DNA of 64,000 nucleotides, from the NCBI RefSeq assembly GCF_000016065.1, contig NC_009092.1, positions 3,782,001-3,846,000 of the forward strand. Direction: 5' to 3'. The notes beneath the pieces are model-generated. The model worked only from the letters and a program-made list of their open reading frames with translations, did not search any database and was not told the origin of the DNA. This document shows, piece after piece, positions 1 through 64,000 of the stretch. Position numbers and translations under genes: made by a program. Numbering within the stretch: position 1 is the stretch's first letter; every line of letters starts with the position of its first letter. This stretch comes from Shewanella loihica PV-4. Lineage in GTDB: Bacteria > Pseudomonadota > Gammaproteobacteria > Enterobacterales > Shewanellaceae.

Positions 1-1
1 T

Positions 2-49
2 ATCGGCCTGTTAGCGGGAATCGAAGAGGAATACCGCAACAGCCGCTAG
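2..49 (+). CDS. C-terminal end of an upstream gene (partial)
   Basis: An open frame enters from the left edge and stops at a TAG at 47-49, leaving 15 residues ending IGLLAGIEEEYRNSR. It points toward the minus-strand DUF3087 gene, so the two would be convergent. The fragment is too short to name a family, and it could be chance. Confidence 0.35.
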   Translation: MGLLAGIEEEYRNSR

Positions 50-99
50 TCAATGGTTTGAGCCTTGATGGCGTCTTTACTCAAGACGCCAGCCTAACG

Positions 100-624
100 C
101 TAAAACTTCTCCAGCAGCAACTCGTCGAAATCCTCTGGGCCGGTATTAAGCCCAAGCTCGGCGATACGCGCCTTAACTGCCTCTAATTCCTTATCGACCT
201 GGCTCAGGGTCAATGTGTTGTCGTCCAGCAGATACACCAGTTTCTGGCTGCTGAAATAGAACACCTGTATGGTGAGGGCGTCGATGTCGTTGCGCTCGCC
301 CGCCTGCTTAATCTGCTTAAACTTGCGGTAGATGCGGTTCTGCAGCGCCTTGAGCCGCGACACATAATAGATCTCGCGAAAGTACGCTTTGTGGCGCTGT
401 TGGTAGAGCCCCAAGGCGCAGATGCCAAAGCCGATCAACACGCCGAAGAAATTCAGGTGCAGGTTGCCGGTCGACTCGCCGCTGACCACCTCCTGATTGC
501 CAAACAAGGCGATCAACAGCTGCCCTGATACCAGAGACAGCAGGGCTAAACTGGCGAGAAACACCGCAATCACCCGATTTAAATGCTGGCGATAACGCGC
601 CTTATCCACCTCGACTAACATCAT
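100..624 (-). CDS. DUF3087 family inner-membrane protein
   Basis: A protein of about 174 residues with two hydrophobic segments near the N terminus (around residues 20-45 and 60-80), then a charged cytoplasmic part rich in K, R, E and D that is probably helical. Overall pattern matches DUF3087 proteins of Shewanella and Vibrio, whose function is unknown. The open frame extends to a TTG at 639, but ATG codons at 624 and 621 are more likely starts; a GGA-containing purine stretch lies about 10 bases upstream. It stands alone, with a structured intergenic region upstream. Family call is from recognition of the sequence; no function is inferred. Confidence 0.7.
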   Translation of the reverse strand: MMLVEVDKARYRQHLNRVIAVFLASLALLSLVSGQLLIALFGNQEVVSGESTGNLHLNFFGVLIGFGICALGLYQQRHKAYFREIYYVSRLKALQNRIYRKFKQIKQAGERNDIDALTIQVFYFSSQKLVYLLDDNTLTLSQVDKELEAVKARIAELGLNTGPEDFDELLLEKF

Positions 625-659
625 TTTTTCGATTTCCAATCCGTTTTAGCCTAAGGAAG

Positions 660-960
660 GTACGAATAAGTCCCGTGCTTGCTCTGCGTGTGCTTAGAGT
701 GGATAGATGCAAGGCACAGTTTGTAGCGAATGGCCCTAGTCCTTCGCAAGAACTGTAACGCAGCAAATACCACTGTAATCCTCGCCCTGCGGGGCTTTGA
801 TAGCAACACCATTCCGGCGTTATTCAACTTCAGCAGGCCTCGGCATGCCCTCAGTTGAATGCCTTGAACTGTCGCTGCTATCAAAGCCAGAGCTGTGCGA
901 CGACTTGTTCGCACCTTCCCTAACATGAGGCGCAAGCCTAGCATGAGTAATAAGTTAAGT
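660..960. repeat. Nested inverted-repeat element, candidate dispersed repeat
   Basis: The stretch between the DUF3087 gene and metT contains an outer inverted repeat, GGCTTTGATAGC (793-804) and GCTATCAAAGCC (877-888), and an inner one, ATTCAACT (822-829) and AGTTGAAT (853-860), around a GC-rich centre. The minus-strand open frame across it has no recognisable protein features and probably arises from the repeat. I believe it is a dispersed non-coding repeat, but no second copy lies in this window. Confidence 0.4.
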
Positions 961-1084
961 GACAGTTTTAACACGATAAAAAATTTGATCTCTCGGCTTA
1001 AGCTAGGCAAGTTAATAACTTGTTACCGCAAGATGTTAACAGGCTTGTCAGAGGATTTAACAGCAACCAAACATTTAGCAGTAA

Positions 1085-1116
1085 AAACATCTAGACGTCT
1101 AAATTGACAGACATCT
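1085..1116. promoter_or_regulatory. MetJ operator: four tandem met boxes
   Basis: Four contiguous 8-base units fit the MetJ box AGACGTCT: AAACATCT (1085-1092), AGACGTCT (1093-1100, perfect), AAATTGAC (1101-1108, weak) and AGACATCT (1109-1116, one mismatch). MetJ binds arrays of such boxes with S-adenosylmethionine as co-repressor. The array lies about 140 bases before the chosen start of the NhaC-family transporter, supporting methionine-responsive repression of that gene. Confidence 0.8.
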
Positions 1117-1256
1117 TTCGATCTCATATCCTCTCACCTATTGAGATGTCCCATTTCGCAAAAAAGCGAGATGTTCCAGCTAGGAGGGCAAGGGAACGAG
1201 CATCCAGTTTTAATGACACGTCTCCACGGGGACGTTTAGCGAGAAGAGAGAGCGTT

Positions 1257-2588
1257 TTGACAACACCAACACAAACCACGGCCCCCAAGGCATCGTTTAT
1301 CGCCCTACTGCCACTATTCCTGTTTCTGGCCCTGTTTATCGGTGCCGGCGTCTATTTCCAGAGCCAGGGCGTCGACTTTGCCTTCTATCAGCTGCCGAGC
1401 GTGGTCGCCATCCTGCCCGCCATCATACTGGCGCTGCTGATCTCGAAAGAGAAGCTGAACCAGAGCATAGAGACCTTCATCGGTGGCATAGGCCACTCCA
1501 ACATCATCGCCATGTGTCTCATCTACCTGCTGGCAGGTGCCTTTGCCTCTGTGGCCAAGGCCACTGGCGGCGTAGATGCTACCGTGGCGCTGGGGCTGTC
1601 GCTTGTGCCCTCGAACCTACTGCTACCCGGTTTCTTCGTGATCGCCGCCTTCATCGCTACCGCCATGGGTACCTCTATGGGCACCATAGCCGCAGTCGCT
1701 CCCATCGCACTGGGCGTGGCCGAAGAGGCGCAGATCGATCTGGCGCTGATGGCCGGGGCCGTGATCTCGGGCGCCCTCTTTGGTGACAACCTGTCGATCA
1801 TCTCTGACACCACCATTGCCGCGACCCGCACCCAGGGCTGTGAGATGAAAGACAAGTTCAGAGAAAACCTGATCTTCGCCATTCCCGCCTCGCTGATCAC
1901 CCTGGTGGTGTTCACCCTCGCCGGACAAGGCCAGGCCGATGTGGCGCCGCAGCAGATAGATTTTCTTAAGGTTATCCCCTACCTCACCATCTTGGTACTG
2001 GCGGTCGCCGGGCTGAACGTGTTCGTGGTGCTGACCGTGGGCATCTTGCTGGCAGGCATCACCGGCTTTGCCACTCTGGACTACGGCCTGATCCAGTTTG
2101 GCAAAGATATCTACGCGGGCTTTAGCAACATGCAGGAGATCTTCATCCTCTCCATGCTGGTCGGTGGCCTGGCGGCCCTGATGCAGCAACAGGGTGGACT
2201 GGCTTTTGTGAGCAAGCAGATTGAGAAGCTTATCGTCCGCTTCTCCAGCGCCAAGGGCGAGGCCTCGACCCGTGCCTCTGAGCTGGGCATGGCAGGCATA
2301 GTCGCCCTGACCAACACCTGTGTGGCCAACAATACCGTCTCTATCGTGGTGACCGGCGATATCGCCAAAGATCTGGCCGAGAAGCATGAGGTTACCCCTA
2401 AGCGCGCCGCCAGTATCTTGGATATCTTCTCCTGTATCATTCAGGGCTTGATCCCATACGGTGCCCAGGCGCTGCTGATCGCCTCCACCTTCAGCATCAG
2501 CCCGCTGCAGGCGGTTGCCCACGCCTGGTACTGCATGATCCTCGCCATAGTCGCCATCGCCATAGTGGTGCTGCGCAAGCGTCACTAA
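1257..2588 (+). CDS. metT: NhaC-family transporter, predicted methionine transporter MetT
   Basis: A 443-residue membrane protein with about ten to twelve hydrophobic helices and NhaC-type (Na_H_antiporter) sequence features. The frame is open back to 1104, but residues encoded before 1257 are polar and overlap the MetJ operator. The TTG at 1257 follows a purine-rich GAGAAGAGAGAG stretch and starts just ahead of the first membrane helix, so I take it as the start. NhaC members under MetJ or S-box control have been predicted as methionine uptake systems (MetT), and the tandem MetJ boxes upstream argue for methionine rather than simple Na+/H+ exchange. The substrate is inferred from regulation, not from residues. 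The leader also holds a hairpin with ACGTC/GACGT arms at about 1218-1235. Confidence 0.8.
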   Translation: MTTPTQTTAPKASFIALLPLFLFLALFIGAGVYFQSQGVDFAFYQLPSVVAILPAIILALLISKEKLNQSIETFIGGIGHSNIIAMCLIYLLAGAFASVAKATGGVDATVALGLSLVPSNLLLPGFFVIAAFIATAMGTSMGTIAAVAPIALGVAEEAQIDLALMAGAVISGALFGDNLSIISDTTIAATRTQGCEMKDKFRENLIFAIPASLITLVVFTLAGQGQADVAPQQIDFLKVIPYLTILVLAVAGLNVFVVLTVGILLAGITGFATLDYGLIQFGKDIYAGFSNMQEIFILSMLVGGLAALMQQQGGLAFVSKQIEKLIVRFSSAKGEASTRASELGMAGIVALTNTCVANNTVSIVVTGDIAKDLAEKHEVTPKRAASILDIFSCIIQGLIPYGAQALLIASTFSISPLQAVAHAWYCMILAIVAIAIVVLRKRH

Positions 2589-2756
2589 GCTGAATTGGTG
2601 CGCCCTGACCATGGGCGCACGGATCAATTTGTGACAATCCTCACCTTAACAGTTCCACTCTATGGGGGTTTTCACTTAAACTAAAGCCATAGGGATATAA
2701 TTGCGACGCAGTGAATTAGGTTAAGCATTTACTGAAATTAGCCATGCGTCGAAACG

Positions 2757-2787
2757 AAAGGAGTACCAAAAATGTACTCCTTTTTTA
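2757..2787 (+). terminator. Rho-independent terminator
   Basis: AAAGGAGTAC and its complement GTACTCC followed by a run of six T form a stem with a 7-base loop. It lies 170 bases after metT and before the DUF998 gene; it argues against the upstream ATG at 2744 as the start of that gene. Confidence 0.8.
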
Positions 2788-2818
2788 TATTCAAAAAATA
2801 ACAATAAATGGCATCGCT

Positions 2819-3520
2819 ATGGCCCTACACCAACCCATAAACTATGACCTGCAGCGCATGGTGGTCTTCACCATTCTGACCGGTGCGCTCATCTCTGCCC
2901 TCGGCATCTCTATCTCCCTGTTCGCCAAGTTTCAGGTGATGGGACTGGAGGCCTTTAACCAAAGGCCGGATCTGCTGGGCAACTATGTGGACTCCCCCCT
3001 GGCCTATATCTTCAACATGGGGCTTATCCTGGCAGGCTCGTGCATACTGCTGGCCATGTATGGACTGTTGCAGCTCAAGCTGGGGCACTTTGGCAACTAT
3101 ATTGCCTTCGCTGGCTTTGTGGTGGGGGTGACCATCATCCTCATCGGCATCTACCCGATCAACTACCTCAAAGAGCACAGGCTGTTTTCCACCATCTTCC
3201 TGATCGCCACCATCATCCTCTATTTCCTGACCCTCTCGGCCAGGGTCAACCATAAGGCAATCTGTTCGACGCCGCTGTTTATCGTCAGCGCCCTGGGCCT
3301 GACGGCCGCCAGCAGCCTGGCCCTCATGGTAGATTGGGGGATACTCGACTTCGCCCCCTGCAGCCACCACGACGGCTCTATTTGCGGCGTCGCCTTTGCC
3401 ATGTGGGCCCAGACCAATCTGGTGATGATCTGGTGTGTCACCCTGGCGCTAACCATCAAGAAGCTCGCCAGACACAGCTATCAGGACAACCTGATCAGCC
3501 AAGTCTCGGCCCACGGCTAG
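2819..3520 (+). CDS. DUF998 family membrane protein
   Basis: A 233-residue protein with about six hydrophobic segments and a spacing typical of DUF998 proteins (COG3371-like), whose role is unknown. The open frame reaches an ATG at 2744, but that would place a terminator hairpin inside the gene; the ATG at 2819 begins a normal N terminus (MALHQPINYD). The C terminus (SAHG) is 8 bases before the next gene, so the two probably share a transcript. A pair of Cys residues lies in the loop DFAPCSHHDGSICG, possibly periplasmic. No ribosome-binding site is obvious, so the exact start is uncertain. Confidence 0.65.
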   Translation: MALHQPINYDLQRMVVFTILTGALISALGISISLFAKFQVMGLEAFNQRPDLLGNYVDSPLAYIFNMGLILAGSCILLAMYGLLQLKLGHFGNYIAFAGFVVGVTIILIGIYPINYLKEHRLFSTIFLIATIILYFLTLSARVNHKAICSTPLFIVSALGLTAASSLALMVDWGILDFAPCSHHDGSICGVAFAMWAQTNLVMIWCVTLALTIKKLARHSYQDNLISQVSAHG

Positions 3521-3528
3521 GCGCGTCG

Positions 3529-4245
3529 ATGCGCCTCGCCCAGTATCTGGCCTTAACTGGCCGCTGCTCGCGCCGCGCCGCATCAAGACTGATCCGCAAC
3601 GGGCGAGTCAGCCTGGGCGATCGGCTCGCCAAGCACACAGACAGCATCGAGCTGATAGAGACCCCCACAGGTACACAGGCATCACTCAGCGTCTGTGTCG
3701 ATGGCGAGCCTCTGCCCCCCATCGCCGACAAGGCCTACTGGATATTCAACAAGGCGGTGGGGACAGACTGCCGCCTGCTGGCAGAGGATACAACCAGCTT
3801 GATCCATCTGCTGCCACGGCAGCCGCGTCTCTACCCCGTGGGACGGCTGGATAAAGACTCCAGGGGGCTGCTGCTACTCACTAACGATGGTGAGCTGACC
3901 CAGCGCCTGATGCACCCCAGTTTTGCCCACCACAAACGCTACCATGTCAGGCTAGACAGGCCCTTCGATGATGATTTTGTGGTTAAGATGGCAGCAGGGG
4001 TCAGCTATAAGGATGTCACCACACAGCCCTGTCAGGTGACTCGCCTAGGCCAGGACAGCTTCGAGATAGTCCTCACCCAGGGACTCAACCGCCAGATCCG
4101 CCGCATGAGTAAGACCCTCGGCCACAAGGTAATAGACCTTAAGCGCGTCGCCATCGAGTCCTTAACCCTGGGCGATCTGCCAGAAGGCGAGATGCGACCG
4201 CTAACCCAGGCCGAATTAGACGAGCTTTGGTGCGATCTTGCCTAA
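3529..4245 (+). CDS. rluF: RluF-like 23S rRNA pseudouridine synthase
   Basis: A 238-residue protein of the RsuA/RluB/E/F family. An N-terminal S4-like RNA-binding segment (residues 1-50) is followed by the pseudouridine synthase domain with the catalytic Asp in GRLDKDSRGLLLLTN (Asp at about residue 108) and the later motif QGLNRQIRRM. The latter and the overall pattern resemble E. coli RluF, which modifies U2604 of 23S rRNA; RluE and RsuA are alternatives. The frame is open upstream to 3334, but that part is antisense to nothing and overlaps the DUF998 gene in another frame, so the ATG at 3529, 8 bases after the previous stop, is the start. Confidence 0.8.
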   Translation: MRLAQYLALTGRCSRRAASRLIRNGRVSLGDRLAKHTDSIELIETPTGTQASLSVCVDGEPLPPIADKAYWIFNKAVGTDCRLLAEDTTSLIHLLPRQPRLYPVGRLDKDSRGLLLLTNDGELTQRLMHPSFAHHKRYHVRLDRPFDDDFVVKMAAGVSYKDVTTQPCQVTRLGQDSFEIVLTQGLNRQIRRMSKTLGHKVIDLKRVAIESLTLGDLPEGEMRPLTQAELDELWCDLA

Positions 4246-4797
4246 CCGCCTATAGCCAACTCTTAGCTAACTCTTAGCCGAATGCCAACGCAATGTAGTC
4301 AGCCAGCTGTTAGCCAGCACTTCATCTAAGCTCCTCTCGCCTAAGCTCTCACCATTCGCCTTTCACCTTTCACCTTTCACCTTTCACCAAAGCCAAGCCA
4401 GAGCCCAAATCCAAGCCCAAACCCAAGCCAGCTCAAAATTTAAGCAATAACTAAAGTAATGGTTAGTGCACCAGCTTGCAGCATCCACTTGGCCACTCGC
4501 ACTATTACCTCTGCTCACAACCAAAACATAAGCAACTGTTTTAATTGTAATAAGCTAACTATCTGTATAGTTGCGCTCAAAATCACACCGTTTTGTGAAG
4601 CACAGCAAAGATGTCACCTTTAAGGCTTTCGACCAATTATCATATGTCATACATTTAAAAGGCGGAGTTTGAATTTGGTTTCCCAAGTTCGCCGCTAAAT
4701 TGAGTTAAAAAAATAAATATCATGGGGCAAAACCCAGTCTGGTGCCTTTCCCTAGCCAGTCAAAGCGCGCAAGACAAAGGCATCAAAGGAGTATGAG
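4246..4797. other. 552-base intergenic region with simple repeats
   Basis: Contains four exact tandem copies of CTTTCAC (4360-4387), followed by a degenerate AAGCC/AAGCCC-rich tract to about 4430, then AT-rich DNA that presumably holds the promoter of the flavoprotein operon. A ribosome-binding AAAGGAG lies just before the ATG at 4798. No open frame looks coding. Confidence 0.6.
4360..4387. repeat. Heptamer tandem repeat, 4 x CTTTCAC
   Basis: Four perfect head-to-tail copies of CTTTCAC. The 7-base unit could change copy number by slipped-strand events; it lies between the RluF-like gene and the promoter region of the flavoprotein gene, so no coding frame is affected. Confidence 0.9.
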
Positions 4798-6465
4798 ATG
4801 AGTAAAGAGTATCCACAGAAATCGAAAGAAATTGACCAATACACAGCCAATGTCCTGCAACATGGCATCTCACGCCGGAGCTTTCTGACCCGCGCCGCCA
4901 TGGGCACGGGCGGGTTAGCCTTCGCGGGTATCGCCGGCACGGCAAGCGCCTCAGAGGCGCCTGGCCAAGAATACGCACAGATAGGCAATGCCTCGCTGGA
5001 GTTCATGCCTAAGCCCAAGCCAATCGCCGACAGCGAGATTGCCTCGACCCAGACCTTCGATGTGGTGGTGGTTGGCGCCGGCGCATCGGGCGTACCCGCC
5101 GCACTTTCAGCCAGAGAGAATGGTGCCAGCGTTGCTGTACTGCAAAAGCAAGCCATAGTCGTTTCTCAGGGCAACACAGGTTCAGGCCTAGACCTTAACA
5201 AGTGTGACAAAGCCGGTGTTGAAGCCCTGGTTAACCGTCTAATGGCGGATAACGCTCACCGCAGCCACCCTGAACTGCTCAGAAGCTGGGCTTATAACTC
5301 AGGTGAAGCGGTGAAGTGGGTACTTGACCGCGCCAACAAAGGTGGGGCTAAGGGTGTAGACCAAGGCACTAAGCCACAACACGGTATTCATGGTATTACT
5401 GAGCACTCGCTGGAATTCGTCACCTCATACTTCGGTCCTAAGCCATACACCGCGGGCGACGGTATGCGCGCCCTGGCGAAAACCGCTGAAAAAGCCGGTG
5501 TTAAGTTTTTCTTCAACACCCCTGCACAACAGCTGATCCAAGATGAAACCGGCAAAGTGATCGGCGTTATTGCGCAAAACCGTGATGGTAAGTACCACAA
5601 GTTTATGGCAAAGAAAGGTGTCATTCTTTCTGCCGGCGACTACCAGAACAATAAGGCGATGTGCGACTTCTTTATCCCTGATCTCAAGAACTTCGAACGC
5701 AAGCAGATGGATCGTACCGGCGACGGTTTCGCCATGGCCTACTGGGCGGGCGGCGTGATCGAGCCTGCGGGTCACACTAAGATGCTTCACGACTTCGACG
5801 CGGGTCCGGCGGCAATGTGTGATATGCCATTCCTGGTGGTTAACGGTAAAGGTGAGCGCTTCGTTAACGAGCAGGTAGAAATGTCATTAATGAACAACTA
5901 CCTACGTGACGAAGTTAACCAAGGTCGTTACAACCAAATCTTCGACTCTAACTATATGGAACAGTCAAAAGACTGGCCTGGACATGCATACACGCCTGAA
6001 GAGTTAAAGCATTACATGCCAGAAGTTGAAGGCGAAAAGAAAGGCGTTTACCCATCTCAAATCAATACCTTTGTTGCTGACACGCTAGAAGAGTTGGCAG
6101 AGAAACTCGGTTGTGATCCTAAGACTTTCGTTAAAAACGTTAAGCGTTACAACGAGCTATGCAAAACAGGTAAAGATGACGACTTCGGCAAGGCCCCAAG
6201 CAAGATGGCGCCTGTACTAAAAGCGCCTTTCTACGGTATTCACCGCCGCATGCGTATCTCGGCTATCACCTCTGGCGTTCTGGTTGATGCGAATCATCAG
6301 GCATTGGATGCAGATGGTAAGCCAATCGGTGGCCTGTTCATCGTCGGCAACATGGGCGGCGGCTTCTACGGCGGGGTCGACTATCCATTGACAGTGTTTG
6401 GCCTCTCCTTGGGTCGCTGCTACACCTTCGGTTACCTGACCGGCAGACACGTGGCCAAGTTATAA
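4798..6465 (+). CDS. Tat-exported FAD-dependent reductase, fumarate-reductase/UrdA superfamily
   Basis: A 555-residue periplasmic flavoprotein. The twin-arginine motif SRRSFL (Arg26-Arg27) and following hydrophobic stretch form a Tat signal; the FAD-binding Rossmann motif VVVVGAGASG lies near residues 89-98. The proton-donor Arg of flavocytochrome c reductases appears kept in GERFVNE (Arg354). By eye alignment with FccA, however, the substrate-binding His of HHT is replaced (SAI) and the Arg of GANRLGG is missing (GGVDYPL), so fumarate is unlikely. The gene after it encodes a tetraheme cytochrome, which in FccA is fused to the flavoprotein; here the two are separate, as in methacrylate/urocanate-type systems. 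It should receive electrons from CymA-like donors via that cytochrome. Substrate unknown. Confidence 0.85.
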   Translation: MSKEYPQKSKEIDQYTANVLQHGISRRSFLTRAAMGTGGLAFAGIAGTASASEAPGQEYAQIGNASLEFMPKPKPIADSEIASTQTFDVVVVGAGASGVPAALSARENGASVAVLQKQAIVVSQGNTGSGLDLNKCDKAGVEALVNRLMADNAHRSHPELLRSWAYNSGEAVKWVLDRANKGGAKGVDQGTKPQHGIHGITEHSLEFVTSYFGPKPYTAGDGMRALAKTAEKAGVKFFFNTPAQQLIQDETGKVIGVIAQNRDGKYHKFMAKKGVILSAGDYQNNKAMCDFFIPDLKNFERKQMDRTGDGFAMAYWAGGVIEPAGHTKMLHDFDAGPAAMCDMPFLVVNGKGERFVNEQVEMSLMNNYLRDEVNQGRYNQIFDSNYMEQSKDWPGHAYTPEELKHYMPEVEGEKKGVYPSQINTFVADTLEELAEKLGCDPKTFVKNVKRYNELCKTGKDDDFGKAPSKMAPVLKAPFYGIHRRMRISAITSGVLVDANHQALDADGKPIGGLFIVGNMGGGFYGGVDYPLTVFGLSLGRCYTFGYLTGRHVAKL

Positions 6466-6531
6466 CAGGCTGAATCTATTACGGATGCCCGAACATAGGG
6501 CCATCTTGCAAATGATAGAATGGAATAGAAA

Positions 6532-6888
6532 ATGAAAAACGTAAAATTAATCAATATGATACTAGCCGTTGCCTTGAGCTTATTTGCCAACGCAACATTT
6601 GCCAAAGAATTGCCACTACTGGATCAGACCCACCTGGAAGCCGGCATTAAGTGTGCGAGCTGTCATGGCAAGGCCGAGCCTCGTCAGGCCGTGACCATGA
6701 TGAAGTGCGTCAAGTGCCACAACACCCAGAAACTGACGAAGAAAACGGAGAACTTCAAACCGACCAACCCCCATAAGAATCGCCACTTCGATACAGAAAC
6801 GGATTGTACTAACTGCCACAAGGTTCACCAGAAATCTGAGAACTATTGCACCGGCTGCCACAATCGATTCGATTTCGTGGTGCCCTAG
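6532..6888 (+). CDS. Periplasmic tetraheme cytochrome c, partner of the flavoprotein
   Basis: A 118-residue secreted protein: Sec signal (residues 1-24, cleavage after TFA) and four CxxCH haem sites at about 41-45 (CASCH), 59-63 (CVKCH), 92-96 (CTNCH) and 106-110 (CTGCH). Extra His residues can serve as sixth ligands. Size and spacing match the small tetraheme cytochrome/FccA haem-domain family. It follows the Tat flavoprotein by 66 bases and ends at a strong terminator, so the two form a two-gene operon in which it most likely delivers electrons to the flavin subunit. Confidence 0.9.
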   Translation: MKNVKLINMILAVALSLFANATFAKELPLLDQTHLEAGIKCASCHGKAEPRQAVTMMKCVKCHNTQKLTKKTENFKPTNPHKNRHFDTETDCTNCHKVHQKSENYCTGCHNRFDFVVP

Positions 6889-6918
6889 CAGGCTGGGTTA
6901 AACAAGCATCTCTGTAAG

Positions 6919-6948
6919 CAAAACCACCTTGCTAAGAGGTGGTTTTCC
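6919..6948 (+). terminator. Terminator of the flavoprotein/cytochrome operon
   Basis: AAAACCACCT (6920-6929) pairs with AGGTGGTTTT (6937-6946) around a 7-base loop, ending in T residues, 31 bases after the cytochrome stop codon. Confidence 0.85.
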
Positions 6949-7023
6949 CCTCGAAAAAGGCGAGCCACTCCCCCAAACCCCATCATCTTCCCTATCCCTT
7001 AAGACCGGGTGAGTGACGCGCCT

Positions 7024-7085
7024 TTTATCAAGACACGCGCTTTATCAAAGTGTGTTTTATCAAAGTGCGCTTTATCAACTTTCGC
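7024..7085. repeat. Imperfect tandem repeat with TTTATCAA core
   Basis: Four units begin TTTATCAA at 7024, 7041, 7056 and 7071 (periods 17, 15 and 15), with GTGYG or CGCGC between them. It lies in the 363-base gap between the cytochrome and the small membrane protein; the rest of that gap shows nothing recognisable. Confidence 0.75.
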
Positions 7086-7251
7086 ATGGCAGCCAGTTGC
7101 CTGCAATTCACCAGCTGCCCATCACCATACTAGCCATATCCCAGTTGAATCCCCTGGATTAGTGACGGGTCACATTCCCTGTCATAAGCCAGCGCTATAG
7201 TGATTATTGCGCGAGAAAACGATATAAAAATAAAACTCACTAGGGGGTTAC

Positions 7252-7635
7252 ATGACATCGACAGAAACGAGCAAGCCATTCACAGAAAAGCAGCGCGGAT
7301 TTTGGCTAAGCGCCTTCTTAGTGCTGATGTTTATCGCCAATCCGCTGACCGCCATCACCTACTTCGCCAATCCACAAGCCATCACAGAGATCTACCCCAG
7401 CGCCAGCACCGGCATACTCTATTTTCTCGGAGTGATGAGCCTGGTGAATGTCGTCCTGGCCGCCATGATCTGGCGATGGCAGAAGCTAGGCGTATATGGT
7501 TTCTACTGCGTCATCGCCATCGGATTTTTCATTAACCTCTATATCGGCATTGGCGTTATGGGCTCATTGACTGGGCTGCTCGGCGGCGTGCTCGTCTTCG
7601 TGACCACTAAGAAACGATGGGAACATTTTTCTTAA
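7252..7635 (+). CDS. Small four-helix membrane protein, unknown function
   Basis: A 127-residue protein with four hydrophobic segments (about residues 20-40, 55-78, 82-103 and 104-120) and a short charged tail (TTKKRWEHFS). The ATG at 7252 is preceded by AGGGGG at a suitable distance. I do not recognise a family beyond small hypothetical integral membrane proteins. It is isolated, between a tandem repeat and a large palindromic repeat cluster, and has no operon partner. Confidence 0.65.
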   Translation: MTSTETSKPFTEKQRGFWLSAFLVLMFIANPLTAITYFANPQAITEIYPSASTGILYFLGVMSLVNVVLAAMIWRWQKLGVYGFYCVIAIGFFINLYIGIGVMGSLTGLLGGVLVFVTTKKRWEHFS

Positions 7636-7742
7636 GCACTAGCCTGCTTAAGGGAGCTTAGCTGGGGGGCTTTGATGGGGGGCTTTGTTGGGTGGATAGT
7701 CGCTAGAGTAACTTCCGGCTTAATTCGTATTGGGTTGGTGAT

Positions 7743-8219
7743 TGAAGGTCGAACCTTCATGGCTGTCTATCATCTGCGGTGGGCTTAGGTGCAAACACGT
7801 TTTTGGCACGGTGTGCACCTTTGACTTGCATCGATGCTAGAGAGGCTGTTGAAGGTCTTACCTTCATCGCCATCTAACGCCTGCCCGGCGGGTGCAGTAC
7901 ATGGAAGTACCAATGTCGTGATCACATGGTCGGTGATGCTCCCTGCATCAGGCCGACATTCTCCATATCCCTATGGGTCAGATATGAAAGAACGACGTAT
8001 GTGCAGATACGCCTGTGACACGCTGTACGCCATCTGACCTCCAAGGATGGAGGAAATGCCAAAATATGTAGGGAACATATTTGGCCCTGGCCGCTCTGCG
8101 AAATCATCTGACCTACATGGATGTAGGGAATGCCGAAAAATGTCAGGAACATTTTCGGCCCTGAAACAGAAGCTCACCGGCGTATCTACACTCGGTATCC
8201 AACGCCTCTTCGATTTGGC
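7743..8219. repeat. Palindromic repeat family, copy A (expanded)
   Basis: Member of a repeat family seen seven times in the window. It opens with a truncated unit (TTGAAGGTCGAACCTTCATGG, then GTGCAAACACGTTTTTGGC) and continues from 7851 with another TGAAGGT...ACCTTCA hairpin and TCTAACGCCTGCCCGGCGGG, ending CGCCTCTTCGATTTGGC. Its interior carries two tandem hairpin-rich units of about 59 bases. Short open frames here are products of the repeat. The 718-base gap before the DUF4823 gene holds nothing else recognisable. Confidence 0.75.
8031..8163. repeat. Two tandem units of about 59 bases inside copy A
   Basis: Units at 8031-8089 and 8105-8163 both begin CATCTGACCT and end GGCCCTG. Each holds two hairpins: a short one (CCTCCA/TGGAGG in the first, CCTACAT/ATGTAGG in the second) and a longer one ending in GCCAAAATATGT/ACATATTTGGC or GCCGAAAAATGT/ACATTTTCGGC. 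The stems differ in sequence but pair within each unit, so compensatory changes preserve the structure. Confidence 0.75.
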
Positions 8220-8353
8220 TTTACTGGTATCTATGAGCTCTTTGTCTTTGTTTCTTGATGAGGTATTTGTTAGTGATGCAGTTCATGGACTCAGGCATGG
8301 AATAAAGCTAGGCTAATTTGGCGATTAATGGGTTAATTGAATAAGGCTCTGCG

Positions 8354-8872
8354 ATGATAAAAAAGATAACACTTCTTACCTCTGCATTATTACTCACGGC
8401 TTGTAGCTCGACCTATCAACACTCGGCGCTACAGGCCCCCATTGCCAAGTTAGATCCCGCCAAAGGCGTATTAATCGCCATGCCCAAAGATGGCTGGTAT
8501 GGCAACCAGGAATATCGTAACTCAGGCCGAATGACCGCCAATGCTGTGCGAAGCGCCTTCTCCAAATACACCAGTAAGGTCAATATAGCGGCCGATTGCC
8601 TGGATGATGACTGCCTAAAACAGCTCGATGCCAATCAGTTTGGCTACTTTGTCAAACCTATCATTCTTCACTGGGAAGACAGGGCAACCGAATGGTCAGG
8701 GATCCCTGACACCATAGAGATTCAGCTTATCGTCTTGGATGCGCAGACCAAGCAAGAGATCGCCAACGCGTCATACACTGGCAAGAGTAAATGGGCCAGT
8801 TTCGGCGGCGATCATCCGCAGGATCTCCTACCTGAGCCCACCAATGAGTTTGTGAGTAGCCTATATAAGTAG
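8354..8872 (+). CDS. DUF4823 family outer-membrane lipoprotein
   Basis: A 172-residue lipoprotein: the signal sequence ends in the lipobox LLTAC (Cys at about residue 17), followed by SSTYQ. The mature part (for example VLIAMPKDGWYGNQEYRNSG and the DCLDDDCLKQL Cys pair) matches DUF4823 proteins, small lipoproteins of unknown function related in shape to surface-assembly accessory lipoproteins. The residue after Cys is Ser, so Lol sorting to the outer membrane is expected. It is a single gene between two copies of the palindromic repeat. Confidence 0.75.
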   Translation: MIKKITLLTSALLLTACSSTYQHSALQAPIAKLDPAKGVLIAMPKDGWYGNQEYRNSGRMTANAVRSAFSKYTSKVNIAADCLDDDCLKQLDANQFGYFVKPIILHWEDRATEWSGIPDTIEIQLIVLDAQTKQEIANASYTGKSKWASFGGDHPQDLLPEPTNEFVSSLYK

Positions 8873-8929
8873 GCTGTTGATTGTGTGATTTATGACTTGG
8901 CGTCGGGCTGAATGCTTGTCTAAAGGTGT

Positions 8930-9094
8930 TTGAAGGTCATGCCTTCATGGCAATCTATCACCTGCGGTGGGCTTATGTGCAAACACGTTTTTGGCACGCT
9001 GTGAATATATCCCTATACGCTTCACGGCGGCGTCCATGCCGCCGAGAGCCAAAAACGTGTTTACACTCGGTATCTAACGTCTCTTCGATTTGGC
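8930..9094. repeat. Palindromic repeat family, copy B
   Basis: A complete unit of about 165 bases: TTGAAGGTCATGCCTTCATGG at the left, CACGTTTTTGGC pairing with GCCAAAAACGTG around an inner GGCGGCGTCCATGCCGCC hairpin, and TATCTAACGTCTCTTCGATTTGGC at the right. It lies after the DUF4823 gene. Confidence 0.8.
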
Positions 9095-9346
9095 GGTATT
9101 TCATGTGGAAACGGATCAAAAATCTAACTTAGTTTTGCCCCATAACGAATTTCACACTAAGCCGTCCTTCGAATTCCCTCGATCCTTGTTAAGCAAATTT
9201 TAGTAATAATACTGAGTGCCCATTGAACAAAGTCCATTCCATCTCTTATATGTATGGCAATCGTATTTTTCCAAAGTTATAAAATATGAATACCTTTTCT
9301 TTGGAAGAGTAATATCATTTTGTCCCGATAATATCTATAAGTGTCC

Positions 9347-9370
9347 ATATAGCCACTTTTGTGGCTATAT
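9347..9370. promoter_or_regulatory. Perfect 24-base palindrome upstream of the MBL-fold gene
   Basis: ATATAGCCAC (9347-9356) and GTGGCTATAT (9361-9370) flank TTTT. It lies 46 bases before the MBL-fold gene start. No T-run follows, so an operator (for example for the GlxA-type regulator two genes away) is more likely than a terminator. The rest of 9095-9416 is AT-rich and has no gene. Confidence 0.55.
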
Positions 9371-9416
9371 CCCCTTGCATAAAATGGCTCCACAAAAACA
9401 ATTCTGGAGCAATAAT

Positions 9417-10193
9417 ATGAAAATCACTCAAATTCGTAACGCAACTCAAATTATCAACTATGCAGGGAAACGATTCCTTATTGATCCAATGCTGGCACCA
9501 AAAAACACTTATCCGGGGTTTGGCGGGACAGTGAACTCTGATTTGCGCAACCCAACGGTTGAGCTGCCACTCTCAATTGAAGAAATTATTAATGTTGATG
9601 CTGTGCTGCTGACCCACACTCACCCAGATCACTGGGATGCAACCGCTGTCAATGTGATCCCTAAAGACAAGCTGATTTTTGTACAACACGAAGGTGATGA
9701 GCAAATTCTGCGTTCTCAAGGTTTTACTAATCTCCAGATTTTCTCTGAAGAGACCGACTACAACGGCATTTCTTTCACTCGTACTGCATGTCAGCATGGC
9801 TCTGACGCTGCTTACGAAAATAAGGAACTGGGAGAAATGCTGGCTGAAGTAACCGGCGTCATACTATCTCATTCAGATGAAGAAAAGCTCTATCTGGCCG
9901 GAGATACCATCTGGACACAGACGGTAGAAGAAACAATGAAACGTGAACAGCCAGACGTGATCATTCTGAATACCGGCTGGGCTCACGTGATTGGCTATGG
10001 CCCGATCATCATGGGTAAAGAAGATGTATTAAAAACGCACGTTGTTCTTCCTCAGGCAAAAATTGTTGCTACTCATATGGGCGCAGTAAACCACGCACTC
10101 GTGACGAGACAGGAGCTTCGCGACTATGCAGAAATCAATTTACTGACTGATTTCGTGTATATCCCGGAAGATGGTGAGACTGTCATTCTGTAG
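9417..10193 (+). CDS. MBL-fold metallo-hydrolase
   Basis: A 258-residue cytoplasmic metallo-beta-lactamase-fold enzyme. The metal-binding motif THTHPDHWD (HxHxDH) is near residue 62, with later ligands in LYLAGDTIW (Asp) and VATHMGAVNHA (His). No signal peptide is present. The relatives are UlaG/YtnP-like hydrolases, so a lactone or phosphodiester substrate is possible, but nothing here fixes it. The ATG at 9417 has GGAG about 8 bases upstream; the open frame extends to 9216 through AT-rich DNA that does not look coding. Base composition is visibly lower in GC than neighbouring genes, and with the following regulator it forms a likely transferred pair. Confidence 0.85.
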   Translation: MKITQIRNATQIINYAGKRFLIDPMLAPKNTYPGFGGTVNSDLRNPTVELPLSIEEIINVDAVLLTHTHPDHWDATAVNVIPKDKLIFVQHEGDEQILRSQGFTNLQIFSEETDYNGISFTRTACQHGSDAAYENKELGEMLAEVTGVILSHSDEEKLYLAGDTIWTQTVEETMKREQPDVIILNTGWAHVIGYGPIIMGKEDVLKTHVVLPQAKIVATHMGAVNHALVTRQELRDYAEINLLTDFVYIPEDGETVIL

Positions 10194-10253
10194 TTTCCAA
10201 TTGCAATATGTGGGGCTACCATCAGTGGTAGCTCTGCAATCAGGTTTAAGCAA

Positions 10254-11255
10254 ATGTCTTCCAGAATTCTATCTCCTAAAACTCAATCTACCGAAGCAAT
10301 GCAGCACGTACCTAATGTTTCGGTCATCGTTTTTAATGGATTCAGCCCGTTTCATATTTCTGTCCCAAGTATCGTGTTCGGGCGTGATACTCTGAATGAA
10401 GCCTTCTTCAACCTACAGTTTATTGCGGGAGAGGAAGGTTCAATTATGTCTGATATAGGGATGGAGATTCACGCCCGAGCCAAGCTCGATACACTGGAGA
10501 AGGCTGACATAATCATTGTTCCTTATTGGCGGACGGTTGATGAACGACCAAATGATCAGCTAATTGAGGCGTTACGTCTTGCTCATGAGAGAGGAACATT
10601 GATAGTCGGTTTGTGTCTTGGTGGCTATGTTCTGGCTTTCGCTGGGTTATTAGATGGAAAGCGTGCCGCAACTCACTGGGAACTAGAGCAAGATTTCACT
10701 CAACGTTTTCCGGAAACGTTACTCGATACCAATGCGTTATATGTAGAAGATGGTGGAGTGATTACATCCGCTGGCACCGCAGCAGGTATTGATTGTTGTT
10801 TGTTCGTTTTCCGTAAATATTACAGCAGTGCAATCGCGAACCGTATTGCCCGAAGAATGGTGGTTCCACCATATCGAGACGGAGGGCAAGCACAATTTAT
10901 TGAACAACCCATACCGATAACAACATCCGATTTACGCATCAATGAGTTGATGGAGCGAATTAGAAACGATATTGGTCACAAGTATACTCTCGATGAACTC
11001 GCGGAGTCAGTGATGATGACTCGCCGTACCTTTACCCGTAAATTTCATAAGGCAACAGGGATGGCCTTTGGAGAATGGCTGGCTTCTGAGCGACTCAACC
11101 TAGCTCAGGAGCTGCTTGAGTCTACTGATCTAACCATTGAGCAAATAGTGACTAAAACCGGATTCAGTTCGGTGTTTATCTTCCGTGATAAATTCAAAGG
11201 ACGTTATGCGGTCACTCCAAACCGTTGGAGAAAAACGTTTCATGAGCAGAAATAA
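10254..11255 (+). CDS. GlxA family regulator (DJ-1/PfpI domain plus AraC HTH)
   Basis: A 333-residue transcription factor. Residues about 20-200 form a DJ-1/PfpI-like domain with the nucleophile-elbow Cys in GLCLGGYVLA and the family motif LLDGKRAATHWE; residues about 225-330 hold a double helix-turn-helix of AraC type (TLDELAESVMMTRRTFTRKF and a second motif ending FSSVFIFRDKFKGRYAVTPNRWRK). Such FtrA/GlxA regulators usually control nearby genes, so the MBL-fold gene 60 bases upstream is the natural target. A hairpin with GCTACC/GGTAGC arms lies between the two genes at about 10214-10231. An internal ATG at 10299 is an alternative start. GC content is low, as in its partner. Confidence 0.85.
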   Translation: MSSRILSPKTQSTEAMQHVPNVSVIVFNGFSPFHISVPSIVFGRDTLNEAFFNLQFIAGEEGSIMSDIGMEIHARAKLDTLEKADIIIVPYWRTVDERPNDQLIEALRLAHERGTLIVGLCLGGYVLAFAGLLDGKRAATHWELEQDFTQRFPETLLDTNALYVEDGGVITSAGTAAGIDCCLFVFRKYYSSAIANRIARRMVVPPYRDGGQAQFIEQPIPITTSDLRINELMERIRNDIGHKYTLDELAESVMMTRRTFTRKFHKATGMAFGEWLASERLNLAQELLESTDLTIEQIVTKTGFSSVFIFRDKFKGRYAVTPNRWRKTFHEQK

Positions 11256-11430
11256 GTATTGGCCTTAGTCAATATCATACGATTCGTACTGGATTGGTAC
11301 TAATCTTGGGGAAAGATCACTAGCAATGTGTATTTTGCAATACCAAAAATAATTCATCTAAAGCTAATTTCCCCCCCATACGGAAATGTCCAAAAGTGAT
11401 TTTTTTCTCACCTGATGATCCATTACGGCT

Positions 11431-11582
11431 AAATCGAAGAGATGGATAACTCAGTGTAAACATGCTTTTGGCCTTCGAAATCAGGGATGATTTCGCAGAG
11501 CATCCATGGATGGACTTGCTGCGAGCCAAAAGAATGTTTGCACATAAGGCCTGCGGCAGGCAATTAACCACAGTAACGGTTA
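11431..11582. repeat. Palindromic repeat family, copy F (inverted)
   Basis: Reads in the opposite direction to copies A-D: AAATCGAAGAGATGGATAAC at the left, then TGCTTTTGGC pairing with GCCAAAAGAATG, and GGCCTGCGGCAGGCAATTAACC at the right. The inner hairpin differs from other copies (TTCGAAATCAGGGATGATTTCG). It lies in the 521-base gap between the GlxA-type gene and the S46 peptidase, which has no gene. Confidence 0.7.
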
Positions 11583-11684
11583 ACGCTAAAGCATGGCTAA
11601 TTGAATTCAAACCACGTCAGGCCACGTCGAGCCAATAGGCACATTTCAATACATCACGAAGAAACCATCAGCACTAGATAACAA

Positions 11685-11716
11685 AAAAGGGCCTAGATTC
11701 TCATCTAAGCCCTTTT
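11685..11716 (-). terminator. Terminator of the S46 peptidase gene
   Basis: AAAAGGGCCTAGAT (11685-11698) and ATCTAAGCCCTTTT (11703-11716) form a long stem with A/T flanks on both sides, 60 bases past the peptidase stop; it could work in both directions. Confidence 0.85.
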
Positions 11717-11776
11717 GACCTTAACGCTGACTAGATACTAAAAGCATCCCACCAGCGCCTCCACTAATCGCTGGAA

Positions 11777-13933
11777 TTAGTGAACAATCTCCATTTCTGC
11801 CAGCAGGTTGTCGGCGTGATCCAGATACTTCATCACCCATAGCATGTAGCGGCTATCTACCTGGATAGAACGGTTGGTGTCGGTATCGTAACCCCAGTCG
11901 CCGATGATTGACTCATAGACGCCGTCAAACAGCAAGCCAACAAGCTCGGCGCGGCCGTTGAGGGTTGGTGAACCTGAGTTACCACCTGTGGTATCCAGGG
12001 TCGACAGGAAGTTCACCGGCACAGAGTCGATAGATTTCACATAGTAGTCACCATATTGCTTCTGCTTGATCAGCTCAAGCTGCTTCTTAGGCGCGTCGAA
12101 CGGATCTTCACCCGTGTCTTTAGCCACTATGCCTTCCAGGCGAGTGAAAGGTACGGCAACCAGACCATCTTGTGGCGAGTAGCCCTTCACATGACCCACG
12201 GTCACACGCAGGCTAGAGTTGGCGTCGGCGTACACCGGCTTACCCAGCTCCTTGTTGTAGGCGATGATGGCATCCATATATTGAGGACGCACCTTCATCA
12301 ACTTGCCATACAGCTCCTTCTCTTTCTTCTCCTGGGCCATATCAGTGTCATACATGGCGACGGCAAACTGAATGAAAGGATCTTTAGAGGCCTTGAAATC
12401 GGCTACCGACTTGTCCATCCAGGCAAGACGAGTCGCCTTGTCGCCCAACTCGGTCTTGGCGTACATCTTATCCAGTACCTTGCTCAGCTTGGCGGCGTCG
12501 AACTTCTTGCCGATGCCGAATGCCTTGTCCAGCTCAGGGATACGCTCTTCGCTAGGCAGCTTGGCGTAACGGCTCAGCAGATCCAGTACCACGGCCTTAT
12601 CCACACTCGGTGCATAACGACGGTCGATACGCTCAAGGCCCGACTTGAAGCGGGTCATGTCGCGATCCTGATAACCAGGCTCACGCGCCATGTCGTCCAG
12701 CTGCTTCTCGTTAGCCAGACGGTAGAGGCTACGGGCAGTCGGCAGCATAGTGGTGTAACCGATATAACCTAAGATGATGTCGCGAGCCTGATGCTCCTGA
12801 CTCTCTTTGATCAGCTTGTCTAGCTCGGCCATGGTTTGACCATACTGGGCCTGACGCTTGCTGTCTTTATTGATCCAGGCAGTCAGCGCCGCCTCGCGAG
12901 CCTTGCGATCGTCGAGCATGGTCGACTTGCCATAGAACTCGATCATCGAGGTGAAGTTTTTGGCGTAGTTGGCCAGACCGGCGATCAGGCTCTCATACTT
13001 GATGCGCTCGTCGCTGCCCTCAGGCGCGGTTTCCTTGATGATCTCGATGAAGCGTTCACGCAGCATCTTGCCTTCCGGATAGGCCCACTCAAACTGGTTT
13101 TCCACCTCGTTGGCGGTGCGGTAACGGTTGGTGCGACCCGGGTAGCCGGCAACCATGACGAAGTCGCCATCGCTCACGCCCTTGGCAGACACCTTAAGGA
13201 AGCTCTTAGGCTCGTAAGGCACGTTGTCTTTGCTGAAATCAGCAGGCTTGCCATCTTTTGACACATAGCCGCGATAGAAAGAGAAGTCACCGGTATGACG
13301 TGGCCACATCCAGTTGTCGATGTCGCCGCCGTATTTACCTACGCTAGCCGCCGGGTTATACACCAGACGCACGTCGCGGATCTCAAGCTGCTTAACCAGA
13401 TAGTATTCCAGGCCGCCGTGGAAGCTGTAAACCTGACAGCGGTAGCCATCATCTGCCTCACACTGGGCAACCAGTTGCTTCTCTTTGGCTTCGATGCCCT
13501 GATAGAAGTCGTTGCCTACCTTGTTTTCCAGGCCGGCTTTCACCTCACCGGTCACATTGGTCACGGCTTCGGTGACATAGATGCGTGAACCTGGGGTAGC
13601 GGGTAGCTCTTCGCCGTAGTTCTTCGCCAGGAAGCCATCTTTTAGCAGGTTCTTCTCTGGAGTCGAGTTGTATTGAATCGAGCCGTAGGCACAGTGGTGG
13701 TTAGTCACTACCAGGCCCTTTGGCGACACGAACGACGCGGTACAGCCACCTAGGCTGATCACGGCGTTCATGGGGAATTCGGTGAGTTTAGAGATAGATT
13801 TGGCGTCGATTTCCAGCCCTTTGGCCTTCAGCTCATCTGCCATGGCAGGCAGTTGATAGGGCTGCCACATCCCCTCATCGGCGTGAGCGCCGAAGGCAGC
13901 GGCGAGCGCCACTGACACGAGTAACTTTTTCAT
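11777..13933 (-). CDS. S46 family dipeptidyl-peptidase (DPP7-like)
   Basis: A 718-residue secreted serine peptidase with a Sec signal (residues 1-18, cleavage after AHA). The chymotrypsin-like halves carry the catalytic His in TNHHCAYG (about residue 79) and Ser in GGNSGSP (Ser about 655). The residue that sets P1 preference follows in LLFDG (Gly about 671); DPP7 enzymes have Gly there and accept hydrophobic P1, whereas Asp/Glu-specific DPP11 has Arg. It should remove dipeptides from oligopeptides in the periplasm. Length matches the family (700-720). It is a single gene with its own terminator. Confidence 0.9.
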   Translation of the reverse strand: MKKLLVSVALAAAFGAHADEGMWQPYQLPAMADELKAKGLEIDAKSISKLTEFPMNAVISLGGCTASFVSPKGLVVTNHHCAYGSIQYNSTPEKNLLKDGFLAKNYGEELPATPGSRIYVTEAVTNVTGEVKAGLENKVGNDFYQGIEAKEKQLVAQCEADDGYRCQVYSFHGGLEYYLVKQLEIRDVRLVYNPAASVGKYGGDIDNWMWPRHTGDFSFYRGYVSKDGKPADFSKDNVPYEPKSFLKVSAKGVSDGDFVMVAGYPGRTNRYRTANEVENQFEWAYPEGKMLRERFIEIIKETAPEGSDERIKYESLIAGLANYAKNFTSMIEFYGKSTMLDDRKAREAALTAWINKDSKRQAQYGQTMAELDKLIKESQEHQARDIILGYIGYTTMLPTARSLYRLANEKQLDDMAREPGYQDRDMTRFKSGLERIDRRYAPSVDKAVVLDLLSRYAKLPSEERIPELDKAFGIGKKFDAAKLSKVLDKMYAKTELGDKATRLAWMDKSVADFKASKDPFIQFAVAMYDTDMAQEKKEKELYGKLMKVRPQYMDAIIAYNKELGKPVYADANSSLRVTVGHVKGYSPQDGLVAVPFTRLEGIVAKDTGEDPFDAPKKQLELIKQKQYGDYYVKSIDSVPVNFLSTLDTTGGNSGSPTLNGRAELVGLLFDGVYESIIGDWGYDTDTNRSIQVDSRYMLWVMKYLDHADNLLAEMEIVH

Positions 13934-14025
13934 TTGCTAAGTCCGTTTTATCGTTATAAAAATTTTTATAATACCCAATGGTCTTTTAAGTCCTCAGCGC
14001 ATGAAGCCTTAAAAGCCCTACAAAA

Positions 14026-14052
14026 AAGTCGGGCAATGGCCCGACTTTATCA
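14026..14052 (-). terminator. Terminator of the aromatic amino acid permease gene
   Basis: On the minus strand AAAGTCGGGC and GCCCGACTTT enclose a 4-base loop and are followed by more T residues. It lies about 105 bases after the permease stop and just upstream of the S46 peptidase gene. Confidence 0.85.
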
Positions 14053-14156
14053 TAAATTCTTGAGTAACAAACAGCTTAGCAAAATAGCGAAAAGGTAAGC
14101 AGGTATTTCCAGCAATCCCCTGCCCCTTCGCTTAGGCGCAAATTGTCAGCCTCTTT

Positions 14157-15356
14157 TTACAGCGCAACCCAGAGCTGGGCGGCGATAATCACCAGACCTA
14201 CCAGCGCCGACGCGGCTAATGCAAACTGACCACCACTCACCTGGTAACCGCCCAGATTTTGCTTACGCTGTCCCAGCGCCATGGCGATAGGCAGGAAGAT
14301 GATCATCACCACCAACGGCAGAGCCGCGAAACCTAATACCTTAATGAAACCATCAGGATAGTAGAGGGCGCACAGCAGTGGCGGCACAAAGGTTATCAAC
14401 CAGGTCTGCAGGCGACCCAGCAGGTTGTCTCTGGCGCGGGTCAGCTCGGCAATATAGTCGAACAGGCTCATGGTCACCCCGAGGAAAGAGGTTATCAGCG
14501 CCAGGTTTGCAAACAAATCGATACATTGACGTAAAATGTCTGAGTGAGCGATACCCTGCAGCGCCGACACCAGCTTAGGCAGAGAGCCCTCGAAACCGTA
14601 CACGGTCGCGCCGCCCACAGTGCCCAGGGTCACCATCAACCAGAGGATGTAGCACACCAAGGGGATGGTCGAGCCAATCATGAGTACCTTACGCAGCGAC
14701 ATGGCATCGCCATCCAGGTAGCGCACAATCGTTGCGATACAGACGTGGAAACCGAAAGAGGTAAACACCACAGGAATAGCCGCCAGCCAGAGGTTACCCA
14801 GCTCGCCCTTAGACACCAATTCGGTGGCCGATTCACGCAGGATATAGCTTGGGCTGACTTCGGGTAGCAGGAAGAGCACTACGATGACAAACAGGGCTAC
14901 CATGGCGCTAAAGAGCACACGTGAGACCTTGTCGATCCAGGAGACGCCGATGGCGATGAAGCCACCGAACACCAAGGTAAAGATGAGTACCGCCGCCTCG
15001 TGGTTCACCTTTATCCCCAGCGGTTCGAAGCGAGACTCCAGCAGGGAGGAACCGCCCATCAGATAGACCATGGTCAGGGCAAACAGCAGACTCAAGAAGG
15101 AGCCGCCCTGGATCAGCTGGCCGACCTTGCCTAAGGTCTTGCCCGTGATGGCGTGGACGTTCAGCCCCACACCGGCACGTAAGTTAATCTCTAACATCAA
15201 CAGAGAGGTATAGATAGATACCCCCCAGATCGCCACTAATAGTAGTAAGGCTGGAATCGTCCCCAGTGAAGCAGTTGCCAGAGGCAAGGCCAACATGCCT
15301 CCCCCAATTGCGGTCCCCGCAACGATGGCAATAGAGCCAAGCATTTTTAAGTTCAC
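14157..15356 (-). CDS. tyrP: Aromatic amino acid permease (TyrP/Mtr, HAAAP family)
   Basis: A 399-residue inner-membrane H+ symporter with about eleven hydrophobic segments. The N-terminal motif GTAIGGGMLALPLA is the hallmark of the hydroxy/aromatic amino acid permease family; length (about 400) and order match TyrP rather than Mtr or TnaB, though tyrosine specificity cannot be proved. The start appears to be a GTG at 15354-15356 with AGGA 7 bases upstream. The 614 bases upstream, shared with the divergent mneA gene, hold a short possible leader frame on this strand. I looked for a TyrR box and did not find a convincing one. Confidence 0.8.
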   Translation of the reverse strand: MNLKMLGSIAIVAGTAIGGGMLALPLATASLGTIPALLLLVAIWGVSIYTSLLMLEINLRAGVGLNVHAITGKTLGKVGQLIQGGSFLSLLFALTMVYLMGGSSLLESRFEPLGIKVNHEAAVLIFTLVFGGFIAIGVSWIDKVSRVLFSAMVALFVIVVLFLLPEVSPSYILRESATELVSKGELGNLWLAAIPVVFTSFGFHVCIATIVRYLDGDAMSLRKVLMIGSTIPLVCYILWLMVTLGTVGGATVYGFEGSLPKLVSALQGIAHSDILRQCIDLFANLALITSFLGVTMSLFDYIAELTRARDNLLGRLQTWLITFVPPLLCALYYPDGFIKVLGFAALPLVVMIIFLPIAMALGQRKQNLGGYQVSGGQFALAASALVGLVIIAAQLWVAL

Positions 15357-15748
15357 AAAATTGTCCTGTCTTTATTTATTATCTCTTTTTGGAAGGTCAG
15401 ATTTAGAACGACTGCGAAGGCGGGAATTAGTCATGAAACACACTAAGCGATAGCCTCCTAACCGAACTATGGAACTCTGCCCTAGTACGTGTCGGGTTGG
15501 CCTCAACAGCTTAGCTTTTACTATCTTACGATCTAGCTAAGCCCCTGAGGCTGCCTAAATCGGTAACAATATCGATAGGTATGTTTCATCACTACCTTTA
15601 CTCTATAAATTTGACTGTTTGGCACATTAACAGAGCCACAGGCGGCGCACAAGGTATGCCGCCTGATCGGATGCAAGTTTGTACAAAGGCGTAAAAACCA
15701 CGAAACAAGCTGTCTACAGAGTGATCACCCAAGCGAGCAGGCACCTCC
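15357..15748. other. Intergenic region upstream of the permease
   Basis: On the minus strand a 20-codon frame (about 15435 down to 15373) reads MTNSRLRSRSKSDLPKRDNK and ends 16 bases before the permease GTG; AGGAGG lies about 20 bases before its ATG, which is too far for a good ribosome site. It may be a leader peptide or chance. Nothing else is recognisable before the mneA promoter. Confidence 0.3.
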
Positions 15749-15776
15749 TTGCACCTCAAAAGGATTTGGGTATAAT
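15749..15776 (+). promoter_or_regulatory. Sigma-70 promoter of the riboswitch/mneA transcript
   Basis: TTGCAC (15749-15754) and a perfect TATAAT (15771-15776) are separated by 16 bases. Transcription would begin at about 15783, just before the riboswitch. Confidence 0.75.
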
Positions 15777-15786
15777 GGCCGCCACT

Positions 15787-15907
15787 GCTTCAGGGGAGTA
15801 GCTAACAAGGCAAAGCCATTTGCCTTGAGTGAGTGTCAACATACTTGGCCACATGCCATGGTACTCACGGTAAGGGGAACACCTCTTACTCTGCAAGACC
15901 TGAGCAC
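15787..15907 (+). ncRNA. yybP-ykoY manganese riboswitch
   Basis: Conserved elements of the yybP-ykoY class appear in order: GGGGAGTAGC (15793-15802) after the 5' strand of P1, GTCAACATACT (about 15835-15845), and GCAAGACCTGAGC (about 15893-15905) that closes P1 with the 5' CTTCAGG. The class senses Mn2+ and usually turns on export genes; the next gene is a UPF0016 manganese exporter. The 64 bases after it contain a ribosome site AGGA before the mneA ATG. Confidence 0.9.
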
Positions 15908-15970
15908 GGTTACCGTTCATTCATTAGGGGGCGGCGGATCGTGCTTGGAATTTTTGCCCCCTTAGGAACT

Positions 15971-16528
15971 ATGATGGAAGCATTACTCGCCTCAACCTTC
16001 ACTGTCGCTATCGCCGAGATAGGTGACAAGACCCAGCTGCTGGCACTTATCCTCGCCGCAAGATTCAAGAATAAGACCGCGATTATCCTGGGGATACTAC
16101 TATCTACCCTGGCAAACCATTTTGCCGCCGCCTGGGTTGGCCAGTGGGCTATCAACTGGATAAGCCCAGAGATGGCCACCTATATCGTCGCCTTCTCCTT
16201 CTTCGCCATCGCCCTCTGGGTTCTGGTGCCCGACAAGGTCGATGCCGAAGAGAGTCGCTTCTATCAGATGGGCCCCTTCATCGCCACCTTCATTCTCTTC
16301 TTCCTCGCCGAGATGGGCGACAAGACTCAGGTTGCCACAGTCGTGCTGGCTGCCAAGTATGACGCCCTGCCGCTAGTGGTACTGGGCACAACCCTGGGGA
16401 TGATGATCGCCAACGTGCCTGTAGTGATCGCCGGTCACTTCAGCGCCGAGAAGCTGCCGATGAAGTGGATCCACCGTGGCTGCGCCGCCCTATTCGCCCT
16501 ACTGGGCGTGGCCACCCTGCTCTATTAA
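15971..16528 (+). CDS. mneA: UPF0016/GDT1 family manganese exporter (MneA-like)
   Basis: A 185-residue membrane protein with six hydrophobic helices in two homologous halves, each carrying the UPF0016 signature E-x-G-D-K-T: EIGDKTQ near residue 17 and EMGDKTQ near residue 117. Vibrio cholerae MneA of this family exports Mn2+. The ATG at 15971 (or 15974) follows AGGA; the open frame reaches back to 15833 but that portion is the riboswitch. Control by the Mn riboswitch just upstream fits the role. It is a single gene with a terminator after it. Confidence 0.9.
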   Translation: MMEALLASTFTVAIAEIGDKTQLLALILAARFKNKTAIILGILLSTLANHFAAAWVGQWAINWISPEMATYIVAFSFFAIALWVLVPDKVDAEESRFYQMGPFIATFILFFLAEMGDKTQVATVVLAAKYDALPLVVLGTTLGMMIANVPVVIAGHFSAEKLPMKWIHRGCAALFALLGVATLLY

Positions 16529-16572
16529 GTTAAGGCTGCTCGGCGCAGGACGTTAGCCCTGCTGGATAGCAA

Positions 16573-16600
16573 AAAGCCAGTGATTCAGATCACTGGCTTT
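16573..16600. terminator. Terminator between mneA and catalase genes
   Basis: AAAGCCAGTGAT (16573-16584) and ATCACTGGCTTT (16589-16600) form a near-perfect stem with T and A tracts on either side. It can serve mneA and the convergent catalase gene. Confidence 0.85.
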
Positions 16601-16655
16601 CTATTTTCAGGCTGTACACGCCTGGTTATCTACAAGCTTAACTTACAGACCTTAC

Positions 16656-18116
16656 TTAAAGACCTAAGCCCTGCTTGATGCGTTGACCATAGTCTTCATC
16701 AGCCTTGAAGAAGTGAGCCAACATACGCTCCTGCACGTCCATGCTCGCCTGACTCAGAGAGCCTGAGATGGTCGCCGCCAGTCTAGCCTTCTCGTCTTCT
16801 GAGAAGATGCGATACAGGTTACCCGCCTGGGTGTAGTCATCCTGGTCATAACGGCTGTAACGGTCGGCTTCACCATCGAGTCTCAGCGCTGGTTCTGCAA
16901 ACTGTGTCGGCTCCACCAGGGCAGACTGAGTGCTGTTCGGCCCATAGTTGGCGCTGGCATCGCCGCCCGTCTGACTGCCGCTGAAGGGGCACTGGGTTCC
17001 CGCCATGGCGCCGCCACGCTGATGATGGTTTGCCTGAGTCGCATGAGGGCAGTTTACCGGCAACTGGTTATAGTTGGCGCCGATACGGTAGCGCTGGGCA
17101 TCGGCATAGGCAAACAGACGCGCCTGCAACATCTTGTCCGGCGAGGCGCCTACGCCTGGCACTAGGTTACTCGGGGCTAAGGCCACCTGCTCCACCTCGG
17201 CGAAGTAGTTCTGCGGCAGACGGTTAAGCTCTAGCACGCCTATCTCGATCAGCGGGTAGTCGCCATGTGGCCACACCTTGGTCAGATCGAACGGGTTGAT
17301 GTGATAGGTGTTGGCATCGGCCTCAGGCATGATCTGCACATTCACCGTCCAGCGCGGGAAGTTAGCGTCCTGGATAGCCGCCACCATGTCACGCTGTGAC
17401 GAGTCGGGATCGATCCCCTTAAGCTTGTCCGCCTGCTCGTTGGTCAGGTTAACCACGCCCTGCTGTGACTTGAAGTGGAACTTGACCCAGAAACGTTCTC
17501 CCTTGGCATTCCAGAAGGAGAAGGTGTGCGAGCCGTAGCCGTGCATCTGACGATAGTTAGCCGGAATACCACGGTCTGACATCAAGATGGTGACCTGATG
17601 CATCGCCTCAGGGTTAAGCGACCAGAAGTCCCACATCGCCTGTGGATCTTTCAGGTTAGTCATAGGGTTGCGCTTCTGGGTGTGGATGAAGTCCGGGAAC
17701 TTGATGCCATCACGCAGGAAGAAGGTCGGGGTGTTGTTACCGACGATATCGTGGTTACCGCGCTTGGTGTAGAAACGCAGACCAAAACCACGGGGATCGC
17801 GCTCGGCGTCGGCCGAACCCATCTCGCCGCCCACGGTCGAGAAGCGCACGAAGGTCTCCGTCTGCTTGCCTTCGCCGTTGAAGTGGTCGGCGATGGTATA
17901 GTCGCTCAAATCTTTGGTCAGGGTGAAGGTGCCATACACCCCCGTGCCCTTGGCGTGGACGATACGCTCGGGAATACGCTCACGGTTAAAGTGCGCCAGC
18001 TTCTCGATAAGGTGCCAGTCCTGTAGCAGTAGCGGGCCGCGCTCGCCGGCAGAGAGAGAGTTTTGATCGTCCGCAATAGGTGCGCCATTTTGGCTGGTTA
18101 AGTAGTTGGTTGTCAT
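16656..18116 (-). CDS. katB: Monofunctional haem catalase (KatB-like)
   Basis: A 486-residue cytoplasmic small-subunit (clade 3) catalase that dismutates H2O2. The distal His lies in FNRERIPERIVHAKGTG, the distal Asn in FLRDGIKFPDFIHTQKRNP, and the proximal Tyr in LFAYADAQRYR. Length is usual for the clade. The open frame starts four codons earlier, but MTTNYLTSQNG is the usual N terminus; GGAGCG precedes it. The name follows the dominant catalase of Shewanella; orthology is inferred. A 700-base upstream region rich in tandem repeats separates it from the next gene. Confidence 0.92.
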   Translation of the reverse strand: MTTNYLTSQNGAPIADDQNSLSAGERGPLLLQDWHLIEKLAHFNRERIPERIVHAKGTGVYGTFTLTKDLSDYTIADHFNGEGKQTETFVRFSTVGGEMGSADAERDPRGFGLRFYTKRGNHDIVGNNTPTFFLRDGIKFPDFIHTQKRNPMTNLKDPQAMWDFWSLNPEAMHQVTILMSDRGIPANYRQMHGYGSHTFSFWNAKGERFWVKFHFKSQQGVVNLTNEQADKLKGIDPDSSQRDMVAAIQDANFPRWTVNVQIMPEADANTYHINPFDLTKVWPHGDYPLIEIGVLELNRLPQNYFAEVEQVALAPSNLVPGVGASPDKMLQARLFAYADAQRYRIGANYNQLPVNCPHATQANHHQRGGAMAGTQCPFSGSQTGGDASANYGPNSTQSALVEPTQFAEPALRLDGEADRYSRYDQDDYTQAGNLYRIFSEDEKARLAATISGSLSQASMDVQERMLAHFFKADEDYGQRIKQGLGL

Positions 18117-18827
18117 AATTCGCTCCATCCTGTTTAGCTTGTTGGGCCCTCGGCTCGGGTCTTAGCCTGGGTAAAAATTTAGGTATTAGTTTAGGTATAA
18201 ATTTAGCTTTTCGTTTACGCGGCCTGGTCAGCTCAACCAGTCTTCGATAACATCAAATATTGTGACCATAGCTCTGCTCCAAATTAGCTCTACTCCAAAT
18301 TAGCTCTGTTCCTCTAAACGCTCATTTCAAGCACTCATTCCAAGCGCTCAGGTTAAGCGCTAGGCCATTGAGTTAAGTGACTCGCTTAGCGATTAACTTG
18401 TCGATGTAGCAAGATTAGTCGAGTCTCAGAGAAATATAAAACGATTAAAACTGATAACTTTAAACTGATTTTTAGATTAAGGTTTAGTTTCTAAATTAGA
18501 TTCCTAATTAGATGCCTAATCTGTATGCGCTTTACGAGCCGAGCTAACTAATGAGTCAGCCTAAGAGTGATTGGTAGAAACGAGATAGAAATGAGAAAGA
18601 AACGAGATAGAAACGAGGTAGAAACGAGATAGAAACGATGCAGATACCAAGGCAAGGCGAGAGATAAACAGAGACACAAAGCCGGAAATCAGAAAAGAAC
18701 AGTGAGCGGAGAGAGTTAGCTAAATAGATAGAAAATCAGATGACAGGGTTTTCGCCGCGATCTTAGCAGCGGGGAGTAAGCGTCAACACTCGCGCTTATC
18801 GCCCCGCTTAGCCTGAGTTGGCTCAGA
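18117..18827. other. 711-base intergenic region upstream of catalase
   Basis: Besides the 11-base array described separately, it holds AGCTCTRCTCCAAATT twice plus a partial third copy (18270-18312, period 16), repeated GCGCTCA-type words (about 18318-18365) and TTAGATT/CTAATT-rich DNA (18470-18520). The catalase promoter must lie here; I see no OxyR site I would defend. No gene seen. Confidence 0.6.
18575..18640. repeat. Six tandem copies of an 11-base repeat
   Basis: Six contiguous 11-base units with consensus TAGAAACGAGA: 18575, 18586, 18597, 18608, 18619 and 18630. Each has an A-tract, so tracts recur about once per helical turn, which would bend the DNA. The array is about 460-540 bases upstream of the catalase start. 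Confidence 0.9.
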
Positions 18828-19079
18828 TCAGCTGTCTTTGTCCAGCTTGACCTTGGCGACCTGATACAGCTTCACCAGATAGAAGGCATCGATCAGCACG
18901 ATGAAGAAGTTCACCAAGGCCACAGGCAGGGCGCCGATGGCCAGGCCGTAGGCGACAAACAGGGCGGCGCCGATCAGGTTCCACCAACGCAGCTTCTTGA
19001 TATTTGACATCATGAGGGAGATGGCGACCACCACAGAGGCCAGATAGCCGACCCATTCCCAAATTGTTGCCGTTTCCAT
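18828..19079 (-). CDS. Small inner-membrane protein, three hydrophobic helices
   Basis: An 83-residue protein with three membrane helices (WVGYLASVVVAISLMMS; NLIGAALFVAYGLAIGALPVAL; NFFIVLIDAFYLVKLY). The GYLAS...SNIKKLRWWNLIGA pattern is common in small proteobacterial proteins with YgjV/PQ-loop-like helix pairs; I cannot name a function. The ATG at 19079 is chosen over a GTG two codons earlier because AAGGAG ends 5 bases before it. An alternative-frame open frame of similar length on the same strand is a shadow. Confidence 0.65.
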   Translation of the reverse strand: METATIWEWVGYLASVVVAISLMMSNIKKLRWWNLIGAALFVAYGLAIGALPVALVNFFIVLIDAFYLVKLYQVAKVKLDKDS

Positions 19080-19233
19080 AGGCACTCCTTAACCCTTAAA
19101 CATATCTTCCCTAATTATGGCACCGGGCTGCACAAGTGGCAGCCAATCTGACTAAATTATCTTACTAATTCAGGTGCATGTCAGATGCATGCGAGCTGTA
19201 CGCCAGAGCCGTGCCGCTCCTGGCGTCCAGCCA

Positions 19234-19683
19234 TCAGACCATCGCCTGACGCTTAACCACTGCCGCCGTCATACGTGAGATACAGCAGAGCTCACCGGCG
19301 CTGTTGTGGATCAACACCTCCCACACCGAACTGCGTTTGCCCAGGTGAACCGGCTTGGCGGTCGCCGTCAGGATGCCGTTGCGCGACGCCTTAAGATGGT
19401 TGGCGTTGATCTCCTGACCGACACAATAGTAGTTCTCAAAATCCACCACGAAGTTGGCCGCATAGCTGGCCACAGTCTCGGCCAGAGCCACATTGGCGCC
19501 GCCATGAACTATCCCCAAGGGGTTGTGCACCGCTGGCGAGGCCGGCATGGTCGCCTTCATGTAATCGTCGCCAATCTCGCTGATGGTGATCCCCAGGGTC
19601 TGCATCAAGGTGCCTTTGCCATGCATTCCTGCGTCCATCTTGGCGCAATCTTCCAGGGTAACGGGTCTAAACCAAATGCTCAT
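19234..19683 (-). CDS. menI: Hotdog-fold thioesterase, MenI/YdiI-like
   Basis: A 149-residue PaaI-type acyl-CoA thioesterase. The motif GIVHGGANVALAETVAS contains the HGG turn and the catalytic Glu; EINANHLKASRNG and KPVHLGKRSSVWEV closely follow E. coli YdiI (MenI), which hydrolyses 1,4-dihydroxy-2-naphthoyl-CoA in menaquinone synthesis. Menaquinone is central to anaerobic respiration in this kind of organism, so the role fits, but the family has broad acyl-CoA activity and a general housekeeping thioesterase is possible. The gene stands alone. Confidence 0.75.
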   Translation of the reverse strand: MSIWFRPVTLEDCAKMDAGMHGKGTLMQTLGITISEIGDDYMKATMPASPAVHNPLGIVHGGANVALAETVASYAANFVVDFENYYCVGQEINANHLKASRNGILTATAKPVHLGKRSSVWEVLIHNSAGELCCISRMTAAVVKRQAMV

Positions 19684-20290
19684 GTCTCATTCCACAACGA
19701 TCAAAAGTGACATTTAGTCTACTTCGTCACATGGCAATAAGAAATAGGACAATAAGAAATAGGGCATTAGGATATTGAAGCATAAGGAGCTGAAACCGCC
19801 TTGCGAGGCATGCTGCGTTGAACAGACGAGGGTGTTAAGGCGTCACCTGGAACACACTCTGGGGTTGGCCTTCATCCGCCCTGAATTGTTAGTCTCGTTT
19901 GCCGCCAAATTGGCCGCATCAAGTGGGTTTGTGTGACGAATGAAGGCCTAGGGTGACTGGTAACGCTGACGCCGAATCAAAGGCTCTTAATCAAAGGCGC
20001 CGTATCACGTTGTCGGCACATTGCTTGGGCACTTGGGCCTGGCCGATAACGCGCGACAGTTTATCCTGAAAATACAAATTAACAAGCCCGATGAGTGAGG
20101 GAAAAACAGAAAAATATCACAGCGTTATCTGAGCCGCAGAAATGGCGAGACGGCGCTACACAAAGCAAAACAGCCGCTAACAAGGCGCTAAACTTGTGGC
20201 TAAACAGATGAAACAGAACCGAGTGACATCAGCTACAGGCTTAAAGACTAAATGACACTAAGGCGAAACTGACTAGACGGTAAAATGCAG
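19684..20290. other. Intergenic region, nothing recognised
   Basis: About 600 bases between the thioesterase and exeM genes. It contains AATAAGAAATAGG twice near 19737-19765, but no convincing open frame, RNA or site was found. Confidence 0.5.
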
Positions 20291-20294
20291 GCAT

Positions 20295-20330
20295 AAAAAA
20301 AGCCAGCTGGGGAGAACAGCTGGCTTGGGA
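20295..20330 (-). terminator. Terminator of exeM
   Basis: On the minus strand AAGCCAGCTG and CAGCTGGCTT with a 7-base loop are followed by seven T residues, 14 bases past the exeM stop. Confidence 0.9.
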
Positions 20331-20343
20331 GAGACTTGGCAGA

Positions 20344-22959
20344 CTAGTTGCGGCGACGCAATCCGGCCAGTCCAAGTAACATCAGTCCTAGATAACCCAG
20401 TGAACCGCCGTCATCCTTTTCTTCCGGCTCAGGCTTAGGCTCTGGCTTAGGCACTGGGTAGCTTAGCGCCACGATCACAGGGTCGTGATCCGATGCAGAG
20501 AAAGCATTCTCAGACTTGGCAAGCTCACCTGTGTATTTGCTGCCGTATTCGAACAGGTTCGATTCGACCGCGTTGATGTGCCAGTCTTGAATATCCAGTA
20601 CGCGCTCGGCCAGGCTAGTGTTAGCCAAAGCGTGGTCCAGGTTACCCAACTCGCCGTTGTAGCTGTATGAGTAAGTATCTGGGCCATGAACCTTGGTATT
20701 TAGGTTGATCAGGCCATAGCCCTTCTCAATCTTGCTACCTTCACGCTCATATACCTTGCCATCTAGCGTTGTCCAAGAGGCGGTCATGATGTCACGATCG
20801 CTGTTTGCGGCATCGAAGTCGGTCAATACGCGGATAGGATCTTCTTTGCCGTAGGCGTTCATGTCGCCGATCACTAAGAGATCACCCTTCACGTCTTGCA
20901 GCGCATCACCAATGACCTTAGCGGCCGATACACGGAACTCGTTACACTTGCCCTGAAGATCCGCTGGATCGCTGTTGTCTTCATAGTTAGCCCAATCTTC
21001 GACACAACCTGAGCCCTTAGACTTGAGGTGGTTCACAACGACAGTTAACTGCTCGTCATGGATCTTGAAGGTTTGACCTAGGCTGTGACGTTGATACTTA
21101 TCGAACGCTGGGCTGAGTTCCGCCTTGTCGCCTTCGCCGCGAGTCACTACGCCTGCGGTAGCGTGTTGCTCAGGTGTGGCGATCAAGAAGGCATCACCAC
21201 TCGGTGTCACCTTAGCGGCGCGGTACAGCATGCCCACAGTGATAGCATCGCTACCGACAAACTTACCTTGGTATTTATCGGCATCGTTGATCTCGACGAA
21301 GCTATAGGCATCGGCATCGCTGAGTTCGGCATTTAATGCATCGAGTAGGTTTTGAATCGCACTCTTCTCGCCAAAGCCGTTGTTACCTATCTCCATCAGG
21401 CCAACGATGTCGGCGTTCATGGCGGTGATGGCATTCACTATCTTAGTGCGTTGCAGCAGCATCTCTTCTTCGGTGTTAGCACCACGGTTATCGGCAGGCG
21501 TATCGTCACCACCAACCGCATTGTTGAAGAAGTTCAGTACGTTGAAGCTGGCTACACGGATATCACCCTTAGTGGCAATGGCTGGTGCATCGCTGCGATC
21601 ATCGCCGCGAATGAAGTCACCCGCCACGATCTCGTTGGTTGCCACCAAGCGGTATTCGTTATAGCTGTAGCTCACCACACCTTGAAGGTTAGTCAGTTGG
21701 TCGCCAACACGGATATAACCGTTCTCGGCATTGAAGGTTGGGAAGTAAGGGACTTCGCCATCTTTCGCCTTATAGTCTGACTCGATAAACAGCTGGTTAG
21801 CGCGGTTTTGTGCTTCCAGCGCAATCGCTTCATCGCTCATCGCTGGATAGAGCTGGGTCGCCTTCATCAGCGGCGCCTTGTGGGACAACATCATGTTGTT
21901 ACGACGGGCGGCGTAATCATAGCTGAAGGTACGGCTGACTTTCATGTCGCTACCGGCATCGAGTACCACATGCATGCCTTCGAAACGCTCTAGCGCATCA
22001 CCCAGGCTCTCGCCGTCGGCCACATAGAAAGGTTGAGCAGCAGGCGCGCCTACGTTCTCACCTACTTCGATCTTCTTGTCGGCCTTGATATCGACTTGGG
22101 TCAGGCCATAGTATTCTTTCACCAGACCTTGAACACAGACTTCAACGCCAGGCTGGATCTCTTCGCCGGCCGCTTCGCCTAAGAAGACAAAGATACCGTC
22201 AGAAGTGTAAGGCGAGTTGTCACCCTCAACTTCTTGCAGGTAGAAGCCCTTGAACAGGCTGTCGCCACGAGCGGTTACCACACCGCGAATCGTCACTTCC
22301 TCTTTAGAGGCATACTCGCCGTCGGCGATCAGTGGGCTAGACTTGCCTGCACCCTGAACGCTGTAAATTGGTGTGATCTTAGCGCCGGTGCAGGTGAAGG
22401 CTGGAGCTTCAGGTTCGGTTGGTGCGCTGGCACCATCTAGGTTACCCAGGCCGGTAAAAGTATCGACAGGCAATACTTTCCACTGGCTTTCGACGAAGAC
22501 GTTTGATGCAACAAGGGCATCTGTGTTGCGCTGCATAGTGACGTTCATGCCCCAGCCACTAGGCGTAGGCACGGCACCTATGATGTCTACCACGGCACCG
22601 TCTTTGACCAGTGCTACGGCATCACCGCCGTTGAAATAGAGATTACCCGTGCTGCTGTCGACATCGCTATCCAGGGCGATTTCGGCACTTGGGTGTAAGA
22701 TCACTTTGAGCTTTTTGGCATCTATGGTGAGACCGTCTAGGGCGACCATATCTAAGGCATTGGTATCGCCATCTTTGTAGCGCACCAGCTTGTAGCCGGT
22801 AAGATCTAAGGCGGCGTCGCCTGAATTGTACAGTTCGATCGCCTTATTGTTGCTGTTGCCTTCAACATACTCGCTGATCAGCAGGTCGGCTTTCGCAGAA
22901 ACGGGCAAAGCCGCGGCTATTGACAGTGCAAGCACTGACAACTTTTTAACATTATCCAT
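20344..22959 (-). CDS. exeM: ExeM-type extracellular endonuclease with GlyGly-CTERM anchor
   Basis: An 871-residue secreted nuclease. Order: Sec signal (1-24), lamin-tail domain (about 25-140; LISEYVEGNSNNKAIEL), OB-fold region (about 190-300), endonuclease/exonuclease/phosphatase domain (about 455-840) with SFNVLNFF, GLMEIGNNG, VVVNHLKSKG, LVIGDMNAY and ASDHDPVIV (metal and catalytic residues), a Pro-Glu-Lys linker, then GGSLGYLGLMLLGLAGLRRRN, a GlyGly-CTERM tail processed by rhombosortase after type II secretion. Shewanella oneidensis ExeM of the same layout degrades extracellular DNA and affects biofilms. A consensus CRP site lies upstream, so carbon or anaerobic control is likely. Confidence 0.92.
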   Translation of the reverse strand: MDNVKKLSVLALSIAAALPVSAKADLLISEYVEGNSNNKAIELYNSGDAALDLTGYKLVRYKDGDTNALDMVALDGLTIDAKKLKVILHPSAEIALDSDVDSSTGNLYFNGGDAVALVKDGAVVDIIGAVPTPSGWGMNVTMQRNTDALVASNVFVESQWKVLPVDTFTGLGNLDGASAPTEPEAPAFTCTGAKITPIYSVQGAGKSSPLIADGEYASKEEVTIRGVVTARGDSLFKGFYLQEVEGDNSPYTSDGIFVFLGEAAGEEIQPGVEVCVQGLVKEYYGLTQVDIKADKKIEVGENVGAPAAQPFYVADGESLGDALERFEGMHVVLDAGSDMKVSRTFSYDYAARRNNMMLSHKAPLMKATQLYPAMSDEAIALEAQNRANQLFIESDYKAKDGEVPYFPTFNAENGYIRVGDQLTNLQGVVSYSYNEYRLVATNEIVAGDFIRGDDRSDAPAIATKGDIRVASFNVLNFFNNAVGGDDTPADNRGANTEEEMLLQRTKIVNAITAMNADIVGLMEIGNNGFGEKSAIQNLLDALNAELSDADAYSFVEINDADKYQGKFVGSDAITVGMLYRAAKVTPSGDAFLIATPEQHATAGVVTRGEGDKAELSPAFDKYQRHSLGQTFKIHDEQLTVVVNHLKSKGSGCVEDWANYEDNSDPADLQGKCNEFRVSAAKVIGDALQDVKGDLLVIGDMNAYGKEDPIRVLTDFDAANSDRDIMTASWTTLDGKVYEREGSKIEKGYGLINLNTKVHGPDTYSYSYNGELGNLDHALANTSLAERVLDIQDWHINAVESNLFEYGSKYTGELAKSENAFSASDHDPVIVALSYPVPKPEPKPEPEEKDDGGSLGYLGLMLLGLAGLRRRN

Positions 22960-23040
22960 TGTTCAACCCCATTTTTATAATAATGCCGCTAATTTTTATT
23001 AACGTGCGGCGAGATTGTTACAGAAGTGCTCAAGCCGATT

Positions 23041-23056
23041 TGTGACGAAGATCACA
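23041..23056. promoter_or_regulatory. Consensus CRP site upstream of exeM
   Basis: TGTGACGAAGATCACA fits TGTGA-N6-TCACA exactly. It is centred about 89 bases upstream of the exeM start codon, suitable for activation of exeM. The remaining 560 bases toward the next gene contain no recognisable gene. Confidence 0.85.
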
Positions 23057-23623
23057 TTCCAAAATAGCGAACATTATGTTTATAAAATACGGTTAATATC
23101 TGTACAGCAAATGGCATACATATTAGTAAATTGTGATTAAGCGATTGGTTTCACGGCACAAAACATGAGGTCGCCAGGATTCATTCGTAATGGGATTAGA
23201 TAATTTCAAGCAAAACAATAGATAAGTTTGAGCATTCAAACATCCAGCACCAAGCCTGATTAGTGCAAATGCTCAACGATTTTACAAACCATGGTTTTAT
23301 TTTAAGGTCAATTTAACCTTTCTACTGGCAACAAGGTGAAATGTCGAAAGTGTGACAAGCCGCAACTTGGACTGGCGGGGAATCCGATGCAATTCAAACC
23401 AGATTCAGCCGCCTGACAAAGTTTGTAAGCTAAATCCAGGATTTAAAGCCAAGGCGTCAGGCAAATGCCAGCAGCTAATGCTACGAGCCGGTGCTACTAG
23501 TCGGTGCGACGAGCTAATGCCAAAAGCAGATGCCAAAGCGAACCTCAAAGCCTAGCCCAAAGCCTAGCTCCAAAGCCCAGCTCAGCAGACACTGAGCTTG
23601 CTTGGGTATGAAGGATTAATAGA
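23057..23623. other. Intergenic region between exeM and the LuxR-type gene
   Basis: About 570 bases, AT-rich near exeM and composed of GCTAATGCTACGAGC/AAAGCCTAGC-like words near 23470-23590. No coding frame, RNA or terminator is convincing. Confidence 0.45.
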
Positions 23624-24286
23624 TTAACAAAACTCGAAGTGACAGGCGTTTGCCTGCGACCAGCGCAGCAGCTCGACCCGATTACGAGACTGAGTCTTGC
23701 GGAAGATAGAGGAAATATGGGCCTTGACCGTGTGCTCGCTGATACATAGGCGATCGGCGATCTCCTTGTTGCGGGCACCGCTGGAGACCAACTGTATGAT
23801 GGTGCGCTCACGAGTGGTGAGCTTTTGCAGCATGGCGACCATATCCTGGGTCAGCTCTACGCCACTGTCCTGGCGACTCACCAGCTGACGAAACACCTTA
23901 GAGATCAAAGGTCTGTCATACCACAGCTCATCGTTGACCATCTTACGCAATCCGGTCAGCGAGAGATCCATACGCTGATCGGAAAACAGCAGGCCGCGCA
24001 CCCCGAGCAGCAGGGCAGATTCCGGCTCCAGGCTACCGCGTTCGACCTGATAGAGGGCGATGGGCACATGGGGTAATAGACGCGCGACAATCAAGGGCAC
24101 GCCCTTGCTGTCCAGCGCCGCGCCCTTCTGGGCAATGAGGTAGAAACTGTTACGATCCCGCTCCGGATCCAGGTCGCTGACCTGACGGGCGATACGTGTC
24201 TTTAGGCCTATCGATTCAGCCAGAACGGCCAGATGGCACGGTGTTGAATCTTGGTGTAGAAAAACCAGTTCATCAATTTTACTCAT
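23624..24286 (-). CDS. CsgD/VpsT-like LuxR family regulator
   Basis: A 220-residue DNA-binding protein. Residues 1-140 resemble a degenerate receiver domain without the usual phospho-acceptor context; residues about 152-215 form a LuxR helix-turn-helix (LTTRERTIIQLVSSGARNKE then IADRLCISEHTVKAHISSIF). CsgD and VpsT have this layout and control matrix genes, VpsT in response to c-di-GMP. A strong GGGAGAG ribosome site precedes the ATG. Targets cannot be read from the sequence; the nearby exeM gene (extracellular DNA) would be a reasonable candidate. Confidence 0.75.
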   Translation of the reverse strand: MSKIDELVFLHQDSTPCHLAVLAESIGLKTRIARQVSDLDPERDRNSFYLIAQKGAALDSKGVPLIVARLLPHVPIALYQVERGSLEPESALLLGVRGLLFSDQRMDLSLTGLRKMVNDELWYDRPLISKVFRQLVSRQDSGVELTQDMVAMLQKLTTRERTIIQLVSSGARNKEIADRLCISEHTVKAHISSIFRKTQSRNRVELLRWSQANACHFEFC

Positions 24287-24544
24287 ACGCTTCTCTCCCT
24301 GAAAAGCATCTCAATGCAGTTAACCATATGTGAGTAAGCTATCCCTGTTATTGATCTTTATGAACTTCATTCCTCCTAGTCATAGATACCACTTAATTTA
24401 TCCATTTATGACTAGTAAAAAAGTATGTCAGCTATATTAACTAACTCTAGTGAGAATAGTTATCACTATTAGTTATATAAAGCTAACTCATCACATCATT
24501 AGCATATAATAATGCTTCTGATGTGATAGGCAAGCTACAGATTA

Positions 24545-25150
24545 TTATTGCTTTTTCAGTTTAAGCAGCAGTCTGTCATGCCAGCGTGAAAGCAGCATCA
24601 CGCTCGCTAGGGCGCCAATAAGCGCCATCCCCATGTCAGACTGGGTGTCCCACACATAGCCCTGGGTCCCCAGGAATGCCTCGGCATCTTCACCCGTTGC
24701 CAACGCGACCCACCACTCGATCAACTCATAAAATGCCGACAGCGCCAGGGCGAAACAGCAGACCAGGAAATTGCACCAGGCCCCCTGCTTCACCACTTCG
24801 AGGCGCAGAAACACCTCACGGGCCAGCAGCGCGGGAATAAAGCCCTGAGCGAAATGGCCCACCTTGTCATAGTTATTGCGCTCGCTGCCCATCCAGTCGG
24901 CTATGGTGTCGAACAGCGGCACCTCGGCATAGGTGTAGTGCCCACCCACCATGAGAATAATGGCGTGGATCAGAATCAGGCCGTAGGCCAGAGAGGTGAG
25001 TGGAAACTTCTTGCGGGTCACAAAGAGGATAGGCAGGGCGATCAGCGCGGGAGCAACCTCTAAAAACCAGGTAAAGCTATCTTTTGGTTCTATCCCTGAC
25101 CAGATCAGCACGGCGAAGAAAATTGTGAGCCACACGGTGCTTTTATTCAA
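24545..25150 (-). CDS. DUF2238 (YjdF) inner-membrane protein
   Basis: A 201-residue membrane protein with about six helices, carrying the DUF2238 signatures GHYTYAEVP, RNNYDKVGHFAQGF and AFYELIEWW...DTQSDMGMALIGA, with conserved His, Asp and Glu in membrane-adjacent positions. The family (YjdF) has no assigned activity. The start codon is TTG at 25148-25150, with AAGGAG 8 bases upstream. It lies between the CsgD-like and serA genes without clear operon partners. Confidence 0.85.
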   Translation of the reverse strand: MNKSTVWLTIFFAVLIWSGIEPKDSFTWFLEVAPALIALPILFVTRKKFPLTSLAYGLILIHAIILMVGGHYTYAEVPLFDTIADWMGSERNNYDKVGHFAQGFIPALLAREVFLRLEVVKQGAWCNFLVCCFALALSAFYELIEWWVALATGEDAEAFLGTQGYVWDTQSDMGMALIGALASVMLLSRWHDRLLLKLKKQ

Positions 25151-25582
25151 AATAAGAACTCCTTAGATGATATTGTTTTAATATCAGAATAATAACTTTA
25201 GCCATCTAGCCCTCCACACTGACCAAAAAAGGTGCTATTTTGTGGAGGCATTGACAGGCAACAGATAAAAATCACCACAAGAACAGGGCTTGTAGACCTT
25301 TCTGGGCGCATTTTTACCAAGGTTTAAAGGGCTTTGCGCTAAAACGCTTGCTCTGTGTAGTCATTCTACACAAGTCAGCCGGAAACCGTATAGCTTCCAA
25401 ATAACCTTGCCCGACTGGGCTCGGCGTCCTGCCATCCGTAGAAGCTCATCGTCTCTGGCCCCAGGCCAATAGCGAGACGACGAAGATTCATTGGTATCAG
25501 GCCACAGAGCGAAAGCCGAGTAGAAATTGTCCCCGAGAGCGATACTCACCTAGCAACAATTGAGCAAGAGGGTACCTAAATC
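25151..25582. other. Unexplained 430-base leader region upstream of serA
   Basis: Contains a perfect inverted repeat TGTGTAG-TCATT-CTACACA (25354-25372) and GC-rich DNA from 25380 to 25560 that looks more ordered than normal spacer. A 62-codon minus-strand frame crosses it but has no ribosome site or known family. It may be a repeat element, a leader RNA or a small-RNA gene; I cannot decide. Confidence 0.4.
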
Positions 25583-26812
25583 ATGGCGAAACATTCGCTG
25601 GACAAGGATAAGATCAAGATCCTGCTGTTGGAAGGCGTCCACCAATCTGCGGTAGATGTATTCAAGCGTGCAGGTTACAACAACATCGAATATCACAAGG
25701 CATCACTGGGGGAAGAGGAGCTGTTAGCCTCGATTAAAGATGCTCACTTCGTTGGCATCCGATCCCGTACCCAACTCACCAAGGCCGTGCTGGACAAGGC
25801 TGAAAAGCTGGTCAGCATAGGTTGCTTCTGTATCGGCACCAACCAGGTTGATCTCGCCGCCGCCGAAAAACTGGGTATTCCGGTCTTCAACGCGCCGTTT
25901 TCCAATACCCGCTCCGTCGCCGAGTTGGTACTGGGTGAGATCATCATGCTACTGCGTGGTATTCCACAGCGCAACGCCCTGGCCCACCGTGGTGGCTGGC
26001 TCAAGAGCGCCAATGGCAGCTTCGAGGCCCGCGGCAAGACCCTTGGGGTGATTGGCTATGGCCACATTGGTACTCAGCTGGGGATCCTGGCCGAGACCTT
26101 AGGCATGCGCGTCATCTTCTTCGATATCGAAGACAAGCTGCCGCTAGGTAATGCCCAGCAGATCCACTCGCTGGAGCAACTGCTGTCCCTCGCCGACGTG
26201 GTGAGCCTGCACGTGCCAGAGACGCCGCAGACCAAGAACATGATCGGCAGCAAAGAGCTGGCGGCCATGCGTCAGGGCAGTATTCTGATCAACGCCTCAC
26301 GCGGCACTGTGGTAGATATCGACGCCCTGGCCGAGGCGATCCGCGGCGATCATATCGTCGGCGCCGCCATCGACGTCTTCCCGGTCGAGCCTAAGTCGAA
26401 CGACGACGAGTTTGTCAGCCCACTTCGCGGCCTGGATAACGTCCTGCTCACCCCACACGTGGGCGGAAGCACCCAGGAAGCTCAGGAAAATATCGGTATC
26501 GAGGTGGCAGGCAAGCTGGCGAAATACTCAGACAACGGCTCGACCATGACCGCCGTCAACTTCCCTGAGGTATCGCTGGCGCAGCATAAAGACACCTCGC
26601 GTCTGCTGCATATTCACCACAACCGTCCAGGTATTCTGATCAAGATTAACCAGGCCTTCGCCGAGAAAGGGATCAACATCGCCGCCCAATACCTGCAAAC
26701 CACCGCAGAGATTGGTTACGTGGTAATGGAGGTCAACTCAGATCAGGCCGATGAGGCGCTGGAAGAGATGAAGGCGATCGACGGTACCATCAGGACCCGT
26801 CTGCTGCACTAA
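25583..26812 (+). CDS. serA: D-3-phosphoglycerate dehydrogenase
   Basis: A 409-residue enzyme, near-identical in length to E. coli SerA (410), catalysing the first step of serine synthesis. It shows the substrate-binding domain (IGCFCIGTNQVDL), the NAD+ Rossmann motif LGVIGYGHIGTQLG, the catalytic Arg (INASRGTVVD), Glu (VEP) and His (LTPHVGGSTQEAQ), and a C-terminal ACT domain (about 335-409; HNRPGILIKINQAFAEKGIN) that binds serine for feedback inhibition. The ATG at 25583 begins MAKHSLDKDKIK. It is monocistronic, closed by a terminator. Confidence 0.97.
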   Translation: MAKHSLDKDKIKILLLEGVHQSAVDVFKRAGYNNIEYHKASLGEEELLASIKDAHFVGIRSRTQLTKAVLDKAEKLVSIGCFCIGTNQVDLAAAEKLGIPVFNAPFSNTRSVAELVLGEIIMLLRGIPQRNALAHRGGWLKSANGSFEARGKTLGVIGYGHIGTQLGILAETLGMRVIFFDIEDKLPLGNAQQIHSLEQLLSLADVVSLHVPETPQTKNMIGSKELAAMRQGSILINASRGTVVDIDALAEAIRGDHIVGAAIDVFPVEPKSNDDEFVSPLRGLDNVLLTPHVGGSTQEAQENIGIEVAGKLAKYSDNGSTMTAVNFPEVSLAQHKDTSRLLHIHHNRPGILIKINQAFAEKGINIAAQYLQTTAEIGYVVMEVNSDQADEALEEMKAIDGTIRTRLLH

Positions 26813-26843
26813 GACGGCCCCGTGTTTGGAAATAAGCGTCGCG

Positions 26844-26877
26844 AAAAAAGGCATCACTCTGTGGTGCCTTTTTCTTT
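26844..26877 (+). terminator. serA terminator
   Basis: AAAAGGCATCAC and GTGGTGCCTTTTT enclose a 3-base loop, 32 bases past the serA stop codon. Confidence 0.9.
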
Positions 26878-27019
26878 TACAAGGCTTTCTTTCACGATTC
26901 AGTCTCTCGACCACTCGGCAGAATCTGGCACCTCAAGCAATACATAGGATATGATGCGCACAGTCGGCGGCCCTGCAACTTGGGCTCATCTTGGACTCAT
27001 AAACGGAAATCGAGCAATC

Positions 27020-27496
27020 ATGGATAAGCAACGCGTGTTAGTCTCACTGGTGATCACGGCGCTGATACTGTTTGGGGCGGCGCTCGCTATCCGCGGCGGA
27101 CTTAACAGCTACCAGAGCCTGCTCAGCTACGGCTGGCAGGAGACTCAGGCCAAGGTGCTGACCAATCATATCGGCCGGTTTCGCCCCAGCGGCGCCCGTC
27201 ACGGCACCGACTTCTACCTGGCCCAAGTCGGCTATGAATATATCTGGCAGGGGATAAAACACCGTGGCGAGTTACTCTATCCAGATTACAGCGGCGATCG
27301 CACCCGGGAAGACGCCGAGGTGCGTCTGGTGCCCTATGGCATCGGCCAGTGGGTCCCCGTGTATCTCGACCCGGACGATCCACGCCAGTCGCGACTGATT
27401 AGGGGCGTTAAGCTCGAGCAGCTTGGCGATATTATCCTTGGGCTGGCGATTGTCCTGTTTGGCCTGTGGAGCCTGAGAAGCTCGCGGCACCGTTAA
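27020..27496 (+). CDS. DUF3592 family membrane protein
   Basis: A 158-residue protein with a transmembrane helix at each end (about 8-30 and 130-150) around a soluble domain of about 95 residues. The central part (WQETQAKVL, VGYEYIWQGIKHRGELLYPD, GQWVPVYLDPDDPRQSRL) is typical of DUF3592, a small beta-rich domain of unknown role often exposed outside the membrane. The open frame begins at 26951, but MDKQRVLVSL at 27020 is a better start because it leads straight into the first helix. Confidence 0.75.
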   Translation: MDKQRVLVSLVITALILFGAALAIRGGLNSYQSLLSYGWQETQAKVLTNHIGRFRPSGARHGTDFYLAQVGYEYIWQGIKHRGELLYPDYSGDRTREDAEVRLVPYGIGQWVPVYLDPDDPRQSRLIRGVKLEQLGDIILGLAIVLFGLWSLRSSRHR

Positions 27497-27679
27497 TCGC
27501 GAATCAGTTTGGCGTGCCATACCAAAAGCATTTAAGGATCATAATTTTAAAGATTGGCCTGCATCATTTGAAAGATTCCTCCCCTGGCCCCTTTAAATTT
27601 TTCCCCGCGCCCCTATATTGATGATAATGAGCCCTTAGCCGGGCAACCCCAAATCTGCCCATTCGCCCAGGAACATGAT

Positions 27680-28648
27680 ATGACGCTTACCGTTTCTCAA
27701 CCTCAGTGGCCCCTCAATGAGGCGCAACCCGCCATCGTTTTCAGCCAACTCTCCCATCTCGGCCTTATCTCTGTAACCGGCGAGCAGGCACGGACTTTCA
27801 TCCACGGTCAGGTGACCACAGATATCACCTCCCTGGAAGCAGATCAGTGGCGCTGGGGCGCCCACTGCGATCCTAAGGGCAAGATGCTAGCAAGCTTCAG
27901 AACCTTCGCCCATCAAGATGCCCTGCTGATGATGATGCCAAGAGAGACCCTGGCGCTCGACCTGCCGCAGCTACAGAAATATGCCGTGTTCAGCAAGGCA
28001 GAACTGGTCGATGCCAGCGACGACTGGTGTTTATTTGGCGTCAGCGGCGAGCAGGCCCTTGCCTGGATAGCCCAGGCCTTCGGCGAGATCGCAGCCGAGC
28101 TCACCGAGATCCCAGGCGGCGTCATCCTAAGAGACGGCGAACGCTACATCATTGCCGTCAAGTGCGATACGCAGGCTGAGCTGCTGGCCAAGATTGACCA
28201 GCCCATCTATGATTTCAGCGCCTGGCAGGCGATCGAGATCGCCGCCGGTCTGCCCAACCTCTATGCCCGTCATCAGAGCCAATTTGTGCCGCAGATGTGC
28301 AACGTGCAGGCGGTCGATGGCATCAGCTTCACCAAGGGCTGCTACATGGGTCAGGAGACCGTGGCCCGCATGAAGTATCGCGGCGGCAACAAGCGCGCCC
28401 TCTATATCGTCCAGGGCTCCGCCAGTGTGACGATCGATGACGACAGCCAGCTCGAGATGAAACTGGAAGATGATGAAGGTTATCGCCGCGCCGGCACCAT
28501 TTTGGAAGCCGTGCAGCGTGACGGTCAGCTGCTGCTGAGCGCCGTGTTGCCCAACGATACGCCGTTAACGGCTCAGCTGAGAGTGGCGGGCGATGAGGCA
28601 TCAGTTCTCACCCTAGCACCACTGCCCTACTCCCTGGATGAAGAGTAA
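27680..28648 (+). CDS. ygfZ: tRNA-modifying folate-binding protein YgfZ
   Basis: A 322-residue GcvT-like protein. It has the N-terminal FIHGQVTTDI segment and the family signature FTKGCYMGQETVARMKYRG with the essential Cys, about residue 217-235. YgfZ uses tetrahydrofolate and supports Fe-S enzymes such as MiaB. Length matches E. coli YgfZ (326). AGGA precedes the ATG. In E. coli ygfZ also lies in the region of serA-linked genes, but no operon is evident here. Confidence 0.93.
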   Translation: MTLTVSQPQWPLNEAQPAIVFSQLSHLGLISVTGEQARTFIHGQVTTDITSLEADQWRWGAHCDPKGKMLASFRTFAHQDALLMMMPRETLALDLPQLQKYAVFSKAELVDASDDWCLFGVSGEQALAWIAQAFGEIAAELTEIPGGVILRDGERYIIAVKCDTQAELLAKIDQPIYDFSAWQAIEIAAGLPNLYARHQSQFVPQMCNVQAVDGISFTKGCYMGQETVARMKYRGGNKRALYIVQGSASVTIDDDSQLEMKLEDDEGYRRAGTILEAVQRDGQLLLSAVLPNDTPLTAQLRVAGDEASVLTLAPLPYSLDEE

Positions 28649-28662
28649 GATCTGATTTCACC

Positions 28663-28689
28663 AAAAAGGCGCCAATGGCGCCTTTTTTA
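28663..28689 (+). terminator. ygfZ terminator
   Basis: AAAAAGGCGCC and GGCGCCTTTTTT flank AAT, 14 bases past the ygfZ stop codon. Confidence 0.92.
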
Positions 28690-28712
28690 ATGCACTTTCC
28701 TATTATCAATCA

Positions 28713-28765
28713 CTCAGTGCCTAATGCTCAGTGCTTAATGCTCAGAGCCTAGTGCTCAGTGCAAC
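28713..28765. repeat. 14-base tandem repeat, 3.7 copies
   Basis: Units at 28713, 28727, 28741 and 28755 (last partial) with consensus CTCAGTGCYTAATG. It fills the space between the convergent ygfZ and HD-GYP genes, just after the ygfZ terminator. Confidence 0.9.
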
Positions 28766-28775
28766 TGACTACTGA

Positions 28776-29795
28776 TCACTCCTTATCCTGATGGCTGTCG
28801 CGGATCTTGACCGCCTCATCGACGATCGCCTTGAAATGGCTCACCAGCTCGGGGTCGAAATGCTTACCCGCCTCGCGATCGATCAGCGCCAGGGTATCCT
28901 CCACGCTCCAGGCCTGTTTGTAGGGACGAATCGAGGTCAGGGCATCGAACACATCGGCAATGGCCACTATGCGCCCCTCGATGGGGATCTCTTCGCCGCT
29001 CAGCCCCTTAGGATAGCCCGAGCCATCCCATTTCTCATGGTGGGTCAGGGCTATGCGCCGCGCCATCTCCAGCATGGGATCCGGATGCTCGCCGATGATC
29101 TCGGCGCCTATCTCGGCGTGACGCTGCATCTCTCGCCACTCCTCATCGTCTAACTTGGCGGGCTTCTTCAAAATAGCGTCCGGCGTGCCTATCTTGCCGA
29201 TGTCGTGCATGGGCGAGGCGTTATAGATAAGCTCACAGAAATGTTCCGACATCCCGGCCTCGCGGGCCAGCAGACGGGCGTAGTGGCTCATGCGGATAAC
29301 ATGCATCCCGGTCTCGTTGTCCTTATACTCGGCGGCGCGGCCCAGGCGGCGAATGATCTCGAGCCGGGTCACCTCCAGCTCACGGGTCCTGGCCTTCACC
29401 TCCTGCTCCAGCAGGCGTTTCTGATCGTACAGCGACAGATGAGTCTTCACCCTCGCCTTAACCACGGGGGCACTGACCGGCTTGGTGATATAGTCCACCG
29501 CCCCCAGCTCGAACCCTTGGGTCTCGTCGGCCACGTCGGTCAGGGCGGTGACGAAGATCACCGGAATGTGCGCCGTCAAAGGCTCTTGCTTGAGCCGCTT
29601 ACACACCTCATAGCCATTCATGCCCGGCATCATCACGTCGAGCAAGATGATGTCAGGCGCGCTCTTGCCTGCGATCGCCAGCGCCTTAGGCCCGTCGATC
29701 GCCACCTTCACCTTATACTCATCCCCAAGAATACCCACTAAGATATCGATATTCTCCGGGGTATCGTCCACAACCAATACCGTGGCTTTCTCCAT
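28776..29795 (-). CDS. Response regulator with HD-GYP output domain
   Basis: A 339-residue RpfG-like protein. The receiver domain (about 4-120) has VVDD, the phospho-acceptor Asp in IILLDVMMPGMNG and Lys in DYITKPVS. The HD-GYP domain (about 150-330) has HVIRMSHYAR, the HD pair in ASPMHDIGKIG, and ALTHHEKWDGSGYPKGL, the residues of active c-di-GMP phosphodiesterases. The start at 29795 (MEKATVLVVDD) follows GAGAAGGGAT; the frame extends seven codons further. It lies 215 bases downstream of the hybrid kinase on the same strand, which may be its cognate sensor. Confidence 0.92.
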   Translation of the reverse strand: MEKATVLVVDDTPENIDILVGILGDEYKVKVAIDGPKALAIAGKSAPDIILLDVMMPGMNGYEVCKRLKQEPLTAHIPVIFVTALTDVADETQGFELGAVDYITKPVSAPVVKARVKTHLSLYDQKRLLEQEVKARTRELEVTRLEIIRRLGRAAEYKDNETGMHVIRMSHYARLLAREAGMSEHFCELIYNASPMHDIGKIGTPDAILKKPAKLDDEEWREMQRHAEIGAEIIGEHPDPMLEMARRIALTHHEKWDGSGYPKGLSGEEIPIEGRIVAIADVFDALTSIRPYKQAWSVEDTLALIDREAGKHFDPELVSHFKAIVDEAVKIRDSHQDKE

Positions 29796-30010
29796 CAATC
29801 CCTTCTCCAGTTGCACCCTGTGATACTCAGCTGTTTGAGTATAGTTCCTTCACGCCTAAGGCCCCGCTATCCGCCGAGGCGGCGCGCGGCCAAATCTTGC
29901 TACCCTGCTTTGTCATACGCCCCAAACGACTATCACGATCAGCCAGCTCACTCACACTTAGTCACTGCTTAAAGCCTAGCCATGCGTAAAGCCTAGCCAA
30001 TTCGTAAAGC

Positions 30011-33000
30011 CTAGCTAAAGATCTCCTCCACCAGCTCGATCGCCTCGTCAAACTGATAGGCGTTCACCATGTTGAGCACGGGCGCAATCTTGTTGGCCAG
30101 CGAGGTTGGCAGACGATCGCGGATCGCCTGTAGCTTCTCCACCGCCTCGGCGTCCGCCTCCTCCAGCATCTTGAGCAGCTCCTTAATGGCGGCATCCAGC
30201 TCCTGGGCCGACATGGGAGGCGCATCGGCAGTCGCCCCCGCCTCGGCGCCATCTTCTTGCGGCAGCGTCTCGGCCCCGGTCTGACTGAGCCAGTCACCTA
30301 TGGTGGTGCACAGGCTGTCTAACAGCTCGCCCATCTGAGTCAGCGCCTCAGTCACATCGGCCTCGATCGAATCGCTGAGAGTCTGCTCCACCTGCTTGGC
30401 CAGGGCCACCAGCTCGGGGCAGCAGAGGTTACCGGCCACCCCTTTGAGGGTGTGGGCGTAACGCACCGCCTCCTCCTGCTTGCCCTCACGCTGTGCGGTG
30501 GCGATAAGCTCCGCGCAGCGGGACTGACCCGTATAGAAACGCTCGAATATCCGCCGGTAGAGACGCGCCGAGTTCTGCACCAGCTGCAGCCCCTTATCGA
30601 TATCCAGCGCCGGGTGCTGTGGCCAATAGGCATCCTGACTGTGTTGATCAGTCTGCTCAGTGCTGGTCTCCTCTATGACCTGACTGTCATCCCCCAGGTA
30701 TTCCAGCAGCGTCTTATAGAGCAGCGACACCTCGATAGGCTTGGCGATATGGTCGTTCATACCGGCGCGCAGGCACATCTCCTTATCCCCGGCCATGGCG
30801 TTGGCCGTCATGGCGATCACCGGCAGGTCTGCCAACTCGGGACGCTTACGCAGCTCGGCGGTGGCCTGATAGCCATCCATTACCGGCATCTGACAATCCA
30901 TCAGCACCAGATCGAAGCTCTGCATGGCCAGCTTCTCCAGCGCCACCTGACCATTCTCGGCGATCGAGAGGATCACCCCCACCTGCTCGAGAAACTCGCT
31001 GGCCACTTCCTGGTTCATCTCGTTGTCTTCCACCAACAGGATGCGCTTGCCCTTGAGCTGCGCCAGCAGGGCAGGACTTACCTCACTGCCCTTGCGCCGC
31101 ACCGGCATAGCGCCTTGCTTGCCCAGGGCCGACATGATGCCGTCCAGCAGGCGCGAGGCGCTGATCGGCTTAGTGATATAACCCGAGATCTCCGCCTGCT
31201 CCGCCTTGTCGATAAAATCACCGTCGGCATGGGCCGAGACGATCAGCGTCTTGGGCGGGTTAGTGCGCTCGCTCAGCAACCGCCGCGCCGTCTCCAGGCC
31301 GTCCATCTCAGGCATGCGCCAGTCGATCAGCGCCACCCCATAGTCGGTCTCCTGACAGCGACTCAGCGCCTCGGCACCGCTGCGCACCGTATCCACGGTA
31401 AAGCCCATGCTTTCGAGAGTGCTGCGCAGAATATCCCGGGCGGTGGCGTTGTCGTCGGCCACCAGAATCCGCATTCCTTCCAGCTCCTGGGCCACCTTGA
31501 TCAGCTGATTGTCGGCGACCTTGAAGCGCACGCTGAAGAAGAAGGTGCTGCCGTTGCCGAACTGACTCTCGACGCCGATCTCGCCGCCCATGAGTTCCAC
31601 CAGCTGCTTACAGATCGCCAGCCCAAGGCCGGTGCCGCCATACTTGCGGGTGGTGGAGCTGTCGGCCTGGCTAAAGGACTGGAACAGCTTGCCGCGCTGC
31701 TCCTCGGTGAGGCCTATGCCGTTATCGCGCACGCTGAACTTGAGCAGTATCTCCTCATCCTCGCGCACCAGTTGGCTGATCGACAGCATCACCTCGCCCT
31801 GCTCGGTAAACTTGATGGCGTTGTTCATCAAATTGATCAACACCTGACTGAGTCGCAGCGGATCTCCCACTAAGTGGCGGGGAATGTTAGGCGCCACGGC
31901 AAACAGCAGCTCGAGCTGCTTGTCGGCGGCCTTGACCGAAAACATGTCGCTGAGATCTTCCAGCATAGTGTCGAGCTGGAAAGGCACTGCCTCGATATCC
32001 AGCTTGCCCGCCTCTATCTTGGAGAAGTCCAGGATGTCGTTGATGATCCCCAGCAGCGACTTGGAGGCGCGGTCGATCTTCTCCACATAGTTCTGCTGCT
32101 TCTTATCCAAACTGGTCTGTAGACACAGCTGCGACATGCCGATAATGGCGTTCATCGGCGTGCGGATCTCGTGGGACATGTTCGCCAGGAAGTCGCTCTT
32201 GGCCTTGCTGGCGGCGTCGGCCACATCCTTGGCCTGGGTCAGCTCCTCGGAGAGCAGCTTGAGGGAGCTGATATCCGCCATGGAGAGCACGGCGGAGCGA
32301 TATTCCCCCTGCTTGTCGGACAGGCCTGTCATGTTGACGTCCATCCACCTGGCCTCGCCAGCTTGGTTGAGCAGGCGGATCTCCAACTTGACGCTGTCGG
32401 CGCCGTCGCCCATCAGGTGTTTAAAGCTGTTCTTAGCCTCGAGCCCCTGCTCAGGATCCTGATAATCGAAGAAGAGACTGCCCTTGAGACGCTCGATCGG
32501 CAGCTGCAGGTATTGGCTGAACTGCTCGTTGCAATCTAAGATAACGCCGCGATCGTCGACATTGACTATGCCGATACCCGCGTTATCGAACAGGGCCCTG
32601 AAGTGCGCCTCGCGCTTGGCCAGCTCCCTGTCCATCTGCTTGCGCTCGCTGATATCCATCAGGTAACCGTTCCAGACTATGCTGCCATCGTCCTGACGGT
32701 CGCCCCTGGCCCCCGCTTGTAGCCAGCGCTGCTCGCCGGTGGGGTGTTGGTAGCGAAACTCTTCGATCCACTTGAGCCCAGAGGCGCTCTCGCCGGAGAG
32801 GGCGCGAATGATGCGGGCCCGCTCCGACTCTATGATGCAGTCGGCCACCAGGTCGAAGTTCGCCAGCAGCTGATCCCGGTGGAAGCCCAGGGTGGTGATG
32901 CAGGCGCGGGAGAGGAAGGTGAAGTAGCGCTGATCGTTGGCTATCCAACGCAGCTGATAGACGGTGTTGGGAATCGACTCAGTGATCGTCTCCAGCTGCT

Positions 33001-35317
33001 GCTGGGACTGGGCAATCTTCTCTTGGGCCAGTTTGCTCTGGGTGACATCCTGTATGCTGCCATCGAACCAGAGGGCGTTGCCCTCATCGTCATAGCTGGC
33101 CTTGCCCTTCTCGTGCACCCAGCGTAGGCTGCCATCCCTGTGCTGAATACGGTATTGCACTTCGAAGCTCTGCTGCTCGGCGATCCCCTTGTTGATCGCC
33201 GTGTCGGTGGCTTCCCTGTCCGCCTCCAGGATCAGGCTGGCAAAGACCCGTTTCTTGTTCTCGATAAAGTCGGCGGCGGGATAGCCGGTGATCTCGGCGA
33301 TGTTGTCGCTGACATACTCCATCACCCACTGCTCGCCCAATCGGGTACGGTAGACGGCGCCGGGAATATTGCCCACCAGGCCACGGAAACGACTCTCGCT
33401 GTCCTTGATCCGCTTGGCGGTAGCCAACTCTTCTGTCATGTCCCGTATCGAGGCCGCCACCTGGCGCAAACCGTCGCTGTCGGCGGGTAGCAGCCCCAGG
33501 CTAATCTCCACCGGAAACAGGCTGCCGTCGGCCTTCTTTGCCTTGAGCGTCTTACCCAGCCCCAGGCCCATGCGACGATCCACCCCTTCGCCGATAAACT
33601 TGGCTCTTAGGGCCTCATGATGCTTGACGCTATCGGGCACCAGCTGGTCGACATTCAGCGCCAGCATCTGCTGGGCATCATAGCCAAACAGCTGCTGGCA
33701 GCGACTGTTGCTGAAGACGACTTGGCCCTGCTCGTCGACGATCAACATAGCCTCGGGCGCCGATTCCAGCACGGCGTTGGACCACGCCGCCGCCGAGAAC
33801 TGTTCGGTCACATCGTTAAACAGCATCTCGATGGAAAGCAGCTCGCCGTTGTCCGACAATAGCGGCTGCATGAAGAGATCCAGGCGACGCACACTGCCGT
33901 TGGCGGCGATCATCTCCACCTGATGGGGCGGCACACTATTGCCCTGCAGGGCGCTGTCCATGTACTCCCAGTTCGCCTCGTTGATGGGGTTGTCGGAGAA
34001 CATCCGCTGATATTTACGCTTGAGCAGATCCGGGCTGACCCCCAGCACCTTCTCGACACCCGCAGAAACCTGGGCTATCTGACCATCGGGCTCCAGCGAG
34101 CAGTAGAAGGACTTGTCGCTCATGCCATCGATCAGCTTGGCGAAACGGTTACCGCGTGAATCCAGCAGCGCTTGCTCGCGCTGGGCCAGCACCTCGGCCA
34201 GCTCGTTAAACTTGTCCGTTAGGGTCTCCACCTCGGTCACCGCGCCCCGGGTGCCTTCGATATGTTTGGTCTTACCGGCGCCGAAGGCCACTATGCCGGC
34301 GGCTAGGCGCTCGATGGGCAGTGACAGGCGTCTGGCGGTGAGATAACCCGTCAGGTAAAGCACGGCAGAGATAAGCAGCAGGGTCAGCACTAGGGAGGAG
34401 AGCCCCATGTAGAGCTGATGGGAGAGCTTGTCCTCCTGGGTCATGATCACCACCCGCCAGTTGAGCTTAGGCACCACGCCTACGCTGGCGAGATAGGCCT
34501 GACCATCGGCGGCCAACATGCGGCTGTTCCCGGATTTGGCCGACTGGAGTAGGGTGATGAAGTCGCCGTTGTCATTTGATGGGGCGAGCCACTTATCTGT
34601 GCCCTGAGACATCAGCAGCTGCGCATCCTTGTGGTAGATCAGCCGCCCCTTGTCATCCAATACCAGCATGCGATCGGCATCGATCCCCGCCATAGCTGGC
34701 AGGGCGTCCAGGGCCAGATCCACAGTCACCACGCCCCAATAGGGACTCGAGGGGCCGAAGGGGTGGGAGAAGGTGATCATCAAGATGTTACCGGCGCCCT
34801 CGTCGAAATAGGGCAGCGACCAGTAGCCCTGGGGCTTGTCTATCGCCTCGCTCCACCAGGCCCATTGGCCGTCGGTGTAGTCATAGCTGTCGGCGCCGAT
34901 ATCCAGGAACTTCACCCCGTCCTGATCCCGGTAGACATAGGGGGCATAGGGCTGTTGATTAGGTGTCAGGCTGGGGCGAAAGGCGATGGCGCTGGCATAG
35001 AAATCGCTCTGGCGCTCCAGGCGCCGGGTCAGCAATGCCTTGAGCTCACCATCTTGATGGACCAGCTGATCGCGACTCATCTGGCCTAAGAGATCGGCAA
35101 AGGTACGGGTATCCTCCTCGGCGAAGGAGAGAAAATGATGCACCCTGCTGGCCACCATCTCGGCCTGCTTCTCGAGATCGCCATAGAGGTAGCTCTCTTC
35201 GGCCCGGTAGTTAAACCAGGCGATCAGGCTCAATACCATGGCCATGATGGCGATAAGGGGTAAGGCAATCTGTACGATTATCCGGCTACGAAAGGTACGA
35301 AGTCTGCTCATGTCCAT
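30011..35317 (-). CDS. Multi-PAS hybrid sensor histidine kinase with two receivers and HPt
   Basis: A 1,768-residue inner-membrane phosphorelay protein. Order: helix 1 (about 15-40), periplasmic Cache-type sensor (to about 300), helix 2, HAMP, five PAS domains (about 385-1060; each ending in a DxT/DxS-type PAC such as DVTEQ, DMTEE, DVTQS, DISER), HisKA ([18 protein letters not shown]), HATPase (N box [23 protein letters not shown]), REC1 (Asp in [12 protein letters not shown]), REC2 (Asp in [12 protein letters not shown]) and a C-terminal HPt ([10 protein letters not shown]). All phosphotransfer residues are present, so the relay should be complete. The first ATG of the frame is 14 codons upstream; MDMSRLRTF or MSRLRTF is preferred. 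Downstream lies an HD-GYP regulator. Confidence 0.9.
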
Positions 35318-35905
35318 ATTCCACAGTGCAATCGGCTTAGCGGCGCGCAGGCCTGCCACGGCTCACCCACTCAGCGCCAGTTTCATGACTGACTAAGTAA
35401 CGGGTAAGCTCACCCACTTCCGTGTCTGCCTGGGGCCGTTTTCCGACACGAAAGACTCTGCTCTTCAAATAGTGAAAACTTGCTAACTTCATGATGAACC
35501 AGAAAAATACTTGCTCATTAAATCACCTTGCCCATCGACAATCAACCAGTTAGCGCGATCTTTACCTTTGGTCGAACACTCGATTAAACAGGTGAAAAAT
35601 AAGCCGCTTTTCACCAGCCCCTGAGCCGCCATCTGAAAGTGAAAATCCAACATCAAGTGCACGAGGTTTCACCACCATAGATCCTTTGCTCGAGACGCTA
35701 CGTAAGTAATAAGTATAACCCTGTGTTTAGGGGCTGGTTGGCAGTTGCAATCTGCTATCGATAGGGTTATCAATGGGTTTACTGGGCTATTGATTTAATG
35801 GGCTATTGATTTAATGGGCTGTGGCTTCAATGAACAATGCCTTTAAAGGAAAGCCTGCCGCAAGCCAACTTCAGCGCTTGGGCGATCAAAGAATAAGGAC
35901 AGGCA
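35318..35905. other. Intergenic region between hybrid kinase and ABC operon
   Basis: A 588-base divergent gap. It holds two exact 16-base copies of TGGGCTATTGATTTAA (35783-35814) followed by TGGGCTGT, with related ATGGG words before. Both promoters must lie here; I cannot assign specific sites. GGACAGG near 35899 may be the ribosome site of the ABC gene. Confidence 0.55.
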
Positions 35906-36571
35906 ATGACGAGTGTCGCGACCCTGAGCGAGATCTCAAAGGGCTTTAACGACGGCGATAAGTTTCATCTTGTGCTGGACAGGCTCGACCTAGAGCTCGC
36001 CCTCGGCGAGACGGTTGCCCTCACCGGCCCGAGCGGAAGCGGCAAGAGCACGCTACTCAATATCATCGCAGGATTCGAGCGCCCCAGCAGTGGCGCCCTC
36101 ACCCTATTAACCCAAGATACCCGAACCTGGGACGACAGCCGCTGGAGCCAGTTCAGACACCACCAACTAGGCGTCGTCTTCCAGCAATTTAACCTGCTCA
36201 CCCCGCTCAATGTCGAAGACAACATCGCCTTTCCCCTGCATCTGCAGGGAGACGGCTGGAACGCCTGGTGCGATCACCTGGTCGACGCACTCGGGCTAAG
36301 GCCCCTGCTCAAGCGTCACGTGGAGGCCTTGTCTGGCGGTCAACAGCAAAGGGTGGCCATCGCCCGGGCCCTGGCCCACAAGCCAGCATTATTGCTGGCG
36401 GACGAACCCACGGGCAACCTGGATCAGACCACTAGCCTGGAGGTGATGGCGCTTATCTGCGACTTGGCCGCCGAGCACGACACCAGCATCTTAATGGTGA
36501 CCCACTCCATGGAGTGCGCCGCCTTCATGCAGCGCCGCTGGCACCTGGATCTTGGTCGGGTGCATGAGTAG
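35906..36571 (+). CDS. ABC transporter ATPase (AttE/LolD/MacB type)
   Basis: A 221-residue cytoplasmic ATPase. Walker A GPSGSGKST (about 40-48), Q-loop VFQQFNLL, signature LSGGQQQRVAIARAL, Walker B LLLADEPTGNLD and switch His in TH (MVTHSMECA) are all present. The subfamily (COG1136) drives MacB/LolCDE/AttE-type permeases that work in the periplasm rather than moving substrate through a channel. Its stop overlaps the start of the permease gene by 8 bases, so the two are translated together. Confidence 0.93.
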   Translation: MTSVATLSEISKGFNDGDKFHLVLDRLDLELALGETVALTGPSGSGKSTLLNIIAGFERPSSGALTLLTQDTRTWDDSRWSQFRHHQLGVVFQQFNLLTPLNVEDNIAFPLHLQGDGWNAWCDHLVDALGLRPLLKRHVEALSGGQQQRVAIARALAHKPALLLADEPTGNLDQTTSLEVMALICDLAAEHDTSILMVTHSMECAAFMQRRWHLDLGRVHE

Positions 36572-39116
36572 CCTAGTTGTTAACAGTCAGGCGGGCGGCG
36601 TAAAGGCGCTGCTGCGCGCCACCCGTCTTACCCTCAGGGTATTCGCCGCCCACTATAAGAAGGCGCCGCTGCAGGCCGGAGCGATACTGATCGGCATAGT
36701 GCTGGCGGTCACCCTGCTGACCGGCGTCAGGGCCACCAACGAGAGCGCCATCGACAGCTATGGCCAGGCCAGCGAGCTGCTGAGTGGCCAGGCCAGCAAT
36801 CTTGTCACCCCGTTGCCGGGTAAGGCACTCTCTGATTCCCTCTATTTTGACTTGCGAACCCAGGGGTTCCACCACAGCCTGGCGGTGCTTCAAGGCTCGG
36901 CCCTGGATAGCGCCCAGCACCGCTGGCAAGTCACCGGCAGCGATCTTATCGCCGCCCTCTCTGCTATAACGCCAAGTAATAGCGACAGGCCGCAAACAGT
37001 CGAGCCATCAGATAGCAAGATCCCCATGAGCGGCCCCCTACCCTTGGCGGCCATGCTGGCGGGCGAGCCAATTGTGGTGATGAGTGAGGCCAACGCAAAA
37101 CGACTGCAAGAGCCCTGGCTCAGCCTCAACGACATGCGTCTGAAGGTGATGGCGGTCGATGAGAGTTACCAGCTAGGCGATCGCCTACTGATGGATATCT
37201 CCCTGGCCCAGCAGCTACTGGGCAAGCCGGGCGAGCTCAGCTACATCGCCCTGTTTGACCCGCCCGGCGAGCATCAACAGCAGCTTCTTACATCCTTACT
37301 CACCGGCCGGGGCGAGCTGGTAGAGAGCGATAACGGCGAGGCGATGAAGGCCCTCACCAACAGCTTTCATCTCAACCTCACCGCCATGAGCCTGCTGGCC
37401 TTTATCGTCGGCCTGTTTATCGCCTATAACGGCGTGCGCTACAGCCTGCTCAAACGTAAGCGGCTGATCATCCAGCTGCAGCAACAGGGCGTGCGCCGCG
37501 CCGCCATCATGTTCGCGCTGGGGCTGGAGCTCACCCTGCTGGTGCTGTTGGGCTCACTCATCGGCTTCATCCTCGGGCTACAGCTGAGCTTTTGGTTGCA
37601 GCCTATGGTGTCTGTCACCCTGGAGCAGCTCTATGGCGCTAACATACTGCCGGGAAGCTGGCGCTGGCAATGGCTAGCCCAGGCTAGCCTGCTGACCCTG
37701 ATCGCCGCCCTGCTGGCCTGCGGATCCCTGTTGAGGGAGCTGCTCAATCAGCCCCTCGCCCAGAGCAGCGGCCAGCTCAGTCAGCAGCGCAGCAGCCAGC
37801 TGGCGCAGAATCGCCTCATGCTATTGGCCTGCCTGCTGGGCATCATGACCCTTATCCTGATGCCGCTCAGCCAAGACTATCGATTCACCATGACGCTGCT
37901 GGGTCTGGTGGTGATCGCCATCCCTCTGGCCCTGCCCTATCTGCTCAGGCAGCTCATCGGCCTGCTACAGAAAATCAGCCCCAAGGGGCTTATCGGCTAT
38001 CAGATCAGCGAGACCCGTGAGCTGCTGGCGCCGCTGTCGCTCGCCATGATGGCTATGCTGCTGGCGCTTACCGCCAATATCGCCATGAACAGCCTGGTGG
38101 GGAGCTTCGAGATCACCCTCAAGCAGTGGCTGGATGCCAGGCTGCATGCACAGCTCTACCTGCGCCCACCCGCCAGCCAGATGGCCGAGGTGGAGAAGAT
38201 GCTGAGCCAGGCCCCCGAGGTGACCGGCCTCTACAAGCAATGGCTGCTCAAGAGTCACTACCAACAGACGCCCATCTTCCTGCTGACCCGGGATCCCTAC
38301 TCCATCGAGCACACCACCATCATCAAGCAGGCGAAGCCGGATCTGTGGCGAGATTTTTTCTCGGCCGATCCCGAGACTAAGCCACTCGCCCTGATCAGCG
38401 AGCCCTTCGCCATCAAGCAGGGTAAGCAGCTGGGGGATAAGATACGTATTGCGGCCCTGGGCGAGACCGAACTCACCATAGGTGCCATCTATTATGACTA
38501 CGGAAATCCCTACGGCGAGGTGATCATCCCGCCATCTCTGTGGCGCAGGGCTAATCTTGGCGAGACGCCCTTGAGTCTGGCCCTCACCCTGAGCACTGAC
38601 GTGACCCGGTTTAGCCAGCAGATCCAGACGCGCTTCCAACTGCCAGACGCGCTGGTCTACAGCCAGGAGAAGATCAAGGCCCAGGCCATCACCATGTTCA
38701 AGCGCACCTTCTCCATCACCCAGGTGCTTAACAGCCTGACCCTGATGGTGGCCGCCATCGGCCTGTTCAGCGCCTGTTATATGTTGACCCAGGCGCGCCT
38801 GGCGCCTATCGCGCGCCTCTACGCCCTGGGGGTCAATCGTCGTCAGCTGGTGTGGCTGGTAGTTGGCCAGATGCTGCTCATGGTGCTACTCACCTGTCTG
38901 GTTGCCCTGCCGACGGGCGCCCTGCTGGGGTACCTGCTGATCCATAAGGTGACCCTGCAGGCCTTCGGCTGGACCATCGCCATGGTGTGGGACTGGCTCG
39001 CCTACCTCGAGCTGGTAGGGCTGGCGCTGCTGGCCAGCACGCTGGCACTCGCCTTCCCCCTCTATCAACAAACCAGACGCCCCCTGGTGTCGAGCCTGCA
39101 ACGGGAGGTCATATGA
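36564..39116 (+). CDS. ABC permease, FtsX-like (AttFG-like)
   Basis: An 850-residue permease with a helix near residue 35, a long periplasmic part, three helices near 270-400, further helices near 420-530, a second periplasmic domain and three C-terminal helices (about 715-845), giving a duplicated FtsX/MacB arrangement (COG0577-like). The ATG at 36564 overlaps the ATPase stop codon. Its TGA overlaps the ATG of the lipoprotein gene (ATGA), so all three are coupled. By analogy with AttEFGH systems it would act with the lipocalin lipoprotein on envelope lipids or a hydrophobic compound; this is inference. Confidence 0.88.
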   Translation: MSSLVVNSQAGGVKALLRATRLTLRVFAAHYKKAPLQAGAILIGIVLAVTLLTGVRATNESAIDSYGQASELLSGQASNLVTPLPGKALSDSLYFDLRTQGFHHSLAVLQGSALDSAQHRWQVTGSDLIAALSAITPSNSDRPQTVEPSDSKIPMSGPLPLAAMLAGEPIVVMSEANAKRLQEPWLSLNDMRLKVMAVDESYQLGDRLLMDISLAQQLLGKPGELSYIALFDPPGEHQQQLLTSLLTGRGELVESDNGEAMKALTNSFHLNLTAMSLLAFIVGLFIAYNGVRYSLLKRKRLIIQLQQQGVRRAAIMFALGLELTLLVLLGSLIGFILGLQLSFWLQPMVSVTLEQLYGANILPGSWRWQWLAQASLLTLIAALLACGSLLRELLNQPLAQSSGQLSQQRSSQLAQNRLMLLACLLGIMTLILMPLSQDYRFTMTLLGLVVIAIPLALPYLLRQLIGLLQKISPKGLIGYQISETRELLAPLSLAMMAMLLALTANIAMNSLVGSFEITLKQWLDARLHAQLYLRPPASQMAEVEKMLSQAPEVTGLYKQWLLKSHYQQTPIFLLTRDPYSIEHTTIIKQAKPDLWRDFFSADPETKPLALISEPFAIKQGKQLGDKIRIAALGETELTIGAIYYDYGNPYGEVIIPPSLWRRANLGETPLSLALTLSTDVTRFSQQIQTRFQLPDALVYSQEKIKAQAITMFKRTFSITQVLNSLTLMVAAIGLFSACYMLTQARLAPIARLYALGVNRRQLVWLVVGQMLLMVLLTCLVALPTGALLGYLLIHKVTLQAFGWTIAMVWDWLAYLELVGLALLASTLALAFPLYQQTRRPLVSSLQREVI

Positions 39117-40351
39117 CGCGCCGGCAACACCTTGGAATGATCGCGCTAATGCTAACGACCCTCTTGCTACCTAGCCTTATGCTACTGGGCTGCGACGCGC
39201 CCAAACCGGAGTCGAAAGGCATGGGGGATCTCATGGGCTCAGGAGAAGGAACAGACACAGACGCAGAGCAAAGCGGCTACACCAAGGTGATCCCGGGGAA
39301 ACCACTTAGCTTTCCTAAAGATCATCTGGCCCACGACGACTTCCGGCAGGAGTGGTGGTATCTCACCGCCAACCTCACCACAGACACGGGCGAACCGCTT
39401 GGGCTGCAATGGACCCAATTTCGCATCGCACTCTCTCCTAGTGCACTCGAGTCACCAGAGTCTCCTGGCACAAAAGAGTCGCCGACTTCAGAAACGCCAA
39501 AACCAGAGAAACTAAAGCCAGAGAAACCAAAGCCAGAGAAACTAAAGCCAGAAACATCTTGGGCAACCAAGCAGCTCTACATGGCCCACAGCGCGGTCAC
39601 CACCAGCGAGATCCATAAGGCAAGCGAGCGCTGGTCCAGGGCCCATCCCAAGCTGGCGGGGACAAAAGCCTCACCGCTCAGCATAGCCCTGGATGACTGG
39701 CGCTGGCAGAGCGAAGGAGACGATCTGTTTCCGGCGACACTAACGGTTAACAGCGACGACTTTAGCTATCAGTTAACGCTGAGTAGCCGCGCGCCGTATC
39801 AGCGACAGGGGGATGAGGGCTACAGCATCAAGAGCGCGGATGGCGAGGTGGCCTCCTACTACTACAGTCAGCCCTTCATCGCGATCACCGGCAGTGTCAC
39901 CCTAAATGGCAAGGTTCACAGCGTCAGCGGGCAGGGTTGGCTGGACAGGGAGTGGAGCTCGCAGTTTCTCACCCGTCAGCAGCAGGGCTGGGACTGGTTC
40001 GCCCTGCGCCTCGACGATGCCTCTACTCTGATGCTGTTTCAGCTCAGATCACAGCCGCTCAGTTCCCAAGACAGGCCCTTTTTCAGTGCACGGCGCATGT
40101 TCGCCGACGGCAGCGGCCGCAACATAGCGAGCAGTGGCATCAGGATGAAAGCGACTGAGTGGCAGAAGATAGACGGGGCCAACTACCCCATCGCCTGGCA
40201 GATAGCCATTCCCGGCGAGCAGTTGAACCTCAACATCTCGCCCCTCAATCCAGACAGCCTGATGCCGCTGAGCGTGCGTTACTGGGAGGGCCCAATACAG
40301 GTAAGTGGCTCCCATCGAGGCCAAGGCTATATGGAGCTGACCGGCTACTAG
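39113..40351 (+). CDS. Lipocalin-like lipoprotein (AttH/CrtC family)
   Basis: A 412-residue lipoprotein: signal ending in lipobox LLGC (Cys at about 27), then two lipocalin-like barrels of the COG5621/AttH family (QEWWYLTANL near residue 80; GQGWLDREWSSQFL near 280; WDWFALRLDD). A low-complexity insertion at about residues 116-150 contains a KPEKL repeat coded by a 15-base DNA repeat. The start at 39113 has GGGAGGT upstream and ATGA overlap with the permease; the frame is open earlier only as a shadow of that gene. AttH-type proteins pair with AttEFG exporters; the ligand is unknown. Confidence 0.85.
   Translation: MTRRQHLGMIALMLTTLLLPSLMLLGCDAPKPESKGMGDLMGSGEGTDTDAEQSGYTKVIPGKPLSFPKDHLAHDDFRQEWWYLTANLTTDTGEPLGLQWTQFRIALSPSALESPESPGTKESPTSETPKPEKLKPEKPKPEKLKPETSWATKQLYMAHSAVTTSEIHKASERWSRAHPKLAGTKASPLSIALDDWRWQSEGDDLFPATLTVNSDDFSYQLTLSSRAPYQRQGDEGYSIKSADGEVASYYYSQPFIAITGSVTLNGKVHSVSGQGWLDREWSSQFLTRQQQGWDWFALRLDDASTLMLFQLRSQPLSSQDRPFFSARRMFADGSGRNIASSGIRMKATEWQKIDGANYPIAWQIAIPGEQLNLNISPLNPDSLMPLSVRYWEGPIQVSGSHRGQGYMELTGY
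39500..39552. repeat. In-frame 15-base tandem repeat (KPEKL)
   Basis: Units at 39500, 39515, 39530 and 39545 (partial), consensus AARCCAGAGAAACYA, encoding KPEKL-KPEKP-KPEKL-KPE. The unit is a multiple of three, so copy-number change would lengthen or shorten the loop of the lipoprotein without frameshift. Confidence 0.9.
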
Positions 40352-40387
40352 CTCTAAGTGCGCCCTAGCGAAAAGGGGAAAATCTGA

Positions 40388-40966
40388 CTAAGGCAGCGGC
40401 CTGCGCTTCTTGCCGGTCCACATGGCCCGCACCAGATTCTCCCTGTGGGCCAGGCTGCCGACAATCACCCCGGCGATATGCACCACAATCAGCGTCAGGC
40501 TAAAGTTGGCGAAAAACTCATGCACCTCCTCCAGCGCCCCATCGGGCCAGGTGGCCACAAAGGTGGCGGCCAACGGGCCATGGCCTGTGGTGGCGTAGAG
40601 CGCCATGCCGGTCAGCGCCGTCAGCGAGACGCAGACGATCAGCGCCACTATCATCAGGCCGCCGGCAGGATTATGTCCCAGATAGTCTTTAGCCCTGCCG
40701 GCGAAGAGCTGCTTAAGATACTCCATCGCCTGGGCCGGAGGTCTGACAAAACTGCTGAATCTGGCATATCGAGTTCCCACCAGCCCCCAGATAATACGTA
40801 GCGCCAATATACCTAAGATGATATAGCCGCCGTAGCTGTGCACCAGCATCCATTCATCCTCACCCTCGGTGAGATAAGTCAGGGTAAACAGCAGCACCAA
40901 GGACCAGTGAAACAGACGAATAAACAGATCCCATACGGGGATCTCCCGCATATTTTCCTGTGTCAT
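40388..40966 (-). CDS. Cytochrome b561-type membrane protein
   Basis: A 192-residue b-type cytochrome with four helices (about 18-38, 45-70, 105-128 and 150-172) and haem-ligand His candidates in IRLFHWSL, LVHSYGGYI and HIAGVIVG. It matches the Ni/Fe-hydrogenase/thiosulfate-reductase type cytochrome b561 domain, which passes electrons between quinones and periplasmic or membrane partners. The ATG at 40966 follows GGGAGG. No catalytic partner gene adjoins it; it is divergent from the nap operon, so a link to nitrate reduction is possible but unproven. Confidence 0.85.
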   Translation of the reverse strand: MTQENMREIPVWDLFIRLFHWSLVLLFTLTYLTEGEDEWMLVHSYGGYIILGILALRIIWGLVGTRYARFSSFVRPPAQAMEYLKQLFAGRAKDYLGHNPAGGLMIVALIVCVSLTALTGMALYATTGHGPLAATFVATWPDGALEEVHEFFANFSLTLIVVHIAGVIVGSLAHRENLVRAMWTGKKRRPLP

Positions 40967-41191
40967 AGCAAGCTCCCTCCCGGGCAAAACCCAAATCACT
41001 AAATTAGCGCCAGCCCAACTAAGCTTGGGTTTTCGCCGCAGGGGCAGATATCACCTTCGCCCCTCTTTTGGTTATACGCCCCGATGCCAAATTGAGCAAA
41101 TTAACGACTGTTAAGGTGTTTAAAAACCTAAGTTGTCCAGCCCTAAAAACTGTTTAAATTTCGAACTGAGAGGCAGGTCACACGAAAAACT

Positions 41192-41205
41192 TTGATCTCG
41201 ATCTA
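41192..41205. promoter_or_regulatory. FNR/EtrA-like site upstream of nap operon
   Basis: TTGATCTCGATCTA matches TTGAT-N4-ATCAA at nine of ten positions. It is centred 28 bases upstream of the NarP site centre. EtrA (the FNR homologue) and CRP are the expected anaerobic regulators in this genus. Confidence 0.7.
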
Positions 41206-41218
41206 CAAAAGCTCCAGT

Positions 41219-41241
41219 TACCTCTCAAGAGGTATACCCCT
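41219..41241. promoter_or_regulatory. NarP/NarL 7-2-7 site plus a third heptamer
   Basis: TACCTCT-CA-AGAGGTA (41219-41234) fits the palindromic NarP/NarL consensus TACYYMT-N2-AKRRGTA exactly, and another heptamer, TACCCCT, follows at 41235-41241. The site lies about 110 bases before napD. With a possible -10 element TAGACT at 41257-41262, NarP would sit near -42 and FNR near -70, an arrangement like that of the E. coli nap promoter. Confidence 0.8.
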
Positions 41242-41341
41242 ATCAAAAGCAAGGATTAGACTGAATCCTATCCTAATGCGGCCAAGTCCCTAAATATCGC
41301 CAATATCCCGGGAAGCAAGGCCGCCACAGAAGGGTTAACCC

Positions 41342-41611
41342 ATGACACAGGAATATCATGTGACCAGCCTGGTGGTACACGCCGCCCCCGGCCAGGTCGC
41401 AAAAGTTACAGAGGATATCAACGCCCTTGCGGGTGCCGATATTCACGCCGTCACCGACGAGGGTAAGTTCATCATTACCCTGGAGGGGGCCACCCAAGGT
41501 GCGATCCTCGATAACGTCGAAGCCATCAACGCCCTTAGCGGGGTGTTATCAAGCAGTCTTGTCTATCACCAAGTTGAACCAATAGAAGAAAAGAGTGAGG
41601 AAACACCATGA
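41342..41611 (+). CDS. napD: NapD, nitrate reductase assembly chaperone
   Basis: An 89-residue cytoplasmic protein with the NapD ferredoxin-like fold pattern ([36 protein letters not shown]). NapD binds the Tat signal of NapA and holds it back until cofactor loading is complete. Its stop codon overlaps the napA start (ATGA), giving coupled synthesis of chaperone and client. It is first in a napDAGHB cluster. Confidence 0.95.
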
Positions 41612-44091
41612 GCATTAGCCGTCGCGAGTTTCTAAAAGCCAACGCCGCAGTTGCCGCTGCGACCACGGTTGGCGTCACTCTGCCAGTGAAGATCGTTGAA
41701 GCCGCTGAGCAGAATGACAACATCAAGTGGGATAAGGCCCCCTGCCGTTTCTGCGGCGTGGGCTGTAGCGTTTTGGTCGGCACCAATAACGGCAAAGTCG
41801 TTGCCACCAAGGGCGATCCAGAAAGTCCGGTCAACAAGGGCCTTAACTGTATTAAGGGCTACTTCCTGTCGAAAATCATGTACGGTAAAGACCGTCTTAC
41901 CACGCCGCTGCTGCGCATGAAGGACGGCCAGTATGACAAAGAGGGTGAGTTCACCCCGGTCAGCTGGGACAAGGCCTTCGACACCATGGCCGAGAAGTGG
42001 AAAAACACCCTCAAGACCAAGGGCCCAACCGCCGTCGGCATGTTCGGCTCTGGCCAGTGGACAGTATGGGAAGGCTACGCCGCCTCTAAGCTACACAAGG
42101 CTGGTTTCCTCACCAACAACATAGATCCAAACGCCCGCCACTGTATGGCCTCTGCCGTGGGTGGCTTTATGCGTACCTTCGGTATCGACGAGCCCATGGG
42201 CTGTTACGATGACTTAGAAGCCGCCGATCAGTTTGTGCTCTGGGGCGCCAACATGGCCGAGATGCACCCGATCCTGTGGGCACGCCTGTCAGACAGCCGC
42301 CTAAGCAAGCCGAACAGCCGCGTGCATGTGCTGTCGACTTTCGAGAACCGCAGCTTCGATCTCGCCGACAACCCTATGGTGTTCCGCCCTCAGTCTGATC
42401 TGGTGATCCTCAACTTCATCGCCAACTACATCATACAGAATGGCGCGGTAAACAAAGAGTTCGTCAGCAAGCATACTAAGTTTGCCCTGGGCACCACAGA
42501 TATCGGCTATGGACTGCGTCCAGACCATCCGCTGGAGAAGAAGGCCAAGAACCCAGGCAACGGCAAGTCGACCGCCATCAGCTTCGACGAGTACGCCAAG
42601 TTCGTCAGCACCTATACCCTGGAATATGCCGCCAAGATGAGTGGCGTCGAGCCTGAAAAACTCGAGACTCTGGCCAAGGCTTACGCCGATCCAAGCGTGA
42701 AGATCATGAGCCTTTGGACCATGGGCATCAACCAGCACGTACGTGGTGTGTGGGCCAACAACATGCTCTACAACATCCACCTGCTGACAGGTAAGATCGC
42801 CACCCCAGGTAACAGCCCATTCTCGCTGACGGGTCAACCATCAGCCTGTGGTACCGCCCGTGAAGTGGGTACCTTCGCCCACCGTCTACCGGCCGACATG
42901 GTTGTGGCCAATCCTAAGCACAGAGCCGTCACCGAGAAGCTGTGGCAGCTGCCGGAAGGCACGATCCCGCCTAAGCCCGGCTTCCACGCCGTGCTGCAGA
43001 GCCGTATGCTCAAAGATGGCAAGCTCAACTGTTACTGGACCATGTGTACCAACAACATGCAGGCCGGTCCTAACATCAACGATGAGATCTACCCTGGCTT
43101 CCGTAACCCAGACAACTTCATCGTGGTCTCGGATCCTTACCCAACGGTTACCGCCATGGCCGCCGACCTGATCCTGCCGACCGCCATGTGGGTCGAGAAG
43201 GAAGGTGCCTATGGTAACGCCGAGCGCCGCACCCATATGTGGCACCAGCAGGTGAAGGCACCCGAAGGCGCCAAGTCAGATCTGTGGCAGCTGGTGGAGT
43301 TCTCTAAGCGCTTCAAGGTGTCAGAAGTCTGGCCCGCCGAGCTGGTGGCCAAGAAGCCTGAATACGCCGACAAGACGCTCTTTGATGTGCTGTTTGCCAA
43401 CGGAGTGATCAACAAGTTCCCCACCTCAGACTGCAAGGGCGAGCTGAACGACGAGTCGGAAGCCTTCGGCTTCTACCTGCAGAAGGGTATCTTCGAAGAG
43501 TACGCCCAGTTTGGTCGCGGCCATGCCCACGACTTAGCCGACTTCGACACCTACCATGAGACCCGCGGCCTGCGCTGGCCTGTGGTCGAAGGCAAGGAGA
43601 CGCTGCGCCGCTTCGTCGAAGGTAGCGACCCCTATGTCAAAGCCGGCGAAGGCTATAATTTCTATGGTAAGCCAGACGGTAAGGCGGTGATCTTCGCCCT
43701 GCCTTACGAGCCTGCCGCGGAAGAGCCTAACGCAGAATACGATCTCTGGATGTCGACGGGCCGCGTGCTCGAGCATTGGCATACAGGGTCTATGACCGCC
43801 CGCGTACCCGAGCTGTACCGCGCCTACCCAGATGCACAAATCTTCATGCATCCGGACGACGCCAAGGCCCGTGGTCTTAAGCGTGGTGATGAAGTGGTCG
43901 TGGCCTCGCCTCGCGGTGAAGTCAAGACACGTGTTGAAACCAAAGGCCGGAACAAACCGCCACGAGGCGTGGTATTTATGCCATTCTTCGACGCGCGCCA
44001 ACTGGTCAACAAGTTGTTACTGGACGCCACAGATCCCCTCTCGAAAGAGACGGATTTCAAGAAGTGTCCGGTAAAAGTGATGAAAGCCTAA
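41608..44091 (+). CDS. napA: NapA, periplasmic nitrate reductase catalytic subunit
   Basis: An 827-residue molybdopterin enzyme reducing nitrate to nitrite in the periplasm. The Tat signal [14 protein letters not shown] is at the N terminus; the [4Fe-4S] cluster Cys residues are in [13 protein letters not shown] and, about 25 residues on, CIKGYF; the Mo-ligand Cys is in [12 protein letters not shown]. Length matches NapA (about 828). It receives electrons from NapB. This gene follows napD by a 4-base overlap and precedes napG by 58 bases. Confidence 0.98.
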
Positions 44092-44149
44092 AGCGGTTCA
44101 TCGAACCCTTTAATCGCTTGAGTCAAACATCAGATATAAAGAGCTAGAT

Positions 44150-44881
44150 ATGAGCCAGGTCAATCGCAATAGCAAAGCCAAGGGGGTCAACCGCCGCCAG
44201 TTCTTAGCCACTACGGCTAAGGCGGGCTGCGCCATGGGCCTCTTGGGATTGGGCGTCAGTGGGGTTGCCAAGCAATCCTCGCACCTTGATCCTATGGCGA
44301 TTCGACCGCCTGGCGCGTTAGATGAGCAAGATTTCTTGTCGGCCTGTGTACGCTGCGGACTCTGCGTACAGGCCTGCCCCTACGACACCCTGAAACTGGC
44401 GCGCTGGTTTGAGGGTGCGCCGACGGGCACGCCCTATTTCACGGCGCGCACTGTGCCCTGTGAGATGTGCGAAGATATCCCCTGTGTGAAAGCCTGCCCC
44501 TCTGGGTCGCTGGATCACGCCTTGACCAATATCGACGAGGCCAAGATGGGGATAGCGGTACTGATCGACGAGAAAAACTGCCTCAACTTCAAGGGCCTGC
44601 GCTGTGACGTCTGTTACCGCATCTGCCCCTTGATCGACAACGCCATCACGCTCGAGCGGCAGCACAACCAACGCAGCGACCACCACGCCATGTTCCTGCC
44701 CACGGTCAACAGCGACACCTGTACCGGCTGTGGCAAGTGTGAACATGCCTGCGTGTTGGAAGAGGCGGCCATTAAGGTATTGCCTGCCCATATCGCGCTC
44801 GGAAAGACGGCAACCCACGATACCTATATCAACACCGAAGAGACCACGCTTGAGATGTTAAACAAGGGGCTCACACTATGA
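44150..44881 (+). CDS. napG: NapG, ferredoxin-type electron transfer protein
   Basis: A 243-residue periplasmic protein with a Tat motif [13 protein letters not shown] and four [4Fe-4S] cluster motifs: [39 protein letters not shown] (with an upstream Cys) and [13 protein letters not shown]. With NapH it can form a quinol-oxidising branch to NapAB. Its last codon overlaps the napH start (ATGA). In napDAGHB (nap-beta) clusters it is encoded between napA and napH, as here. Confidence 0.95.
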
Positions 44882-45777
44882 CAAACGGCATGAGTAATAC
44901 GAAGATGAAGACGCCAGGTGCGGCTCAGACACGTTTCGCTCAGGCGGCGATAGACGAACTGGGCTGGTGGCGCGCCCACAAGTTCCTGTTCCTGCGCCGT
45001 GCCAGTCAGCTGTGTGTGCTGCTCACCTTTGCCATCGGCCCCTGGATGGGGCTCTGGGTACTCAAAGGTAATCTCTCCTCCAGCGAGCTGCTGGGCACTA
45101 TCCCGCTGTCAGATCCCCTTGTGACCCTGCAAGTGCTGATGACGGGACACCTACCCGAGACCGCGCTGCTTGTCGGCGCGCTGCTGATCGCCCTCTTCTA
45201 CCTGCTTGCGGGTGGACGAGTGTTCTGCAGCTGGGTCTGCCCGGTCAACCTGGTCACCGATGCTGCGAGCTGGCTAAGGCGCAAGCTACGTCTGCCCCGC
45301 ACCGCCGAGATGCCTAGAAACCTGCGCTACTACCTGCTGGCCCTGGTGCTGTTACTGCCCCTGGTCACAGGGATCACTGTGTGGGAATGGGTCAACCCAG
45401 TGCCTATCCTCTATCGCGCCCTACTGTTTGGCGCCGGTAGCGGCCTGTGGATACTGGCGATGATCTTCTTGCTGGATCTCTTCATCAGTGAACGGGCCTG
45501 GTGTGGTCACCTGTGTCCCACAGGCGCCCTGTTTGCCCTGCTGGGCAAAGCGAGCCCGGTCAAGGTATCTGCGGTCAATGCCAGTGCATGCGACAACTGC
45601 ATGGATTGTTTCGAGGTCTGCCCAGAGCGGCAGGTGTTGAAGCCCGCCCTCAAGGGCGACAATCCCATGATAGTCGACAGCGATTGCACCCAGTGCGGCC
45701 GATGTATCGATGTTTGCGCCCAACGCGTTTTCCAGTATCAAAATCGAATTGCCCTAAAGGCGGAGAACAACCAATGA
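44878..45777 (+). CDS. napH: NapH, membrane quinol-oxidising ferredoxin-type protein
   Basis: A 299-residue membrane protein with four main helices (about 40-60, 95-115, 155-180, 185-210), the two CxxxCP motifs of the family (CSWVCPVNL and CGHLCPTGA), and a C-terminal cytoplasmic pair of [4Fe-4S] sites ([13 protein letters not shown] and [13 protein letters not shown]). It is expected to take electrons from menaquinol or ubiquinol and pass them to NapG. It overlaps napG and napB by 4 bases each. Confidence 0.95.
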
Positions 45778-46196
45778 AAAAAGTACTCACTTTAGTCGCG
45801 CTGATGGCGCTAGGTGCCTGTTCCGGTCAGCAAAGCAAACCTGCGGCCGAACCCGTGAACATCAGTTCACTCGGAAAAGGCGAGATCACCGCGGTTCGCG
45901 CGGCCGACGAGATGCCAACCTATCCTAAGAAGGGTCAGGCCATCGAGCGTGGCTTCGTCCACCAGCCACCGCTGATCCCCCACAAGGCGGACTATCAGAT
46001 CAGCATCAAGAAGAATGGCTGCATGACCTGTCACAGCCCAGAGAAGGCCAAGCGCATGAAGGCGACGGAGATCCACTCGTCGCACATCCTGGCCGACAGC
46101 AAGCTCAACTATGAGTATTTCAACTGTACTCAGTGCCACGTGCCACAGGCGGAAAACAAGCAGAAGTTGGTTGAGAATAATTTCTCGAATCAATAG
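45774..46196 (+). CDS. napB: NapB, dihaem cytochrome c subunit (apparently lipidated)
   Basis: A 140-residue protein with two CxxCH haem sites, CMTCH (about 83-87) and CTQCH (about 121-125), and distal His residues (EIHSSHI), as expected for NapB, the electron donor to NapA. The signal region reads [18 protein letters not shown], which contains a lipobox-like LGAC, so this NapB may be membrane-anchored by a lipid at Cys16 rather than soluble. The ATG at 45774 overlaps the napH stop. It is last in the operon, ahead of a terminator. No napC is present, so CymA is the likely quinol donor. Confidence 0.95.
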   Translation: MKKVLTLVALMALGACSGQQSKPAAEPVNISSLGKGEITAVRAADEMPTYPKKGQAIERGFVHQPPLIPHKADYQISIKKNGCMTCHSPEKAKRMKATEIHSSHILADSKLNYEYFNCTQCHVPQAENKQKLVENNFSNQ

Positions 46197-46244
46197 GAGT
46201 TTAAGTTCGGGTCTTGCATACTTGAATATTTGACGCTGCAAACA

Positions 46245-46274
46245 AAAAACCACCCGATAATGGGTGGTTTTTTA
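46245..46274 (+). terminator. Terminator of the nap operon
   Basis: AAAAAACCACCC and GGGTGGTTTTTT with a 6-base loop, 49 bases past napB. Confidence 0.93.
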
Positions 46275-46344
46275 TTGCCTGGCGGCAATAGGGGCACGAT
46301 TATTTACGGTAGGCGGCATTGTGACTTACTTGGTCAGTTTCAGT

Positions 46345-46625
46345 TCATACCTTCATGGCAATCTAACGCCTGCCCGGCGAGGGATGTGTGACAACACCTC
46401 AAGGACTAATGTTCGCTATTTAGATTGGTATCACTGAGCGTCGCTATCATTGGCTTAGTAGATTTGAAGGTCGCACCTTCGCTGTTACCTAACGCCTGCC
46501 CGGCGGGGGTTGTGCAAGCACTCTTTTGGCACGCCGAGGTTCCGTCCCTGGAGGCTTCACGGCGGCGTCCATGCCGCCGAGAGCCAAAAGTGTGCTTACA
46601 CCTGTATCTAACGTCTCTTCGATTT
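46345..46625. repeat. Palindromic repeat family, copy C (double)
   Basis: A partial unit (ACCTTCATGGCAATCTAACGCC) and a spacer are followed by a full unit at 46463-46625: TTGAAGGTCGCACCTTC, TGTGCAAGCACTCTTTTGGC pairing with GCCAAAAGTGTGCTTACA around GGCGGCGTCCATGCCGCC, ending TATCTAACGTCTCTTCGATT. From 46383 on it is nearly identical to copy D, which is 1.97 kb downstream in the same direction. Confidence 0.85.
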
Positions 46626-46725
46626 AACTTCATCTGTTGCTGTCTTTGCTTGGGTATTTAACCCGGTTGATTTTTCCCGCTTCGCACCCATTTAAATTGA
46701 GACAGTGAATTGATAGGTTAGGCAA

Positions 46726-47009
46726 ATGGAATTTGTAGGGCGATTAGGTGGCTGGGAGCCGCTGTTATGCTATCTGCTGGCGGGCTTTATCTTTATCCTG
46801 CTTCTGTGGGGGCTGTCGAGGTTAATCGGCTGGGCCAAGGGGATGCCCGCCGGGGCCTACCTCGCCTTGGCGCTGTTTCCTTTAATTTCGCTGTTTCCCA
46901 TCCGCCAAGTGAGATCAAGAAACTACAGCGTATCAAACAAGAAGAGGTTAAACGGGAACAGGAGTCTGGCGACCCGGCTGGCGATGATCCGCCCTCGGGT
47001 GCTTTGTAA
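46726..47009 (+). pseudogene. Small membrane protein gene with an apparent frameshift
   Basis: The frame from ATG 46726 encodes a hydrophobic protein (CYLLAGFIFILLLWGLSRL; AYLALALFPLISLFPI) that then becomes Arg-rich nonsense. The next frame continues naturally with PPSEIKKLQRIKQEEVKREQ and an acidic tail ending PPSGAL at 47009. One missing C near 46902-46904 (TCCGCC instead of TCCCGCC) would join them into a protein of about 94 residues with two helices and a charged tail. It is either a genuine pseudogene or a sequencing error. Function unknown. Confidence 0.6.
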
Positions 47010-47065
47010 TTAGCAAGTTCAAAACAGCGTCTGTTTAGCAGGCGCGAATGGCATAAGGAGTATGT

Positions 47066-47662
47066 GTGAAAATCTACGGCGATCTGCAGTCTGGTAACTG
47101 CTACAAGGTGAAGTTGTTGTGCGCCCTGCTGGGCATTGAACATGAATGGATTCATGTGGATATTCTCGCGGGCGATACCGGCAATAGCGAGTTTCTGGCC
47201 AAGAATCCCAACGGCAAAATCCCCCTGCTCGAACTCGATGATGGCCGCTGCCTGTCAGAATCCAACGCCATCTTGAACTACCTCGCCGCCGGCAGCGAAC
47301 TCCTCCCCCAAGACCGCTTTGCCCTCGCCAAGGTGCAGCAGTGGCAGTTCTTCGAGCAATACAGCCATGAACCCTATATCGCCGTGGCACGCTTTATCGC
47401 CAAATACCTCGGCTTGCCGGACGATCGCCGCGCCGACTATGAGTCGAAACAGCAAGGCGGCCACAAGGCGCTGGCGGTAATGGAAGCCCAGCTGCAAGAG
47501 ACACCCTATTTAACCGGCGAGCAGCTGACCACGGCCGACGTCGCTCTGTATGGCTACACCCATGTAGCCCACGAAGGCGGATTCGACCTTACCCACTACC
47601 CGGCGATTCAAGCCTGGCTTAAGCGCATCGCGGCGCATCCCAAATATGTGGCGATGGCCTAA
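47066..47662 (+). CDS. Glutathione S-transferase family protein
   Basis: A 198-residue cytoplasmic protein with a thioredoxin-like N-terminal domain (1-80: KIYGDLQSGNCYKVKLL, NPNGKIPLLEL, the cis-Pro, and ESNAILNYLA, the glutathione-binding Glu-Ser) and a helical C-terminal domain (about 90-198; TADVALYGYTH, the conserved N-capping Asp). The start is a GTG at 47066 with AAGGAG 5 bases upstream. Substrate unknown. It is followed 69 bases later by a small kinase gene. Confidence 0.85.
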   Translation: MKIYGDLQSGNCYKVKLLCALLGIEHEWIHVDILAGDTGNSEFLAKNPNGKIPLLELDDGRCLSESNAILNYLAAGSELLPQDRFALAKVQQWQFFEQYSHEPYIAVARFIAKYLGLPDDRRADYESKQQGGHKALAVMEAQLQETPYLTGEQLTTADVALYGYTHVAHEGGFDLTHYPAIQAWLKRIAAHPKYVAMA

Positions 47663-47731
47663 TGTGGCTGTGGTCTAGTGTGGCTGTGGCATAAGCATGT
47701 AAGAATGGCCGAAACGGATAAGGGACAATAG

Positions 47732-48226
47732 ATGACACATAAGGGAAAACTCTTCTTTTTCTGCGGCAAGATGGGCGCGGGTAAGTCGACCAAGGCGAGG
47801 CTCATCGCAAATAAAAACGGGGCGCAGCTATTGTCAGAAGATGAATGGTTAGCGGCCCACTTCCCCAATCAGATTGAGTCGTTTGATGACTATATTCACT
47901 ACTCAAGCCTCATCAAGCCCTTCATCAGAAACCATGTGGCCCGCCTGATAAACCTAGGCACTAACGTGGTGATGGATTTTCCCGCCAATACCAGAAAGCA
48001 GCAGTGGTTTCTCTCGCTCTGCGGCGAGTTAGCTTGCGAGCATCAGCTCATCTATCTGGATCTTAGCGATCAGCAGTGCCTGGCTCAAATAGACAAACGG
48101 CGCCAGGAGCAGCCCGAGCGCGCCCGCTTCGATAACGAAGCCGTGTTCCATCAGGTGACGCAATATTTTGAGCCGCCGACTGACGATGAGGATCTGAATA
48201 TTTTGCTGGTCGCAAAGGAAGATTAG
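47732..48226 (+). CDS. Small P-loop kinase-like ATPase
   Basis: A 164-residue protein of the predicted-kinase group (COG0645-like). Walker A is CGKMGAGKST near residues 12-21; SEDEW near 36 fits the kinase acceptor region and VVMDFPANTRKQR-like VMDFPAN near 86 a Walker B-type strand; a C-terminal lid region has RRQEQPERAR. Relatives include zeta-toxin-like and nucleotide kinases, and no antitoxin gene is adjacent, so a toxin role is not supported. It sits in the segment between direct repeats C and D. Confidence 0.75.
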   Translation: MTHKGKLFFFCGKMGAGKSTKARLIANKNGAQLLSEDEWLAAHFPNQIESFDDYIHYSSLIKPFIRNHVARLINLGTNVVMDFPANTRKQQWFLSLCGELACEHQLIYLDLSDQQCLAQIDKRRQEQPERARFDNEAVFHQVTQYFEPPTDDEDLNILLVAKED

Positions 48227-48300
48227 ATTTGAAGTAAAAGGGTGGCCCCCTTTATTTGCTTTAATCGAATTTGGCTGCATTTTAATTTATTGAAAGTATT

Positions 48301-48597
48301 TGAGGGTCGTACCTTCGCTGCAATCTGTCGCTGTCGCCTGCCCGGCGGGGGATGTGTGACAACACCTCAAGGGTTAGTATTCGCTATTTAGATTGGTATC
48401 ACTGAGCGTCGCTATCATTGGCTTAGTGGATTTGAAGGTCGCACCTTCATGGCAATCTAACGCCTGCCCGGCGGGGGTTGTGCAAGCACTCTTTTGGCAC
48501 GCCGAGGTTCCGTCCCTGGAGGCTTCACGGCGGCGTCCATGCCGCCGAGAGCCAAAAGTGTGCTTACACTCGTATCTAACGTCTCTTCGATTTGGCC
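48301..48597. repeat. Palindromic repeat family, copy D (double)
   Basis: Same layout as copy C; from 48351 to 48594 it matches 46383-46625 almost base for base. The full unit is at about 48431-48597 and ends TCTAACGTCTCTTCGATTTGGC. C and D form direct repeats around the GST/kinase segment. From 48598 to 48877 there is no gene; a CAAGGTAGCGTACCTTG near-palindrome is at 48841-48857. Confidence 0.85.
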
Positions 48598-48878
48598 TCA
48601 TTGAGTGCCATTGAGACAAGTTATTCTTTTTAAGAAAAAACGTACAAACATGTGACAGAACTTGTTGATTGCTACCTAACCAATAGCTAATGTGTAACCA
48701 ATCAAGGACAGAGCTAGGCCTACTCGACTCAAACATCGACCACGCCATTCAGGGAAGGAAAAGTCAACCACCATGCACCAACCGACGCCCTAAAAAGTTT
48801 ACTCTGCCCCCATTTATTTCATGCTTGGTGCCCTACTTTACAAGGTAGCGTACCTTGCAAGGTCTCACGAATAAATTG

Positions 48879-49225
48879 TTATATGCTTTTGGTGCTTATA
48901 AAGAAATGGAAAATTCTAATATCTCAGAACATTGGTTTATTAATGCAATTTCGCTTTCAGTTGCATTGGGTATTACTCAGAGCATTTTCTGGTCGCTAGG
49001 CATAGATATTGAAGTCGGTTTTACTTTTGATTATTTGATTTCTTTTGTTGGTAAAGTTGCTTTAATTTCGGTGTTTTATTACCTTTTTCTAAAGTTGTTT
49101 AGTTGGCTTTATTCGTAGTCTTAAGTCACGCATCTAACAAGCGCTTCAACAGGACAAAACACTGGTTGGCTCCTACGCTGCGCTCCGGATTATAGCCAAC
49201 CAGTATTTACCCATTAAGGCAGGCG
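48879..49225 (+). mobile_element. Single integron gene cassette
   Basis: The left junction reads AAATTG^TTATATGC at 48878-48885 and the right attC core GCG^TTATCC at 49224-49231, so a cassette would be TTATAT... to ...GGCG, 347 bases, with one small AT-rich gene and an attC site. No integrase or further attC site was seen. The cassette is therefore a lone insertion, probably into a secondary GTT target, or a remnant of a larger array. Confidence 0.7.
48906..49118 (+). CDS. Cassette-encoded small membrane protein
   Basis: A 70-residue protein with two hydrophobic helices (about 10-30 and 40-62; ISLSVALGITQSIFWSLG and YLISFVGKVALISVFYYLF) and an AT-rich coding sequence unlike the neighbouring genes. 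The frame opens at 48855, but the ATG at 48906 (MENSNISEHW) is inside the cassette boundary and is preferred. The stop is 14 bases before the attC site, the usual compact cassette layout. I do not recognise a family. Confidence 0.6.
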   Translation: MENSNISEHWFINAISLSVALGITQSIFWSLGIDIEVGFTFDYLISFVGKVALISVFYYLFLKLFSWLYS

Positions 49226-49231
49226 TTATCC
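49132..49231 (+). other. Integron attC recombination site
   Basis: About 100 bases with the attC pattern: outer cores ATCTAAC (49132-49138) and GTTATCC (49225-49231); next to them AAGCGCTT and the right-hand AAGGCAGGC; and a long imperfect palindrome ACTGGTTGGC / GCCAACCAGT around the loop. The TAACAAGCGCTTCAA...GGCAGGCGTTA form resembles attC sites of chromosomal integrons in Vibrio and Shewanella. Confidence 0.85.
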
Positions 49232-49336
49232 CACAGAAATTTTGATTCGATAGCCAAATTTGAGAGCGGTTAACCTAACGGGCCTGTGTTCATAACAAGC
49301 TAGCTTTGACAGGATGATAACTGCCAAATGCAGCTC

Positions 49337-49475
49337 AATCGAAGAGATTGATAACTTGGTGTAGGTACGGCTGTGACCTTCCGTGACAGGGATGTCACGG
49401 TAGAGCCTACAGGGAGTGTACTTGCGGCGTGTCACAGCAGTACCTGCACGAAAAGCCTGCTGCCAAGCAATTCAA
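49337..49475. repeat. Palindromic repeat family, copy E1 (inverted, diverged)
   Basis: Begins AATCGAAGAGATTGATAACTTGGTGTA and ends GCCTGCTGCCAAGCAATTC. The inner hairpin CGTGACAGGGATGTCACG replaces the GGCGGC...GCCGCC hairpin of other copies, while the ends are kept. Confidence 0.65.
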
Positions 49476-49572
49476 AACAATGAAGCATTGGTCTTCAGCA
49501 GGCAAGATTCAATTCCAAAAGGCCTTGGCCTACCAACCTCACCTCAAATACTTAGCGTACCCAAACACAGCT

Positions 49573-49728
49573 AAATCGAAGAGATGGATAACTCAGTGTA
49601 TGCGCGCTTTTGGCCCTCGGCGGCATGGATGCTGCCGTGGAGCGTATAGGGACATATCCACAGCGCGCCAAAAGAGTGCATGCACACTCCCCGCCGGACA
49701 GGCGATTGATAAACCATGAAGCTATGGT
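49573..49728. repeat. Palindromic repeat family, copy E2 (inverted)
   Basis: Begins AAATCGAAGAGATGGATAAC, has CGCGCTTTTGGC pairing with GCCAAAAGAGTGC, an inner GGCGGCATGGATGCTGCC hairpin, and ends CCCGCCGGACAGGCGATTGATAA then CCATGAAGCTATGG. Same orientation as copy F and E1. Confidence 0.75.
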
Positions 49729-49853
49729 TTAAAGCTCCCATCCAAGTACCTAAGTCAGGTAGATGCAAAAACATCAAAATGAAGCAAGGGTTAACGCTAC
49801 AACGCTTTGATGGACACCAAACCAAAGGTAAGGAACAGTCCCATAGAGAGCGA

Positions 49854-50264
49854 CTAAGGCTCCCCTTTAGCCAACTTCAACTCCACCACATTCCCTTCGG
49901 GGTCGTTAATATAAAGGGAGCGCCCAAACCCTTGGGCCCCGTATCTTTTGGCAAACCCTTCGGTAGTAATGCCTTGCTCATTAAGATAATCCAGCAGGGT
50001 CTGCTCCTCCATGGCCTCGATGAGCAGGCAGATATGGTCGACGTTGCGGCCATCTTGCTGCGGCGGCCCACCACCGAGTCGCCCCAGGGGGCTGTCGCAG
50101 GTGACGATATCGATGAGCGCATTGCCCGCACGCAGTTGAGTCAGCCCCTCCTCGGGAAGTTCTCGCTCGATGACGCAACCGAGCACGCCCCGATAGAAGG
50201 CCAGCATGGCAGGCAGATCTGTAGTGCGAAACACCAGATGATCTATCCCCAAGATCGCTAACAT
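49854..50264 (-). CDS. VOC (glyoxalase-like) family protein
   Basis: A 136-residue vicinal-oxygen-chelate protein with two beta-alpha-beta-beta-beta modules. IDHLVFRTTDLPAMLAFYRG gives the first metal-ligand His, NVDHICLLIEA the second and NDPEGNVVELK the Glu. The spacing resembles the small VOC proteins often labelled virulence protein or glyoxalase/dioxygenase-like; the substrate is unknown. It is a single gene, its stop facing the repeat-rich region. Confidence 0.85.
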   Translation of the reverse strand: MLAILGIDHLVFRTTDLPAMLAFYRGVLGCVIERELPEEGLTQLRAGNALIDIVTCDSPLGRLGGGPPQQDGRNVDHICLLIEAMEEQTLLDYLNEQGITTEGFAKRYGAQGFGRSLYINDPEGNVVELKLAKGEP

Positions 50265-50482
50265 AGTCCCTCTCCTCTGCTTATCTCCTGTGTTTATCTC
50301 CCCATGAGTATAGCCCGCCGCTAATTGTCACTGACAGTCGTGGCGAGCTAGTCTCGGCTAACCGTTTCGGCCAATAGTTGTAGCTAATATTTTTGGCCAA
50401 GCGCCCACTCCGGGTAATTGGCGGTAGGCTTAAACGCAAAATTGGCGTAGCTTGTCATTATCAGGTTCCATGGAGATAGGTG

Positions 50483-50743
50483 ATGAAACACGGTAAGCAC
50501 GACGCACAGCTGTTAAAACTGGCCCTGGAGATTGGCGTTGGCTACGCCAAGAAACGTGGCTTCGCCGATTTCGATAAGGGGATCTCCCCCAAAGACAAGG
50601 TGGAATGCATCTACCGCCTGCTGGTGCAGGATAAGCTGATCCAGCCCCTTGCGACCGACAAGGAGGATGGCCCCAACATGAAGCACAAGCTGATTTTGTG
50701 GATCCATCGCCAACTACCCGAGGAGCATCCCCTCAAAGAGTAA
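50483..50743 (+). CDS. DUF5062 family protein
   Basis: An 86-residue soluble, helical, Lys-rich protein matching DUF5062 of Vibrio and Shewanella (LLKLALEIGVGYAKKRG; SPKDKVECIYRLLVQDKLI). Function unknown. The ATG at 50483 is chosen over a GTG one codon upstream because GGAG at 50472 is 7 bases ahead of it. It precedes the P-type ATPase gene by about 120 bases in the same direction, but a shared transcript is uncertain. Confidence 0.75.
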   Translation: MKHGKHDAQLLKLALEIGVGYAKKRGFADFDKGISPKDKVECIYRLLVQDKLIQPLATDKEDGPNMKHKLILWIHRQLPEEHPLKE

Positions 50744-50864
50744 AGTATCTTACTAAGCTCGAAGCCATTGATCTCTATCAAGCCTTAGGCCGATTCCCGG
50801 CAGCGAGGGCCGAGATGAGCTATAGATCTAGCATCACCTCAGCCTAACTGCACAAGGAGTTTTC

Positions 50865-53471
50865 GTGGCCGTGCCAGGACTATCGCGTCAAGCGGCGGCC
50901 GAGCGGCTGGAACAATATGGGCCCAATTGCCTGCCCAAGCCGGCAAGACTCAGCTTCATCCGCCTGTTTATTCTGCAGTTTAAGAGCGCCTTCATCTATG
51001 TGCTGCTCGCAGCCTTCATCGCCTGTCTGCTGCTCGGCCAGATCCTCAACGCCATCTTCATCTTCGCCGTGCTCATGCTCAACGCCATCATAGGCACAGT
51101 GCAGGAATACTCGGCCCAGCAGGCCGCCGACGCCCTGAGCAAGATGGTGCCCTCCCAGACCAAAGTGATCCGCGACGGCCACCCCAAGATGGTGGACAGC
51201 CTGAGCCTGGTACCCGGCGACTATATTCTGCTGTCCAACGGCGATCGCATCGGCGCCGATATCAAAATCGAAAAGCATAACCAGTTTAAGGTGGACGAAT
51301 CGGCCCTCACTGGCGAGTCTGTGGCGGTCAATAAGACAGATCTCGCCTTCGCCGGCACCCTGGTCACCCATGGACGGGCCGAGGGCGAGGTGATCGCCAC
51401 CGGCGCCCGCACCCAGATAGGTCAGATAGCCGATCTGGTTCGCCAGGGCGGTAGCGCCAAGCCACCGCTGATGCAGCGTATCGAGCGCTTCACCCTGATC
51501 ATCGCCATAGCCACCTTAATCATCATCGCCCTCATCTTCGGCCTGACATTGCTGCGGGGCGCGGATCTCTCCCAGGTGTTCCTGCTGGGGGTCGCCTTGG
51601 CGGTCTCAGCTATTCCCGAGGGGCTACCTGCGGCCATCACGGTGGCCCTGGCCATAGGTATGAAGCGGATGTCCCAGGCCAATGTGATAGTGCGCAAGCT
51701 GGTGGCGGTGGAGTCTCTCGGCTCCTGCACCTATATCGCCTCGGATAAGACGGGCACCTTGACGGTCAACGAGATGACCATCAGCCAGATCAGCCTGCTG
51801 TCGGGTGAGCGCTATCACGTGGCGGGCACAGGGCTGACGCCCACAGGCCTGGTGCACAAGCATGGCCATGGGGTGCCAGTATCAACCGCACGGGATCCCG
51901 AGCTGCACCGCCTTGCCCTCACCGGCGTGCTGGCCAACGAGGCCCACCTTAGCTTCGAGGCCAAGCAGAGCCATGGCGATCAGATGCATGCAGACGGCGA
52001 CGGGGTCGATCTCGCCTTCCTAGCTTTGGGCTATAAGCTCAATCTCGAGATGGACAAAGCCAAGCAGCCACCGCAGGAGCAGCTGTTTGCCTACGAGTCG
52101 GAGAACCAGTTCAGCGCCAGCATCAACCAGATAGAGGGGCGCTCCGTCATCTCGGTCAAGGGCGCGGTGGAGAAGCTGCTCACCATGTGTCAGCTGGATG
52201 CGCAGCAGACTCAGGCTGTGTTGGATGAGACCCACTGGCTGGCGCGCCACGGCTACCGGGTGTTGGCGCTCGCCAGCGGCGAGGTCAGCGACCCACACCA
52301 TCCATTGGCAGATCTGGATTTTCTGGGTTTAGTAGCCATGAGCGATCCCCTGCGGGAAGATGCCATCGAGGCAGTGGCCCTGTGTCAGCAGGCACAGATC
52401 AAGGTGGCGATGATCACCGGCGACCACCCTGTGACCGCCCTGGCGCTGGCGCGTCAGCTCAAGCTGGCCAACGACCAGGATGGGGTGATCACCGGCGAGC
52501 AGCTCACCCAGGTCCAGCAGCAGAGTCTGGCCGAGTTCGATCATCTCATCGCCAGCCACAGGGTATTTGCCCGGGTACAGCCCAGGCAGAAGATGGAGAT
52601 CACCGAGTCCTTGATCCGCCAGGGCGAGTTTGTCGCCATGACGGGTGACGGGGTCAACGACGCCCCGGCGCTGAAGCATGCCCATGTGGGCATTGCCATG
52701 GGCCTCAAGGGCACGGATGTGGCCCGCGAGAGCGCCGATCTTGTGCTGACCGACGACAGGTTCAGCTCTATAGTCAAGGGGATCATCGAGGGGCGCATCG
52801 TCTACAACAATATCCGTAAGGTGATCTACCTGCTGATCAGTACCGGGGCCGCCGAGCTGCTGCTGTTTATCTTAAGCGTGCTGTTTGCTCAGCCTATCCC
52901 ACTGTTTCCGCTGCAGATCCTCTGGCTTAACCTGGTCACCAACGGCGTGCAGGATGTGGCGCTGGCCTTCGAGCCCGGCGAAGGCCACGAGATAGACCAG
53001 CCACCGCGCCGCCCCAGCGAGCCCATCTTCGATCGCCTCATGCTGGAGCGGCTGATCGTCAGCGCCCTGTGGATGGGCATAGTCGCCTTCGGCCTCTTCT
53101 CCCTGGTGCTGGCCATTGGCAGCAGCGAGAACGACGCCCGTAACCTCACCCTGATGCTGATGGTGCTGTTCGAAAACGTGCATGCCCTCAACAGCCGCTC
53201 GGAGCGTAACTCGCTGCTGCGTATGCCCGTGCTGAGCAATCCGCTGCTGCTGTTTGGCATCATACTGGCTCAGGGAATCCATATAGGCGCCAGTTATACG
53301 CCCGGCTTGAGCCAGGCGCTGGGCATTAGCCCTATCGGGCTGGGACAATGGCTGATGCTGCTGAGCGCCGCCTCGACCCTGTTATTCATCGATGAATACC
53401 ATAAGCGTCTCTGGCGTCAGCAGCACAAACCTAAGGTTAGGCAGGCAACAGCTGATCGTCAGCTGGAATAA
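50865..53471 (+). CDS. P-type cation ATPase (P2, Ca2+/Na+-type)
   Basis: An 868-residue transporter. In order: N-terminal cation-ATPase segment, M1-M2, actuator domain with TGES (ESALTGESVAV), M4 with PEGLP (AIPEGLPAAITVALAIG), phosphorylation motif SDKTGTLT, nucleotide-binding domain, hinge TGDGVNDAPALK, M5-M6 with NLVTNGVQDVALAFEPGE, and C-terminal helices M7-M10. The PEGLP motif and M6 Asp put it near Ca2+-type P2A or related fungal-ENA-like Na+ pumps; the ion cannot be fixed. The start is GTG with AAGGAG upstream. Its 3' end overlaps the convergent stress-protein gene by 35 bases. Confidence 0.9.
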   Translation: MAVPGLSRQAAAERLEQYGPNCLPKPARLSFIRLFILQFKSAFIYVLLAAFIACLLLGQILNAIFIFAVLMLNAIIGTVQEYSAQQAADALSKMVPSQTKVIRDGHPKMVDSLSLVPGDYILLSNGDRIGADIKIEKHNQFKVDESALTGESVAVNKTDLAFAGTLVTHGRAEGEVIATGARTQIGQIADLVRQGGSAKPPLMQRIERFTLIIAIATLIIIALIFGLTLLRGADLSQVFLLGVALAVSAIPEGLPAAITVALAIGMKRMSQANVIVRKLVAVESLGSCTYIASDKTGTLTVNEMTISQISLLSGERYHVAGTGLTPTGLVHKHGHGVPVSTARDPELHRLALTGVLANEAHLSFEAKQSHGDQMHADGDGVDLAFLALGYKLNLEMDKAKQPPQEQLFAYESENQFSASINQIEGRSVISVKGAVEKLLTMCQLDAQQTQAVLDETHWLARHGYRVLALASGEVSDPHHPLADLDFLGLVAMSDPLREDAIEAVALCQQAQIKVAMITGDHPVTALALARQLKLANDQDGVITGEQLTQVQQQSLAEFDHLIASHRVFARVQPRQKMEITESLIRQGEFVAMTGDGVNDAPALKHAHVGIAMGLKGTDVARESADLVLTDDRFSSIVKGIIEGRIVYNNIRKVIYLLISTGAAELLLFILSVLFAQPIPLFPLQILWLNLVTNGVQDVALAFEPGEGHEIDQPPRRPSEPIFDRLMLERLIVSALWMGIVAFGLFSLVLAIGSSENDARNLTLMLMVLFENVHALNSRSERNSLLRMPVLSNPLLLFGIILAQGIHIGASYTPGLSQALGISPIGLGQWLMLLSAASTLLFIDEYHKRLWRQQHKPKVRQATADRQLE

Positions 53472-54309
53472 TCAACACATTGCTGCGGATGCGGGTCAAC
53501 ATGGCCTCGGCGGTATTGCCTATGACCATGCCCATCAGCCCCTTGCGTTGGCGAGCGCCCATCACCAGATAGGCGGCCTTGAGGCGACAGGAGAGCTCGT
53601 AGAGGCAAAGATCGGGATCGCCCGCCAGGAAATGTACATGCTCCTGATGCAGGTCAATCTCGTCCAGCTGAGGCTGATACCTGTGATAGGCGTCCTTCAC
53701 TAGGGTGCGGGTGTCGATAAGGTCCATATCTCTTAAGATCTTAGGCACGCGTATGATGTAGGCCAGATGTAGCTGGCAGTCCATCGCCTCTGCCAGCTGG
53801 CGACCCTGTTGAATGACGCACTGGTTGAGTTTCTGTTTGATGGGGTTGTCGCTGCCCAGATCCACCGCCATCAACACGCTGCGGGCACGCTGCAAGGGGT
53901 TGTCGCACAGCATCATCAACGGGATGCGCACATGGCGGATCAGCTGCCAGTCCATCGGCAGATAGTGAGTCTTGTGATGCACCGCCTTAACCATGAGGTC
54001 GAACCCATGACGAATGGAGTGATGACAGGCATGTTCGAACAGATCTTTGGTCCACACGCTATGCACGGCCACGTCTTCCGCCTTGAGCGCCTTAAGCTTG
54101 GCGGCGATCTCCTCGCTGCGCTGATTCATCAGGGCCACCTTGGCCGCCGCACCCAGCCTGGGATTGTAGTACTCCTTACCCGCAAAGGATTCGTAGCTGT
54201 AGGCAAACACCTCTGCCTCCTTCTCCAATACCCTGGCCAAGGCGATCCCCGTCTCAATGGCATCGGCCTGCTGCTCGGCTTTCTGGGAAATAATAAACAC
54301 CTTGTCCAT
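53437..54309 (-). CDS. Tandem universal stress protein (UspE-like)
   Basis: A 290-residue protein with two Usp domains (about 1-140 and 150-290). The second ends in GARQRKGLMGMVIGNTAEAM, the ATP-binding G-x2-G-x9-G pattern of Usp proteins; the first is degenerate. The ATG at 54309 (MDKVFIISQ) is preferred to one nine codons upstream because GGAGG lies before it. It is convergent with the P-type ATPase gene and shares 35 bases of 3' coding sequence; its promoter region is shared with the CPA2 antiporter gene. Confidence 0.85.
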   Translation of the reverse strand: MDKVFIISQKAEQQADAIETGIALARVLEKEAEVFAYSYESFAGKEYYNPRLGAAAKVALMNQRSEEIAAKLKALKAEDVAVHSVWTKDLFEHACHHSIRHGFDLMVKAVHHKTHYLPMDWQLIRHVRIPLMMLCDNPLQRARSVLMAVDLGSDNPIKQKLNQCVIQQGRQLAEAMDCQLHLAYIIRVPKILRDMDLIDTRTLVKDAYHRYQPQLDEIDLHQEHVHFLAGDPDLCLYELSCRLKAAYLVMGARQRKGLMGMVIGNTAEAMLTRIRSNVLIIPADDQLLPA

Positions 54310-54384
54310 GGTTACCTCCTGTCGGCAAGTTTCCATTTGAGCTTAGTCACACTCCATGGGTTACGCCTTGATCTCGGTCATCAA

Positions 54385-54400
54385 AATGATCAAGATCACA
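54385..54400. promoter_or_regulatory. CRP-like site between the stress protein and antiporter genes
   Basis: AATGATCAAGATCACA matches TGTGA-N6-TCACA at eight of ten positions and the extended GATC...GATCACATT form well. It lies 40 bases before the antiporter start and about 83 bases before the stress gene start. The nearby TTGATCTCGGTCATCAA has FNR-like arms but a 7-base spacer, so I do not call it FNR. Confidence 0.45.
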
Positions 54401-54431
54401 TTATCACCACTCTCGGGGAGTCGCGCCTGTT

Positions 54432-55625
54432 ATGGCCATAGATAACTTCGTCTTATCCCTGTGTTTGATCCTGCTCTTCGGCCGGGTGCTGGGAGAGGCC
54501 TTCAAACGGCTGCAACTCCCGGCCGTGGTCGGCGAGATCCTGGCGGGGATCCTCATCGGCCCCAGTCTGCTGGGCTGGATAGCCCCCCATGAAACCCTGG
54601 CGGTGATGGCCGAGCTGGGGGTGATCCTGTTGCTCTTCTCCATCGGCTGCGAAACCTCCATCAAGCACCTGTTTCAGGCGGGCAACAGCGCCGCCGGGGT
54701 GGCTCTGCTGGGTATCGCCCTACCCGCCGTGGTCATCGGCCTGGTGTGCCTGCTCTATCTGGATCTCCCCGGCTTTACCGCCCTCTACCTGGGCTGCGCC
54801 CTGACCGCCACCAGCATAGGCATATCGGTGCGGGTGATGGCCCAGGCCAAACAGTCCCAGAGCCAGGAAGGTCACATCATACTGGGCGCCGCAGTGATCG
54901 ACGATATCGCCGGGGTGATCCTGCTCAGCCTATTGTTTAACTTTGCCAGCTCGGGTGAGGTGGGGCTTATCCCCAGCGGCCTGTTAATCCTCAAGATAGT
55001 CGGCTTCCTGCTGCTGGCACCGCCTATGGCGCGCCTGCTGCTGTATCTGTTTCGCGCCGTCAAACCCAAAGAGGAGGAGACAGGATACGAGGCGATCGTC
55101 ACCATGATCCTCATCTGTCTGTTTGCCTGGCTGGCCCACGCCCTGCACGCCCCCGCCCTACTCGGTGGCTTCGCCGTCGGCCTGGCGCTCAGTCGCCAAT
55201 TTATCTCGCCCCTCAATCGTTACCTGCAAAACCCCTTCGCCTTCACCCACGAGATGGAGGTCGAATCCAAGCCCCTGGTGGATATCTTCGCCCCCATCTT
55301 CTTCGTCTATGTGGGAATAAGCTTAGATCTCAGCCAAATAGATCTTGGCTGGAGCGGCCTGCTTACCCTGCTGATGCTCTCCTTGTTGGCGATTATCACT
55401 AAGATGATGGCGGGGCTGAGGGTGCCAGGTCACCTGCGCACCAAGGCGATTGTCGGCAGCGCCATGGTGCCCAGGGGCGAGGTAGGCTTAGTGTTTGCCG
55501 AGATGGGGCTGCAGATGGGGATCATCTCGCCAAAGCTGTTTACCGAGCTGGTGCTGATCATCGCCATCACCACAATTGCCGGCCCCCTGCTACTCAAGTG
55601 GACGCTGGCGAAAGACGATAAATAG
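54432..55625 (+). CDS. CPA2 family monovalent cation:proton antiporter
   Basis: A 397-residue membrane protein with about 12-13 helices, typical of the Kef/NapA-type CPA2 exchangers without a C-terminal RCK or TrkA-N domain. Signature parts include GEILAGILIGPSLLG, the ion-binding Asp pair region GAAVIDDIAGVIL and GSAMVPRGEVGLVFAE. It likely exchanges Na+ or K+ for protons; the ion is not certain. It is divergent from the stress-protein gene and convergent with the fused carboxylase, with a two-way terminator between. Confidence 0.9.
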   Translation: MAIDNFVLSLCLILLFGRVLGEAFKRLQLPAVVGEILAGILIGPSLLGWIAPHETLAVMAELGVILLLFSIGCETSIKHLFQAGNSAAGVALLGIALPAVVIGLVCLLYLDLPGFTALYLGCALTATSIGISVRVMAQAKQSQSQEGHIILGAAVIDDIAGVILLSLLFNFASSGEVGLIPSGLLILKIVGFLLLAPPMARLLLYLFRAVKPKEEETGYEAIVTMILICLFAWLAHALHAPALLGGFAVGLALSRQFISPLNRYLQNPFAFTHEMEVESKPLVDIFAPIFFVYVGISLDLSQIDLGWSGLLTLLMLSLLAIITKMMAGLRVPGHLRTKAIVGSAMVPRGEVGLVFAEMGLQMGIISPKLFTELVLIIAITTIAGPLLLKWTLAKDDK

Positions 55626-55654
55626 ACAGTAAGTAGAGGGTAAGCCTCAGGCAA

Positions 55655-55683
55655 AAAAATACCCGCCAGAAGGCGGGTATTTA
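55655..55683. terminator. Bidirectional terminator between antiporter and carboxylase
   Basis: AAATACCCGCC and GGCGGGTATTT with an AGAA loop, A-rich on the left and T-rich on the right; it can end both convergent genes. Confidence 0.92.
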
Positions 55684-55700
55684 GCAGCTAGCGTCTTAGG

Positions 55701-58700
55701 TTAGACAGGAGAGACCACGAAGAGTAGCTCGCCCTGTGAAACCTGCTGACCATTGCTGTTCAGGATACGCTCGATGCGGTACTGCTTATCCTCTGGATAG
55801 AGCACGGCACCCTGACGGTTGAAGCCAGCCAGTGTCACCTGAGAGAACATCTTCATCGCTTCGGTCAACGCCAGTGTCTGATCCACAGTCACTATGTCGC
55901 CTTCCTTAACGAAGTCGGCTTCACCCGGCGCTGGAGAGGTATAGAAGATACCTGCACCCTGAGCCAGAACCTTAAGCTCGTTACTCTCACCCACACGCAG
56001 CGACTCGGTATCGACGCCTACAGTCTCTGCGGCGGCTTCCATCTCGGCGATCAGCGCTGGAATATCCAGCTCAGCCATGAAGCGTGGCAGGTAGTTGGTG
56101 TCGTATACGCCTTCGTTGAAGGTGCCATCTTTCAGGATACGAGTCAGCAGTGGGATGTTGGTCGCGATGCCCTTGATCACTACTTGGTTTGCCAGGTAGT
56201 CATGCAGCTTGTTGATCACATCCTCACGGCTCTCACCACGGCAGATGATCTGAGCGATCAGGCTGTCGTAGTATGGTGAAACCTCTTTGCCTTCACCGGC
56301 GATAGAGATGATCTCGATATCGTCACGCTCTGGGATCACACACTCGGTGATCATGCCTGGATGTGGCAGCAGTTGCAGTACGCCGTTGCTGTCCAGTGCG
56401 GCCTTCTCGGCAGTCACACGAACCTCGATGGCGTAGCCGATCTCTTGTGGCTCAAGATCTTCTATTGAACGACCGGCGGCGATGTCGAAGCCTGCGCTCA
56501 CGATATCGATACCTGAGGTCGCCTCGGTCACAGGGTGTTCAACCTGCAGACGCGTGTTCATCTCCATGAAGTAGACTTCGTTGGCATCCAGGTTGTAGAT
56601 GAACTCTACGGTACCTGCGCCCATGTAGTCTGTGGCGTCACCGAGGGCGCGGGTGTATTCCATCACCTGCTGCTTCAGCTCTTCTGGCAGCATGGTAGAA
56701 CCAGACTCTTCGATCACCTTCTGGTTGTTACGCTGTACCGAACAGTCACGCAAACCCAGTACCTTGGTGTTGCCAAACTTGTCACGCAGCAGCTGCACTT
56801 CGATGTGACGCAGTGAGGTCACATACTTCTCTAGGTAGAGGTCGCCGTTACCGAAGGCCGCAGCCGCTTCGGTAGAGGTCTTCTGGAACAGAGAGATCAT
56901 ATCTTCTGGACGTTGAACGACCTGGATACCCTTACCGCCACCACCTTGTACCGCCTTAAGCAGCACAGGGTAGCCGATTTCGTTGGCCACGTTCACCGCC
57001 TGCTCGGCATTGGTCAGAATACCGTGGCTGCCAGGTACTACTGGCACATTTTGCGACTGCGAGGTCTTAATCGCGTTCGACTTGTTACCCATAGTCGTCA
57101 TTGAGTGCACACTTGGACCGACGAAGTTAACGCCGTTGTTCACACACAGGGCCGCAAACTGCGGGCTTTCCGACAGGAAGCCGATACCAGGGTGCAGCGC
57201 GTCGACTTGCTCATATTCGGCAACCTTCAATACCGAGTAGGCGTTTAGGTAACTCTCGTCTGAGGTGTTACCACCGATACAGACCAGCTTGTCGTTTTCG
57301 TTCAGCATGTCGGCCGGTACTGAGGTCATGTCAGGATCTGACGCCACCAGTACCACCTTGATGTTGTTGTCGTGTGCCTTGCGGATCAGTTTCACCGCAG
57401 TACAGCCACGGGCGTGCACCAGTACCTTATCGATCGGCTTCATCAGCTGACGTGGATCGTCCTGTACCAGCTCTTCCTCGGTGATCAACATCTCAGGCAC
57501 CAGGGTCGAAATGGCGTTACCAATCACATCCACTACCTTAGCCGTTGGCTTAGGCATCAGCGGATCGATACTGCTGAGCTGATCGTCGATAGTGTCGCTA
57601 AATGGGTTGGTGACCAGGGCGTTCATGGCGCCAGGTACCTTAGACAGATAGTTCGACAGGGTCGAGGTAGACGGCAGATACGCAGGGACAACCATCTGAC
57701 CGGCGAACGGCATGTTGGTGCCAGAGAAGTAGTAAGTCTGTACTAACGGGTGAGTCACGAAGCTCGCCTGTGCACCACCGGTACAGTCACCGAAACCAAA
57801 CATCAATACCGGCAATTCGTTATCACGAACGAAACGGGTAATACGGTCGTTCACTACCGCCATAGAGAAGAGCGCCGCAGCACCTTCTTTGGTCTGCATA
57901 CCGCCTGAGCTGATAAAGCAGATCACCGGCAGCTTACGCTTGGCACACTCGATCAAGAGCGCTGAGAACTTCTCGGCAGAAGCCATATCGAAGGCACCAG
58001 CCTGGAAGGCGGTGTTAGACACGGCCACACCAACGCGCATGGTTTGTCCATGGTGCTCGAAGTCCGCAGTACCTGTGATCAGGCCGCAAGGACGGATACC
58101 CTTGTCTAGCGCGTCTTCGATAGAGAGACGGAAGCCTGGGAAGTTCAGCAGGTTAGCCGACATCTTGTCGCCGTTTAGCTCTTCAAACTCGGTGAAGAAC
58201 TTGGCAATCACATTTTCCCAGCTCATCTTACCGGCGCGCTTCTCGTCACGCAGTACCTTCTGGATCAGAAGATCCTGATAACCCATGGTCAGACGGTTCC
58301 AGAAGTCTTTACGACGACCGATACGCACTGGGTTGATGGCACCCGTGTACTCGCTGCTCTCCTCTTCGCTGGCGAAGTATTCAGGCAGCAGACGCTCGAA
58401 GAAGTAGGTCAGGATAACGAACAGAGAGTCGTTAAGCTGAGGGAAACCGACACTCTTCCACTGCTCAGTCTTGGTCAGCAGATCGGCGCGGTTAGACTGA
58501 GACATGAAGTACTTCAGCCACTTGTAGAACTTGTTCTTATCGTTAGCGGTATCTTGCTTAGAGATAGCGCGGTCAATAGAGTCATGTAGCAGGCCGTCAA
58601 CCGAGGCGCGCGACAGGCTCTTAGACATCATGGCTTCTTTCGCGATAGAGGCAAGGTTACCCACGACGTTGTCGTACAGCGCGTTGAAGATCAGGATGTT

Positions 58701-60254
58701 ATAACATTGCCAGATGAAGTCTTCGCGCAGCTCTTCGTGCACGATCACATCCAGAACCGTCAGCTGGTTCAGCTCAGGCCAATCTGCCTGAGTCACCTCG
58801 TCTGGAAGGCTCTCTAGATAATGGATTAGCCCCTTGAAGTTGTTCTCGGCGTTGCTCTTCCATCTGTGGTACAGCGACCAGCCGATGTTGAACAACAGCG
58901 CCTTACGGGCCTTCTTATAGTTTTGCTTCGGCTCACCCAGGATGAGACGAGTCAGCATGTTACGCTCTGTAGAGACTTCGTCACGCTTGGCGGTGAAGTT
59001 GCTCCACAGCTTGTTCAGCTCTTCGTCGTATACCAGTTTATCTGGGCTCGACAGCCAAGACTGGAACACCTTGTCCTGTTCCTGCTGAATACGCGCCAAC
59101 AGATCACCCTCAGGCACACTCACCTTAGACAGGCGACCATATTGCTCCTGTGAGATCGAATGGATACGGCTACGCAGCGTCAGGTAACGCAGGTAACGGT
59201 ATGAGCTACCAAACAGGTTGAGGTGCATGGTGGGGTTGTTAGCCACCGACAGTTCGGCGTGGTGCTCAAGCGCTTCGAGGTTCTTAGAAGGCTCAAGGAA
59301 ACGGTGAAGACTGCGGTCGTAGTGCTCACGCAGATCCTTAGATTCGCGTACAAACTGTACCGCCGCATGCTCAACGGCCTCGATGCTGCTGATGATAGCG
59401 CGGCGTAGGTTGTGCTGACGCTCATCCTTGTCAGATGGCGAGAAGTCGATGATGCCATCGATACAACCTGAGGTGTACAGCTCCTCTGGTGACACACCTA
59501 CCGACTTAGCACACTCCTGCCAAGAGAGGTTGTACTTACGCGCAATGCTCTGTAGACCCTGTGGCTGGATGGTGTTGAAGATACCGTCACGTAGCGACAA
59601 TAGAATGTTAGCCGCAGCCAGTGGAATAGCACCACCAGAGTAACCGGCACCGATAACGATACCTACGGTAGGTACGTCGACGTTAGCACTCTCGGCAATC
59701 GCCTTAGAGATGGTGTGCGCCTGGTTTTGGCTGTTGGCTATCTCCCCCGCATCGGCACCCGGAGTGTCGATGAGGTAAACGATAGGCATTGAAAGCTCGG
59801 CAAAATGACGAATGGCCGTGCAGGCCGCCAGGTGATGCTCTGGCATCCAGGCACCATTACTTGTGCTACGTTCCTGGGCGATAAAACCTATGCGGCGAGT
59901 ACGAGATCCAAAATTCAGTTCGATCTCGGCACTATAAAAAGGCCCCATATGTTTTTCGACAATTAACTTGCCTTTCAGATCCGCAATCACGCGCTTGGCG
60001 CCTGGGCGGCTCTTGTCTAAGGTAGGTTGAATGACTTTGGCCACGTAGCCGTCAACATCCAACTGTTCTAACTCTTTTAAGTTAGCTTGAATTTCATCGT
60101 CGCTGAGCAGACCCTTGATCTGCTGTGAAAGGCTCTGCTTACTATGCTTAGGAAACAGAGAAAAATCCTGTGCCAAATGTTCAGCTTGAAGAAAAAGCGG
60201 ATCGGCTGTTTGAACCTGAGTCGTGTTTGTGGGCTGATTGTTGCTGGTCATCAA
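55701..60254 (-). CDS. Single-chain biotin-dependent acyl-CoA carboxylase (CT-alpha, CT-beta, BC, biotinyl)
   Basis: A 1,517-residue fusion. Order: AccA-like carboxyltransferase alpha (about 60-290; DTPGADAGEIANSQNQAHTI), a long linker of unknown fold (about 300-690), an AccD-like carboxyltransferase beta (about 695-950; ISSGGMQTKEGAAALF and GFGDCTGGAQASF), a biotin carboxylase (about 955-1405; GGGGKGIQVV, EMNTRLQVEHPVTE) and a C-terminal biotinyl domain with the biotin-attachment Lys in EAMKM (Lys about 1468). The parts for carboxylation of acetyl-CoA or a similar substrate are all in one chain, unlike the separate AccABCD. It is a second system besides the essential enzyme; its substrate is unproven. 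A LysR gene is divergent. Confidence 0.9.
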   Translation of the reverse strand: MMTSNNQPTNTTQVQTADPLFLQAEHLAQDFSLFPKHSKQSLSQQIKGLLSDDEIQANLKELEQLDVDGYVAKVIQPTLDKSRPGAKRVIADLKGKLIVEKHMGPFYSAEIELNFGSRTRRIGFIAQERSTSNGAWMPEHHLAACTAIRHFAELSMPIVYLIDTPGADAGEIANSQNQAHTISKAIAESANVDVPTVGIVIGAGYSGGAIPLAAANILLSLRDGIFNTIQPQGLQSIARKYNLSWQECAKSVGVSPEELYTSGCIDGIIDFSPSDKDERQHNLRRAIISSIEAVEHAAVQFVRESKDLREHYDRSLHRFLEPSKNLEALEHHAELSVANNPTMHLNLFGSSYRYLRYLTLRSRIHSISQEQYGRLSKVSVPEGDLLARIQQEQDKVFQSWLSSPDKLVYDEELNKLWSNFTAKRDEVSTERNMLTRLILGEPKQNYKKARKALLFNIGWSLYHRWKSNAENNFKGLIHYLESLPDEVTQADWPELNQLTVLDVIVHEELREDFIWQCYNILIFNALYDNVVGNLASIAKEAMMSKSLSRASVDGLLHDSIDRAISKQDTANDKNKFYKWLKYFMSQSNRADLLTKTEQWKSVGFPQLNDSLFVILTYFFERLLPEYFASEEESSEYTGAINPVRIGRRKDFWNRLTMGYQDLLIQKVLRDEKRAGKMSWENVIAKFFTEFEELNGDKMSANLLNFPGFRLSIEDALDKGIRPCGLITGTADFEHHGQTMRVGVAVSNTAFQAGAFDMASAEKFSALLIECAKRKLPVICFISSGGMQTKEGAAALFSMAVVNDRITRFVRDNELPVLMFGFGDCTGGAQASFVTHPLVQTYYFSGTNMPFAGQMVVPAYLPSTSTLSNYLSKVPGAMNALVTNPFSDTIDDQLSSIDPLMPKPTAKVVDVIGNAISTLVPEMLITEEELVQDDPRQLMKPIDKVLVHARGCTAVKLIRKAHDNNIKVVLVASDPDMTSVPADMLNENDKLVCIGGNTSDESYLNAYSVLKVAEYEQVDALHPGIGFLSESPQFAALCVNNGVNFVGPSVHSMTTMGNKSNAIKTSQSQNVPVVPGSHGILTNAEQAVNVANEIGYPVLLKAVQGGGGKGIQVVQRPEDMISLFQKTSTEAAAAFGNGDLYLEKYVTSLRHIEVQLLRDKFGNTKVLGLRDCSVQRNNQKVIEESGSTMLPEELKQQVMEYTRALGDATDYMGAGTVEFIYNLDANEVYFMEMNTRLQVEHPVTEATSGIDIVSAGFDIAAGRSIEDLEPQEIGYAIEVRVTAEKAALDSNGVLQLLPHPGMITECVIPERDDIEIISIAGEGKEVSPYYDSLIAQIICRGESREDVINKLHDYLANQVVIKGIATNIPLLTRILKDGTFNEGVYDTNYLPRFMAELDIPALIAEMEAAAETVGVDTESLRVGESNELKVLAQGAGIFYTSPAPGEADFVKEGDIVTVDQTLALTEAMKMFSQVTLAGFNRQGAVLYPEDKQYRIERILNSNGQQVSQGELLFVVSPV

Positions 60255-60371
60255 TAGATCCTCTGCTTTAGCCTCTAAAATTTTTAGCCCATAAATATAG
60301 CTTTGTTATAGGGTCAAATGCTATTAAACTGGCTTAGACGCTTTGTTCCATATTTGAGACAGTGATAAATA

Positions 60372-61283
60372 ATGCCAGATTTAAACGGTATGATGCTCTT
60401 TGCGGCCGTCGTTCGCGCCAAGGGTTTCTCCCAGGCTGCTCGCAATACGGGCATGCCAAAATCAACCATTAGTCGTAAGGTGGCTCAGCTCGAAGAGCAG
60501 CTAGGCGTGCGCCTGTTGCAACGCGATACCCGCAATCTCAGCCTGACTCAGGTTGGAGCGCTTTTTTACCAGCATTGCAGTAGTATTAGCGATGAAATCG
60601 AGGCTGCCAAGGCAACCATAGAAAATACGCATAATGATGTATTTGGTTCACTGCGCATCGCCATTCCGGTTTCCTTCAGTCAGGAGCTTATCGCCAGCCT
60701 CTGTAGCAGCTTCATGCGCCTCTACCCCAACGTGGATCTCGACGTCCAATTTACCGACAGTGATGTGGGCCTAGTGGGCGAAGGCTATGATATCGCCATC
60801 AAGTATGGGCCGCTGCAATCATCCGACTTAGTCGCCCGCCTGCTGTTTGAGCGTCAACCCATACTGGTGGCTAGCCCTGGTTATCTCAAGGCCAACGGCA
60901 CCCCGGCGACACCTCAGGATCTCAAAGAGCACAGCGGCATACTGCTGGGGACCTCGCGCTCGGCCCCCATCTGGCCCCTGGGCAAGGGGGAGCGCAAGAC
61001 CATGGTCAACTTCAAGCGTAAGGTGAGGGTGAACAGCGCCATCATGGTCAAACAACTGGTGCTGGACGATTTCGGCATCGCCATGCTCTCTAATTCAGTA
61101 TGTAAGAACGAGCTGGCCGGTGGCAGCCTGGTGCCGCTACTGCAGGAGTGGCCGATGGAGCCCTTCAAGGTCTATGGCGTCTATTCCAGTCGCCGACAGC
61201 TGGCCACCAACATCAGCGTCTTCCTGGATTTCTTCACCAAGCGCTTCAACAGCCACGAGTCGCTTCAGTCTCTACTCATGTAG
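60372..61283 (+). CDS. LysR family transcriptional regulator
   Basis: A 303-residue LysR-type regulator: N-terminal winged HTH (residues 1-65; GFSQAARNTGMPKSTISRKV), linker helix, and periplasmic-binding-like effector domain (about 90-295). It belongs to the group with ALL-type short DNA-binding variants (VGYDIAIKYG, LVARLL). It is divergent from the fused carboxylase gene across 117 bases, so control of that gene by a shared promoter region is likely; a CTAAAATTTTTAG inverted repeat lies in the gap (about 60268-60280). Effector unknown. Confidence 0.9.
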   Translation: MPDLNGMMLFAAVVRAKGFSQAARNTGMPKSTISRKVAQLEEQLGVRLLQRDTRNLSLTQVGALFYQHCSSISDEIEAAKATIENTHNDVFGSLRIAIPVSFSQELIASLCSSFMRLYPNVDLDVQFTDSDVGLVGEGYDIAIKYGPLQSSDLVARLLFERQPILVASPGYLKANGTPATPQDLKEHSGILLGTSRSAPIWPLGKGERKTMVNFKRKVRVNSAIMVKQLVLDDFGIAMLSNSVCKNELAGGSLVPLLQEWPMEPFKVYGVYSSRRQLATNISVFLDFFTKRFNSHESLQSLLM

Positions 61284-61325
61284 CTAACCTCTGCTGATAT
61301 GGGCCATCTCCGCTGACATAGGTTC

Positions 61326-62276
61326 TCACATCCAGCCCTTGGCTTTTAAGAGATGCTTCACCACCCGCTTACGCAGCGCTAAGTCTTTATCTGAGGTGAT
61401 ATCCATATTCATGGCGAAGAAGTAAGTGTTCTCTTCGCGCTCGAGCCAGCCGACCCACCATCCCAGTTTCTGCCCCTTGCGCACACCATAACCCGTCTTG
61501 GCCCTTAGTACCCAATCGCCGTTGGCCTCGTTAAGCATCATGGTCTTAACGATGCGCTGACTGCGCTCTGACAGGGGAAGTCGATTGTGATACAGACGCC
61601 TAAGGAAGTGCACCTGCTCGAGAGCCGATATCGCCAAGTCACCGTCGAGCCAGAAGCTGTCCAGCCCGCCGCCGATATTTGCGTTACCATAATCGAGATT
61701 TTCCAGCCCACTGGCCATACGCTCGGCCCCCAGCTGCAACGCCAATTTTTGATAGATGGGTACCACGGAATACTTCATCGCACCAATAAAGTTATGGTCG
61801 CGATTCCAGGGGCTATATGTGCGTTTCACCCCGTCCCAGGCAAACCGGCTATGCTCATCTTCTACTATCCCCGCCTCTAGCAGCAATAGGCTGTGGGGGA
61901 TCTTAAAGGTGGAGGCAGGAATATAAGGATGCTGGCTGCGGGCGGCGTCGTTAGTCAGCAGCTTCCCCCCTTTATCATCCAGCAACACCATGACGCCTTT
62001 CGCACCCACGGCATCGAATACCGCCTGTATCTCACCATCCAGCCTGAGCGCCCCGGCCGACTCTTGCTCTGCCGCCGGTTTATCAGGCCCAGTTTGAGGT
62101 ACTGCCGCCGCGCCGCCAGCCCAACTTAACAAGGCCAGGCTGAGCAGCCCCAGATACCCCAGCGAACAGAGTAGCCGATAGCCTAAGCCAGCACTAATAC
62201 CAGAACCTAGACCACAACTAAGACCGGAACGAAAGCCACAACTAAGACCAGACTCCGAGCTAACCCGCATTTTCAT
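61326..62276 (-). CDS. Class D beta-lactamase, OXA-55-like
   Basis: A 316-residue enzyme by the chosen start. It has the class D motifs: STFK (IPASTFKIPHSLL), SVV (MKYSVVP), YGN (LDYGNANIGGG), the W near DSFWLDGDL and KTG (LRAKTGYGVRKGQKLGWWVGW). The late KTGYG...GWWVGWLE stretch follows chromosomal OXA-55 of Shewanella algae rather than OXA-48/54 (KTGYST). The signal region is unusual: an octapeptide repeat (SGLSCGFR, SGLSCGLG, SGISAGLG) precedes the hydrophobic core and AxA site. Starts at 62276 or 62270 (GGGGGAAG ahead) fit better than the frame's ATG at 62369. Substrate spectrum cannot be read. Confidence 0.88.
   Translation of the reverse strand: MKMRVSSESGLSCGFRSGLSCGLGSGISAGLGYRLLCSLGYLGLLSLALLSWAGGAAAVPQTGPDKPAAEQESAGALRLDGEIQAVFDAVGAKGVMVLLDDKGGKLLTNDAARSQHPYIPASTFKIPHSLLLLEAGIVEDEHSRFAWDGVKRTYSPWNRDHNFIGAMKYSVVPIYQKLALQLGAERMASGLENLDYGNANIGGGLDSFWLDGDLAISALEQVHFLRRLYHNRLPLSERSQRIVKTMMLNEANGDWVLRAKTGYGVRKGQKLGWWVGWLEREENTYFFAMNMDITSDKDLALRKRVVKHLLKAKGWM
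62181..62252. repeat. In-frame 24-base repeat in the beta-lactamase leader
   Basis: Three 24-base units encode SGLSCGFR, SGLSCGLG and SGISAGLG on the minus strand. Two share CCACAACTAAGACC exactly on the plus strand; the third has drifted. The unit is a multiple of three and would change the leader length in steps of eight residues. Confidence 0.8.
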
Positions 62277-62541
62277 CTTCCCCCCCACTAATCCGCATAA
62301 AATCCCTGCCTCGAGTCTAGCAACTTGCCCCTGCGCCCGTGGGGGCAAACTCATGATGATTTGTGTCAAGAATCTGGCATTTTATCAAGCCATCTCAAGT
62401 CTTTATTTGCAGACTGTTGTCGTGCATACTCAGTTGTTGACTATAATAAATTCAAATTGATAACCACCCTGAGCCATCATTGCCCAACATCAGCCTTAGG
62501 CTGAGTGTAAGGTTAAGAGGTTTTTGCAAAGGAACCATGTC

Positions 62542-63702
62542 ATGCGTAAAACAGCCATAGCCCTGGCGATGACCAGCTTGCTGAGTAGCAGCGCCTTCGC
62601 CGCTCTGGATCTCGAAGAACTGCGCCTCCCCAAGGCAACCCAGGCCATGCCCGACGTCGTCAACCGCTATCAAGCCCTGGTCGATAGCTTGGACGACAAG
62701 TATCGTCAGCAGAAAGATGAACTCATCATGACACAGATGGTGGCCCACCAAGGCGAGCGCCTCTGGCAACAGGCCGTGAGAGACGTGCAATCCGGCGGTC
62801 AGGACGACAGATCCCTCTACTGGAGTCGTCTGGCGATGAAGAAGACCCTTAAAGAGTCTAAGCCCGCCTTTAACATGGCCGACTGGCAGCGCAGCATATT
62901 ACTCAAGGCGGTAGAGAAATCTTCCCGCGGCTTCAGCGACATCCACTTCGATGACGACAGCCAGATCCGTATTCTGCTCACCGGCTTCGATCCCTTCTTT
63001 CTGGATCGCAACATAGATCAGAGCAACCCATCTGGCTTAACCGCGCTGGCCCTGGACGGCTACAAGTTTAGCGTCGACGGCAAGAAGGCCCAGATAGAGA
63101 CGGTAATGATCCCGGTGCGCTTCGCCGACTTCGATCAGGGGATCATCGAGTCCCTGCTCACCCCTGTCTATCGTGAAAACAGCGTCAATGCCATCTTCAC
63201 CGTCAGCATGGGCCGTGACGACTTCGATCTGGAGCGCTTCCCCGGCCGCAACCGCAGCGCGGCAGCACCCGATAACCTCAATGTGCTGACCGGCGCCACG
63301 GCCCAGTCACCACAGGCGCCTATGTTCGATGGCAAGCCACTCTATGGCCCAGAATTCGTCGAGTTCTCGCTACCTGTCGGTGCCATGCAGTCGGTCAAGG
63401 GCAAGTGGAAGATCAATGACAACCACACAGTGACCACGCTATCGAGAGGCGAGTTCGACGCCAGCTCGCTGAGCGAGCTGCAAAACACGACTCAGGTCAA
63501 TGGCTCGGTCAATGGCTCGGGCGGCGGTTACCTGTCCAACGAAATCTCCTACCGCGCGGTGCTTCTGGGACAGCGTTTCAACAGCGGCATCAAGGTCGGT
63601 CATATCCACACCCCAAGGGTGAAGGCCTATGAGGCAGAGACGGAGATGGCGATCGTTGATCAGGTCAAGGAGATGGTCAAAGCCGCAGCAACCCGGCTAT
63701 AA
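62542..63702 (+). CDS. Secreted C15 (pyroglutamyl-peptidase)-like protein with Ser at the nucleophile position
   Basis: A 386-residue exported protein: Sec signal 1-20 (cleavage after AFA), an N-terminal extension, then a C15-like domain starting ILLTGFDPFFLD (about 145). The Glu (FDLERFPGRNR) and His (VGHIHTPRV) of the triad appear present, but where C15 enzymes have Cys (YLCNEIFY-type) this reads YLSNEISYRA, so Ser replaces the nucleophile. It may be inactive, or a Ser-dependent variant. The ATG at 62542 follows AAGGA; an earlier ATG at 62524 lacks a good site. Cytoplasmic Pcp is about 215 residues, so this is a much larger, exported relative. Confidence 0.75.
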   Translation: MRKTAIALAMTSLLSSSAFAALDLEELRLPKATQAMPDVVNRYQALVDSLDDKYRQQKDELIMTQMVAHQGERLWQQAVRDVQSGGQDDRSLYWSRLAMKKTLKESKPAFNMADWQRSILLKAVEKSSRGFSDIHFDDDSQIRILLTGFDPFFLDRNIDQSNPSGLTALALDGYKFSVDGKKAQIETVMIPVRFADFDQGIIESLLTPVYRENSVNAIFTVSMGRDDFDLERFPGRNRSAAAPDNLNVLTGATAQSPQAPMFDGKPLYGPEFVEFSLPVGAMQSVKGKWKINDNHTVTTLSRGEFDASSLSELQNTTQVNGSVNGSGGGYLSNEISYRAVLLGQRFNSGIKVGHIHTPRVKAYEAETEMAIVDQVKEMVKAAATRL

Positions 63703-63715
63703 TCACTCCTCCTGA

Positions 63716-63741
63716 AAACGCCCGCTCTCTTGGCGGGCGTC
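63716..63741 (+). terminator. Terminator after the C15-like gene
   Basis: ACGCCCGC and GCGGGCGT flank TCTCTTG, followed by TCTATC; it lies 15 bases past the stop codon. Confidence 0.75.
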
Positions 63742-63774
63742 TATCACCTAACGCCTAGGGCCTGTTGACCATTC

Positions 63775-64000
63775 ATGTTTCGACGATTGCAATCCCTGTT
63801 TCACACGCCTCCGCCAGAATCATCCAGGCTTACCTCCAAAGCGTCTAAATCAAAAACGTCTAAGCCTCCAGCAAACAGTACCGAGCTTAACGCGCATCAG
63901 CAGCTTATTCTCGAGGCCGTTGAATCTTGCTATCAAACGGCAGAGGGGCAACTTAAGCGCGACTTTCAGCGCCCCGAGGTGAACTTCAAACTCAGGGGCA
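63775..64000 (+). CDS. SprT-like metalloprotease, N-terminal part (partial)
   Basis: A frame from ATG 63775 runs off the right edge (75 codons). It starts MFRRLQSLFHTPPPE, has a Ser/Lys/Pro-rich stretch, then HQQLILEAVESCYQTAEGQL and FQRPEVNFKLRG, which resembles the N-terminal part of SprT/YgjP-type zinc proteases (ERCYQLAE...RPxVxFxLRG). The HExxH motif would lie beyond the window. The family is likely but not proved. Confidence 0.6.
   Translation, partial: MFRRLQSLFHTPPPESSRLTSKASKSKTSKPPANSTELNAHQQLILEAVESCYQTAEGQLKRDFQRPEVNFKLRG

Follow-up and report, generated by a model that had tools for sequence, protein, structure and literature searches.

A cassette and its attC behind an attI-like repeat

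The window, by which we mean the whole stretch of 64,000 nucleotides of Shewanella loihica PV-4 that was analyzed, contains an integron gene cassette surrounded by repeats (Table 1). The cassette ORF is preceded by GTTATAT at 48878, as read from the letters of the window, and followed by an attC site. Thus, all parts of the lone cassette described in the initial annotation (this heptamer, the 70-codon ORF, and the attC anatomy) are present. A Pfam search with the cassette protein (E 0.01) gives no match, and besides itself the protein has one relative, 64% identical, from a Pseudoalteromonas sp. MAG.

Table 1. Coordinates of the cassette unit and adjoining repeats in the window.
Feature	Position	Strand	Remarks
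Palindromic repeat array left of unit	48298..48600	-	Repeat comparison; membership in unit not implied
Tail module of attI unit (left part)	48600..48811	+	Dispersed repeat, seven genome copies
Hairpin-type attI-like site	48812..48882	+	Core CGAATAAATTGTTA 48868-48881; crossover expected G48878^T48879; repeat homology
Cassette gene	48906..49118	+	70 codons, AT-rich; ATG 48906, stop 49116-49118; encodes hydrophobic stretches
attC site	49134..49229	+	R'' CTAAC ... R' GTTAT; leave-out covariance model and conserved pairing
Right-hand module start TTATCCCACAGAAATTTTGATTCGA	49226..49250	+	Follows last attC at several units
Palindromic repeats right of unit	49325..49720	+	Inverted relative to left copies; membership in unit not implied

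The attC site is recovered by a covariance model built without it. This leave-out model comprises 15 other attC sites, excluding the window's own and its near-twin at locus L113, and yields a single match in the 64 kb at up to E 10 (49134-49229, plus strand; 37.3 bits, E 9e-7). The claim that the window holds no second attC is thereby upheld at the sensitivity of this model. A consensus of 17 sites, including the window's, displays canonical R and L boxes and nine pairs, with compensatory changes in four. For the bottom-strand fold, another check proposed for the site, the energy is not exceptional (z -1.1; 29 of 200 shuffles equally good), and consequently the site is identified as attC by its sequence and its conserved pairing. 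An Rfam gathering scan of the window returns no match. With an attC and no neighboring integrase, the cassette is of the CALIN/SALIN kind.

The initial annotation found no attI in the window. This does not hold, as an attI-type site that is repeated at other loci directly precedes the cassette. The ~65 nt before the cassette are repeated at dispersed loci, and they terminate in a match to the attI cores adjoining Shewanella intI genes, core and spacing being the same as in attI sites beside intI. When scored with a matrix derived exclusively from sites next to intI, the window site reaches 11.4 bits, the top score in the window; since 140 of 200 random windows reach 11.4 somewhere, this match was dropped as proof for the single site, and the attI identification rests on homology and position. 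Compared with the window's hairpin, 29 of 30 other copies are ~78-89% alike over 65 nt and one is 64% alike (matches minus gap costs). Beyond GTT, only 2 of the 465 pairs among the 31 copies are alike, i.e., the sequences part at GTT. One of these two pairs is orthologous, and the other (L106/L111, in G040/G044) probably is, the G044 contig being broken there. Within the window genome, each of the four hairpin copies precedes a different gene.

Together with 8 more diverged copies, these 31 make 39 hairpin loci, 32 of which have more than 1.5 kb of downstream sequence; an attC lies downstream on the same strand in 28 of these 32, while 4 show none. Around the hairpin loci, 46 of 51 attC matches are downstream on the same strand, 1 is on the opposite strand, and 4 are upstream, three of the latter at L097, which has several such sites. 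With the 17 model seeds excluded, the bias persists (31 of 34). First cassettes common to different attI sites amount, in one comparison, to no more than one orthologous pair and two pairs whose common sequence is putatively an insertion sequence. The identification of the window site as an attI copy is well supported. The first cassette starts at the G^TT of an IntI core, as expected of an attI, whereas the site does not adjoin intI; as no intI in the genome exceeds the family cut-off, we file the site as an attI-like satellite rather than as a standard attI.

Further repeated modules adjoin this core unit. About 280 bp upstream of the cassette recur in the genome, and the tail module is followed in four of its seven copies by a hairpin ending at GTT. 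Among the three copies without hairpin, that at 2540484 instead precedes a diverged third-type attI, and no attI is seen at 2651780 and 2656178. The tail module contains the motif ACTCTGACCCC (L019, L020, L021; window 48600-48811), short pieces bearing which are scattered across many Shewanella; similar motifs are known near REP-associated transposases. On the other side, the right-hand module of the window is 85% identical over 27 nt to that at locus 4020381, and its beginning, GTTAnCCCATAGAAATTTTTATC, is common to several loci, 3' of the last attC. Nine matches to the right-hand-module pattern, in 8 of 129 Shewanella genomes, had been candidates for empty satellites and were rejected, as each follows an attC-like 3' end, judged by eye, that is joined to the module; the pattern search of the 129 genomes for empty satellite attI sites finds none.

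Long palindromic repeats, one end of which carries AAATCGAAGAGACGTTAGATAC, occur in the window at 46336-46640, 48298-48600, and 49325-49720, and near 8169-8228 and 9056-9100, and the family adjoins many attI loci in this genome and its relatives. The inverted arms flanking the unit (48455-48570 and 49595-49710) are 81% identical. Three units were compared with shuffled sequence for the terminal inverted repeats that a MITE-like mobile element would have; the end scores were equaled in 31, 12, and 0 of 500 shuffles, and in the last two units the best end alignments are the flanking palindromic repeat. Terminal inverted repeats of the units are weak and suggestive only.

Cassette loci across the genome and in other taxa

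The cassette is not unique. The window genome (4,602,594 bp, one contig) harbors at least 21 attC cassette loci (11 GCGC, 4 hairpin, and 6 third type), and each of those found begins at an attI-like repeat, of which there are three families; two loci are assigned by eye only. An attC search at up to E 1, in which the best 150 of 830 candidates were scored so that counts are minima, gives at least 39 matches at at least 17 loci. Eight of 13 further attC loci carry a canonical attI of 20.8-29.7 bits at their 5' end, on the cassette strand. Three of the remaining five have in common a ~370-bp repeat ending in GGCATTCTCGCTAATAAGCGTTA, the third type, and two show diverged versions seen by eye. A search with the 147-bp attI region adds three near-full copies, each with attC downstream, at 1513724 (35.5 and 28.4 bits), 678373 (23.2 bits), and 3246230 (a weak 15.5 bits); no attC is found at the partial GCGC copy at 4567977. 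At each locus, one or several cassettes follow the site, oriented alike. Among themselves, the GCGC satellites show 92-100% identity (88-100% for the six best copies over 147 bp), and they closely resemble the intI-adjacent attI of the relatives G074 and G044.

An independent check on the association of attI, attC, and module is provided by locus 1186604, which was located by its right-hand module alone and is absent from the earlier attC list. Here, an attC of 28.8 bits precedes the module, and a third-type attI (84% over 138 bp) lies 1.9 kb upstream on the same strand.

Copies of the hairpin are also present in further genomes of Shewanella. The 147-bp attI region has matches in 73 of 129 Shewanella genomes, at least 42 of which have two or more (best six candidates per genome scored). 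In a public genome collection, a 19-nt core pattern was examined at 80 loci among the matches listed, 35 from Shewanella and 45 from other taxa. Twenty-eight of the listed Shewanella loci have 1 kb of downstream sequence, and 23 of these show an attC; of the attC matches, 49 are downstream on the same strand, none opposite, and 1 upstream. An intI lies near 3 of the 35, a count from which absence is not proven for each locus, as some sequences end close to attI. Among the listed loci outside Shewanella, an attC is found at 19 of 32 (59 matches on the same strand, none opposite, 2 upstream), and an intI-like match is near 4 of 45, some sequences again ending near attI; two of these matches are fragments and one has only 28% identity. 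Among the matches listed, Pseudoalteromonas sp. T1lg75 and Oceanobacter kriegii have several core loci each. Core matches without attC in unrelated taxa (Nostoc, Chitinophaga, and similar) are probably chance. The presence of hairpin-type attI sites in Pseudoalteromonas and Thalassotalea (L293, L355, L304) suggests that they may have moved between genera. A Pseudoalteromonas is likewise the source of the protein most closely related to that of the window cassette.

Turnover at fixed places, integrase genes, and relics

Comparison with related genomes reveals exchange of content at the place of the window unit. In G040, the neighbors are 92-99% identical and the same tail and attI (88%) are followed by a gene of 479 codons and a different cassette, whose attC scores 31.7 bits. 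G058 has the same right-hand neighbors (70-80% identity), upstream of which lie a GCGC-type attI (25.1 bits), a different small gene, an attC (30.3 bits), and a right-hand module. The orthologous locus of G056 consists of a partly deleted attI and then other genes, with no attC match; in G009 the tail is reduced to 66 bp; no part of the unit is found at this place in G074 (best core 10.2 bits, other strand); and the G019 contig ends there. Fixation of the same sequence between conserved flanks, which the initial annotation had named as evidence against its reading, is not what the relatives display: the cassette differs in G040, and in G058 both the attI type and the cassette do.

A further difference concerns the satellite at 4020381. 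Its G040 copy has 854 bp extra, exactly at G^TTA, comprising two genes with attC-like ends, and the flanks are 98.9% and 96.7% identical between the genomes. For recombination of the site with attC under IntI, this insertion between sister genomes would be indirect evidence at most. A full intI match is found neither in the window genome nor in G040; consequently, the 854-bp event would date from an integrase-bearing time or have used an integrase from elsewhere, and present integrase activity in this genome appears unlikely. Insertion-sequence-like sequences, putatively IS110-like and IS91-like, occur exactly at the GTT of relatives' attI sites (L066, L068, L070, L216, L078, L200).

The window genome has no intI over the family cut-off and thus lacks the functional intI gene of a complete integron. 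Genome-wide, six integrase-family matches fall in four genes, the best with 80 bits where the cut-off is 265. All 14 control genomes likewise give matches in this search, so that the six represent generic tyrosine recombinases. All of them lie outside the window, in line with the original statement that it contains no intI. In contrast to this genome, intI over the NCBI family cut-off is present in 77 of 129 Shewanella genomes, and an intact intI beside the same attI occurs in relatives, e.g., G044. The activity of the S. oneidensis integron integrase is named in the title of a paper that PMC2426708 cites. Upstream of intI, 25 of 30 inspected loci show the core CTA-N6-(T)GTTA or a close form. 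The five without core include one locus that is presumably a class 1 integron judging by attI1, two disrupted at GTT, and two at contig ends.

The satellites could be the products of independent decay, each locus having once been a full integron that lost its intI, with remains that never worked in trans. One relic platform is present: locus 3742909 (L181, GCGC) retains 366 bp that are 93-95% identical to the platforms of relatives and include part of intI (residues 1-59, 52%). In addition, the GCGC satellites have a common left end that in relatives lies beyond intI, several keeping a LexA-box-like CTG-N10-CAG. However, three loci have the same intI-less interior, 0.96 alike over the 95 nt left of the LexA-like box, whereas other satellite interiors are 0.40-0.53 alike (one pair 0.71), which favors copying of intI-less forms, at least for those three. 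Moreover, the hairpin type is never seen beside a full intI in the Shewanella searches in which the positions of both were compared, and decay would require that a single genome once held no fewer than 21 separate full integrons, belonging to three kinds. We therefore consider independent decay of all loci unlikely.

Explanations of the unit and known systems

The cassette had originally been read as an insertion at a secondary G^TT site or as the last remnant of an array. This reading survives in part: a single cassette without adjacent integrase did enter at GTT in a plastic region, but the place of entry is no chance site and belongs to a family of dispersed attI-like repeats. The same distinction bears on attG sites, reportedly (Loot et al. 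2024) non-classical genomic insertion sites with a short consensus. Insertion at a site with such a consensus only would account for a single cassette at GTT, distant from intI. However, an attG is unrelated to attI and attC, whereas the window site belongs to an attI-like repeat family; the repeat is conserved over at least 65 nt with an attI core, another family is conserved over 147 bp, and a sister genome has different cassettes at the same site. We judge attG insertion very improbable.

Slightly less credible still is the proposal that the hairpin serves in regulation, as a leader or terminator that was copied before genes, with an incidental GTT boundary. The hairpin is palindromic and stands directly before start codons. 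Yet a promoter scan of the unit yields no sigma-70-like promoter (shuffles averaged 1.6), promoter and terminator scans are empty (a weak test), copies that precede unrelated genes nevertheless have their boundary at GTT, and the attC sites are biased in orientation. An additional regulatory role may exist. Finally, although the hairpin is an imperfect palindrome ending in GTT, its interpretation as the attC end of an upstream non-coding cassette is made the least probable of all by the absence of any attC model match there, alongside the lack of a conserved AAC box on the far side and an unremarkable fold (z -0.5).

Most probably, an integron integrase placed the cassette at what we term a satellite attI, a copied attI-like site far from any intI. 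In the proposed sequence of events, attI-like sites would have been copied to many chromosomal places away from intI; an integrase encoded elsewhere, decayed here and present in relatives, would act on them in trans, which we infer; and it would place attC cassettes at the satellite G^TT, all in the same orientation. Several observations speak for satellites: their repeated nature, a core in common with intI-adjacent attI, the sharp GTT boundary, the downstream attC, and the different cassettes at the same place in relatives together with the clean 854-bp insertion at G^TTA. Loading by an integrase in trans would be the simplest reading. More tentatively, and with slightly less than even confidence, we suggest a distributed integron, in which short non-coding mobile attI platforms, common to Shewanella, Pseudoalteromonas, and Thalassotalea, spread landing sites that one integrase in trans loads, so that capture would not be tied to one array beside intI.

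Scattered orphan cassettes are common and have so far been ascribed to decay or to secondary sites hit by chance. Should copied attI sites be where they lie, a single integrase would serve many loci, cassettes could be placed in many local contexts, and intI-less genomes would keep docks ready for an incoming integrase. The core patterns make the satellite idea testable in existing genomes.

For Shewanella, the sections consulted of PMC9229058 report numerous attC sites in distal positions as well as CALINs, and they count 115 orphan cassettes that stand singly, in 41 genomes. As in these CALIN/SALIN loci, attC cassettes are scattered here over genomes with and without intI, and the window cassette is one of them. 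However, no attI is described at such loci in those sections, whereas each locus found here begins at an attI-like repeat. The scattered cassettes are thus already published, and the scattered attI is the new element relative to that account; the open-licence papers searched contain no report of it. A possible reason lies in detection: attI outside class 1 is poorly described and IntegronFinder does not detect such sites, according to the relevant passage of PMC9024848, which would explain why satellites were missed. Compared with the chromosomal intI-attI platform of Shewanella, satellites have the same attI core but lack intI and occur in many copies per genome.

Cassettes at attG sites are likewise inserted away from the integron; attG sites, however, diverge in sequence from classical att sites (excerpt of PMC12901181), whereas satellites are attI-like repeats. 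In Xanthomonas, an excerpt of PMC12444791 states, CALIN positions are conserved, unlike attG. In mobile integrons, truncated attI sequences (delta-attI) form the ends of cassettes, as set out in part of PMC12901181, and like satellites they place attI sequence away from the integrase end. However, a delta-attI, as portrayed there, ends a cassette within an array, while a satellite attI starts a separate chromosomal array. The cassette of the window is itself of a familiar kind; what is new is the kind of place at which it sits.
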